Shown here: piece by piece, positions 1-35,204 of the stretch
How positions within the stretch are numbered: the first letter of the stretch is position 1
Layout of the letters: every line of letters begins with the position of its first letter
Assembly (NCBI GenBank): GCA_022799175.1
Contig: JAAWNY010000029.1
Location: 1-35,204 of the forward strand
Direction of reading: 5' to 3'
DNA length: 35,204 nt
Source: Lachnospiraceae bacterium
Lineage (GTDB): Bacteria > Bacillota > Clostridia > Lachnospirales > Lachnospiraceae
Notes under the pieces: model-generated
Seen by the model: the letters and a program-made list of their open reading frames with translations, nothing else
What the model was told of the DNA's origin: nothing
Database searches by the model: none
Program-made: the position numbers and the translations under genes

Positions 1-87
1 AAGGGGAACATTGAGAGAATTATCAAAATTTGCTAAAGAATCCCAAGAATTATACCAGCAGTACCGGGAGAGATACCACCGGGAGGT

Positions 88-579
88 ATGTTGTCCAACC
101 TGGTATCCCAGTTGAAAGAAGCCGGGAAAGAGGACAAATATCGCGAGGTGTTGGAGGAAATTCCTCGCGTGAGAAAAGATTTTGGCGAGCCGCCTTTAGT
201 TACTCCTTCTTCTCAGATCGTAGGTACGCAGGCGGTGATGAATGTCATTGCTGGTGAGCGTTATAAGTTAGTACCCAAGGAGTCCAAGAAGATTATGCTG
301 GGTGAGTTTGGACAGACGGTGAAACCGTTTAATCCCGAGGTGCAAAAGAAGATTATCGGTGAGGAAACTCCGATCACCTGCCGTCCAGCAGATCTGATTC
401 CGCCTCAGTTGCCTCAGTTCGAGAAAGAGTGTGCCCGCTGGAAACAGCAGGATGAAGATGTGCTTTCGTATGCGCTGTTCCCGAAGGTAGCAGAAGAGTT
501 CTTTAAATATCGGGAGGCACAGCAGACAAAGGTGGATGCTGCAGTGGCAGATACGGAGAATAAGGCGTATCCGGTTTAA
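88..579 (+). CDS. C-terminal part of carboxyltransferase subunit (oxaloacetate decarboxylase alpha / transcarboxylase 5S family), frame broken upstream
   Basis: The 163-residue reading frame matches the C-terminal half of the biotin-dependent carboxyltransferase family (OadA, pyruvate carboxylase subunit B, transcarboxylase 5S). Hallmarks are GGMLSNLVSQL at its start, then EEIPRVRKDFGEPPLVTPSS, QIVGTQAVMNVI, IMLGEFG, PITCRPADLIPP and DEDVLSYALFPKVAEEFF. These enzymes move carboxyl groups between biotin and pyruvate or oxaloacetate. The protein ends without a biotinyl domain, so biotin would sit on a separate carrier. The full family is about 450-600 residues, so most of the gene lies left of the window. 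The frame has a stop at 34-36, while the adjoining frame (positions 2-70) stays open. A two-base slip in the GAGAG run at 68-72 would join QQYRE to IPPGGMLSNL. The ATG at 88 preceded by GGGAGG is probably the internal Pro-Gly-Gly motif, not a true start. Confidence 0.75.
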   Translation: MLSNLVSQLKEAGKEDKYREVLEEIPRVRKDFGEPPLVTPSSQIVGTQAVMNVIAGERYKLVPKESKKIMLGEFGQTVKPFNPEVQKKIIGEETPITCRPADLIPPQLPQFEKECARWKQQDEDVLSYALFPKVAEEFFKYREAQQTKVDAAVADTENKAYPV

Positions 580-621
580 AAGAGGGAAGTGAAAGGGAAT
601 TCGTTGATTCGTTGTGTATAA

Positions 622-667
622 AAAGGACAGGATCTGTGAATGGGCGGATCCTGTCCTTTATTTTTTG
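622..667 (+). terminator. Rho-independent terminator after the carboxyltransferase gene
   Basis: A perfect 13-bp stem pairs 622-634 (AAAGGACAGGATC) with 647-659 across a 12-nt loop. It is followed by ATTTTTTG, a good U-tract. It lies 43 bases after the stop codon at 577-579 and closes the leftmost transcription unit. Confidence 0.9.
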
Positions 668-688
668 GGTGGGGATGTATATTGAAGG

Positions 689-944
689 GTACGCCTTGGA
701 GGAAGGAGCGGGGCAGCAGTCAGACTGTCAGAAAATTTTTCCGGTTTCGGGATTAAGAAGTCCTAAAAGTTCTGAATTTTGCTAAATGCGAAACAAAAAT
801 GCCCAAACTCGCTTCGCTCAGACAGTGTGCATTTTTGTTTTAACGCAAAATACAAAACTTTAAGGACTTCTAAATCCTTGCACATGTCAAAATTTTCTGA
901 CAGTCTGACTGCTGCCCCACTCCTTCCTCCAAGGCGGATCATGG
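689..944 (-). repeat. Large palindromic repeat element, copy 1
   Basis: This 256-bp non-coding element folds into one long hairpin. Outer arms 692-739 and 889-936 pair over 48 positions with one mismatch. Middle arms 756-782 and 845-871 pair at 24 of 27. Inner arms 791-802 and 829-840 pair perfectly over 12. The 26-nt apical loop is 803-828. The strand is set by the loop: copy 2 carries the same loop on the plus strand. Termini GTACGCC (689-695) and GGCGGATCATGG (933-944) resemble those of copy 2. I see no transposase or open reading frame of coding quality. It could be a MITE-like element, a structured RNA or a DNA cruciform. Confidence 0.8.
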
Positions 945-1035
945 TATATGTATTTTTTCCACTGAGGGTATTGTTTGGTTGTTTTTTGGGAAATAGTTTC
1001 GAAAAGGGAATGTTTTTTATTTTAATAAGAATTTA

Positions 1036-1297
1036 CGATAATCAGCCAGGAAGGGAGCGATGGGGGCCGGGAGTGGACCAGGTCAGAGCCGTTTGCATTT
1101 GCAGGGATTTTAGGAGTTCTTAAACTTCCATAATTTTGCATTGAAACGAAAATGCACACTGTCTGAGTGAAGCGAGTTTGGGCATTTTTGTTTCGTTTTT
1201 CGCAAAATTTGGAAGTTTTAGAACTCCTTAATTACGAAACAGCAAAGGGCTCTGACCTGGTCCACTTCCGGCCCCCATCGCTCCCTTTCTGGCGTAC
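1036..1297 (+). repeat. Large palindromic repeat element, copy 2 (opposite orientation)
   Basis: This 262-bp element has the same architecture as copy 1. Outer arms 1046-1090 and 1248-1292 pair at 43 of 45, and both mismatches are G-T. Middle arms are about 1112-1139 and 1202-1228 with a one-base bulge. Inner arms 1143-1155 and 1182-1194 have one G-T. The 26-nt loop 1156-1181 differs from the copy 1 loop (minus strand) by a single base. The outer arms differ from those of copy 1 in sequence yet remain paired. The end at 1291-1297 is the reverse complement of the GTACGCC terminus of copy 1. The gap of 945-1035 between the two copies shows no gene. Confidence 0.8.
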
Positions 1298-1329
1298 CTT
1301 TTAATAAATACAGAAAAATCCCGAAAAGC

Positions 1330-1359
1330 TTGTCAAGGAAAAAGCAGGTATGATATACT
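1330..1359 (+). promoter_or_regulatory. Promoter of the isochorismatase-PPTase-Hsp70-J operon
   Basis: TTGTCA (1330-1335), an 18-bp spacer and TATACT (1354-1359), with an extended -10 TG at 1351-1352. It lies about 90 bases before the first start codon, just after repeat copy 2. Confidence 0.7.
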
Positions 1360-1452
1360 TAAATCAAGTAATGTTTACTTGGACAGGCAACGGAGAGATA
1401 GAGAAAATATATCATAATTATATCTTAACAGGAAAGGATAAGGGTGCGAACT

Positions 1453-2040
1453 ATGGAACGATATCTGGTTGTGATTGACATGCAAAAAGATTTTATTGAC
1501 GGAGCATTGGGAAGCGAAATGGCGCAGGCGATTGTTCCGGCAGTAGTAAAAAAGATCAAAGAATATAAGCCAGAAAGGGTTTATGCTACCCGAGACACCC
1601 ATTTTGAAAATTATCTGGAAACTTTGGAAGGAAAAAAACTACCAGTTATACATTGCATCAAAGGGAGTGAAGGATGGCAGATCCATCCGGAAGTAAAAGC
1701 GGCTATGCCAGAAGCAAAGATTTTTGATAAGTATACTTTTGGTTCCGAAGAGTTGGCAAAAGAGTTGTATCAGCGAAGTTTAAGGGGAGAGATGGAGATA
1801 GAATTAGCCGGTTTGTGTACGGATATCTGCGTGGTAAGTAATGCACTTTTGCTTCGCGCAAAGCTTCCTGGTACAGTGATACGGATAGATCCGAAGTGCT
1901 GTGCTGGAGTAACGGAGGAAACGCATAAGGCAGCATTAGAGACGATGCGGATGTGCCAGATCGATATATTGACGGGGGACGGGAGTACCAGTGAGGAAGA
2001 AGGGGCGACAGAGACGATGCCGGTAGAAGAGAAGAAATGA
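1453..2040 (+). CDS. Isochorismatase-family cysteine hydrolase (nicotinamidase-like)
   Basis: A 195-residue protein of the isochorismatase/nicotinamidase fold, which typically hydrolyses amides or vinyl ethers. The likely triad is visible: Asp9 in VVIDMQKDF, Lys93 in IFDKYTF, and Cys126 in LCTDICVVSNAL, where the family has its nucleophilic cysteine after TD. Length is normal. AAGGG at 1440-1444 sits 8 bases before the ATG at 1453; a GTG at 1444 would add three residues. The C-terminal tail (SEEEGATETMPVEEKK) is acidic and looks disordered. Its stop overlaps the start of the phosphopantetheinyl transferase (ATGA), so the two are translationally coupled. The substrate cannot be told from sequence; nicotinamide is possible. 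Confidence 0.85.
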   Translation: MERYLVVIDMQKDFIDGALGSEMAQAIVPAVVKKIKEYKPERVYATRDTHFENYLETLEGKKLPVIHCIKGSEGWQIHPEVKAAMPEAKIFDKYTFGSEELAKELYQRSLRGEMEIELAGLCTDICVVSNALLLRAKLPGTVIRIDPKCCAGVTEETHKAALETMRMCQIDILTGDGSTSEEEGATETMPVEEKK

Positions 2041-2753
2041 GGATACAGATATATCTTCTGGATGTTTCTGGATTTCAGCAGGATGTAGCCGTAGAGGGAC
2101 CGGAATTTCGACATTTGTGTGAAAGACTTTCCGAGAAAAGACAACAAAAAATAGAAAGCTTTCGCTATGCCAAAGGAAAAGCTCTTTCTTTGGGGGCGGG
2201 GCTTTTGCTGGATTATGGTCTTTTCCAATATGGAATTCGGGAACGGGATGTAGTGATGGTTTATGGGCCGGATGAGAAACCGTATTTGCGGGATTATCCG
2301 GAGATCCATTTTAATTTATCACATTCCGGAACCTTGGCGATGGCGGTTTTTGCCGATTGGGAAGTGGGCTGTGATATAGAACGGATCGCAGTGCCGGATA
2401 TGCGGATCGCCCATCGTTTTTTTGCTGTGGGAGAGATAGCGGCACTGGAATCAGGAAAGGAAGAAGAGCAGACAGAGAACTTTTATCGTTTTTGGACTTT
2501 AAAAGAAAGCTTTCTAAAATTGACAGGCAAGGGAATGCGGATGCCTATGAATGCGTTTTGCATTCATTTGGGTCCGCCAGTGTATGCAGAGCGCAACAAA
2601 GAGCGCTTGAAATATGGATTTGCAGAATTTGCATATCCCGGTTATCGGGCGGCACTTTGTGTGGAAAAGCCAGGGGCAGAAGTGCTGGCAGGAATGGAGC
2701 CGGAATGGTTATCCTGGAATCATATTTGGAAAATGGAAGATAGGAAAGAGTAA
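2037..2753 (+). CDS. 4'-phosphopantetheinyl transferase, Sfp type
   Basis: This 238-residue enzyme would transfer phosphopantetheine from CoA to a carrier-protein serine. The Sfp-family motifs appear in order: KPYL at 81-84 followed by IHFNLSHSG (90-98), the Mg-binding GCDIERI (Asp113, Glu115), and FWTLKESFLKLTGKG (152-166, with Glu157 and Lys161). The two-lobed Sfp length of about 230 fits, rather than the 120-residue AcpS type. No polyketide or peptide synthetase is in the window, so its carrier may be encoded elsewhere or be the fatty-acid ACP. It overlaps the upstream hydrolase by four bases and precedes the Hsp70 gene by 27 bases. Confidence 0.9.
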   Translation: MRIQIYLLDVSGFQQDVAVEGPEFRHLCERLSEKRQQKIESFRYAKGKALSLGAGLLLDYGLFQYGIRERDVVMVYGPDEKPYLRDYPEIHFNLSHSGTLAMAVFADWEVGCDIERIAVPDMRIAHRFFAVGEIAALESGKEEEQTENFYRFWTLKESFLKLTGKGMRMPMNAFCIHLGPPVYAERNKERLKYGFAEFAYPGYRAALCVEKPGAEVLAGMEPEWLSWNHIWKMEDRKE

Positions 2754-2780
2754 GAGAAAACGTCTGTTGGAGGAAAAAGT

Positions 2781-4472
2781 ATGGCGATTATAGGAATCGA
2801 TCTGGGCACCACAAACAGCCTGGTATCCGTATGGAAGGACGGACATGCCGTGTTGATTCCCAACCAGCTGGGATCTTTTCTGACGCCAAGTGTGGTGGCT
2901 GAGGAGAATGGTGAGATCTGGGTGGGGGCAGTAGCAAAGGATAAGAGAATCCGAAAACCGGAGCAGAGTGCTGCTTCGTTTAAACGTTTTATGGGGACTA
3001 TGTATAAGTCTTCTCTGGGAGAACGGTGGTATAGTTCTCAGGAGTTGTCAGCCATGATTCTTCGCCAGTTGAAGAGAGATGCCGAAGAATATCTGGGAGA
3101 GCAGGTAGAAGAGGCAGTGATTAGTGTTCCGGCATATTTTAATGACGAACAAAGATTTGCTACCAAGCAGGCGGGACTTTTGGCCGGATTAAAGGTGGAA
3201 CGTCTGATAAATGAGCCTTCGGCGGCGGCTCTTTCCTGTCGGAATCTGGAGAACGAAGAGGATGAAAGTTTTTTGGTCATTGATTTTGGCGGCGGCACGC
3301 TAGATGTTTCGGTAGTGGAATGTTTTGACCAGATGATTGAGATTCTGGCAGTTTCCGGTGATAATAAACTGGGTGGCAATGACTTTGATAAACGAATCGC
3401 CGAACATTTTTGCAGGGAGCACGGTTTGGAATATGATCATCTCTGCCAACAGCACCGGCTCGAACTTTTGAAGAGCGCAGAATGGTGCAAGCGCCAGCTA
3501 ACGGAGAAAAATGCCGGGATGATGGAATGGGATAGTCCGGATGGAAAGAAGGGATTAATTTTTACTTCGGAAGATTTGATACGGGTATCGGCGCCTATCT
3601 TGAAACGGATGGAGGAAGTGGTTGGGAAAGCACTGCGGGATGCTTCCATAAGTATTGGGGAAATCGATAAGATAGTGCTGGTGGGAGGCACTTGCCGAAT
3701 GCCGGTGATTCGTCAGTATATTCATCATTTTACAGGGGTAGAACCGGTGCTGGCAGCAAATCCAGATGAAATCGTTGCTATAGGAGCAGGGACTTATGCA
3801 GGGATTAAAGAACGAAGGGAGGAGATCCGCGACGTTGTATTGACAGATATTTGTCCCTTTACACTTGGCGTTGGGGTTTGGGATGAAAGCAGCCATGAAT
3901 TGATGCTTTCGCCCATTATCGAACGAAATTGTGTGTTGCCCTTTAGCCGGGAAGAGATCTTTGAACCAAGTACGCAGACCCAGACGAAAGTCAACATTAA
4001 AATATATCAGGGAGAGTCCATGTACTGTAAGAAAAATCTGTTTCTAGGAAAAGTGGATTTGGAAATTCCGCCGGGAGATACCAGAAACCGGCTGGTAACC
4101 GTGCGTTTTACTTATGATATTAATGGGATTTTGGAAGTAGAGGCGACTAACCTTGTGGGCCAAAAAGCGCGGGAGGTGATTATCAACAGCGGGATTCGTA
4201 TGAGTGAGGAAGAATTAAATCAAAAAATTGCTCAGATCAAGGAGTTGAAATACGTATCCAGAGATGAAGAAAAAAATCAATTTCTTTTCGCGAGAGCAGA
4301 GCGTCTTTATCAGGAGTCGTTAGGAGAGGAACGGGAAGTGGTTATGAGGAATCGTCAATGGCTGGATTCGGTTATAAATGGGAAAAATCAAGCGGCGATT
4401 CATGCGGCACAAAAACAGGTGGGACAGGTTTTTGATTATCTGGAAGAAAAATTAGGACTTGGTGAGCTGTGA
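2781..4472 (+). CDS. hscC: Hsp70-family chaperone, HscC type
   Basis: A 563-residue Hsp70. The N-terminal actin-like ATPase carries IGIDLGTTNSLVSVW (4-18), AVISVPAYFND, NEPSAAAL, DFGGGTLDVSVVE and VLVGGTCRMP. A substrate-binding beta domain (from about 370, starting DICPFTLGVG) and a short helical end follow. DnaK is typically over 600 residues; this shorter form with no long lid tail matches E. coli HscC. The next gene overlaps it by four bases and encodes a J-domain protein, as expected for an HscC with its dedicated co-chaperone. GGAGG lies before the ATG. It is probably a specialised chaperone rather than the housekeeping DnaK, since no grpE or dnaJ is adjacent. Confidence 0.9.
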   Translation: MAIIGIDLGTTNSLVSVWKDGHAVLIPNQLGSFLTPSVVAEENGEIWVGAVAKDKRIRKPEQSAASFKRFMGTMYKSSLGERWYSSQELSAMILRQLKRDAEEYLGEQVEEAVISVPAYFNDEQRFATKQAGLLAGLKVERLINEPSAAALSCRNLENEEDESFLVIDFGGGTLDVSVVECFDQMIEILAVSGDNKLGGNDFDKRIAEHFCREHGLEYDHLCQQHRLELLKSAEWCKRQLTEKNAGMMEWDSPDGKKGLIFTSEDLIRVSAPILKRMEEVVGKALRDASISIGEIDKIVLVGGTCRMPVIRQYIHHFTGVEPVLAANPDEIVAIGAGTYAGIKERREEIRDVVLTDICPFTLGVGVWDESSHELMLSPIIERNCVLPFSREEIFEPSTQTQTKVNIKIYQGESMYCKKNLFLGKVDLEIPPGDTRNRLVTVRFTYDINGILEVEATNLVGQKAREVIINSGIRMSEEELNQKIAQIKELKYVSRDEEKNQFLFARAERLYQESLGEEREVVMRNRQWLDSVINGKNQAAIHAAQKQVGQVFDYLEEKLGLGEL

Positions 4473-5416
4473 TGGGTGAGCAGAATTTTTGGGATCTTTT
4501 AGAGCTTACTCCGACAGGAAATAAAAAAATCATAAAAAAGGCATACGCCAGAAAATGTCGGGTTTGTCATCCGGAAGATCATCCCGAGGAATTTAAACGG
4601 CTGCATCAGGCATATGAAAAAGCGCTGGATTATGCATCCCGAGTCGGGGAAGACAGAGAGTCGGAGATACATTTTTCGACAGAGAATTTTCAGTCAGAGA
4701 AAAGAGAACCATCGGAGAATCCGGAGGATTTCTGTTGTCTTGAGATTTCTGCTGAAAAATGGGAAACGTTATTAAACGAGGAGACCGAACAGGAACAAAA
4801 GTCTGCCTCTTTGCCCGACGAACAGGGATTACCAAAACCAGAAGATGTCCGACAGACCCCAAACCGGGTGGATCCGGAGGTTTTGTTAGATCAGATGAAA
4901 GAGCTGGAGACACGTTGCCGGGATGGCGCTTCTCAAAGGGAACAGGATTATCCGGCTTTGATGGAGAGTTGGGATGCATTGGCAGAAAGTGAATTATTCA
5001 AAGAATATGGACATGCGCCATTTTTCACCTCAAAGCTGTTTGCCTGGTTGGAACAGGAACGAGGAGAACTCCATATGTCCACGATGATAGGCTTGTGTCG
5101 TATTTATCGTGTGATAGAAACGAATCAGGCATCGAGATGGAAATACAAACAGTGGAAAAATGAACGAGCTATGAAAAAATATCCGGAGATCCGTTTTTTG
5201 ATGTATGAGATTATCGGTTATGATAAAGTATGGGAACGGGATGTCTATGCAAAACGGCTTTTTACTTATGGGATGTCTCCCCAAAAGGTGAGAAAAGAGA
5301 AAGAACGGCCGGAATATAATTTTGATATTTGGGCTTTTTTGTCGGAAAATCGCTGGCTCTGGAAGACGATTTTGGCAGTATTGTTGGCGATTCGTATCTT
5401 TTCTCATTTTGGATGA
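4469..5416 (+). CDS. Membrane-anchored J-domain protein, partner of HscC
   Basis: A 315-residue protein. Residues 5-55 form a degenerate J domain: NFWDLLELTP, then IIKKAYARK, then CHPEDHPEEFKRLHQAYEKAL. The usual His-Pro-Asp is His34-Pro35-Glu36-Asp37. This layout resembles the DjlB/DjlC (HscD) group, which partners HscC in E. coli. The middle (60-140) is acidic and of low complexity. Residues 160-260 look helical. A single hydrophobic segment at about 296-312 (WLWKTILAVLLAIRIF) ends the chain as a C-terminal tail anchor, which would place the J domain in the cytoplasm and recruit the chaperone to the membrane. The start ATGATG overlaps the hscC stop. Confidence 0.85.
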   Translation: MMGEQNFWDLLELTPTGNKKIIKKAYARKCRVCHPEDHPEEFKRLHQAYEKALDYASRVGEDRESEIHFSTENFQSEKREPSENPEDFCCLEISAEKWETLLNEETEQEQKSASLPDEQGLPKPEDVRQTPNRVDPEVLLDQMKELETRCRDGASQREQDYPALMESWDALAESELFKEYGHAPFFTSKLFAWLEQERGELHMSTMIGLCRIYRVIETNQASRWKYKQWKNERAMKKYPEIRFLMYEIIGYDKVWERDVYAKRLFTYGMSPQKVRKEKERPEYNFDIWAFLSENRWLWKTILAVLLAIRIFSHFG

Positions 5417-5450
5417 CAGAAAACCGGATGAAAAACACTTGCGCTTTCTC

Positions 5451-5479
5451 TTTTCAAAACGATACGGATGTGGTATGAT
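5451..5479 (+). promoter_or_regulatory. Promoter of the pyrH-frr-uppS run
   Basis: TTTTCA (5451-5456), a 17-bp spacer and TATGAT (5474-5479), with extended -10 TGG at 5471-5473. The weak -35 is typical when a TGn is present. It lies 36 bases before the pyrH start. Confidence 0.6.
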
Positions 5480-5514
5480 ATCTCCATAGCGAAACACGAC
5501 AGGAGAATCGATTC

Positions 5515-6219
5515 ATGAATAGAAGACGTATATTTTTAAAATTGAGCGGAGAAGCGCTGGCTGGTCATAAGAAAACTGGGTTTGACGAGGACACCGTCAA
5601 AGAGGTGGCTCGTCAGGTGAAGCTGTCTGTGGATTTGGGGATTCAGGTGGGAATTGTGATCGGCGGCGGTAATTTTTGGCGAGGACGTACCAGTGAGGCC
5701 ATCGATCGCACGAAGGCAGATCAGATCGGGATGCTGGCTACGGTGATGAATTGTATTTATGTGTCAGAGATTTTCCGAAATGCCGGAATGAAGACTCAGA
5801 TTTTGACGCCTTTTGCTTGTGGCGCCATGACTCAGCTGTTTTCCAAAGATCGGGCAAATAAATATTTTGAAAAAGGTATGGTAGTATTTTTTGCTGGTGG
5901 TACCGGGCATCCTTATTTTTCTACCGATACCGGTATCACGTTGCGGGCAGTTGAGATGGATGCGGATTGTATTTTGTTGGCGAAGTCTATTGATGGAGTA
6001 TACGACAGTGATCCGGCGAAAAATCCGCAGGCAAAGCGATATGATACGATCTCTATTCAGGAGGTTATCGACAAAAAACTGGCAGTAGTAGATTTGACAG
6101 CTTCTATTATGTGTCTAGAGCATAAGATGCCTATGGCAGTATTTGATTTGAATGAAAAAGACAGTATTGCCAACGCCATACAGGGAAAAATCAACGGCAC
6201 GATAGTGACCGTGGAATAA
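5515..6219 (+). CDS. pyrH: UMP kinase
   Basis: A 234-residue enzyme that phosphorylates UMP to UDP with ATP, the bacterial hexameric amino-acid-kinase type. Visible motifs are FLKLSGEAL (7-15), GIVIGGGNFWRG, DQIGMLATVMN, FFAGGTGHPYFSTDTG and ILLAKSIDGVYDSDP. Length is normal for PyrH. CAGGAGA lies 8 bases before ATG. It is followed 12 bases later by frr, the usual pairing. Confidence 0.97.
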   Translation: MNRRRIFLKLSGEALAGHKKTGFDEDTVKEVARQVKLSVDLGIQVGIVIGGGNFWRGRTSEAIDRTKADQIGMLATVMNCIYVSEIFRNAGMKTQILTPFACGAMTQLFSKDRANKYFEKGMVVFFAGGTGHPYFSTDTGITLRAVEMDADCILLAKSIDGVYDSDPAKNPQAKRYDTISIQEVIDKKLAVVDLTASIMCLEHKMPMAVFDLNEKDSIANAIQGKINGTIVTVE

Positions 6220-6231
6220 CAGGAGGGGAAT

Positions 6232-6786
6232 ATGCAGGAACAATTAAAAATGTATGAGGACAAGATGAACAAGTCTTTGGAAGTATTGTTAGGAGATTTT
6301 GCTACGGTTCGGGCCGGACGTGCGAATCCGCATGTGTTGGACAAGATCAAAGTGGATTATTATGGGACACCGACCCCGATTCAACAGGTGGGCAATATCA
6401 ATATTCCGGAGGCAAGGATGATCGTAATTCAGCCTTGGGAAAAAAGCCTATTAAAGGCAATCGAAAAAGCGATCAATATGTCAGATTTGGGAATTCACCC
6501 TACAAATGACGGTAATGTGATTCGTTTGGTATTTCCGGAGTTGACAGAGGAGCGCAGAAAAGATTTGGCAAAGGATATAAAGAAGAAAGGCGAAGGCGTC
6601 AAGGTGGCAGTTCGCAATATTCGCCGAGATGCCAATGAGACCTTTAAGAAGATGGAGAAATCGGGCGAGATGTCAGAAGATGATCTGAAACTGGGGACAG
6701 AGAAGATTCAGAAAATCACCGATAAGATGATAGACAAGATCGATGCGGCGGTAGAGGAAAAGACGAAGGAGATCATGACCGTATAG
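6232..6786 (+). CDS. frr: Ribosome recycling factor
   Basis: A 184-residue cytosolic protein that splits post-termination ribosomes together with EF-G. The start MYEDKMNKSLEVLLGDFATV, then RAGRANPHVLD, VDYYGTPTP, MIVIQPWEKS and PELTEERRKDLAK are family signatures; residues 1-30 and 105-184 form the coiled-coil arm. Length matches the usual 185. AGGAGGGG precedes the ATG. Confidence 0.97.
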   Translation: MQEQLKMYEDKMNKSLEVLLGDFATVRAGRANPHVLDKIKVDYYGTPTPIQQVGNINIPEARMIVIQPWEKSLLKAIEKAINMSDLGIHPTNDGNVIRLVFPELTEERRKDLAKDIKKKGEGVKVAVRNIRRDANETFKKMEKSGEMSEDDLKLGTEKIQKITDKMIDKIDAAVEEKTKEIMTV

Positions 6787-6812
6787 CTTTTAGGACAATT
6801 ATCAGAAATGGG

Positions 6813-6840
6813 GGGACAGGGGTATGTATATTCCTGTCCC
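6813..6840 (+). other. Hairpin between frr and uppS
   Basis: A perfect 8-bp stem GGGACAGG (6813-6820) pairs with CCTGTCCC (6833-6840). No real U-tract follows (ATTATTG), so it is more likely an mRNA processing or attenuation hairpin than a full terminator. Confidence 0.5.
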
Positions 6841-6864
6841 ATTATTGCGATTAGGGAGGAAAAG

Positions 6865-7587
6865 ATGGAAAAAAAACAAGAAGGATTGATCATTCCTAGA
6901 CATGTGGCATTGATCCTGGATGGAAACGGCCGTTGGGCAAAGAAGCGGGGATTACCGCGCACGATGGGACATAAGGAAGGCTGTGTGACGGTAGAGAAGA
7001 CGGTGGAAATTGCGGCGCGAATGGGGATTGAATATCTTACGGTATATGGATTTTCTACCGAGAATTGGAAACGTTCAGCGGAAGAAGTGGGAGCGCTGAT
7101 GCAGTTGTTTCGTTATTATATGGTACGCCTGTTAAAAATAGCTTCGGCGAATCATGTGCGGGTGCGAATGATTGGAGACCGGAATCGATTTGATAAAGAC
7201 ATTATTGAGGGGATTAATCGTTTGGAGTCAGAGACAAAAGAAAATACCGGAATGACCTTTGTGATTGCCGTGAATTATGGCGGACGGGATGAGATTATTC
7301 GAGCAGTACGGCATCTGGCTGCTGATTGTAAAGCCGGCTTGATTCAGGAAGAGAGGATCACGGAAACGTTGATGGCTTCTTATTTGGATACGGCAGATAT
7401 GCCAGATCCGGATCTGTTGATTCGAACCAGCGGAGAAATTCGTCTTTCCAATTATTTGTTATGGCAGCTGGCTTATACAGAGATTTATGTGACCGATTGT
7501 TTGTGGCCAGATTTTAATAAAGAGGAATTGGAAAAGGCAATTCTGGCGTATAATAAACGGGAACGGAGATTTGGCGGGATTCAGTAA
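6865..7587 (+). CDS. uppS: Isoprenyl transferase (undecaprenyl diphosphate synthase)
   Basis: A 240-residue cis-prenyltransferase that builds the C55 lipid carrier for cell-wall synthesis. It has the catalytic HVALILDGNGRWA (Asp19), then GHKEG, LTVYGFSTENWKR, and the C-terminal DPDLLIRTSGEIRLSNYLLW. The start at 6865 is chosen because AGGGAGGA lies 6 bases before it and the family begins near here. An ATG at 6808 is in frame but would add residues encoded by the intergenic hairpin. Confidence 0.96.
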   Translation: MEKKQEGLIIPRHVALILDGNGRWAKKRGLPRTMGHKEGCVTVEKTVEIAARMGIEYLTVYGFSTENWKRSAEEVGALMQLFRYYMVRLLKIASANHVRVRMIGDRNRFDKDIIEGINRLESETKENTGMTFVIAVNYGGRDEIIRAVRHLAADCKAGLIQEERITETLMASYLDTADMPDPDLLIRTSGEIRLSNYLLWQLAYTEIYVTDCLWPDFNKEELEKAILAYNKRERRFGGIQ

Positions 7588-7605
7588 CGAAAAGGGGGAG
7601 TCTGA

Positions 7606-8406
7606 ATGTTTGGAAAACGTCTGATTAGTGGTATTATTCTGGTCATTCTTGCTATTCTAATAGTAGGGAGAGGCGGGGTGCTCCTTTATATAACAGCAGG
7701 ACTGATCTCGCTTATGGGATTATTTGAATTATACCGTGTAATGAAGATCGAGAAAAATCCCCTGGGATTCGTGGGATATCTGACAGCAATAGCTTATTAT
7801 GGCCTGGTGTGGTATGAAGGACAGCAATTTGTGATTCTCATGGCGATTGCTGCTTTGATGTTTTTGATGGGAATCTATGTATTTACATTTCCGAAATATC
7901 GGACAGAAGAGGTGACAGTAGCATTTTTTGGTGTGTTTTATGCAGCGGTGATGCTTTCTTATCTCTATCAAGTACGGGCAATGACGGATGGGATTTATCT
8001 GGTTTGGTTGATTTTTTTTAGCTCTTGGGGATGTGATACTTGTGCGTATTGTGCAGGGATGCTGTTTGGTAAACATAAGCTGGTACCGGTTTTAAGCCCA
8101 AAGAAGACGATTGAGGGGGCAGTCGGTGGCGTAGTGGGAGCAGCGCTTCTAGGTTATGGTTTCGCATGCGTATATGGCGGTAAGATGATAGATGTAGGAA
8201 ATCCCCGGGTGGCCTGTGCATTAGCCTGTGCAATTGCGGCAGTGATTTCTCAGGTGGGGGATCTGGCAGCGTCAGCGATAAAAAGGAATCATGATATCAA
8301 GGATTATGGACATTTAATTCCGGGACATGGAGGGATTTTGGATCGGTTTGACAGCATGTTGTTTACGGCACCAGCGATTTATTTCGCGGTGACATTTTTG
8401 CGGTGA
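7606..8406 (+). CDS. cdsA: Phosphatidate cytidylyltransferase
   Basis: A 266-residue integral membrane enzyme making CDP-diacylglycerol from phosphatidate and CTP. Roughly seven to eight hydrophobic segments fill the sequence. The CdsA signature is at the C-terminal part: LSPKKTIEGAVGG, then SQVGDLAASAIKRNHDIKDYG, split by a loop, and PGHGGILDRFDSM. AAAGGGGG precedes the ATG, 18 bases after uppS. Confidence 0.95.
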   Translation: MFGKRLISGIILVILAILIVGRGGVLLYITAGLISLMGLFELYRVMKIEKNPLGFVGYLTAIAYYGLVWYEGQQFVILMAIAALMFLMGIYVFTFPKYRTEEVTVAFFGVFYAAVMLSYLYQVRAMTDGIYLVWLIFFSSWGCDTCAYCAGMLFGKHKLVPVLSPKKTIEGAVGGVVGAALLGYGFACVYGGKMIDVGNPRVACALACAIAAVISQVGDLAASAIKRNHDIKDYGHLIPGHGGILDRFDSMLFTAPAIYFAVTFLR

Positions 8407-8527
8407 TGGTTTTGGCCATGTTATCTTGTGGCAAAGAGAACGCGGGAATCTGGCATAGCGGCAATATTCGGAAAGGGATATTGCAGAAAATGACGGACAG
8501 GATTTGGTGACAGAGGAGGAAATGTTA

Positions 8528-9670
8528 GTGAAAAAAATAGCAATACTTGGTTCTACCGGTTCTATCGGAACACAGACACTGGAAGTGGTGGATCAAAATG
8601 ATGACCTCCAAGTGACGGCTTTGGCGGCAGGAGGGAACGTGCGGTTGATGGAACAACAGATCCGTAAATTTCGGCCCTCTCTGGTCTGCATGGGGAATGA
8701 GGAGAAAGCGCGAGAACTTCGGACGTTAACGGCAGATTTAAAGGTGCGGGTTACTGCCGGGATGGAGGGGCTTTTGGAAGTAGCTACGCAGCCGCAGTCG
8801 GATGTTTTAGTAACAGCAATTGTGGGGATGATTGGTATTCGTCCGACGATTGCTGCCATGGAAGCGGGGAAAGATATTGCCTTGGCCAATAAGGAGACGT
8901 TGGTGACGGCTGGCCATATCATTATGCCTTTGGCTAAGAAGCAGAATGTCCGGATTTTGCCGGTGGACAGCGAACACAGTGCCATTTTTCAGTGTTTGAA
9001 TGGGGAGGATTCACGAACGATTCATAAGATTCTTTTGACAGCATCTGGGGGACCATTTCGAGGATGGAAAAAAGAGCAACTGGCGATGGTGCAGGTGGAG
9101 GATGCCTTAAAGCATCCTAACTGGAGTATGGGGAAGAAGATCACCATTGATTCTTCAACGATGGTCAATAAAGGGCTGGAGGTGATGGAGGCGAAGTGGC
9201 TATTCGGTGTGGAAATGGAACAGGTGCAAGTGGTGGTACAGCCTCAAAGTATCATTCATTCTATGGTGGAGTTTGAGGATGGAGCGGTGATGGCGCAGTT
9301 AGGAGCGCCAGATATGAAGTTACCGATTCAGTACGCACTCTATTATCCACAAAGAAGATATTTGCCAGGGAAACGGCTGGATTTTACAAAGATAGAGAAT
9401 ATTTCTTTTGCAACGCCGGATCCAGAGGTATTTCGGGGGTTGTTGCTAGCATATGATTCCGGAAAGCGAGGCGGTTCAATGCCGACCGTGTATAATGCCG
9501 CCAATGAGTATGCGGTGGCAGCATTTCTGGAAAGAAAGATTTCTTACCTCACAATTGTGGAGATGATTGAGAGTGCTATGGAGCACCACAGGTTCGTGGA
9601 GCAGCCAGGAGTGGAGGAAATTCTGGCTGCGGAGCGGGAAACCTATGAATATTTAGAAAGCAGGTGGTAA
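8528..9670 (+). CDS. dxr: 1-deoxy-D-xylulose 5-phosphate reductoisomerase
   Basis: A 380-residue NADPH-dependent enzyme of the MEP isoprenoid pathway. The N-terminal Rossmann motif is KKIAILGSTGSIGTQTL. Next come ALANKETLVTAG, LPVDSEHSAIFQ (acidic metal ligands), LTASGGPFRGW, HPNWSMGKKITIDSSTMVNK and GLEVMEAKWLF. The GTG at 8528 is preferred: AGGAGG at 8514-8519 sits 8 bases upstream, against only 2 bases for the ATG at 8522. The 121 bases before it show no gene. It ends just before rseP, with a one-base gap. Confidence 0.96.
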   Translation: MKKIAILGSTGSIGTQTLEVVDQNDDLQVTALAAGGNVRLMEQQIRKFRPSLVCMGNEEKARELRTLTADLKVRVTAGMEGLLEVATQPQSDVLVTAIVGMIGIRPTIAAMEAGKDIALANKETLVTAGHIIMPLAKKQNVRILPVDSEHSAIFQCLNGEDSRTIHKILLTASGGPFRGWKKEQLAMVQVEDALKHPNWSMGKKITIDSSTMVNKGLEVMEAKWLFGVEMEQVQVVVQPQSIIHSMVEFEDGAVMAQLGAPDMKLPIQYALYYPQRRYLPGKRLDFTKIENISFATPDPEVFRGLLLAYDSGKRGGSMPTVYNAANEYAVAAFLERKISYLTIVEMIESAMEHHRFVEQPGVEEILAAERETYEYLESRW

Positions 9671-9671
9671 T

Positions 9672-10784
9672 TTGCTGTATATTCTGGCAGGGATACTATT
9701 ATTTGGTGTAATTGTTTTGGTTCATGAGTTCGGGCATTTTTTGTTCGCGAAGTTGAATGGGATCGGTGTGGTGGAGTTTTCCATCGGTATGGGTCCGCGG
9801 CTGTGCAGTTTTATGCGAGGAGATACCCGGTATTCCATCAAATGTTTGCCATTTGGTGGTTCGTGTATGATGGTTGGGGAGGATGTAGACAATCCAGATC
9901 CCAGTGCTTTTAATAATAAATCCGTGTGGGCGAGAATCTCAGTGATTGCGGCAGGACCAGTATTTAATCTGATTTTTGCTCTGTTATGTGCGATGATCAT
10001 TGTTGCGCAGGTAGGGCATGATCTTCCGGTATTGTACGATATTGTGGAGGATTCTCCGGCGGCTCGTGCTGGTCTTTTGCCAGGGGATGAACTGATCCGG
10101 ATCAACAATCGGAAAATATCTTCTCGACGGGATGTATCTTTGTATCTTATGGCGCATCCAGGAGAGCCGTTGACTATCCACTATAAGCGTTTGTCGGGAA
10201 CGCAGCAATCAGAAGGGCAGAAGTTAGAAGCGCAAGAATCAGAAAAACAACAGCGGAAAGGAATGTCTGCGGAGTACGTGACAGAACTGGTGCCAGAGTA
10301 TAATGAAGAATACCAGTCTTACATGATGGGTGTCAGCTTCATGGGAAATTATAAAAAGGCGGAAAATCCTCTGGAATTTTTAAATTACAGTCTTTATGAG
10401 GTAAAATATTGTATTGTCACAACGATCGACGGACTGGGGATGTTATTCAAGGGACAAATGAAAGTAGAAGATTCGGTGACTGGCCCTGTTGGAATCGTCA
10501 GTATGGTAGGGGAGACCATCGAAGAGGGACAAAAGAGTGGTGCGGCTGTACTCTTGAATATTATTGCTACCTGGGGGCTGCTCTTGAGTGCAACCTTAGG
10601 AATCATGAACCTGTTGCCAATTCCGGCATTGGATGGTGGACGATTATTGTTTCTCTTGATTGAGCTTTTGCGGGGACGCCCGGTAGACCCGGAGAAAGAA
10701 GGTATGGTTCATGCAGCGGGGATGGCATTGTTGATGATGTTGATGGTGCTGGTGTTGTTTAATGATATCCGGAAGCTGATGTAG
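9672..10784 (+). CDS. rseP: RIP metalloprotease (site-2 protease) RseP
   Basis: A 370-residue intramembrane zinc protease that releases regulators by cutting within the membrane. It has HEFGH (18-22) in the first transmembrane helix, an FSIGMGPRL segment, one PDZ domain at about 115-200 (DSPAARAGLLPGDELIRINN), and the second active-site motif MNLLPIPALDGGR near the C-terminus. Start is TTG at 9672 with AGGTGG at 9663-9668; no ATG lies in a better position. Residues about 176-195 form a Glu/Gln/Lys-rich insert in the PDZ region that looks variable. Confidence 0.94.
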   Translation: MLYILAGILLFGVIVLVHEFGHFLFAKLNGIGVVEFSIGMGPRLCSFMRGDTRYSIKCLPFGGSCMMVGEDVDNPDPSAFNNKSVWARISVIAAGPVFNLIFALLCAMIIVAQVGHDLPVLYDIVEDSPAARAGLLPGDELIRINNRKISSRRDVSLYLMAHPGEPLTIHYKRLSGTQQSEGQKLEAQESEKQQRKGMSAEYVTELVPEYNEEYQSYMMGVSFMGNYKKAENPLEFLNYSLYEVKYCIVTTIDGLGMLFKGQMKVEDSVTGPVGIVSMVGETIEEGQKSGAAVLLNIIATWGLLLSATLGIMNLLPIPALDGGRLLFLLIELLRGRPVDPEKEGMVHAAGMALLMMLMVLVLFNDIRKLM

Positions 10785-10858
10785 GGAAAATGTACAGACG
10801 ACAGCATGAATAGAAATCAGACGAAGGATAGCGAACAATAAAACAGGAGAAAACAGAG

Positions 10859-11926
10859 ATGAGCCGAATGCGGACAAAAGAAGTACAGATTGGCGATCGG
10901 GTGATTGGTGGGGGACATCCGATTTTGATTCAGTCCATGTGTAATACGCGGACAGAAGATGTGGTGGCTACAGTTGAGCAGATTTTGCGTCTGGAGCAGG
11001 CTGGTTGTGACATTATTCGAGTGGCGGTACCGACCATGGAGGCGGCGGAGTGTTTGCAGACGATAAAGAAGCAGATTCATATTCCGCTGGTGGCAGACAT
11101 TCATTTTGATTATCGGCTAGCAATCGCTGCGATTGAATGTGGTGCGGATAAGATTCGGCTTAATCCGGGTAACATCGGCAGTGAGGAGCGGGTGCGGGCG
11201 GTCGTGGAGAAGGCGCGGGAATATGGGGTGCCGATCCGGGTAGGCGTAAACAGTGGCTCTCTGGAGAAGGTTTTGATTGAGAAGTATGGGAGCGTCACAG
11301 CGGAGGGACTGGTGGAAAGTGCTTTGGATAAAGTGGCCTGGATTGAGCGAATGGGGTATGATAACCTGGTGATCAGCATCAAGTCTTCCGCTGTGATGAT
11401 GTGTGTGCAGGCGCATGAGCAGATCAGTAAAAAGACGCATTATCCATTGCATGTCGGAATCACAGAAGCGGGAACTATAACCGCTGGGAATATCAAGTCC
11501 GCCATAGGTTTGGGATTGATCTTAAATCAGGGAATCGGCGATACGATCCGGGTATCGTTGACGGGAGAGCCGCTGGAGGAGATTCGGTCGGCAAAGCAGA
11601 TTTTGCGGACACTGGGACTACGGACAGGAGGGATTGAGGTGATTTCCTGTCCGACCTGCGGACGCACCCGGATCGATCTGATTGGACTGGCGGGACAGGT
11701 GGAAAATATGGTGGCAGATTTTGACAATCTGGATTTAAAGGTAGCGGTAATGGGCTGTGTGGTGAATGGACCAGGAGAAGCAAAAGAAGCGGATCTGGGG
11801 ATTGCCGGAGGAATCGGAGAAGGGCTTTTGTTCCGGAAGGGAGAGATTGTTCGCAAAATGCCAGAGAATGAGCTGCTGCCTGCGTTGCGGGAGGAATTGG
11901 TGAAGTTGTCGTTGGAGAAGATGTAG
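10859..11926 (+). CDS. ispG: 4-hydroxy-3-methylbut-2-enyl diphosphate synthase (flavodoxin type)
   Basis: A 355-residue 4Fe-4S enzyme of the MEP pathway converting MEcPP to HMBPP. Visible are QSMCNTRTEDV, VADIHFDYRLA, the RLNPGNIG segment, and the cluster ligands SCPTCGRT (Cys264, Cys267) with GCVVNGPGEA (Cys300). Length fits the short bacterial form. AGGAGA lies 9-10 bases before ATG. The 74 bases after rseP contain nothing recognisable. Confidence 0.96.
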   Translation: MSRMRTKEVQIGDRVIGGGHPILIQSMCNTRTEDVVATVEQILRLEQAGCDIIRVAVPTMEAAECLQTIKKQIHIPLVADIHFDYRLAIAAIECGADKIRLNPGNIGSEERVRAVVEKAREYGVPIRVGVNSGSLEKVLIEKYGSVTAEGLVESALDKVAWIERMGYDNLVISIKSSAVMMCVQAHEQISKKTHYPLHVGITEAGTITAGNIKSAIGLGLILNQGIGDTIRVSLTGEPLEEIRSAKQILRTLGLRTGGIEVISCPTCGRTRIDLIGLAGQVENMVADFDNLDLKVAVMGCVVNGPGEAKEADLGIAGGIGEGLLFRKGEIVRKMPENELLPALREELVKLSLEKM

Positions 11927-11941
11927 AAGGTCGGGATCAAG

Positions 11942-14900
11942 ATGAAGGGATTTTTAGAAGTATTTCCGGGATTACAGATGACAGAACAGATGACGGAGCT
12001 GCTGGGATTAGTGAAAGTAGAGAAGGTATCCATGAACCGTGACAAGAGCGCCATCCGCATTGCGATTGTCAGTCCGCGGCTGATTCACAAGAAAAATATC
12101 ATAGATTTGGAGCGAGGAATCTGTGATCAGTTGTTTCCCGGGAAACGGATAGAGATAAAAATATTTGAAAAGTATCAGCTTTCAGGACAGTATACGCCGG
12201 AAAAGCTTCTCAAAGCATATCGGGACAGTCTTTTGCTAGAATTGAAGCATTATAGCATCGTGGAATATACGATGTTTCGCAAGGCGGAGTTTTCATTTCC
12301 TCAACCGGATGTTATGCGCATGACGATCGAAGATACGATGGTCAATAAAGAAAAGGCGGGAGAGCTGAAACGGATTCTGGAAAAGGTATTTCATGAACGG
12401 TGCGGGCTGCCGGTCGAGCTCTTGTTTGATTATGTGGAACCGGTACGGGCGAAGGCTTCGATCGAGAGGGAGCGATATGCCAGGCAGGAGGCGCAACGAA
12501 TGACGGCGAAGGTGGCGCCGATTCTGGGATTGCATTTGGCAGAATCTGAAGTGGCAGGAATGGCAGAGACGCCCTGGGGAAATGGGGGTGGCCAGGACAT
12601 CGCCGGCAGGAATGGCGAAGGTGGCGCCGGAAAAGAAAATAGTGGGGCAGGATATGGAACTGCAGATAAAGTGGGAGCAGCCGGAGCAAACAATGGGCTG
12701 GCAGGCCGATCTGGGATTCGAGCAGAGGGAGCGGGAGGAGCGAATAAAACAGACACGCATGCCGTAGTATCAGAAATAAAAGGCGGTCGACCTGCCGTTT
12801 CTGGAAAGGAAACTGGTTTTTCTGGTGGAAGGAGCGAAAAGCGGAGTGGTTTAAAAAAAGGAGATTGGAGTAATGGCGGTTATCGCCGGAAATCGGATAA
12901 TCCAGATGTGCTTTTTGGCCGGGATTTTGCCGATGATTTTACCGAGCTGGACAAGTTGGAAGGTGAGATAGGAGAGGTGATCCTCCGAGGGAAGATTCTG
13001 GATAAGGAAACCCGTCTGTTGCGCAGCGGCAAGACGATTTTTATTTTTCATCTGACGGATTTTACGGATACAATCACCGTGAAAATGTTTGCGGACGAGA
13101 ACACTCTGGAAGATATGGAAAATGCGGTGAAAGCGGGAAGTTTTATCCGTCTGTGGGGGACGACAACGATTGATCGTTTTGACGGGGAGCTTTCGATTGG
13201 ATCTGTAAGAGGGATTAAAAAGTGTGAGGATTTCACGGCCAAGCGTTCGGATAATAGTCCAGTAAAGCGGGTGGAGCTTCATTGTCATACAAAGATGAGT
13301 GATATGGACGGGGTATCTGAGGTCAAGGATATGGTAAAGCGGGCCAAAGCCTGGGGAATGCCAGCGATCGCCGTCACAGATCATGGATGTGTGCAAGCAT
13401 TTCCCGACGCCAGTCATGCGTTGGATAAAGGGGATGATTTCAAGATTCTTTATGGGGTAGAGGGATATCTGGTCGATGATATGAAAGATTTGGTGGAGAA
13501 TTCCCAGGGACAGTCTTTTCAGGATTCTTATGTGGTGTTTGACATTGAGACCACCGGTTTTAGCCCAGAGAAGAATCAGATTATCGAGATCGGTGCAGTA
13601 AAAGTAATAAATGGGAGAATTACCGATTCATTTAGCACCTTTGTGAATCCAGATGTGCCAATTCCCTTTGAGATTGAGAATCTGACCGGAATCAGTGATA
13701 ACATGGTGCTGACCGCACCGAAGATAGAAAAGGTTTTGCCGCAGTTTCTGGATTTCTGTGACGGATGTGTGCTAGTAGCGCATAACGCTTCCTTCGATGT
13801 GAGCTTTATTGCTCATCAGTCCGGCTGTCAGGGGCTGGCATTTCAGCCGACGGTCCTAGACACGGTAGCTATGGCCAGGCACTTGCTGCCAAATCTGAAC
13901 CGGTTCAAGTTGGATACGGTGGCAAAAGCGCTAGGCATTTCTTTAGAGAATCATCACCGGGCAGTGGATGACGCCAAAGCAACAGCGGAAATCTTTGTGA
14001 AATTTGTGGAGATGCTACGGGCACAGGGAATCGAAGATCTAGACCAACTGAACCGAATGAGTGCGCTCAATGCAGATATGGTAAAAAAACTGCCAACTTA
14101 TCATGTGATTATCTTAGCTAAAAATGAGGTGGGCCGGACGAATCTGTATCGCCTGATATCTTGGTCCCATATTGATTATTTTGCCCGGCGGCCGCGTATA
14201 CCGAAGAGTGTGCTGAATCAATATCGGGAGGGGCTGATCATCGGTTCGGCGTGTGAGGCAGGAGAATTGTTTCAAGCGATGTTGCGGGGACTTCCGGAGC
14301 CGGAGCTGATGAAAATTGCCGGATTCTATGATTATCTGGAGATTCAGCCATTGGGAAATAATGCTTTTATGTTGCGGGATGAGAAGAGTACAGTGAAAAC
14401 AATGGAGGATCTACAAGATTTGAACCGGCAGATTATCCGGATGGGGGATGCACTGGGAAAGCTAGTTTGTGCTACCTGTGACGTGCATTTTTTAGATCCG
14501 GGAGATGAAGTATATCGGCGGATTCTCATGGCAGGGCAGAATTTTAGCGACGCAGACAATCAGGCGCCGTTATATCTACGAACTACAGAAGAGATGTTAA
14601 AAGAATTTGAATATTTGGGGCCGGATAAGGCAGAAGAGGTCGTGATCACCAATACTCGAAAAATTGCGGATATGTGTGATCGGATTGCGCCGGTGCGGCC
14701 GGATAAATGTCCGCCAGTTATCGAAAATTCAGAGGAGATGTTACGGAAAATCTGTTATGATTGTGCGCATGAAATGTACGGGCAGGAATTGCCGGCGATT
14801 GTCGTCGAGCGGCTGGAACGGGAGTTGAATTCTATCATTTCCAATGGATTTGCGGTCATGTATATTATCGCGCAAAAGTTGGTATGGAAATCAAATGAGG

Positions 14901-16606
14901 ATGGATATCTGGTGGGTTCCCGGGGATCGGTAGGCTCTTCTTTTGTGGCGACAATGTCGGGAATCACAGAGGTGAATCCTTTGAGTCCTCATTATTACTG
15001 TTCCCATTGTCATTTTTATGATTTTGATTCAGAGGAAGTGAAGAAATTCAGTGGTATGGCGGGCTGCGATATGCCGGACCGGGAATGCCCGAAATGTGGA
15101 ACGCCGTTGACCAAGGCAGGATTTGATATTCCTTTTGAGACATTTCTGGGTTTTAAAGGCGATAAGGAACCAGATATCGATTTAAACTTTTCCGGAGAAT
15201 ATCAGAGTAAGGCTCATGATTATACCGAGGTAATCTTTGGCAAGGGACAGACTTTCCGGGCAGGTACTATCGGCACGCTAGCAGACAAGACAGCGTTTGG
15301 CTATGTAAAGCGTTATTATGAGGAGCGCGGCATACATAAACGTAACTGTGAGATTGACCGGATTGTTCAGGGATGTGTAGGGGTAAGGCGGACAACAGGA
15401 CAACATCCAGGAGGAATTGTGGTGCTGCCGATCGGGGATGAGATCTATTCTTTCACACCGGTTCAGCGCCCAGCCAACGATATGACCACCAAGACAGTGA
15501 CCACACATTTTGACTACCACTCCATCGATCATAATCTTTTAAAACTAGATATTTTAGGACACGACGATCCGACCATGATTCGGATGCTTCAGGACTTGAC
15601 GGGATTGGATCCAGTGAAGGATATTCCACTGGATTCGCCGGAGGTGATGACTCTTTTTCAGAACACCTCGGCATTGGGAATTACCCCGGAGGATATCGGT
15701 GGTTGCCAGTTGGGGGCGTTGGGAATTCCAGAGTTTGGAACAGACTTTGCTATGCAGATGTTGATCGATGCCCAGCCAAAATATTTTTCAGATTTGGTGC
15801 GTATTGCCGGATTGGCTCATGGGACGGATGTGTGGCTAGGCAATGCCAAAGATCTGATTTTGAGCGGACAGGCGACGATTCAGACGGCTATCTGCTGTCG
15901 CGATGACATTATGGTATATCTGATCCAGCAAGGATTGGAAGAGGGACTTTCGTTCACGATTATGGAGAGTGTCCGAAAAGGGAAAGGATTGAAGCCGGAC
16001 TGGATAGAGGAGATGAAGAAACATGAAGTGCCTCAATGGTATATTGATTCCTGTTTAAAGATCAAATATATGTTTCCCAAAGCTCACGCAGCCGCCTACG
16101 TAATGATGGCTTGGCGGGTAGCCTACTGCAAGGTGTTTCATCCGTTGGCGTATTATGCAGCATTTTTTAGTATCCGGGCTAATGGTTTCTCTTATGAGTT
16201 GATGTGCCAAGGCCGGGAACGGTTGGAGTATCATTTGGCAGATTATCGCAAACGTGCGGACTCGCTCTCAAAAAAGGAGCAGGATACTTTGCGTGACATG
16301 CGAATTGTGCAAGAGATGTATGCACGAGGGTATGAGTTTATGCCGATTGATATTTACCAAGCACAAGCCCATCATTTTCAGATCATAGACGGGAAGCTCA
16401 TGCCGTCGCTGGGAAGTATTGATGGTATGGGGGATAAGGCGGCAGAAGGCGTGGTGGAGGCAGCTGCGGATGGGCAGTTTTTGTCACGAGAAGATTTCCG
16501 GAACCGAGCAAAGATCAGTAAGAATTTGACCGACTTGATGGCAGATATGGGGCTGTTGGGAGACCTTCCGGAGAGCAATCAGTTGTCCCTGTTCGACTTT
16601 GGATAA
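11942..16606 (+). CDS. polC: DNA polymerase III, PolC type
   Basis: This 1554-residue replicative polymerase of low-GC Gram-positives carries its own proofreading exonuclease. Domain order: N-terminal domain (1-190), variable linker (190-320), OB domain (about 335-435), PHP first half from VELHCHTKMSDMDG (about 440), DEDD exonuclease VVFDIETTGFSPEKNQ (about 530-700), PHP second half, the zinc-binding CSHCHFYDF...CPKC region (near 1020-1060), the catalytic palm PDIDLNFSGEYQ (near 1077) and LDILGHDDPTM (near 1202), and the fingers and C-terminal beta-clip LSLFDFG. Length is a little above the usual 1430-1470 because of the linker, which is Gly/Ala-rich here. The start is 15 bases after ispG; the upstream SD is weak. 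Confidence 0.97.
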   Translation: MKGFLEVFPGLQMTEQMTELLGLVKVEKVSMNRDKSAIRIAIVSPRLIHKKNIIDLERGICDQLFPGKRIEIKIFEKYQLSGQYTPEKLLKAYRDSLLLELKHYSIVEYTMFRKAEFSFPQPDVMRMTIEDTMVNKEKAGELKRILEKVFHERCGLPVELLFDYVEPVRAKASIERERYARQEAQRMTAKVAPILGLHLAESEVAGMAETPWGNGGGQDIAGRNGEGGAGKENSGAGYGTADKVGAAGANNGLAGRSGIRAEGAGGANKTDTHAVVSEIKGGRPAVSGKETGFSGGRSEKRSGLKKGDWSNGGYRRKSDNPDVLFGRDFADDFTELDKLEGEIGEVILRGKILDKETRLLRSGKTIFIFHLTDFTDTITVKMFADENTLEDMENAVKAGSFIRLWGTTTIDRFDGELSIGSVRGIKKCEDFTAKRSDNSPVKRVELHCHTKMSDMDGVSEVKDMVKRAKAWGMPAIAVTDHGCVQAFPDASHALDKGDDFKILYGVEGYLVDDMKDLVENSQGQSFQDSYVVFDIETTGFSPEKNQIIEIGAVKVINGRITDSFSTFVNPDVPIPFEIENLTGISDNMVLTAPKIEKVLPQFLDFCDGCVLVAHNASFDVSFIAHQSGCQGLAFQPTVLDTVAMARHLLPNLNRFKLDTVAKALGISLENHHRAVDDAKATAEIFVKFVEMLRAQGIEDLDQLNRMSALNADMVKKLPTYHVIILAKNEVGRTNLYRLISWSHIDYFARRPRIPKSVLNQYREGLIIGSACEAGELFQAMLRGLPEPELMKIAGFYDYLEIQPLGNNAFMLRDEKSTVKTMEDLQDLNRQIIRMGDALGKLVCATCDVHFLDPGDEVYRRILMAGQNFSDADNQAPLYLRTTEEMLKEFEYLGPDKAEEVVITNTRKIADMCDRIAPVRPDKCPPVIENSEEMLRKICYDCAHEMYGQELPAIVVERLERELNSIISNGFAVMYIIAQKLVWKSNEDGYLVGSRGSVGSSFVATMSGITEVNPLSPHYYCSHCHFYDFDSEEVKKFSGMAGCDMPDRECPKCGTPLTKAGFDIPFETFLGFKGDKEPDIDLNFSGEYQSKAHDYTEVIFGKGQTFRAGTIGTLADKTAFGYVKRYYEERGIHKRNCEIDRIVQGCVGVRRTTGQHPGGIVVLPIGDEIYSFTPVQRPANDMTTKTVTTHFDYHSIDHNLLKLDILGHDDPTMIRMLQDLTGLDPVKDIPLDSPEVMTLFQNTSALGITPEDIGGCQLGALGIPEFGTDFAMQMLIDAQPKYFSDLVRIAGLAHGTDVWLGNAKDLILSGQATIQTAICCRDDIMVYLIQQGLEEGLSFTIMESVRKGKGLKPDWIEEMKKHEVPQWYIDSCLKIKYMFPKAHAAAYVMMAWRVAYCKVFHPLAYYAAFFSIRANGFSYELMCQGRERLEYHLADYRKRADSLSKKEQDTLRDMRIVQEMYARGYEFMPIDIYQAQAHHFQIIDGKLMPSLGSIDGMGDKAAEGVVEAAADGQFLSREDFRNRAKISKNLTDLMADMGLLGDLPESNQLSLFDFG

Positions 16607-16621
16607 ATTGTGAAAAAAGTG

Positions 16622-16650
16622 TTGACAATTAAAACAATTCGTATTATACT
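16622..16650 (+). promoter_or_regulatory. Promoter of tRNA cassette 1
   Basis: Consensus TTGACA (16622-16627), 17-bp spacer and TATACT (16645-16650), ending 11 bases before the first tRNA. Strong and well placed for stable RNA. Confidence 0.85.
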
Positions 16651-16661
16651 ATCAGAGGTAT

Positions 16662-16735
16662 CGAGGCGTGGCTCAGTTTGGTAGAGCGCTGCGTTCGGGA
16701 CGCAGAGGCCGCAAGTTCGAATCTTGTCGCCTCGA
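16662..16735 (+). tRNA. tRNA-Pro (anticodon CGG)
   Basis: 74-nt cloverleaf. The acceptor CGAGGCG pairs perfectly with CGCCTCG. The anticodon stem CTGCG/CGCAG encloses TTCGGGA with CGG at the centre. The T loop is TTCGAAT. CCA is not encoded. It reads CCG codons. It is identical to 34021-34094. Confidence 0.96.
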
Positions 16736-16767
16736 TGTACTCGCAAAGAGTACATATCGTTTGTTGT

Positions 16768-16839
16768 GGCCTCATGGTCAAGCGGTCAAGACGACGCCCT
16801 CTCACGGCGTAAACCCGGGTTCGATTCCCGGTGAGGTCA
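16768..16839 (+). tRNA. tRNA-Glu (anticodon CTC)
   Basis: 72-nt cloverleaf. The acceptor GGCCTCA pairs with TGAGGTC (one G-T). The anticodon stem ACGCC/GGCGT encloses CTCTCAC, giving anticodon CTC for GAG. The T loop is TTCGATT. It is identical to 34118-34189. A short hairpin (TGTACTC/GAGTACA) lies in the 32-base spacer before it. Confidence 0.95.
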
Positions 16840-16841
16840 TA

Positions 16842-16872
16842 AAATGCTTTGGACAAAGTCCAAAGCATTTTT
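16842..16872 (+). terminator. Terminator-like hairpin between tRNA-Glu and tRNA-Thr
   Basis: A 13-bp perfect stem, 16842-16854 with 16858-16870 (AAATGCTTTGGAC core), 3-nt loop, and a U-run formed by the end of the stem plus TT. It lies within the tRNA cassette, so either tRNA-Thr is transcribed by readthrough or the hairpin serves processing. Confidence 0.7.
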
Positions 16873-16875
16873 GAC

Positions 16876-16948
16876 GCTTCCGTAGCGCAGTTGGTAGCGC
16901 AACGCATTCGTAATGCGTGGGTCGCCGGTTCGAGTCCGGCCGGGAGCT
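16876..16948 (+). tRNA. tRNA-Thr (anticodon CGT)
   Basis: 73-nt cloverleaf. The acceptor GCTTCCG pairs with CGGGAGC (one T-G). The anticodon stem ACGCA/TGCGT encloses TTCGTAA, anticodon CGT, reading ACG. The T loop is TTCGAGT. It is identical to 34225-34297. Confidence 0.95.
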
Positions 16949-16972
16949 CTAAAATTTGGGTTTAAAAACGTG

Positions 16973-17008
16973 AAAAGTGCGTATCTATTAAGGGATTACG
17001 CACTTTTT
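16973..17008 (+). terminator. Terminator after tRNA cassette 1
   Basis: An 11-bp stem pairs 16973-16983 (AAAAGTGCGTA) with 16997-17007, with a 13-nt loop and a T-rich 3' side. It separates the tRNAs from the acetyltransferase gene. Confidence 0.7.
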
Positions 17009-17035
17009 GTGTATTTTTCTTCGGAGGAAAGTCAT

Positions 17036-17587
17036 ATGAAGATTGTAGGAAACAGGGTGATTCTCCGGACAATCGAAGAGCAGGATCAGGAAATGCTGCT
17101 GAGCCTGATAAAAGATCCAGAGATTGCAAAAGTGACAGGGGGGTATTCCGGTCCCATATCGTATGGACATCAAATGAACTGGTTTCGTTCCTTGCCAGAT
17201 TTTCCCGGCGATTTGCGCGGCATCATTGCAGATAAAAAACATCCGGAAATTGGTTTGGGAATTATCTTGCTTTCTCATGGGAATTCCCAAAAGGGAGCGT
17301 CTGAGATTTATATTAAGCTCAGAAAGTCTGTCCGCGGCAAGGGCTATGGACAGGATGCCATAAACGTTCTGGTTTCTTATGCTTTTTGCGAACTTCAATT
17401 AAATTGTATCTATTCTAATATTTTGGAATATAACATGGCTTCCCGAAGATTGTTTGAAAAATGCGGTTTCCAGCTGGAGAAAATGGATAAAAGTAGATTC
17501 GAACAAGACGGAAATTATGCAAAAGTTTGTTCTTATAAGATAGTGAGTAGTACCTGGAGTGATAGAATGAGAAAAATCTGTATTTGA
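17036..17587 (+). CDS. GNAT-family N-acetyltransferase (RimJ/RimL-like)
   Basis: A 183-residue GCN5-related acetyltransferase that would use acetyl-CoA to modify an amine. The beginning NRVILRTIEEQDQEMLLSLI is the usual GNAT strand-helix. The CoA-binding motif A is KSVRGKGYGQDAINVLVSYA. The end SNILEYNMASRRLFEKCGFQ is motif B. The start at 17036 follows CGGAGGA by 6-7 bases; an in-frame extension to 16913 runs through tRNA-Thr and is rejected. The substrate is unknown. Confidence 0.9.
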   Translation: MKIVGNRVILRTIEEQDQEMLLSLIKDPEIAKVTGGYSGPISYGHQMNWFRSLPDFPGDLRGIIADKKHPEIGLGIILLSHGNSQKGASEIYIKLRKSVRGKGYGQDAINVLVSYAFCELQLNCIYSNILEYNMASRRLFEKCGFQLEKMDKSRFEQDGNYAKVCSYKIVSSTWSDRMRKICI

Positions 17588-17631
17588 TGTCAAGCAAAGG
17601 CGATGCCTATCAATAAAATTCGGTGATAAAA

Positions 17632-18345
17632 ATGATGAAAATTGCGATTTGCGATGATGAACCATTTATGGTAAAAGAAATTTCGGCTCATCTTTCCCGA
17701 TATATGAAAGAAAAACATATAGACTCTTATTGTATTAACCATTTTTTTGATGGTAGTTCTCTTTTAGAGAGCAGGCATAATTTTGATTTGATTTTTCTTG
17801 ATATTCAAATGGCTCCGTCAGACGGAATGAAGACAGCCAGAGAGTTGAGGCGGCGGGGAAATCATAGTTTGTTGATCTTTATAACGGTTTTAAAAGAATG
17901 GGTGTTTGATGCCTTTGAAGTGGAAGCGTATGATTATCTGCTCAAACCGCTTGACGGCAATCATTTTAGCCGAACTATGGATCGGGTAATTAAATTTTGG
18001 GAGCGACGAACAGGAAAGAATATTATCATTCAAAGAGGGACTTCCTGTGAAATTGTTTTGTTGTCGGATATCGTCTACTGTGAAGTGCAGGGCCGGAAAA
18101 TATATATTCATCAAAAGGATGAGACGGTCATTGATTACTATGATAAACTGGAAGATCTTGAGCGACGTGTAGATGGAAGATTTTTCAAATGTCACAGAAG
18201 TTATCTTGTTAATCTCGACTATGTTCGTGGATGTAATGCCGGACAGGTGATGTTGCCACAAGGGAACCGGATTCCGGTTTCTCGACTGCGTGAAAGGGAT
18301 TTGTTGCAGGCGCTTCTGCATCATATGAAAATGAGAGGATGCTGA
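17632..18345 (+). CDS. LytTR-family response regulator
   Basis: A 237-residue two-component regulator of the AgrA/LytR type. The receiver domain (1-120) has the acidic pocket CDDE, the phosphoacceptor Asp57 in LIFLDIQM and Lys105 in YDYLLKPLDG. The C-terminal LytTR DNA-binding domain (about 130-237) has VYCEVQGRKIYIH, FFKCHRSYLVNLDYV and IPVSRLRER. The start is ATG 17632 (a second ATG follows directly); the upstream GGTGA is a weak SD. A one-base gap leads to the sensor kinase. No peptide pheromone gene is adjacent. Confidence 0.92.
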   Translation: MMKIAICDDEPFMVKEISAHLSRYMKEKHIDSYCINHFFDGSSLLESRHNFDLIFLDIQMAPSDGMKTARELRRRGNHSLLIFITVLKEWVFDAFEVEAYDYLLKPLDGNHFSRTMDRVIKFWERRTGKNIIIQRGTSCEIVLLSDIVYCEVQGRKIYIHQKDETVIDYYDKLEDLERRVDGRFFKCHRSYLVNLDYVRGCNAGQVMLPQGNRIPVSRLRERDLLQALLHHMKMRGC

Positions 18346-18346
18346 C

Positions 18347-19666
18347 ATGGATTATTTCAGCTTATGCCTAGAGATTTTTTGCTTGATAGGGCAGAGCGTT
18401 ATACATATTATTTTTAGCAGTCGCCTTACAGGAAAAAAGCGAAAGATAGAGGATTTTGCCATATACTTTTTCTTGCTTTGCCTGATCGAGTGGTTTTTCA
18501 AACCATTCTTTTTTAGCGAAATATTTGCCATTGGTGCCCAACTGATTGTCTTATATGGAATGAACTGCTTGAAGATGGGAAATCGGTCATCCGTATCTTG
18601 TGTGATCGCAATTCTTACCATCTATATCACACAACTATCCTTTGGTATTATCAATTCTGTGGAGGGGATGGTATTTCCTTGCTTGATTGGGAACCCCATG
18701 CTATATTTATTGCTTCTTTTGGCAACTCTGACCGCTTTTTTGATCAGTGTCTGTTGTTATGAGACGGTATTGAAAGTTTTGTCTTTGATAGAGGGCCACC
18801 ATACACCATTTATTGGATTACTTTTGTTTCCCGGATTCTTTTTCTTTGCCACAGAATTTTATATCTTGAATACGTCTTACCACTTTGTACCATCAATGCT
18901 TTCGTCAGTAGAAATAGGAAAACATATGATGTTGTTATTGTTACAAGTTCTGGGTCTGGTGGCATTTTTTTGTTCCTTATATGCCTATCGGGGTATCTGC
19001 CAGGGATTTCAAACGCAAGCGATGTTAGATTCTCTTACTGAGGCCGCCAGAGTACAAAAAATATATGTTGCCGAGGCACAAATTCGCTACAATCAGACAA
19101 AAGGATTTCGCCATGATATCAAAAATCATTTGTCTGTATTAGATGGTTTGTTGAACAGTGGAAAATGGGAGGAGGGAAAATCCTATCTGCGAAAGCTGGA
19201 AAAAGTTTCAGATTCATTGACATTCCCCTGCCAGACAGGGAATCCGGTGGTGGATATTTTGTTGGGAGAAAAGTTAGGAATGGCAAAGGCCAAGGGAATA
19301 CGAACAGAAGTATTTTTGCTTTTACCCCAATTTTGCGATGTCGATGATTTTGATTTATGTGTTATCTTTGCCAATGCGATGGATAATGCAATTCATGCCT
19401 GTCAATGGCTCCATGAGGAAAAATTCATCCAAATCACAGGGGAACAACAGGGGGATTTTTATAGACTGACATTTGAAAATGCTTGTCTAGATGAACCGCT
19501 GCCACCTGTGGGAACTGGACTTTCTAATATCAGAACGGTTGCCGAAAAATACCATGGCACAATGCTGATAGAAAAAGTGGAGAATCGCTTTTCTTTACAT
19601 GTATTGCTGGACATTTCATTACATCCAAAGAGCATTTCAATTCAAAAGTCTTGCAATTATTTTTAA
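18347..19666 (+). CDS. GHKL-domain sensor histidine kinase (AgrC-like)
   Basis: A 439-residue kinase. Residues 1-225 hold about six transmembrane segments of the kind that sense peptides. A short linker helix leads to the dimerisation motif FRHDIKNHL with His256 as the likely phosphorylated residue. The GHKL ATPase follows: NAMDNAIHAC (N box) and GTGLSNIRTVAEKYHG (G box). It pairs with the upstream LytTR regulator as an orphan Agr-like system; no agrB, agrD or bacteriocin transport genes are seen. The stop codon falls in an AT-rich stretch. Confidence 0.92.
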   Translation: MDYFSLCLEIFCLIGQSVIHIIFSSRLTGKKRKIEDFAIYFFLLCLIEWFFKPFFFSEIFAIGAQLIVLYGMNCLKMGNRSSVSCVIAILTIYITQLSFGIINSVEGMVFPCLIGNPMLYLLLLLATLTAFLISVCCYETVLKVLSLIEGHHTPFIGLLLFPGFFFFATEFYILNTSYHFVPSMLSSVEIGKHMMLLLLQVLGLVAFFCSLYAYRGICQGFQTQAMLDSLTEAARVQKIYVAEAQIRYNQTKGFRHDIKNHLSVLDGLLNSGKWEEGKSYLRKLEKVSDSLTFPCQTGNPVVDILLGEKLGMAKAKGIRTEVFLLLPQFCDVDDFDLCVIFANAMDNAIHACQWLHEEKFIQITGEQQGDFYRLTFENACLDEPLPPVGTGLSNIRTVAEKYHGTMLIEKVENRFSLHVLLDISLHPKSISIQKSCNYF

Positions 19667-19678
19667 GGCCGATAAAAT
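19651..19678 (+). promoter_or_regulatory. Possible promoter of the coiled-coil protein gene
   Basis: TTGCAA (19651-19656), 16-bp spacer, TAAAAT (19673-19678), inside the end of the kinase gene and about 95 bases before the next start. Only moderate matches. Confidence 0.35.
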
Positions 19679-19772
19679 AGAATCATGGAAGCAAAACGCG
19701 CGATGCTCCTTAGAGATAAGGCAAGAAAATGAATTGCTCATGTAGATGGGAATTCAGATTGGAGGAACAAAT

Positions 19773-20249
19773 ATGGAACCAATTTTCAGAATGATTTCCA
19801 GTACAGTAAATGCTCAGGTATCGACTGCCAAAGAGCGGGCCGTCAAAGCGCAGCCCGTCGAAGAAAAACCAGTCGAAGATAAGGACAAAAACCATCCAGT
19901 AAAGCCGATAATGGATGAATATATTCCAGAGAAAAAACAAGCAGAGGACAATCCCCAAATACCAGGAGAACAATCCAAGGAGGATGCCCCAGATAAGGTG
20001 GCAGGGGCAAATGATCCAGAAAAGAAAGATTCTGATAAAAAAGTGGAGAAATGTACGGGCAACACCGATCGCGTAGATCGGGAAATCGAAAAGTTGAAAA
20101 GGAAAAAGAAGGAATTGGAAGGGCAGATTCATTCAGAAACGGATGATAAAAAAATTGAGCAATTGGAAAAAGAATTAGCACAGGTAGAACGGGAATTAAG
20201 TCAAAAAGACAATGACGCATATCGGCGTCAACATACCGTATTTTATTAA
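19773..20249 (+). CDS. Charged coiled-coil protein of unknown function
   Basis: A 158-residue soluble protein with no signal peptide. Residues 1-25 are mixed. Residues 28-105 are very rich in Lys, Glu, Asp and Pro and look disordered. Residues 108-146 form a heptad-like coiled coil (VDREIEKLKRKKKELEGQIH and ELAQVERELSQ). The end is DAYRRQHTVFY. The coiled-coil end recalls FlxA-like small proteins of Clostridia, but I would not assign it. GGAGG at 19761-19764 lies about 8 bases before ATG 19773. A terminator follows, so it is probably its own unit. Confidence 0.75.
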   Translation: MEPIFRMISSTVNAQVSTAKERAVKAQPVEEKPVEDKDKNHPVKPIMDEYIPEKKQAEDNPQIPGEQSKEDAPDKVAGANDPEKKDSDKKVEKCTGNTDRVDREIEKLKRKKKELEGQIHSETDDKKIEQLEKELAQVERELSQKDNDAYRRQHTVFY

Positions 20250-20266
20250 AATATCCATTCCCTTAT

Positions 20267-20310
20267 CGGAACCCGATGGTTGATTTGCGGTTCCGGTAGG
20301 GTGTTTTTTT
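20267..20310 (+). terminator. Terminator after the coiled-coil gene
   Basis: The stem CGGAACC (20267-20273) pairs with GGTTCCG (20289-20295), extended by imperfect CCC/GGG pairing outside, followed by seven T at 20304-20310. Confidence 0.7.
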
Positions 20311-20330
20311 ATTTGTAAGAAGACATATGG

Positions 20331-20359
20331 TTGTCATGTTTCGTGTGATATGATACTAT
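20331..20359 (+). promoter_or_regulatory. Promoter of the TfoX-like gene
   Basis: TTGTCA (20331-20336), 17-bp spacer, TACTAT (20354-20359), with extended -10 TGA at 20351-20353. It is about 100 bases upstream of the start. Confidence 0.6.
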
Positions 20360-20457
20360 CACAGTATAAACGATGTATGAGCAAAGGAGCGGCGTTTAGT
20401 TTTTAAATATAAGCCAACATCCTTTGTCCATGTAAAAAAACAGATAGGAGAAAAGGT

Positions 20458-20805
20458 ATGGCATCGAATCCGGAATTTGTAGAATATATCGCGGATCAAC
20501 TGAAAGGAGCAGGAGTGATTACTTACCGGAAAATGTTTGGTGAGTATGGTATGTATGTGGACGGCAAAATTTTTGCAGTGATCTGTGATAACCAATTGTT
20601 TATTAAAATAACGGAAGCGGGAAAAGCGATGCGGCCGGAGCTTCAACAGGCGCCGCCCTATGAAGGAGCTAAAAATTATCTGCTAGTAGAAGATATCGAT
20701 GACACGGCGGCTCTTACAAAGTTAGTGGCGGCGACTTGCAAGGAACTTCCGGATCCAAAACCAAAGAAACCAAAAAAGGCGAAAAAGGCATCCAGCAAAA
20801 CGTGA
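20458..20805 (+). CDS. TfoX/Sxy N-terminal domain protein
   Basis: A 115-residue protein with only the N-terminal TfoX domain: FVEYIADQLKGAGVITYRKMFGEYGMYVDGK, then FAVICDNQLFIKIT, then YEGAKNYLLVED. In Proteobacteria TfoX activates competence, but single-domain forms in Firmicutes have no clear role. The last 20 residues (PKPKKPKKAKKASSKT) are basic and may bind nucleic acid. AGGAGA lies 9 bases before ATG. Confidence 0.88.
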   Translation: MASNPEFVEYIADQLKGAGVITYRKMFGEYGMYVDGKIFAVICDNQLFIKITEAGKAMRPELQQAPPYEGAKNYLLVEDIDDTAALTKLVAATCKELPDPKPKKPKKAKKASSKT

Positions 20806-20839
20806 AGAGATTTTCGGAGACTGGGAATGGAGGAAGTCT

Positions 20840-21337
20840 ATGGTGGAATATGAATATATTTGTCATACTTTTAAACCTGTATATGATGCATGGTCAAAGA
20901 TTTTGATCCTTGGGAGTTTTCCCTCAGTGAAATCCCGGGAACAGGGGTTTTATTATGGGCATCCTCAAAACCGATTTTGGAAAGTGCTAGCCAATTTACT
21001 ATGCTGCCAGATACCAATCACAACAGAAGAAAAGAAAAGATTGCTCTTGGAACATCATATTGCGGTCTGGGATGTGATTCAAAGCTGTGATATTAAAGGC
21101 TCCAGTGACAGTAGTATCCGGAATGTGGTGCCGGCGGATGTCGGAGCCGTGATGGAAAAAACAAAGATTTGCAGAATATATGCCAATGGTAAAAAGGCGG
21201 AGAGCTTGTATAAAAAATATATTTTTCCGAAAATAAAAGTAGGGATTACTGTACTGCCGTCTACCAGCCCGGCCAATGCGACCTGCTCTTTAGAAAAATT
21301 GATTGAAATATGGGGCAGAGAGCTCCTTTTTTTCTGA
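20840..21337 (+). CDS. DNA-deoxyinosine glycosylase (family 6 uracil-DNA glycosylase superfamily)
   Basis: A 165-residue base-excision repair enzyme that removes hypoxanthine produced by adenine deamination. The family signature is clear: ILILGSFPSVKSREQGFYYGHPQNRFW at 22-48, then AVWDVIQSCDIKGSSDSSI and the C-terminal LPSTSPANAT. GGAGG precedes the ATG. The last codons and stop fall in a relic of the palindromic repeat (GRELLFF is encoded by GCTCCTTTTTTTC), so the C-terminus has probably been set by repeat insertion. Confidence 0.92.
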   Translation: MVEYEYICHTFKPVYDAWSKILILGSFPSVKSREQGFYYGHPQNRFWKVLANLLCCQIPITTEEKKRLLLEHHIAVWDVIQSCDIKGSSDSSIRNVVPADVGAVMEKTKICRIYANGKKAESLYKKYIFPKIKVGITVLPSTSPANATCSLEKLIEIWGRELLFF

Positions 21338-21380
21338 TTTCACGATTAAGAAGTCCGAAAACCCTTGATTTTTGCTGGAA
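21322..21380 (+). repeat. Relic of the palindromic repeat family (half element)
   Basis: The stretch matches the left half of copies 1 and 3 (GCTCCTTTTT, then GATTAAGAAGTCC, AAAA, and TTTTTGCT) in the same orientation as copy 1. No matching second half or 26-nt loop follows, so it is truncated. It overlaps the stop of the glycosylase and precedes cbiA. Confidence 0.65.
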
Positions 21381-21405
21381 ATAAGCTGGTAACGGAGGGA
21401 AACGT

Positions 21406-22755
21406 ATGAACAAAAAACGGATGAAAAAACTCCCCAGGCTTTTATTTGCCGCCCCTTGTAGCGGAAGCGGAAAAACGGTTATTACCTGCGGAATATTAAA
21501 AATTTTACAAAGACGAAAAATTTCCTGCGTTTCTTTTAAATGCGGGCCAGATTACATTGATCCTTTGTTCCATCAATATGTGTTGGGAATACCAGGATAT
21601 AATCTTGACAGCTTTTTTTTGTCGCCAAAGCAAGTAAGCGATTTGTTTGAAGAAAAGGTTAAAGGGGCAGATATGGCTATCTTTGAGGGCGTTATGGGTT
21701 ATTATGACGGGGTTGCCGGAATCACTACCCATGCCAGCGCATACGAGATCGCGCAAATTACAAAGACCCCGGTGATTCTGATTGTCGATGGAAAAAAAAG
21801 CAGTCTATCTTTGGCCGCAACCGTAAAGGGATTTCTGGAATACAAACCAGACAGTCGTATATGTGGCGTAATTTTAAATCGGACTTCTCCCATGATGGCA
21901 GAGAGAATGCGACCGTGTCTGGAAGAATTGGGAATTCGTCTGTATGGCACGCTTCCTTGTTGTGAAGAAGCAGAGTGGGAGAGTCGTTATCTGGGACTGA
22001 CATTGCCAAAGGAACAGCTCCGGCTGCAGGAGAAGATGGATGCTTTGGCAGATCGGCTAGAACCATATCTGGATGTGGAAGGACTGTTGGATCTGGCAGA
22101 AACTGCGCCGCCTGTACATCGAATCAGCAATCCGTCATTTTCAGATGATATGAAGAAAAAAGAAATTCGTAATATTGCAATTGCCAGAGATGAGGCTTTT
22201 TGTTTTTATTATCAGGAAAATCTAGAATTACTAGAGAGAAATGGGTGGAAACTGATTCCGTTTAGTCCTCTTCATGACAAACATCTTCCATGTGCCGGAA
22301 TTTCAGCGATTTTGTTGGGAGGCGGATATCCAGAAGTATATGCCAGAACATTGTCAGAAAATAAAGCTATGCTGTCGGAACTCCAGATCGCACAAAGACA
22401 GGGAATAAAGTTCCTCGCAGAATGTGGGGGATTTCTTTATTTGCATGAAACGCTAGAGGGGATAGATGGCGTTTCTTATCCTATGGTCGGACTGATCCGG
22501 GCCAAAGGATATCGAACGGAAAGATTGTCTCGATTTGGTTATATCATTTTGTTGGATAAAGATGGGCGAAGGATAGCGCGGGCGCATGAATTTCATTATT
22601 GGGACAGTACGATGCCGGGTGAGGATTTACAGGCAGTGAAACCCTTAAGCACAAAGGGCTGGGAGTGTATGTATGTGACGGACCAGATGATTGCTGGCTT
22701 TCCTCATCTGTATTATGGCTCAAATCCGGAATGGATTTTGGAATTTCTTGGATGA
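21406..22755 (+). CDS. cbiA: Cobyrinate a,c-diamide synthase
   Basis: A 449-residue glutamine-dependent amidotransferase of cobalamin synthesis. The N-terminal dethiobiotin-synthetase-like domain has APCSGSGKT (Lys23), FKCGPDYIDP, NLDSFF and FEGVMGYYDG. The C-terminal class-I glutaminase-like domain has GGGYPEVYA, the nucleophile Cys340 in FLAECGGFLYL, and HEFHYWDS near the end. Length is typical. No other cob/cbi gene is in the window, so it stands apart from a cobalamin operon. CGGAGGG precedes ATG. Confidence 0.93.
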   Translation: MNKKRMKKLPRLLFAAPCSGSGKTVITCGILKILQRRKISCVSFKCGPDYIDPLFHQYVLGIPGYNLDSFFLSPKQVSDLFEEKVKGADMAIFEGVMGYYDGVAGITTHASAYEIAQITKTPVILIVDGKKSSLSLAATVKGFLEYKPDSRICGVILNRTSPMMAERMRPCLEELGIRLYGTLPCCEEAEWESRYLGLTLPKEQLRLQEKMDALADRLEPYLDVEGLLDLAETAPPVHRISNPSFSDDMKKKEIRNIAIARDEAFCFYYQENLELLERNGWKLIPFSPLHDKHLPCAGISAILLGGGYPEVYARTLSENKAMLSELQIAQRQGIKFLAECGGFLYLHETLEGIDGVSYPMVGLIRAKGYRTERLSRFGYIILLDKDGRRIARAHEFHYWDSTMPGEDLQAVKPLSTKGWECMYVTDQMIAGFPHLYYGSNPEWILEFLG

Positions 22756-22814
22756 GGCCAGAGAATATTTAACCAAAGGCGTTATGGCTTCTAGCGTATG
22801 TGGAGATTAACATA

Positions 22815-23723
22815 ATGAAGATTGAGCGAATGATCGGGATTTTATCCATTCTTTTACAGCAAAAGAAAGTGACAGCGCCATATCTGGCAGAAAAGTTCGA
22901 AGTTTCCCGCCGTACCATCAACCGGGATATTGAAGCGTTATGTATGGCGGGAATTCCCTTGGTGACAGAACAGGGACAAAATGGCGGCATTTCCATCATG
23001 GAGGGTTATGCCATTGATCGCGCTTTACTTAGCACAGCGGATATGCAGGCGATTTTAACGGGTTTGCGGAGTCTGGACAGCGTGAGCGGGACAAATCGTT
23101 ATGCTCAACTAATGGAAAAATTATCTGCGGGCGCTTCTAATCTGATTGCAGGCGATACCCACATTTTGATAGATCTTTCCTCCTGGTACAAAACGTCCCT
23201 TTCTCCGAAGATAGAATTGTTGCATGAGGCAATTCTTTCCGGGCAAAAAGTTTCTTTTACTTATTTTTCACCCAAAGGAGAGACCGAGCGGATGATAGAG
23301 CCATATAATCTGATTTTTCAGTGGTCTAGCTGGTATTTGTGGGGATGGTGTGAGACCAGAGAAGATTTTCGCCTTTTTAAGTTAGGGCGAATGACAAAAT
23401 TGCGAAAGCGGGAATCTTTTGCAAAGCGTTTTTGTCTGTTGCCCAACTTTTCATCAGAGCAAATGTTTTCTTATATTTATCCGATCAAGGCAAAAATACA
23501 ACCGGAATATAAATGGCGATTAGTGGATGAGTATGGCCCGGATTGTTTTATTGTCCAGTCGGATGGCACCTTGCTTTTTTCTGCTGTGTTTACAGATAAG
23601 ACAAGTATTGTCAATTGGATTACATCTTTTGGTGAGGGAGCGGAACTTTTAGAGCCAGCAGAATTCCGGAAAGATATATTGCAATTTGTGGAAGGGATTC
23701 GAAAAAAATATCAGGAATCATGA
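22815..23723 (+). CDS. YafY-family HTH/WYL-domain transcriptional regulator
   Basis: A 302-residue regulator. Residues 1-60 form an HTH_11 winged helix (MIGILSILLQQKKVTAPYLA, then VSRRTINRDIEAL). The middle links to a WYL domain at about 135-205 (SGQKVSFTYFSPKGE, IEPYNLIFQWSSWYLWGWCE, FRLFKLGRM). A C-terminal WCX-like extension follows. WYL proteins sense small ligands or nucleic acid. The start at 22815 has GGAG 9 bases upstream; a GTG at 22800 is also in frame. The TGA stop lies inside the terminator stem. The next gene is a GyrI-like effector-binding protein, a common pairing. Confidence 0.9.
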   Translation: MKIERMIGILSILLQQKKVTAPYLAEKFEVSRRTINRDIEALCMAGIPLVTEQGQNGGISIMEGYAIDRALLSTADMQAILTGLRSLDSVSGTNRYAQLMEKLSAGASNLIAGDTHILIDLSSWYKTSLSPKIELLHEAILSGQKVSFTYFSPKGETERMIEPYNLIFQWSSWYLWGWCETREDFRLFKLGRMTKLRKRESFAKRFCLLPNFSSEQMFSYIYPIKAKIQPEYKWRLVDEYGPDCFIVQSDGTLLFSAVFTDKTSIVNWITSFGEGAELLEPAEFRKDILQFVEGIRKKYQES

Positions 23724-23746
23724 CATGCTGTTGTCATGATTCTTTT
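23715..23746 (+). terminator. Terminator at the end of the WYL regulator gene
   Basis: An 11-bp perfect stem GAATCATGACA (23715-23725) pairs with TGTCATGATTC (23732-23742), 6-nt loop, followed by TTTT. The stop codon of the regulator is in the left arm. Confidence 0.8.
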
Positions 23747-23759
23747 GATAGAATATAGC
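23731..23759 (+). promoter_or_regulatory. Promoter of the GyrI-like gene
   Basis: TTGTCA (23731-23736), 17-bp spacer, TATAGC (23754-23759). The -35 overlaps the 3' arm of the upstream terminator. Confidence 0.5.
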
Positions 23760-23769
23760 CATCAAAAGA
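23741..23769 (+). promoter_or_regulatory. Inverted repeat around the -10, candidate operator
   Basis: TCTTTTGAT (23741-23749) and ATCAAAAGA (23761-23769) are a perfect 9-bp inverted repeat. Arm centres are 20 bp apart, two helical turns, and the repeat brackets the putative -10. The adjacent WYL regulator is an obvious candidate binder; this is inference. Confidence 0.55.
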
Positions 23770-23785
23770 AAGGATGGACTTATTT

Positions 23786-24244
23786 ATGAATTATGAGATT
23801 GTAACATTGAATGAAAAAATTGCTGTAGGGATTTCAGCCAGAGCAAATAATAACGCTCCGGATGTGTGTGCTGTCATCGGCGGGTTATGGAATCGGTTTT
23901 TTAAGGAAGGCGTGTATGAATCCATTCCACATAAAGCAAATGAAAAAGCTTTGGGGATCTATATGGATTATGCAGGAGAAATTAATGTAGATTATACAGC
24001 GATGGTTGCTTGTGAAACGACAAAAGAACCGGTGAAAGGAGAATATACCGTTTGTCACATTCCAGCCGGGAGATATGCGAAATTTGTTGTTCATGGGGAT
24101 ATGGTGCAGGCAGTTGCTATGGCATGGCAGGAGATTTGGCAGATGGATCTTCCCAGAACGTTTCAATGTGATTTTGAAGAATATCAGGATGATTCTATGG
24201 ACAATGCAGAGATCCATATTTATGTGGGATTAAAAGCAGAATAG
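23786..24244 (+). CDS. GyrI-like / AraC effector-binding domain protein
   Basis: A 152-residue stand-alone small-molecule binding domain (GyrI-like). It starts MNYEIVTLNEKIAVGISARA, then GLWNRFFKEGVYESIP, LGIYMDYAG, YTVCHIPAGRYAKFVVHG and a C-terminal IHIYVGLK strand. There is no DNA-binding region, so it is a ligand-binding or effector protein. ATG 23786 fits the family start; an ATG at 23774 would add four residues but has AAAGGA directly against it. Flanked by its own promoter and terminator. Confidence 0.85.
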   Translation: MNYEIVTLNEKIAVGISARANNNAPDVCAVIGGLWNRFFKEGVYESIPHKANEKALGIYMDYAGEINVDYTAMVACETTKEPVKGEYTVCHIPAGRYAKFVVHGDMVQAVAMAWQEIWQMDLPRTFQCDFEEYQDDSMDNAEIHIYVGLKAE

Positions 24245-24255
24245 CAATGTTCTTT

Positions 24256-24284
24256 CGGGGCGGCACAGGCTGCCCCGTTTTTTT
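24256..24284 (+). terminator. Terminator after the GyrI-like gene
   Basis: A GC-rich stem CGGGGCGGC (24256-24264) pairs with GCTGCCCCG (24269-24277) with one G-T, 4-nt loop, then seven T at 24278-24284. Confidence 0.93.
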
Positions 24285-24286
24285 CA

Positions 24287-24315
24287 TTGAATCTCTGAGC
24301 TGTCTGTGGTAAACT
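24287..24315 (+). promoter_or_regulatory. Promoter of the inositol-monophosphatase-family gene
   Basis: TTGAAT (24287-24292), 17-bp spacer, TAAACT (24310-24315) with extended -10 TGG at 24307-24309, directly after the terminator. Confidence 0.6.
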
Positions 24316-24395
24316 ACTATCACAACAAGTAGGATGGCTAAAAAGTAAGATAATAACAAGAGATAACGGTTAGTATCAGATAAGGAGCTATTATT

Positions 24396-25163
24396 ATGTT
24401 AAAAGAAAATTTGCTTCCGGAAATTCTTGCAATTGTTCATGAGTGTGGGGATATTATGCTGCGTGCTACGGATATCGATCGTAAGATTCACCAGAAGGAA
24501 GGAAAAGGAAATTTTGTGACCGATTATGATTCCAGGGTACAAAAAGTTTTAAAAACCCGGCTTTTAGCTCTGATGCCAGAAGCCGTTTTCCTGGGAGAAG
24601 AAGATCAGATGGATCATACAGATATCTCGCAAGGCTATGCATTTATTGTGGATCCAATTGATGGTACAGCCAATTTTATTCGTGGATATCATGCCAGTTG
24701 CATCAGCGTGGCTTTAGCAGAGAATGGATATCCGGTATTGGGAGTAATTTATAATCCATATCAGAAAGAAACTTACTATGCAGAAAAAGGAAAGGGAGCA
24801 TACTGCAACGGAGAGCGTATTCAGACATCGGAGAGAACTCTGGAAGAAGGGTTGATTTTGTTTGGAGTCGCTCCGTATAATAAAGAGTTGATGCAAAAGT
24901 CTTTTGAGATAGCATACCGCTACGTATCTCGGGGAGAAGATCTGCGCAGAAGTGGCTCTGCCGCCATAGATCTATGTATGGTGGCCAGCGGAAGGGCAGA
25001 ATTTTTCTTTGAAATGGTGTTGTCTCCCTGGGATTATGCCGCTGGTGCCTTGCTGGTAGAGGAGGCAGGTGGTTTTACCGGAGATCTTGAGGGGAGACCA
25101 TTGACCTATGACCGGAAACAGACAGTTACAGCCAGGGCGCCTAAGGTAGAGTTGTTGAAATGA
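24396..25163 (+). CDS. Inositol monophosphatase family protein
   Basis: A 255-residue Mg-dependent phosphatase of the IMPase/FBPase fold. Metal ligands are in GEEDQ (about 68-72), DPIDGTANF (Asp86, Asp89) and SPWDYAAGALLVEEAGG (Asp213). Length matches. Substrate may be inositol phosphate, PAP or another sugar phosphate; the family does not decide. An upstream GATAAGGAG serves as SD. Its stop (TGA 25161-25163) overlaps the start of a broken nitroreductase-like reading frame. Confidence 0.92.
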   Translation: MLKENLLPEILAIVHECGDIMLRATDIDRKIHQKEGKGNFVTDYDSRVQKVLKTRLLALMPEAVFLGEEDQMDHTDISQGYAFIVDPIDGTANFIRGYHASCISVALAENGYPVLGVIYNPYQKETYYAEKGKGAYCNGERIQTSERTLEEGLILFGVAPYNKELMQKSFEIAYRYVSRGEDLRRSGSAAIDLCMVASGRAEFFFEMVLSPWDYAAGALLVEEAGGFTGDLEGRPLTYDRKQTVTARAPKVELLK

Positions 25164-25384
25164 TATGGACGGCAGATTCTATCATGTACAAGATTATGGT
25201 GCGGCAATGGAAAATATGCTCTTCCCTTTTGCATGTTCTGGAAGAATTGCGTATGGTATGTCTGCTGCCTATAAGAATTGCGGCAGAAGAGGTAATTCCG
25301 ACAAAAGGGAAGAAATCTTTTGAAGAACATGCATGGTTTAATCTCGATGTAAAAGTCGCGAGAACTGTGGATATCAACCAGTAA
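25160..25384 (+). pseudogene. Remnant of a nitroreductase-family gene (C-terminal pieces, frame broken)
   Basis: Two reading frames carry pieces of one family. In the frame of ATG 25165, VQDYGAAMENML resembles the nitroreductase segment that precedes the FMN-contact helix. In the frame of 25160, from about 25230, MVCLLPIRIAAEEVIPTKGK followed by KSFEEHAWFN resembles the usual C-terminal end (VLLPIGxPAEEP...PxEERAWFN). The roughly 20-30 residues expected between the two pieces are missing and the frame changes, so the gene is decayed. An ATGA overlap with the phosphatase suggests it was once an intact operon partner or was placed there by a deletion. The assignment rests on motif memory, not on a search. 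Confidence 0.5.
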
Positions 25385-25386
25385 CC

Positions 25387-26301
25387 CTACTTGAAAACCT
25401 TAAAGGTTTTTATGATATCTTCTTGAATACGATAGGCATTGGCGTTGATTTCGCTTTCTTTAAAGGCATCAAAGCTGACCATCCAGTTTTTCATGCCAGT
25501 CGGGGTTACCGGGATGTAAACGGCAGTATTTAAAAAGTCACAAGAACCTTCACACAACAGATAAGAGTGATATTCTGTCTGAAATGGTTTTGTGGTCCAA
25601 GAGAGTATATCCGTATCCAATTTCAGACGTTCATTCAGCTTTCCGCTTTCCACATATGCCTGGATTGCTTCGTGGGAACTGAAATCTTCGGAGTCTGATA
25701 CTGGCATGACCATAATCTTTCCATAGTCTCGGACCGGATTCATGGATACTTCTGAGCGCTCATCCCGGATGCTGACTTGCCCAAAGGAAGTCCAAACGAC
25801 GACAGAGGCTATGGTTTCCTCCTCTTTTTTTAGCGAATAGACCAGAATAGTACTTTCTTTTGTCTGGACATCGAATCGATATCCGGCCAGGTCTGAAATA
25901 TTTAAAACTTGTTGGAGATACGAATTCAGACCGCCGCTTTGTATATATTGGTCGATCTCGTCTTCTGTGCCTATCAGCGCAGAATCCTGGAATGTTTCAA
26001 ATTCATGAGTGGGTTTTGATATCTCTGAGCTATTGTAGAAAACAATGGGACAGATTTTGTTAGTGCCAAAAGACCAGCTTCCAGGATATTCGATGTAGAA
26101 TAAGTCATTGTCTAGGTAGCGAAGGGGATGGCCATCTGGCCCGGCCTTATCCGGAATAGAATGGATAGCACAGTAGGCAAAGGAAACCGTTGGCGCGGAA
26201 TCTGCTGGTTCGGCAGCAAAAGCAGGAACAATGGCAAGAGCAGACGACAGCATGCAACAGGCAAGGAATGAAGATAATCCTTTTTTGTGATTTGTTTTCA
26301 T
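25387..26301 (-). CDS. Secreted protein of unknown function
   Basis: A 304-residue protein, the only protein gene on the minus strand. The N-terminus MKTNHKKGLSSFLACCMLSS with an Ala-rich region ending AFA is a clear type I signal peptide (cleavage near residue 29). The mature part has no transmembrane segment and repeats a pattern of short strands, with tracts such as YLDNDLFYIEYPGSWSFG and SFGQVSIRDE that recall LpqN/PsbP-like proteins. The family is not recognised. The start is ATG at 26301 with AAAGGAGG 8 bases upstream; an extension to 26346 is ignored. Two similar halves are possible (DSALIGTEDEIDQYIQSGGL against DSEDFSSHEAIQAYVESGKL), suggesting an internal duplication. Confidence 0.85.
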   Translation of the reverse strand: MKTNHKKGLSSFLACCMLSSALAIVPAFAAEPADSAPTVSFAYCAIHSIPDKAGPDGHPLRYLDNDLFYIEYPGSWSFGTNKICPIVFYNSSEISKPTHEFETFQDSALIGTEDEIDQYIQSGGLNSYLQQVLNISDLAGYRFDVQTKESTILVYSLKKEEETIASVVVWTSFGQVSIRDERSEVSMNPVRDYGKIMVMPVSDSEDFSSHEAIQAYVESGKLNERLKLDTDILSWTTKPFQTEYHSYLLCEGSCDFLNTAVYIPVTPTGMKNWMVSFDAFKESEINANAYRIQEDIIKTFKVFK

Positions 26302-26358
26302 AAATAATTCCTCCTTTTGAATTGAAAAACGGCTGTACTTACACATCAGGATATGATA

Positions 26359-26387
26359 AATATATCAGAAAAAGGTCAGGATAACAA
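26359..26387 (-). promoter_or_regulatory. Promoter of the secreted protein gene
   Basis: On the minus strand TTGTTA (26387-26382), 17-bp spacer, TATATT (26364-26359), preceded by an extended -10 TGA. It lies about 58 bases before the start. Confidence 0.6.
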
Positions 26388-26403
26388 TAGTTCTTAAAAT
26401 GTT

Positions 26404-26421
26404 TTCCTTTTTTAAAAGGAA
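26404..26421. promoter_or_regulatory. Inverted repeat upstream of potA
   Basis: TTCCTTTT (26404-26411) and AAAAGGAA (26414-26421) form a perfect 8-bp dyad with a 2-base centre in the divergent region between potA and the secreted-protein gene. It may be an operator; no clear -35/-10 for potA is visible nearby. Confidence 0.4.
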
Positions 26422-26462
26422 GAAAAAATACACATAGTAAAATATCGATAAGGAGACGAATT

Positions 26463-27572
26463 GTGGCAGAACATATACTGGAACTGGATGGAATCAAAAA
26501 GAGTTTTGACAAGACCCAAGTACTGAAAGGCATCCATCTGTCCATCCAGCAGGGAGAATTTATTACTTTCCTTGGTGCATCTGGCTGTGGGAAGACTACT
26601 ACTCTGCGGATCATTGCCGGTTTGGAAACTCCAGACGAGGGAAAAGTCTTTCTGAATGGGAAGGATGTAACAGGTTTGGAGCCTAATCGGAGGAATGTAA
26701 ATACGGTATTTCAGAATTATGCTCTGTTTCCTCACATGAATGTATTTTCCAATATTGCTTATGGTCTTCGGTTGAAACGATTACCGAAAAAAGAAATTGT
26801 CAAAAAAGTGGAGGAAATACTGGAGCTAGTGCAGCTATCCGGATATGAAAAACGAATGCCTTTTGAGCTTTCCGGTGGACAGAAGCAGCGGGTGGCGATT
26901 GCTCGGGCGGTGGTCAACAATCCGCAAGTGTTGCTTCTTGATGAGCCTTTGGGGGCGTTGGATCTGCAACTTCGCCGACAGATGCAGATTGAGCTGAAGC
27001 GTATTCAGAAACGTCTGAAAATTACATTTATCTACATTACGCACGATCAGGAGGAAGCTCTTAACATGTCCGACCGGATCGTGGTGATGGATAATGGACA
27101 ACTAGAGCAGGTAGGTACCCCCAATGAAATCTATTATCATCCGAGAACCAGTTATGTGGCACGGTTTGTAGGAACGGCCAATATTTTGTCTGGGCGGTTA
27201 ACCCGGGTGGAAGATGGGATTGCCTGGGTTGAGGTTGTCTGTCAGTCTAGAGAACCGGCAGTTCTGGTTCGGGCAAAGCTTACGGCAGCTCAGGCAGAGA
27301 AAAATCAGTTGGGACAGATAAAACCGGGACAGAAGGTATCTATGGCTGTGCGAAGTGAAAATATTCTGTTGGAAAAGGAAGCGGGTCCAGGTTTGCGTCT
27401 TTCGGTGATTGAGAAAAACTTTGCTGGGGGAATGTTGCGCATTTGTCTGGACGGAGGCTTGCAGGGAGAATTGGTATCGAGTCGTCAGGGGATGGATTCT
27501 GCTTTTCAGGCTGGCGATAGGATCACGGCATACTGGGAGCCAGAGCATGGAATATTGGTCGATCTGGAATGA
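26463..27572 (+). CDS. potA: Spermidine/putrescine ABC transporter ATPase
   Basis: A 369-residue ATP-binding subunit. Walker A is LGASGCGKTTT (37-47), the Q loop follows in NTVFQNYALFPHM, the ABC signature LSGGQKQR is at about 136-143, Walker B VLLLDEPLGALD at about 156-167, and the H loop in YITHDQEEAL. A C-terminal TOBE domain (about 240-365) is typical of the PotA/CysA group. The start is GTG, with AAGGAG 7 bases upstream. The order potA-potB-potC-potD and tight overlaps mark a polyamine importer operon. Confidence 0.93.
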   Translation: MAEHILELDGIKKSFDKTQVLKGIHLSIQQGEFITFLGASGCGKTTTLRIIAGLETPDEGKVFLNGKDVTGLEPNRRNVNTVFQNYALFPHMNVFSNIAYGLRLKRLPKKEIVKKVEEILELVQLSGYEKRMPFELSGGQKQRVAIARAVVNNPQVLLLDEPLGALDLQLRRQMQIELKRIQKRLKITFIYITHDQEEALNMSDRIVVMDNGQLEQVGTPNEIYYHPRTSYVARFVGTANILSGRLTRVEDGIAWVEVVCQSREPAVLVRAKLTAAQAEKNQLGQIKPGQKVSMAVRSENILLEKEAGPGLRLSVIEKNFAGGMLRICLDGGLQGELVSSRQGMDSAFQAGDRITAYWEPEHGILVDLE

Positions 27573-27593
27573 TATATGGAGGAAACCAGAAAA

Positions 27594-28502
27594 ATGGGGC
27601 AAACTACGAAAGAAAGCGAAACGATTGTGCGATGGAAAAAAACAAAACCAACAACAAGGAGAAACCGGTGGTGGCTGATTGTGATGCCCTTATATCTGTT
27701 TACGATTTTTTTTGTTGCGCTTCCTATGGTGTATCTGTTGGTTCTAAGCTTTTTAACCAGGGCTAGAACCTGGGGTGTGGTGAATGAATTTACATTAGAT
27801 AATTATATCCGGATTGCGAAGCCAGTTTATTTAAATACGTTTAAAGAGTCCTTTCAGATGGCTGTCATTACTACCGCCGGAACTTTGCTGATCGGATATC
27901 CTTTTGGATATTTTATGGCTCGAATGTCGGCAAGAACCAAAAGCCTGATGATGCTTTTGGTAGTGATTCCTTTCTGGACGAGTGCTTTGATGCGCATGTA
28001 TGGTTGGATTATCATTTTTCGCAGCAATGGACTTCTTGATAAGTTGCTTATGGGGATGGGGCTTACCGATTCGCCACAAAAGCTGTTGTATTCTTATCCG
28101 GCGGTTCTGGTAGGAATGATATATTCTCTTTTGCCCTTTATGATCCTTTCTATCTATTCCAGCACGGATAAGATGGATTGGAGTCTGGTGGAGGCAGCGA
28201 GAGATTTAGGGGCAACAAGAGGGAAAGCCTTTTTTACGATCACCATGAAACTGACGTTGCCAGGGATTTTGTCGGGCATTGTGTTGGTGTTTATCCCCTC
28301 TATGGGACTGTTTTTTATCGCCGATATTTTAGGCGGTGGTAAGATTATGCTGGTGGGAAATCTGATCCAGAATCAGCTTCAAAATGGCAGGGATTGGCCG
28401 TTTGCTGCTGCCTTGTCCGTAGTCCTGATGATATTTACCTCTGTGATGATTTGGATTTATCGCAGAGTGACAGGAGTAAGGGAGCTGGAGGGATTATTGT
28501 GA
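27594..28502 (+). CDS. potB: Spermidine/putrescine ABC transporter permease PotB
   Basis: A 302-residue inner-membrane permease with six predicted transmembrane helices, the first at about 27-47 (WWLIVMPLYLFTIFFVALPM). The EAA loop that meets the ATPase is VEAARDLGATRGKAFFTITM. ATG 27594 is chosen because GGAGGA at 27578-27583 sits 10 bases before it; an ATG at 27576 in frame overlaps that site. The stop overlaps the GTG of potC. Confidence 0.92.
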   Translation: MGQTTKESETIVRWKKTKPTTRRNRWWLIVMPLYLFTIFFVALPMVYLLVLSFLTRARTWGVVNEFTLDNYIRIAKPVYLNTFKESFQMAVITTAGTLLIGYPFGYFMARMSARTKSLMMLLVVIPFWTSALMRMYGWIIIFRSNGLLDKLLMGMGLTDSPQKLLYSYPAVLVGMIYSLLPFMILSIYSSTDKMDWSLVEAARDLGATRGKAFFTITMKLTLPGILSGIVLVFIPSMGLFFIADILGGGKIMLVGNLIQNQLQNGRDWPFAAALSVVLMIFTSVMIWIYRRVTGVRELEGLL

Positions 28503-29284
28503 GAAGAAGGATTCGATTTTCCGTTATTTATCAGGTCATTCTGTTACTGTTAATGTACATACCTATTTGTGTAGTAGTCATCTATTCCTTTAATGAATCG
28601 CGCAATTCGACGATCTGGACCGGATGGAGTCTCGATTGGTATCGAAAGTTGATGAAAAACCGTTCTTTGTTGGAAGCATTAAAAAACAGCGTGATTTTGG
28701 CAACGATAAGCAGTGGGGCGGCAGGAATCATCGGAACGCTAGGAGCAGTCGGTATGGCCAGAATCGGCTGGCGAAGTAAAGGTGTCGTGGAATATATTTC
28801 TTCGATTCCGATTATGATTCCGGAAATTATTTTAGGAATGGTGTTTATGGCCTTTTTTGCCATGCTGAACCTGCCTTTTGGCATGGTGACTCTGGTTCTT
28901 GGCCATACCACTTTTTGTGTGCCTTATGTGTATATGATGGTGAAAGCCAGCCTAGTGGGGATTGACCGATCTCTGGGGGAAGCGGCAAAAGATCTGGGAG
29001 CTTCAGAAAGAAGAGCATTTTTTGATATCACCTTGCCGTTGATTCTGCCAGCCGTGTTTTCGGGTATGCTTCTGGCTTTTGCCATGTCGTTGGACGATGT
29101 GGTGATTAGTATTTTTGTGACAGGTGCGAAGACGAACACGCTTCCCATACGTATTTATACACAGTTAAAATCAGGTGTGACGCCAGAGATCAACGCATTG
29201 TGTACGCTTATGTTGGCGGTGACTTTTTTGCTAGTGGGGATGTCAAGACTGTTAGGAGGCATCAGAAAAAAATACCCTCAGTGA
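28499..29284 (+). CDS. potC: Spermidine/putrescine ABC transporter permease PotC
   Basis: A 261-residue permease with about six transmembrane helices; the first (YQVILLLLMYIPICVVVIYS) follows a basic N-terminus. The EAA loop is GEAAKDLGASERRAFFDITL. SFNESRNSTIWTGWSLDWY matches the usual PotC/PotI periplasmic segment. The start is GTG 28499 with GGAGGG upstream, overlapping the potB stop by four bases. An earlier in-frame ATG at 28394 lies within potB and is rejected. Confidence 0.92.
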   Translation: MRRRIRFSVIYQVILLLLMYIPICVVVIYSFNESRNSTIWTGWSLDWYRKLMKNRSLLEALKNSVILATISSGAAGIIGTLGAVGMARIGWRSKGVVEYISSIPIMIPEIILGMVFMAFFAMLNLPFGMVTLVLGHTTFCVPYVYMMVKASLVGIDRSLGEAAKDLGASERRAFFDITLPLILPAVFSGMLLAFAMSLDDVVISIFVTGAKTNTLPIRIYTQLKSGVTPEINALCTLMLAVTFLLVGMSRLLGGIRKKYPQ

Positions 29285-29308
29285 GCGAATGGCCTTTATT
29301 CACTGAGG
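29276..29308 (+). other. Hairpin spanning the potC stop, before potD
   Basis: A perfect 9-bp stem CCTCAGTGA (29276-29284) pairs with TCACTGAGG (29300-29308), 15-nt loop. It includes the potC stop codon. No U-tract follows, so it probably affects processing or relative expression of the binding protein. Confidence 0.55.
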
Positions 29309-29350
29309 TGAGATTTATGGAGGAAGAAAATGCGAAGGAGGAAAAGGATT

Positions 29351-30433
29351 ATGAGAAAAACAAAAGGATTTTTTGCTGTGCTGATGGCGATGGCTTTGGT
29401 GGTGGTCAGCCTTTCGGGATGCAAGGGAAGCGGTGGGGAAAGTGAGAAGAAAGAAAAGGGTGATCCTGGTGAGCTGAATATTTATACCTGGGCAGAATAT
29501 GTTCCTCAGGATGTGATCGACCGTTTTGAGTCTGAGACGGGAATTCGGGTGAATTATACGAATTTTGAGGCGAATGAGGAAATGTTAGCAAAGTTAGAGA
29601 CCAGTGAGGGCGGAGAATATGATATTATCATTGCTTCGGACTATATCATTAAGATCGCGGCAGAAGAAGGGTTAGTGAAAGAGCTGGATAAAGAAAAGAT
29701 TCCAAATTTTAAAAATATTGATCCTGTTTTCCAGAATTTTTTTTATGATCCGGAAAATAAATTGACAGTTCCTTATGGTCCGGGGATTCCTTTATTGGTG
29801 TATGATCCATCGGTGGTTACCTGTGAAATCACTGGCTATGATTCTTTATGGGATGCGTCGCTAAAGGATAATCTAGCGTTGATGGATAGTGAGCGGGTAG
29901 TTATGGGAATGACCTTAAAAACCATGGGGGAGTCATTTAATACAGAGGATTTGGATGTGATCCGGGCAGCCGGGAATAAATTGATGGAGCTGGCGCCCAA
30001 TGTACGGGTGCTGAGTCAGAATCAGACGCAGGATTATCTGCTTAGCGGAGAAGTGAGTGCGGCGTTTCTCTTTACTTCTCAGGTTGTTTTGGCATTGAGC
30101 CAGAATCCGGAGCTAGAGGTGGTTTATCCCAAAGAGGGACTTGGTTTTGGGGTGGATGCTGCATTTATTCCATCAAAAGCTCCGAACAGCGATAATGCCC
30201 ATGCGTTTTTGAATTTTATTTTGGACGGGGAAATGGGGGCGCAAATAGCACAACAGACTTATTATCTTTGTCCTAATCAGGCGTCTTATGAGTTTCTGGA
30301 TGAGGAGTTTAAGAAAAGCTTGATTATCAGTACAGATGATGTTCCCAATGGGGAATTTATTCAGGATGTAGGGCCGGAGGCGACATCATTACATGAGGAG
30401 TTTTGGACGGAGTTTAAGGCGGCGCTGGATTAA
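29351..30433 (+). CDS. potD: Spermidine/putrescine-binding lipoprotein PotD
   Basis: A 360-residue extracytoplasmic binding protein anchored as a lipoprotein; the lipobox is LSGC with Cys24. The mature protein starts with a Ser/Gly/Lys linker, then ELNIYTWAEYVPQDVIDRFE, which is a clear PotD/PotF opening. GEYDIIIASDYIIKIAAEEG and VPYGPGIPLLVYD are further family regions. AAGGAGG ends 9 bases before ATG 29351; an ATG at 29330 overlaps this site. It completes potABCD. Polyamine preference (spermidine or putrescine) is not resolved. Confidence 0.92.
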   Translation: MRKTKGFFAVLMAMALVVVSLSGCKGSGGESEKKEKGDPGELNIYTWAEYVPQDVIDRFESETGIRVNYTNFEANEEMLAKLETSEGGEYDIIIASDYIIKIAAEEGLVKELDKEKIPNFKNIDPVFQNFFYDPENKLTVPYGPGIPLLVYDPSVVTCEITGYDSLWDASLKDNLALMDSERVVMGMTLKTMGESFNTEDLDVIRAAGNKLMELAPNVRVLSQNQTQDYLLSGEVSAAFLFTSQVVLALSQNPELEVVYPKEGLGFGVDAAFIPSKAPNSDNAHAFLNFILDGEMGAQIAQQTYYLCPNQASYEFLDEEFKKSLIISTDDVPNGEFIQDVGPEATSLHEEFWTEFKAALD

Positions 30434-30477
30434 AAGGGGCGTTTGCGGATTAAAAAATTGGAAATTTTAAAATTTGA

Positions 30478-30506
30478 TTGACAAATGTTTTTTTCGGAGT
30501 TATGAT
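30478..30506 (+). promoter_or_regulatory. Promoter of the T-box leader
   Basis: Consensus TTGACA (30478-30483), 17-bp spacer, TATGAT (30501-30506). The inferred start of transcription is near 30513. This is among the strongest promoters in the window. Confidence 0.85.
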
Positions 30507-30512
30507 TAGCAA

Positions 30513-30809
30513 TAATTTTACAAGTAAATGTGTTGATAAGGAAGAGTACCGATTACGAAGTCTGCAGAGAGCCATGGATAGGTGTGACATGGTGACTGGA
30601 TTTTCGGGAAAATCGCCTTTGAGCAGTCTGACTGAAGGAAAAAACCGATAAGTATCTGTGTAGGTCAAACCGGTGGGTGTCCGTTACTACGCCGCCTGTT
30701 ATACCGCGAAAGCGGTCAGATGGGAATGAGTGACTGCCATCAGGCAGTAATAAGGGTGGTACCGCAGAAGTTTTAGCTTTTGTCTCTTAGGGAGGCAAAA
30801 GCTTTTTTT
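30513..30809 (+). promoter_or_regulatory. T-box riboswitch, predicted isoleucine-specific
   Basis: The full T-box layout is visible. The S-turn strand AGTA (30545-30548) is followed by AGAGAG and GGTGTGA of the distal stem I loops. CCGA (30548-30551) pairs with TCGG (30604-30607). The 3' specifier strand is GAAA-ATC-G (30608-30615), giving specifier ATC (Ile), followed by CCTTTGAG. The T-box AAGGGTGGTACCGC (30752-30765) has bulge TGGT, which fits a tRNA ending in A-CCA as expected for tRNA-Ile. The antiterminator TAAGGG (30751-30756) can pair with CTCTTA (30784-30789), competing with the terminator. The nearest downstream genes are the dctPQM TRAP transporter. Start coordinate is inferred from the promoter. 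Confidence 0.88.
30775..30809 (+). terminator. Terminator of the T-box leader
   Basis: A 12-bp stem, AGCTTTTGTCTC (30775-30786) with GAGGCAAAAGCT (30792-30803), one G-U, 5-nt loop, then a run of T to 30809. Its left arm is shared with the antiterminator. Confidence 0.92.
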
Positions 30810-30833
30810 GTTTTTAAAAAAGTAAGGTCATAT

Positions 30834-30950
30834 CTGCTGTCAGAGACAGCAGTTGACAAACAGATATCTCACAACAAGCAGTGAGATATTTGTTCCTTGC
30901 GATATTGCCGAATACCTATGTGCTACAATATTTGGCTTATGGATCGCAAG
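30834..30950 (+). other. Three consecutive hairpins between the T-box and dctP
   Basis: First: CTGCTGTC (30834-30841) with GACAGCAG (30845-30852). Second: a 14-bp stem 30859-30872 with 30881-30894, one G-U, 8-nt loop. Third: CTTGCGAT (30896-30903) with ATCGCAAG (30943-30950), enclosing an inner stem of CCGAATA with TATTTGG. No coding frame is present. The third brackets a possible promoter. Confidence 0.6.
30921..30929 (+). promoter_or_regulatory. Possible extended -10 promoter upstream of dctP
   Basis: TGC-TACAAT at 30921-30929 is a good extended -10; there is no convincing -35 at 16-18 bp (a TTGCGA at 30897-30902 is 21 bp away). If active it would transcribe dctPQM independently of the T-box. 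Confidence 0.4.
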
Positions 30951-30993
30951 AATAAATATTATGTATGATTTATTTTAAGGAGGATGAACAATT

Positions 30994-32091
30994 ATGAAAA
31001 AAAATGGAAAAATGATGGCGCTGGCTTTGTCAGCAATGTTAGCTTTGAGCATGACTGGCTGTGGTTCTTCTGAAAGCCAGAGTACAGGGACCACAGCAGA
31101 CCAGAAAGAGACTACAGCAGCTGAGGCTTCGGCAGAGAGTAAAGAGGCTGATGACAGCAAGCAGGCGCCGGCGGAGGGAGCCACAGTATTTAAGCTGGGA
31201 ACTACTGTTAATGAGCAGGACAGTTTTCAGGTAGCGGCAGAAAAGTTTGCGGAACTGGTGGCAGAGCGCACAAATAACGCTTATGCGATTGAGATTTATC
31301 CCAACGGAACCCTTGGTGGTGAGCGTGATATGCTGGAGAGTATGCAGATTGGCACCTTGGATATGGGTATTATTACCAGCGGCCCATTTATCAATTTTTC
31401 TTCTGCCATGGGAGTTTTAGATATGCCGTATCTGTTTGCCAGCAATGAAGAGGCGTATGCGGTGCTAGATGGCGAGATTGGTCGCGAGCTTTTGGATACT
31501 TTGGAGGATTCCGGTCTGAAAGGTTTGGCTTATGCAGAGCGTGGTTTCCGTAACTTGACCAATAGCGTAAAGCCAATTCAGACAGCAGCCGATCTTTCTG
31601 GCATGACGATTCGTATTATGGAAAATGACGTATATACGGCCAGCTTTCAGGCAATGAATGTCAATGCCACTCCGATGGCATGGGCAGATGCTTTGACAGC
31701 ATTGCAGCAGGGAACCGTACAGGGCCAGGAAAATCCGATCAATGTAATCTATTCTTATAGTTTGTGGGAATCCCAGAAATATGTGACACTGGACCGCCAT
31801 TCTTACTCTACAGCGATTATTACCATGAGCGCGGCTTTGTTTGACTCTCTGGATGCGGATACTCAACAGATCTTTTTGGATGCAGCTCAGGAGGCGGCCG
31901 AATATGAGCGTGCATGGGTGGCGGATCAGGAAAGCTCTCAGCTTCAGGCTTTGAAGGACAATGGTATGGAAGTGATTGAGAATCCGGATTTGGCGTCCTT
32001 TAAAGAGGCAGTGCAGCCGGTATATGATCAGTATAGTGAGTACAGCGATTATGTGGCCAGAATTCAGGAAGTAATTGCAAATATGCAGTAA
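30994..32091 (+). CDS. dctP: TRAP transporter substrate-binding lipoprotein, DctP family
   Basis: A 365-residue extracytoplasmic binding protein. The lipobox is LSMTGC with Cys23, followed by a Ser/Thr/Glu-rich linker (about 24-62). The mature domain has FKLGTTVNEQDSFQVAAEKF, IEIYPNGTLGGERDMLESMQ and MTIRIMENDVYTASFQAMNV, whose Arg normally holds the substrate carboxylate, and LQQGTVQGQENPINVI. TRAP systems use a sodium gradient to import organic acids. GGAGGATG lies before ATG with AAGGAGG 11 bases upstream. The T-box suggests the substrate relates to isoleucine. Confidence 0.93.
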   Translation: MKKNGKMMALALSAMLALSMTGCGSSESQSTGTTADQKETTAAEASAESKEADDSKQAPAEGATVFKLGTTVNEQDSFQVAAEKFAELVAERTNNAYAIEIYPNGTLGGERDMLESMQIGTLDMGIITSGPFINFSSAMGVLDMPYLFASNEEAYAVLDGEIGRELLDTLEDSGLKGLAYAERGFRNLTNSVKPIQTAADLSGMTIRIMENDVYTASFQAMNVNATPMAWADALTALQQGTVQGQENPINVIYSYSLWESQKYVTLDRHSYSTAIITMSAALFDSLDADTQQIFLDAAQEAAEYERAWVADQESSQLQALKDNGMEVIENPDLASFKEAVQPVYDQYSEYSDYVARIQEVIANMQ

Positions 32092-32113
32092 TTCCAATAA
32101 AAACGTAAGAAAT

Positions 32114-32156
32114 GGTCAGGAATATTGCTTTTTGAATGTTAAGCTGTTTCCTGACC
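32114..32156 (+). other. Hairpin between dctP and dctQ
   Basis: GGTCAGGAA (32114-32122) pairs perfectly with TTCCTGACC (32148-32156) around a 25-nt loop. There is no U-tract, so partial termination or mRNA stabilisation of the dctP message is more likely than a full stop. Confidence 0.6.
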
Positions 32157-32193
32157 GCTTCTTTAGGACCATTTATGAAAGGGGATTCCTATC

Positions 32194-32691
32194 TTGATTA
32201 TTGTTCATGGTATTCATAAACTCAGTGATATACTGGATAAAATTGTGGAGGTCGTGATCGTATTCATGCTGGGGGCGATGGTGGTGATTACAGGAGCGCA
32301 GATTGTCTGCCGCATTTTCTTTACCTCGCTGGCCTGGAGTGAAGAGGCGACCCGATATCTGCTAATCTGGAGCACACTGTTAGGTGCTGGCTGTGTGTAC
32401 AAACATGCCGGTCATATCTCTATTTCTATTGTCCAGGATATTTTACCAGACAAAGCAAAGGATGTGCTGCAAATCGTGATTCATGGCTTGTGCAGTTTCC
32501 TTTTTGTTTTGATTATGTATTATGGAATTCAGTATTTTGGAAGACAGGGAAAGCAGCTTTCTCCTGCGATGCGTCTGCCTATGCGCTATATTTATACCTG
32601 CATTCCGATTGGCTGTGGGATTATGGCGTTTCATGCGCTGGATGCCGTGATCCAGAGTTTTTTGCATTTGCTGGGAAAGGAGGAAGCATAA
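32194..32691 (+). CDS. dctQ: TRAP transporter small permease, DctQ family
   Basis: A 165-residue membrane protein with four predicted helices (about 15-40, 50-70, 93-113, 130-155). RIFFTSLAWSEEATRYLLIW is the usual DctQ region, and GCVYKHAGHISISIV follows. The start is TTG, with AAAGGGG 9 bases upstream; nearby ATGs are in other frames. The one-base gap to dctM shows coupling. Confidence 0.9.
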   Translation: MIIVHGIHKLSDILDKIVEVVIVFMLGAMVVITGAQIVCRIFFTSLAWSEEATRYLLIWSTLLGAGCVYKHAGHISISIVQDILPDKAKDVLQIVIHGLCSFLFVLIMYYGIQYFGRQGKQLSPAMRLPMRYIYTCIPIGCGIMAFHALDAVIQSFLHLLGKEEA

Positions 32692-32692
32692 T

Positions 32693-33952
32693 ATGGCAGC
32701 GCTATTGTTTATAACTTTTATTGTGTTGCTTGTTTTGGGAGTTCCAGTAGCATTTTCCATTGTGCTGTCTTCGGTGGCAGTTATGGCTAAGGGCGATGTT
32801 CCCCTTTTAATGATCGTACAGCGAATGTTTGCTTCCGCGGATTCTTTTTCGCTTATTGCAGTGCCATTTTTCATTTTTGCTGGAGATCTGATGGCCAAGG
32901 GAAAGGTATCTAAGGTGCTGGTAGAATTTGCTGAGGCATTGCTGGGGATGATCAAAGGTGGCCTCTCCATTGTATCGGTGCTGGCTGGTATGTTTTTTGC
33001 AGCGATTTCAGGTTCTGGCGCGGCAACGACTGCGGCAGTGGGAGCTACGCTGATCCCGGAATTGAAAAAAAGAGGCTATAATGAAGAAAAATCAGCGGCT
33101 TTGATTGCGGCCGCCGGTACGATTGGGGTGGTGATTCCGCCGTCTGTTCCTATGGTGCTTTATGCAGTTATTGCAGAGCAGAGCGTAAATACTTTGTTTA
33201 AGAATGGCTTTGTTCCAGGGGTGTTGATGGGAGTGATCCTGATTGCGATTTCTCTCTACGAGGCACACAAGAAAAACTATCCCAAAGGAGCGGCTTTTTC
33301 TTTCAAAAATGTGGCGAAAACTTTTATTAAGGCAATATGGGGAATTTTGATGCCTTTGATTATTCTCGGCGGGATTTTTTCAGGGTATTTTACCCCTTCG
33401 GAAGCAGCAGATGTGGCAGTCATTTATGCCATCTTGGTATCGGCTTTTGTGTACCGAGATATGGGCCCAAAGGAACTGTTTAACATTATGAAAGGCAGCG
33501 CGAAAACTTCAGCTGTAATTATGATTATTATTTCCTGCAGTGGTCCTTTTGGCTGGGTTTTGGCCAACTGGAAGATTCCAGAGGCTATTTCCAGTTCTGT
33601 TTTAAGTGTTTCTAGCAATCCCTATATCATTATGTTTTTGATTGCCATCATCATTTTGATTGCTGGAGTGTTTATGGAAACTTCATCAGCCATTATTATT
33701 TTGACGCCAGTTTTTTTGCCGTTGGTAAAGGCTATGGGTATCAGTCTGGTACATTTTGGGATTGTGTTTGTGGTGGGCATTGCGATCGGTATGATTACTC
33801 CGCCAGTGGCCATTAATTTGTTTGTTGCATCAGGAATTACGGGGTTGCCGATTGAAAAGATTTCTAAAGCGGTAATACCTTATTTGTTGGGACTTGTTCT
33901 GGTGTTTTTTATGATTCTTTATGTACCCATGTTGGTGCCAGGATTGATGTGA
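32693..33952 (+). CDS. dctM: TRAP transporter large permease, DctM family
   Basis: A 419-residue membrane protein with about 11-12 helices, the transport channel. Motifs are FFAAISGSGAATTAAVGATL, the AAAGTIGVVIPPSVPMVLYA hairpin, and the second hairpin GIAIGMITPPVAINLFVASG. Length is normal. AGGAGG lies 9 bases before ATG. No terminator is visible between it and the next tRNA promoter. Confidence 0.95.
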   Translation: MAALLFITFIVLLVLGVPVAFSIVLSSVAVMAKGDVPLLMIVQRMFASADSFSLIAVPFFIFAGDLMAKGKVSKVLVEFAEALLGMIKGGLSIVSVLAGMFFAAISGSGAATTAAVGATLIPELKKRGYNEEKSAALIAAAGTIGVVIPPSVPMVLYAVIAEQSVNTLFKNGFVPGVLMGVILIAISLYEAHKKNYPKGAAFSFKNVAKTFIKAIWGILMPLIILGGIFSGYFTPSEAADVAVIYAILVSAFVYRDMGPKELFNIMKGSAKTSAVIMIIISCSGPFGWVLANWKIPEAISSSVLSVSSNPYIIMFLIAIIILIAGVFMETSSAIIILTPVFLPLVKAMGISLVHFGIVFVVGIAIGMITPPVAINLFVASGITGLPIEKISKAVIPYLLGLVLVFFMILYVPMLVPGLM

Positions 33953-33980
33953 GAAAATGAGAAAATATTGGGAAAAATTG

Positions 33981-34009
33981 TTGACAAAATTTTATAACTG
34001 TATTATAGT
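33981..34009 (+). promoter_or_regulatory. Promoter of tRNA cassette 2
   Basis: TTGACA (33981-33986), 17-bp spacer, TATAGT (34004-34009), 11 bases before the first tRNA: the same geometry as cassette 1 with a different spacer sequence. Confidence 0.85.
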
Positions 34010-34020
34010 ATAGGAGATGT

Positions 34021-34094
34021 CGAGGCGTGGCTCAGTTTGGTAGAGCGCTGCGTTCGGGACGCAGAGGCCGCAAGTTCGAATCTTGTCGCCTCGA
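34021..34094 (+). tRNA. tRNA-Pro (anticodon CGG), second copy
   Basis: Identical over all 74 positions to 16662-16735, including the TTCGGGA anticodon loop. Confidence 0.96.
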
Positions 34095-34117
34095 TGGTTT
34101 CCATAGTAGGATATCAT

Positions 34118-34189
34118 GGCCTCATGGTCAAGCGGTCAAGACGACGCCCTCTCACGGCGTAAACCCGGGTTCGATTCCCGGTGAGGTCA
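34118..34189 (+). tRNA. tRNA-Glu (anticodon CTC), second copy
   Basis: Identical over all 72 positions to 16768-16839. Confidence 0.95.
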
Positions 34190-34193
34190 TAGG

Positions 34194-34221
34194 TGCTTTG
34201 GACAATGTCCAAAGCATTTTT
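34194..34221 (+). terminator. Terminator-like hairpin between tRNA-Glu and tRNA-Thr, second copy
   Basis: TGCTTTGGAC (34194-34203) pairs with GTCCAAAGCA (34207-34216), loop AAT, then TTTTT. It corresponds to the hairpin in cassette 1. Confidence 0.7.
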
Positions 34222-34224
34222 GAC

Positions 34225-34297
34225 GCTTCCGTAGCGCAGTTGGTAGCGCAACGCATTCGTAATGCGTGGGTCGCCGGTTCGAGTCCGGCCGGGAGCT
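34225..34297 (+). tRNA. tRNA-Thr (anticodon CGT), second copy
   Basis: Identical over all 73 positions to 16876-16948. Confidence 0.95.
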
Positions 34298-34534
34298 TTA
34301 TAGGGCATTAAAGGCATGAGAAGAAGGTGTTGAAAAAAGTCATCGACTATTTCTCTTATCGGGTGTCCGGCTGTTCACGAACACGTTATCTGATATTGAC
34401 GGATTTTTTCCGTTAAAGGCAGACTGTGTACGGGAACCGTCCGAGCATAGGATATGGAAATGGCAGATGGCTTATTTTGTGCTCCTTTTTTGTTGTTTTT
34501 TAATATGTTTAATGAGGGAGGATTTTTAGAGAAA

Positions 34535-34942
34535 ATGGTTAGAAAATGGATAAAAAGGTTTGGATTAACCATTTTATTTTTGCCAGTGATATTGATAATT
34601 GCGGTAGTGGCATTTGAATGGTTTGGCATGCGTATGAATCATAAGGCCACGGATCGGCAGACGAAGAACATGCAGACAAATTTAGTGAATGAAATTTCGG
34701 ATATAGAAATCCTCCATGTTTACTCGGAAACTGGAAATATATCAGGAACGGGAAATCATGTAGAATGTTTGTCCGTGATCACATTTGCAACAGAAATGAC
34801 AGAAACCGAAATAAGAGATCGAATGTCAGAATACTATACGCTTGATGGCTGGGAATGTTATATAAATAAAATTGATGATCATTCCTTTTCCTTTTATCAG
34901 AGTACCTCAGCTCCTTTTCCGAACAATTTAGAAGGACATTAA
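34535..34942 (+). CDS. Small single-pass membrane protein of unknown function
   Basis: A 135-residue protein. The N-terminus is basic (MVRKWIKRFG), followed by one hydrophobic helix at about 11-32 (LTILFLPVILIIAVVAFEWF), then an extracellular part of about 100 residues with no known motif (MTETEIRDRMSEYYTLDGWE). It is not recognised. GGGAGGA is 13 bases before the ATG, rather far; an upstream in-frame ATG at 34454 gives an extension with no SD. Confidence 0.65.
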   Translation: MVRKWIKRFGLTILFLPVILIIAVVAFEWFGMRMNHKATDRQTKNMQTNLVNEISDIEILHVYSETGNISGTGNHVECLSVITFATEMTETEIRDRMSEYYTLDGWECYINKIDDHSFSFYQSTSAPFPNNLEGH

Positions 34943-35125
34943 TAAGGAGGGGCTGTTGTTGTACCCAGAGTAGATTTGAGAACTATGGATTTTATTTTTC
35001 TATGGACAAAATGATTGAAATGATCAAAAAAATTACAATTACAAGGAGCAATGTCATTTAGATAAGGAAACGAGAAACGTAGTCAAGGAAAAGGGGAGAG
35101 AACCATTGCCAAAATCGTCTGCTCC

Positions 35126-35204
35126 TTTTTCCGGTTTCGAGATTAAGAATTCCTAAAACTCCTGACTTTTGCTAAAAACGAAACAAAAATATACAAACTC
35201 ACTC
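35126..35204 (-). repeat. Palindromic repeat element, copy 3, cut by the window edge
   Basis: Positions 35126-35204 align without gaps to 736-814 of copy 1, 67 of 79 identical, including CCGGTTTCG, GATTAAGAA, TCCTAAAA and CGAAACAAAAAT. The first part of the outer arm (about 35088-35125) does not match copy 1, in line with variable arms. The second half lies outside the window. The stretch 34943-35125 contains no gene with a ribosome binding site. Confidence 0.75.

What the first reader, a model, noticed from the sequence alone, without database searches (positions are those of the whole stretch)
30513..32091. Isoleucine-type T-box in front of a TRAP transporter
T-box leaders normally control aminoacyl-tRNA synthetases, amino acid synthesis, or classical amino acid carriers. 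Here the specifier reads ATC and the bulge TGGT fits the A discriminator of tRNA-Ile, while the next genes are dctP-dctQ-dctM. TRAP systems import carboxylates, some of them branched-chain 2-oxoacids. A transporter induced when isoleucyl-tRNA is uncharged would be a good candidate for uptake of branched-chain amino acids or 3-methyl-2-oxopentanoate. Seen: the T-box elements and the gene order. Known: T-box mechanism and TRAP chemistry. Inferred: substrate.
Basis: partly seen in the sequence, partly recalled or inferred. Interest (0 to 1): 0.8.

Follow-up and report, generated by a model that had tools for sequence, protein, structure and literature searches.

The report
Isoleucine-sensing RNA controls a carboxylate importer
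In this bacterium and its gut relatives an RNA switch of the kind that senses uncharged isoleucine tRNA sits in front of a three-part carboxylate importer, and in some relatives the same importer stands beside an isoleucine/valine synthesis gene, so it probably brings in building blocks of these amino acids.

Summary
A complete T-box leader (Rfam RF00230, 128.3 bits) lies at 30524-30790 with promoter, ATC specifier, UGGU bulge and terminator, directly before dctPQM. It is conserved: the window and 22 of 33 orthologous loci with usable upstream DNA carry it, and all 23 leaders read ATC at the same place. No T-box was found upstream of 41 more distant DctP genes, in the DNA held. Control of a TRAP importer by isoleucyl-tRNA is thus well supported, though transcription was not measured. 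In four T-box loci the gene after dctM is ilvD; in eight of eight genomes of two other families ilvD stands directly before dctP. Close solved receptors include ones reported with pantoate or erythronate, and the published contact residues are invariant here. Pantoate is an isomer of 2,3-dihydroxy-3-methylvalerate, a substrate of IlvD. Best reading: import of branched 2,3-dihydroxy acids, which IlvD turns into the oxo-acid precursors of isoleucine and valine. A second conserved hairpin of unknown function lies between terminator and dctP. Ligand, direction of transport and induction need experiments.

The parts
30478..30506 (+). promoter TTGACA-17-TATGAT of the leader
   Evidence: 11 of 12 consensus matches; a lax script pattern finds a promoter-like site before 20 of 23 leaders (not L051, L057, L073)
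30524..30790 (+). T-box leader RNA (RF00230)
   Evidence: 128.3 bits, E 2.2e-28
30612..30614 (+). specifier codon ATC (isoleucine)
   Evidence: ATC six bases before GAG/GAA in 23 of 23 leaders
30757..30760 (+). T-box bulge TGGT, would pair with NCCA of a tRNA with discriminator A
30775..30810 (+). intrinsic terminator
   Evidence: 13 pairs, T run; stem -17.1 kcal/mol
30826..30858 (+). second conserved hairpin GGTCA-nnn-CTGCTG...CAGCAG-n-TGACA, function unknown
   Evidence: 98.0% of cells paired, 5 of 10 pairs with a change on both sides, 0 of 500 shuffles as high; in 24 genomes of the genus the 8 hits below E 1e-6 all lie in this leader
30859..30950 (+). two further hairpins (arms 30859-30872/30881-30894 and 30896-30903/30943-30950); by eye a similar stretch only in L041
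30994..32091 (+). dctP, TRAP solute-binding protein (lipoprotein by reading of its start)
   Evidence: PF03480 E 1.6e-86; TIGR00787 over the cut-off
32194..32691 (+). dctQ, small TRAP permease
   Evidence: PF04290 E 2.8e-32
32693..33952 (+). dctM, large TRAP permease
   Evidence: PF06808 E 7.3e-110; TIGR00786 over the cut-off

Best explanation
An isoleucine-specific T-box riboswitch controls transcription of a TRAP importer. When tRNA-Ile is uncharged it binds stem I through ATC and the antiterminator through UGGU, the terminator at 30775-30810 does not form, and dctPQM is transcribed. The importer most likely takes up branched 2,3-dihydroxy acids: 2,3-dihydroxy-3-methylvalerate and perhaps 2,3-dihydroxyisovalerate. 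IlvD converts these to the 2-oxo acids that are transaminated to isoleucine and valine. Shown: the leader, its specifier and conservation, the operon, the ilvD partnership in relatives, the invariant contact residues. Inferred: antitermination in vivo, direction of transport, the ligand. My split: isoleucine T-box control about 0.9; a branched-chain pathway substrate of some kind about 0.75; dihydroxy acids in particular about 0.5.
For: T-box. Conservation: 23 leaders, all ATC, with mostly different neighbouring genes. Control: 41 distant DctP loci, no T-box upstream in the DNA held. Own genome: of ten T-box matches one precedes a gene that I read as ileS and also reads ATC by eye; the other eight precede genes that I read as synthetases or tryptophan genes (their specifiers were not worked out). 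ilvD beside the importer: after dctM in L057, L061, L073 and L066 (36 nt between the genes); before dctP in 8 of 8 genomes, L141-L148 (L147 dctP; dctM cut off by the contig end in L144). Six partner proteins scanned score 766-797 bits for ilvD, cut-off 618; L066's scores 814.9. No ilvD in the DNA held beside 41 paralogs. The importer's ilvD is the only TIGR00110 match in 7 of 12 genomes and the only one over the cut-off in 10 of 12 (three of the seven drafts are 77-82% complete). Tree: all T-box- and ilvD-linked DctP lie in one 44-row clade, support 100/99, with ilvD-linked rows on the deepest branches. Closest PDB chains 4nq8, 4p9k, 4pdd, 4xeq, 4pdh by sequence, 4xeq first by structure. PMC11668362 section 5 reports pantoate or erythronate in a set that includes 4xeq by elimination. 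E110, R186, R207, W230, N247 are invariant in 42 of 42 orthologs, with the spacing of the contact residues named there.
Confidence: 0.55

Rival explanations
1. The importer takes up branched 2-oxo acids (3-methyl-2-oxopentanoate, 2-oxoisovalerate). They need only transamination.
For: Isoleucine T-box. A TRAP receptor for alpha-keto acids is known (PMC1839085, seen only as a search listing with its title and the start of its abstract). ilvD and the importer would feed the same oxo-acid pool.
Against: ilvD is the recurrent partner; no aminotransferase gene was noticed there, but neighbours were not searched for one. The acidic residue said to contact a ligand hydroxyl is E110 here in 42 of 42.
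Confidence: 0.17
2. The importer takes up isoleucine or branched-chain amino acids as such.
For: The amino acid of the T-box is commonly taken as the substrate of the transporter it controls (PMC2494555, abstract and section 9).
Against: The ligands reported for close receptors are carboxylates without an amino group; amino acid import gives no reason for the ilvD linkage.
Confidence: 0.08
3. The substrate is pantoate or another hydroxy acid outside isoleucine synthesis; ilvD is linked because oxoisovalerate also feeds pantothenate.
For: Closest structures; TRAP operons with panB and panE exist among relatives.
Against: The panBE-linked importers lie on other branches of the tree and differ at several positions that are constant here (76, 77, 78, 128, 214, 250; whether these line the pocket was not checked). 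A specifier for isoleucine has no obvious use for pantoate.
Confidence: 0.12
4. The T-box is real but dctPQM is driven mainly by another promoter, and the T-box is a remnant or affects only read-through.
For: 183 nt separate the terminator from dctP, with a second structured region.
Against: No promoter-like plus-strand site between terminator and dctP in the scan; specifier and bulge are unchanged in 23 of 23 leaders.
Confidence: 0.06

Closest known systems
T-box riboswitches of branched-chain amino acid carriers (LIVCS and ABC families; PMC2494555 Table 1)
   Same: Leader type, isoleucine specifier, control of an uptake system
   Different: That survey lists seven T-box-controlled transporter families (MFS, APC, NSS, DAACS, LIVCS, NhaC, ABC). 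TRAP is not among them.
T-box of the gene read as ileS in the same genome (L009)
   Same: ATC specifier (read by eye)
   Different: Controls the synthetase
TRAP receptors 4xeq, 4nq8, 4pdd, 4pdh, 4p9k/4pak
   Same: Best sequence matches and among the best structure matches; contact residues and spacing as published for the group
   Different: 37-40% identity, from Gram-negative bacteria. Which entry holds which ligand (pantoate or D-erythronate) is recalled; titles were cut off and the paper names 4xeq only.
panB-panE-dctPQM operons (L120, L124, L149, L150)
   Same: TRAP importer beside enzymes of a branched hydroxy acid
   Different: DctP 41-46% identical, other tree branches, no T-box at the gathering score. 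panB and panE named by NCBIfam in L149, by tblastn to it in the other three

Membership tests
T-box leader (RF00230) | Matches the covariance model over its whole length | tested here: met
   1-219/219, 128.3 bits, gathering 93
T-box leader (RF00230) | Specifier codon in the specifier loop, constant among orthologs | tested here: met
   ATC, 23 of 23
T-box leader (RF00230) | UGGN bulge that fits the discriminator of the matching tRNA | tested here: met
   UGGU. That tRNA-Ile has discriminator A is general knowledge; the genome's own tRNA-Ile was not looked up
T-box leader (RF00230) | Terminator exclusive with the antiterminator | tested here: met
   the 3' arm of the antiterminator lies in the 5' arm of the terminator stem
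T-box leader (RF00230) | Antitermination by uncharged tRNA-Ile | not testable with these tools
   needs in vitro transcription or RNA-seq
TRAP transporter, DctP type | DctP, DctQ and DctM in one operon | tested here: met
   co-transcription is inferred from order and spacing
Pantoate/erythronate group of DctP | Acidic residue, two Arg, aromatic and Asn at 76/152/173/196/213 (4P47 numbering, PMC11668362) | tested here: met
   E110, R186, R207, W230, N247: same spacing (76, 21, 23, 17), 42 of 42 orthologs. Assigned by spacing, not by direct alignment to 4P47; most are shared by paralogs too
Pantoate/erythronate group of DctP | Binds pantoate or erythronate | not testable with these tools
   needs a binding assay
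Dihydroxy-acid dehydratase (TIGR00110) as operon partner | Equivalog score over the cut-off | tested here: met
   766-815 bits against 618.15 for the importer-linked genes of the 12 genomes
Dihydroxy-acid dehydratase (TIGR00110) as operon partner | Present in the window's own operon | tested here: not met
   no ilvD among the ORFs read; the genome has it on contig C97

The most novel reading that the evidence does not exclude
This is a dedicated importer of an intermediate of amino acid synthesis, the 2,3-dihydroxy acids of the isoleucine/valine pathway, which neighbours leak, and its use is switched on by isoleucyl-tRNA shortage. Some bacteria may have dropped the early steps and live on this import: draft genome G135 (97% complete) has ilvD-dctPQM and a T-box-led operon read as leuACDB, but no ilvC and no ilvB over the cut-off. 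The leader would also contain a second, unknown RNA element after the T-box terminator.
Probability: 0.4. Interest if true: 0.75.

Novelty: new variant of a known kind. Interest (0 to 1): 0.6.

Why it matters
It would add TRAP importers to the targets of T-boxes, give a testable ligand to an unassigned group of gut and rumen TRAP systems, and suggest that bacteria exchange pathway intermediates, not only finished amino acids. The prediction can be decided by one binding assay.

Tried and rejected
Whole-leader MFE folding: z only -1.65, not used as evidence.

Promoter inside the second hairpin (its 3' arm reads TTGACA): rejected, since the scan finds no promoter there and the stem covaries as RNA. 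Three of 20 copies (L043, L052, L054) have long loops and were left out of alignment A3 before the count. The model from A3 still finds the L043 copy at 26.4 bits, E 8.4e-4 (G012) but not the L054 copy: the one G003 hit lies on another contig. L052 was not searched with the model.

Second hairpin as a general element: not seen in the genus. Below E 1e-6 there are 8 hits in 8 genomes, each in the dctP leader; a ninth leader hit at 8.4e-4; the other 19 listed hits are at 0.0096 or above and elsewhere (150 candidates per genome were scored, of 775 to 2223).

Loss of ilvB/ilvC in G332 (80% complete): not used, since leuC and prfC, neighbours in its relatives, are missing too, so a gap is likely. 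prfC is also missing at that threshold in G135 and G474, so it says nothing about G135. In G507 (L066) ilvC and ilvB appear only as fragments at contig ends.

T-box beside a paralog: L039 has one, downstream of dctP on its strand; not counted as control of dctP. The paralog controls see up to 1.5 kb upstream; L029 and L135 have only about 300 bases.

Literature: searches and 89 of an open-access library. One search (T-box, TRAP transporter, riboswitch) found no paper. One search (T-box, DctP) found 45 and listed 20, (dihydroxy-acid dehydratase, TRAP transporter) found 5 and listed 4; none of these was opened. Two standard T-box surveys known to me (RNA 2008, MMBR 2009) are not held, and supplements were not readable, so a T-box/TRAP pair listed there is not excluded. 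PMC2494555: abstract, first part of section 9 and passages seen. PMC3766115: passages. PMC11668362: passages and section 5. PMC1839085: listing only.

Full report
What is there. Rfam finds one T-box in the window, 30524-30790, complete and at 128.3 bits. The specifier is ATC at 30612-30614, the bulge UGGU at 30757-30760. A near-consensus promoter ends at 30506 and a 13-pair terminator with a T run follows. dctP starts at 30994, followed by dctQ and dctM. No ORF of 90 or more residues begins between leader and dctP. The genome has ten T-box matches. Reading the next proteins, I name the other nine targets as a tryptophan-type ABC binding protein, trpB-like, pheS, proS, tyrS, thrS, leuS, ileS and an aspartyl/asparaginyl synthetase. 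The ileS leader also reads ATC by eye; the specifiers of the other eight were not worked out.

Conservation. A search of 116 related genomes found orthologs of 80-93% identity in nine other genomes of the genus. A scan of public genomes gave 40 loci. L045 has too little upstream DNA. Of the other 33, 22 carry the T-box and 11 do not (L058, L059, L060, L062-L065, L069-L071, L074). Ten of the 11 also show no T-box; L074 was judged by pattern and eye only. With the window this makes 23 leaders. Twenty-two pass the Rfam gathering score; L054 scores 83.1 bits, under it, E 1.4e-16. ATC stands six bases before GAG or GAA in 23 of 23 (the script had missed L046, L054 and L061). Some leaders are near copies (L055/L072, L057/L073). 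As control, 41 loci of more distant DctP proteins were scanned, with up to 1.5 kb upstream: no T-box upstream; L039 has one downstream of dctP. Neighbouring genes mostly differ between loci, so leader and operon stay together while the surroundings change.

The partner gene. In L057 (Oribacterium sp. C9), L073 and L061 the next gene after dctM is ilvD. The same holds for L066 from another branch, with 36 nt between the genes. A search of 391 genomes of the class gave 22 genomes with a match at E 1e-60 or better, the window's own among them; eight, of two other families (f45, f47), hold the close homologs, 54-69% identical. In all eight ilvD stands directly before dctP and dctQ; dctM follows, cut off by the contig end in L144. 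Six partner proteins scanned with NCBIfam are true dihydroxy-acid dehydratases (766-797 bits, cut-off 618), and the genome search gives over-cut-off scores for the importer-linked gene in all 12 genomes. The f45/f47 loci show no T-box at the gathering score (L141-L146; L147, L148), but a regulator gene nearby (GntR-like in f45, response-regulator-like in f47, by matches below the cut-offs). None of 41 distant DctP loci has ilvD in the up to 1.5 kb held on each side. In 7 of 12 genomes the importer's ilvD is the only TIGR00110 match, in 10 of 12 the only one over the cut-off. In two f45 genomes the operon with T-box, ilvC, leu genes and ilvB contains no ilvD (names by reading, ilvC and ilvB). 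So there the importer sits with the biosynthetic enzyme, not with a sugar-acid dehydratase. In the window's genus, in contrast, ilvD lies elsewhere.

Phylogeny. In a tree of 88 rows all T-box- and ilvD-linked DctP form one clade of 44 rows (42 distinct), support 100/99. Its deepest branches are the ilvD-linked f47 and f45 rows. Pooling the two T-box labels by eye, the T-box rows are one clade of 22 (plus L045) and L066 among the rumen rows. The simplest history is an ancestral ilvD-dctPQM unit that came under an isoleucine T-box in or before these lines, then lost ilvD from the operon in most and the T-box in most rumen rows; a separate gain in L066 is as possible. The direction is inferred.

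Second RNA element. The stretch 30826-30993 folds far better than shuffles (z -6.85). Its first hairpin is present in the window and in 19 orthologs. On 17 rows (15 distinct; L043, L052 and L054 left out for long loops) 98.0% of cells pair, 5 of 10 pairs change on both sides, and none of 500 shuffles reaches this. In 24 genomes of the genus the strong hits lie only in this leader. The pattern does not find it in L057, L061, L066 and L073. It may protect or mark the mRNA, or bind a regulator; nothing here decides.

A hint. G135 (97% complete, 310 contigs) has ilvD-dctPQM and a T-box with an operon that I read as leuACDB (leuC also). It has no ilvC over the cut-off (only 19.6 bits) and no ilvB over the cut-off (best 406.9 bits against 538.35). 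If this is not an assembly gap, its 2-oxoisovalerate would have to come from outside, as the hypothesis predicts. G332 shows the same lack but is 80% complete and lacks neighbours too.

Known or new. A T-box survey names seven transporter families under T-box control and TRAP is not one of them. My literature searches showed no T-box/TRAP pair, within the limits given under Tried and rejected. The regulator is a known kind; the target family and the proposed substrate are, as far as I could see, new. I call it a new variant of a known kind.

Noticed in passing
window 30826-30858: Conserved, covarying hairpin between the T-box terminator and dctP, found in the genus only in this leader; function unknown.
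   Followed up: partly
window 16661-16949 and 34020-34297: Two copies of a tRNA cluster Pro(cgg)-Glu(ctc)-Thr(cgt) with identical tRNAs and diverged spacers flank 17 kb with the ABC and TRAP operons. Three tRNAs with the same Rfam scores as the window's lie near dctPQM in L042 and L067 too.
   Followed up: partly
window 26463-30433: potABCD-like ABC operon directly upstream; NCBIfam scores below the equivalog cut-offs, so its substrate is open.
   Followed up: no
L057:4606-4763 and L073:4747-4904: Clostridiales-1 RNA (RF01699) lies between the T-box and dctP.
   Followed up: no
L058, L059, L060, L063, L064, L065, L069, L070, L074 upstream of dctP: Nine of the 11 orthologs without T-box (not L062, L071) share a palindrome-like TGAA..TTTTTCA-N-TGAA site just before and into the -35 region of the promoter: perhaps a transcription factor site in place of the T-box.
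   Followed up: partly
L120, L124, L149, L150: panB and panE directly before dctP: candidate pantoate importers.
   Followed up: partly
G135 (L141, L164): ilvD-dctPQM and T-box-leuACDB present, ilvC and ilvB not over the cut-offs in a 97% complete draft.
   Followed up: partly
L147:7727-7818: c-di-GMP-I riboswitch after dctM, before the next gene.
   Followed up: no
L039:253-507 (-): T-box downstream of a paralogous dctP.
   Followed up: no
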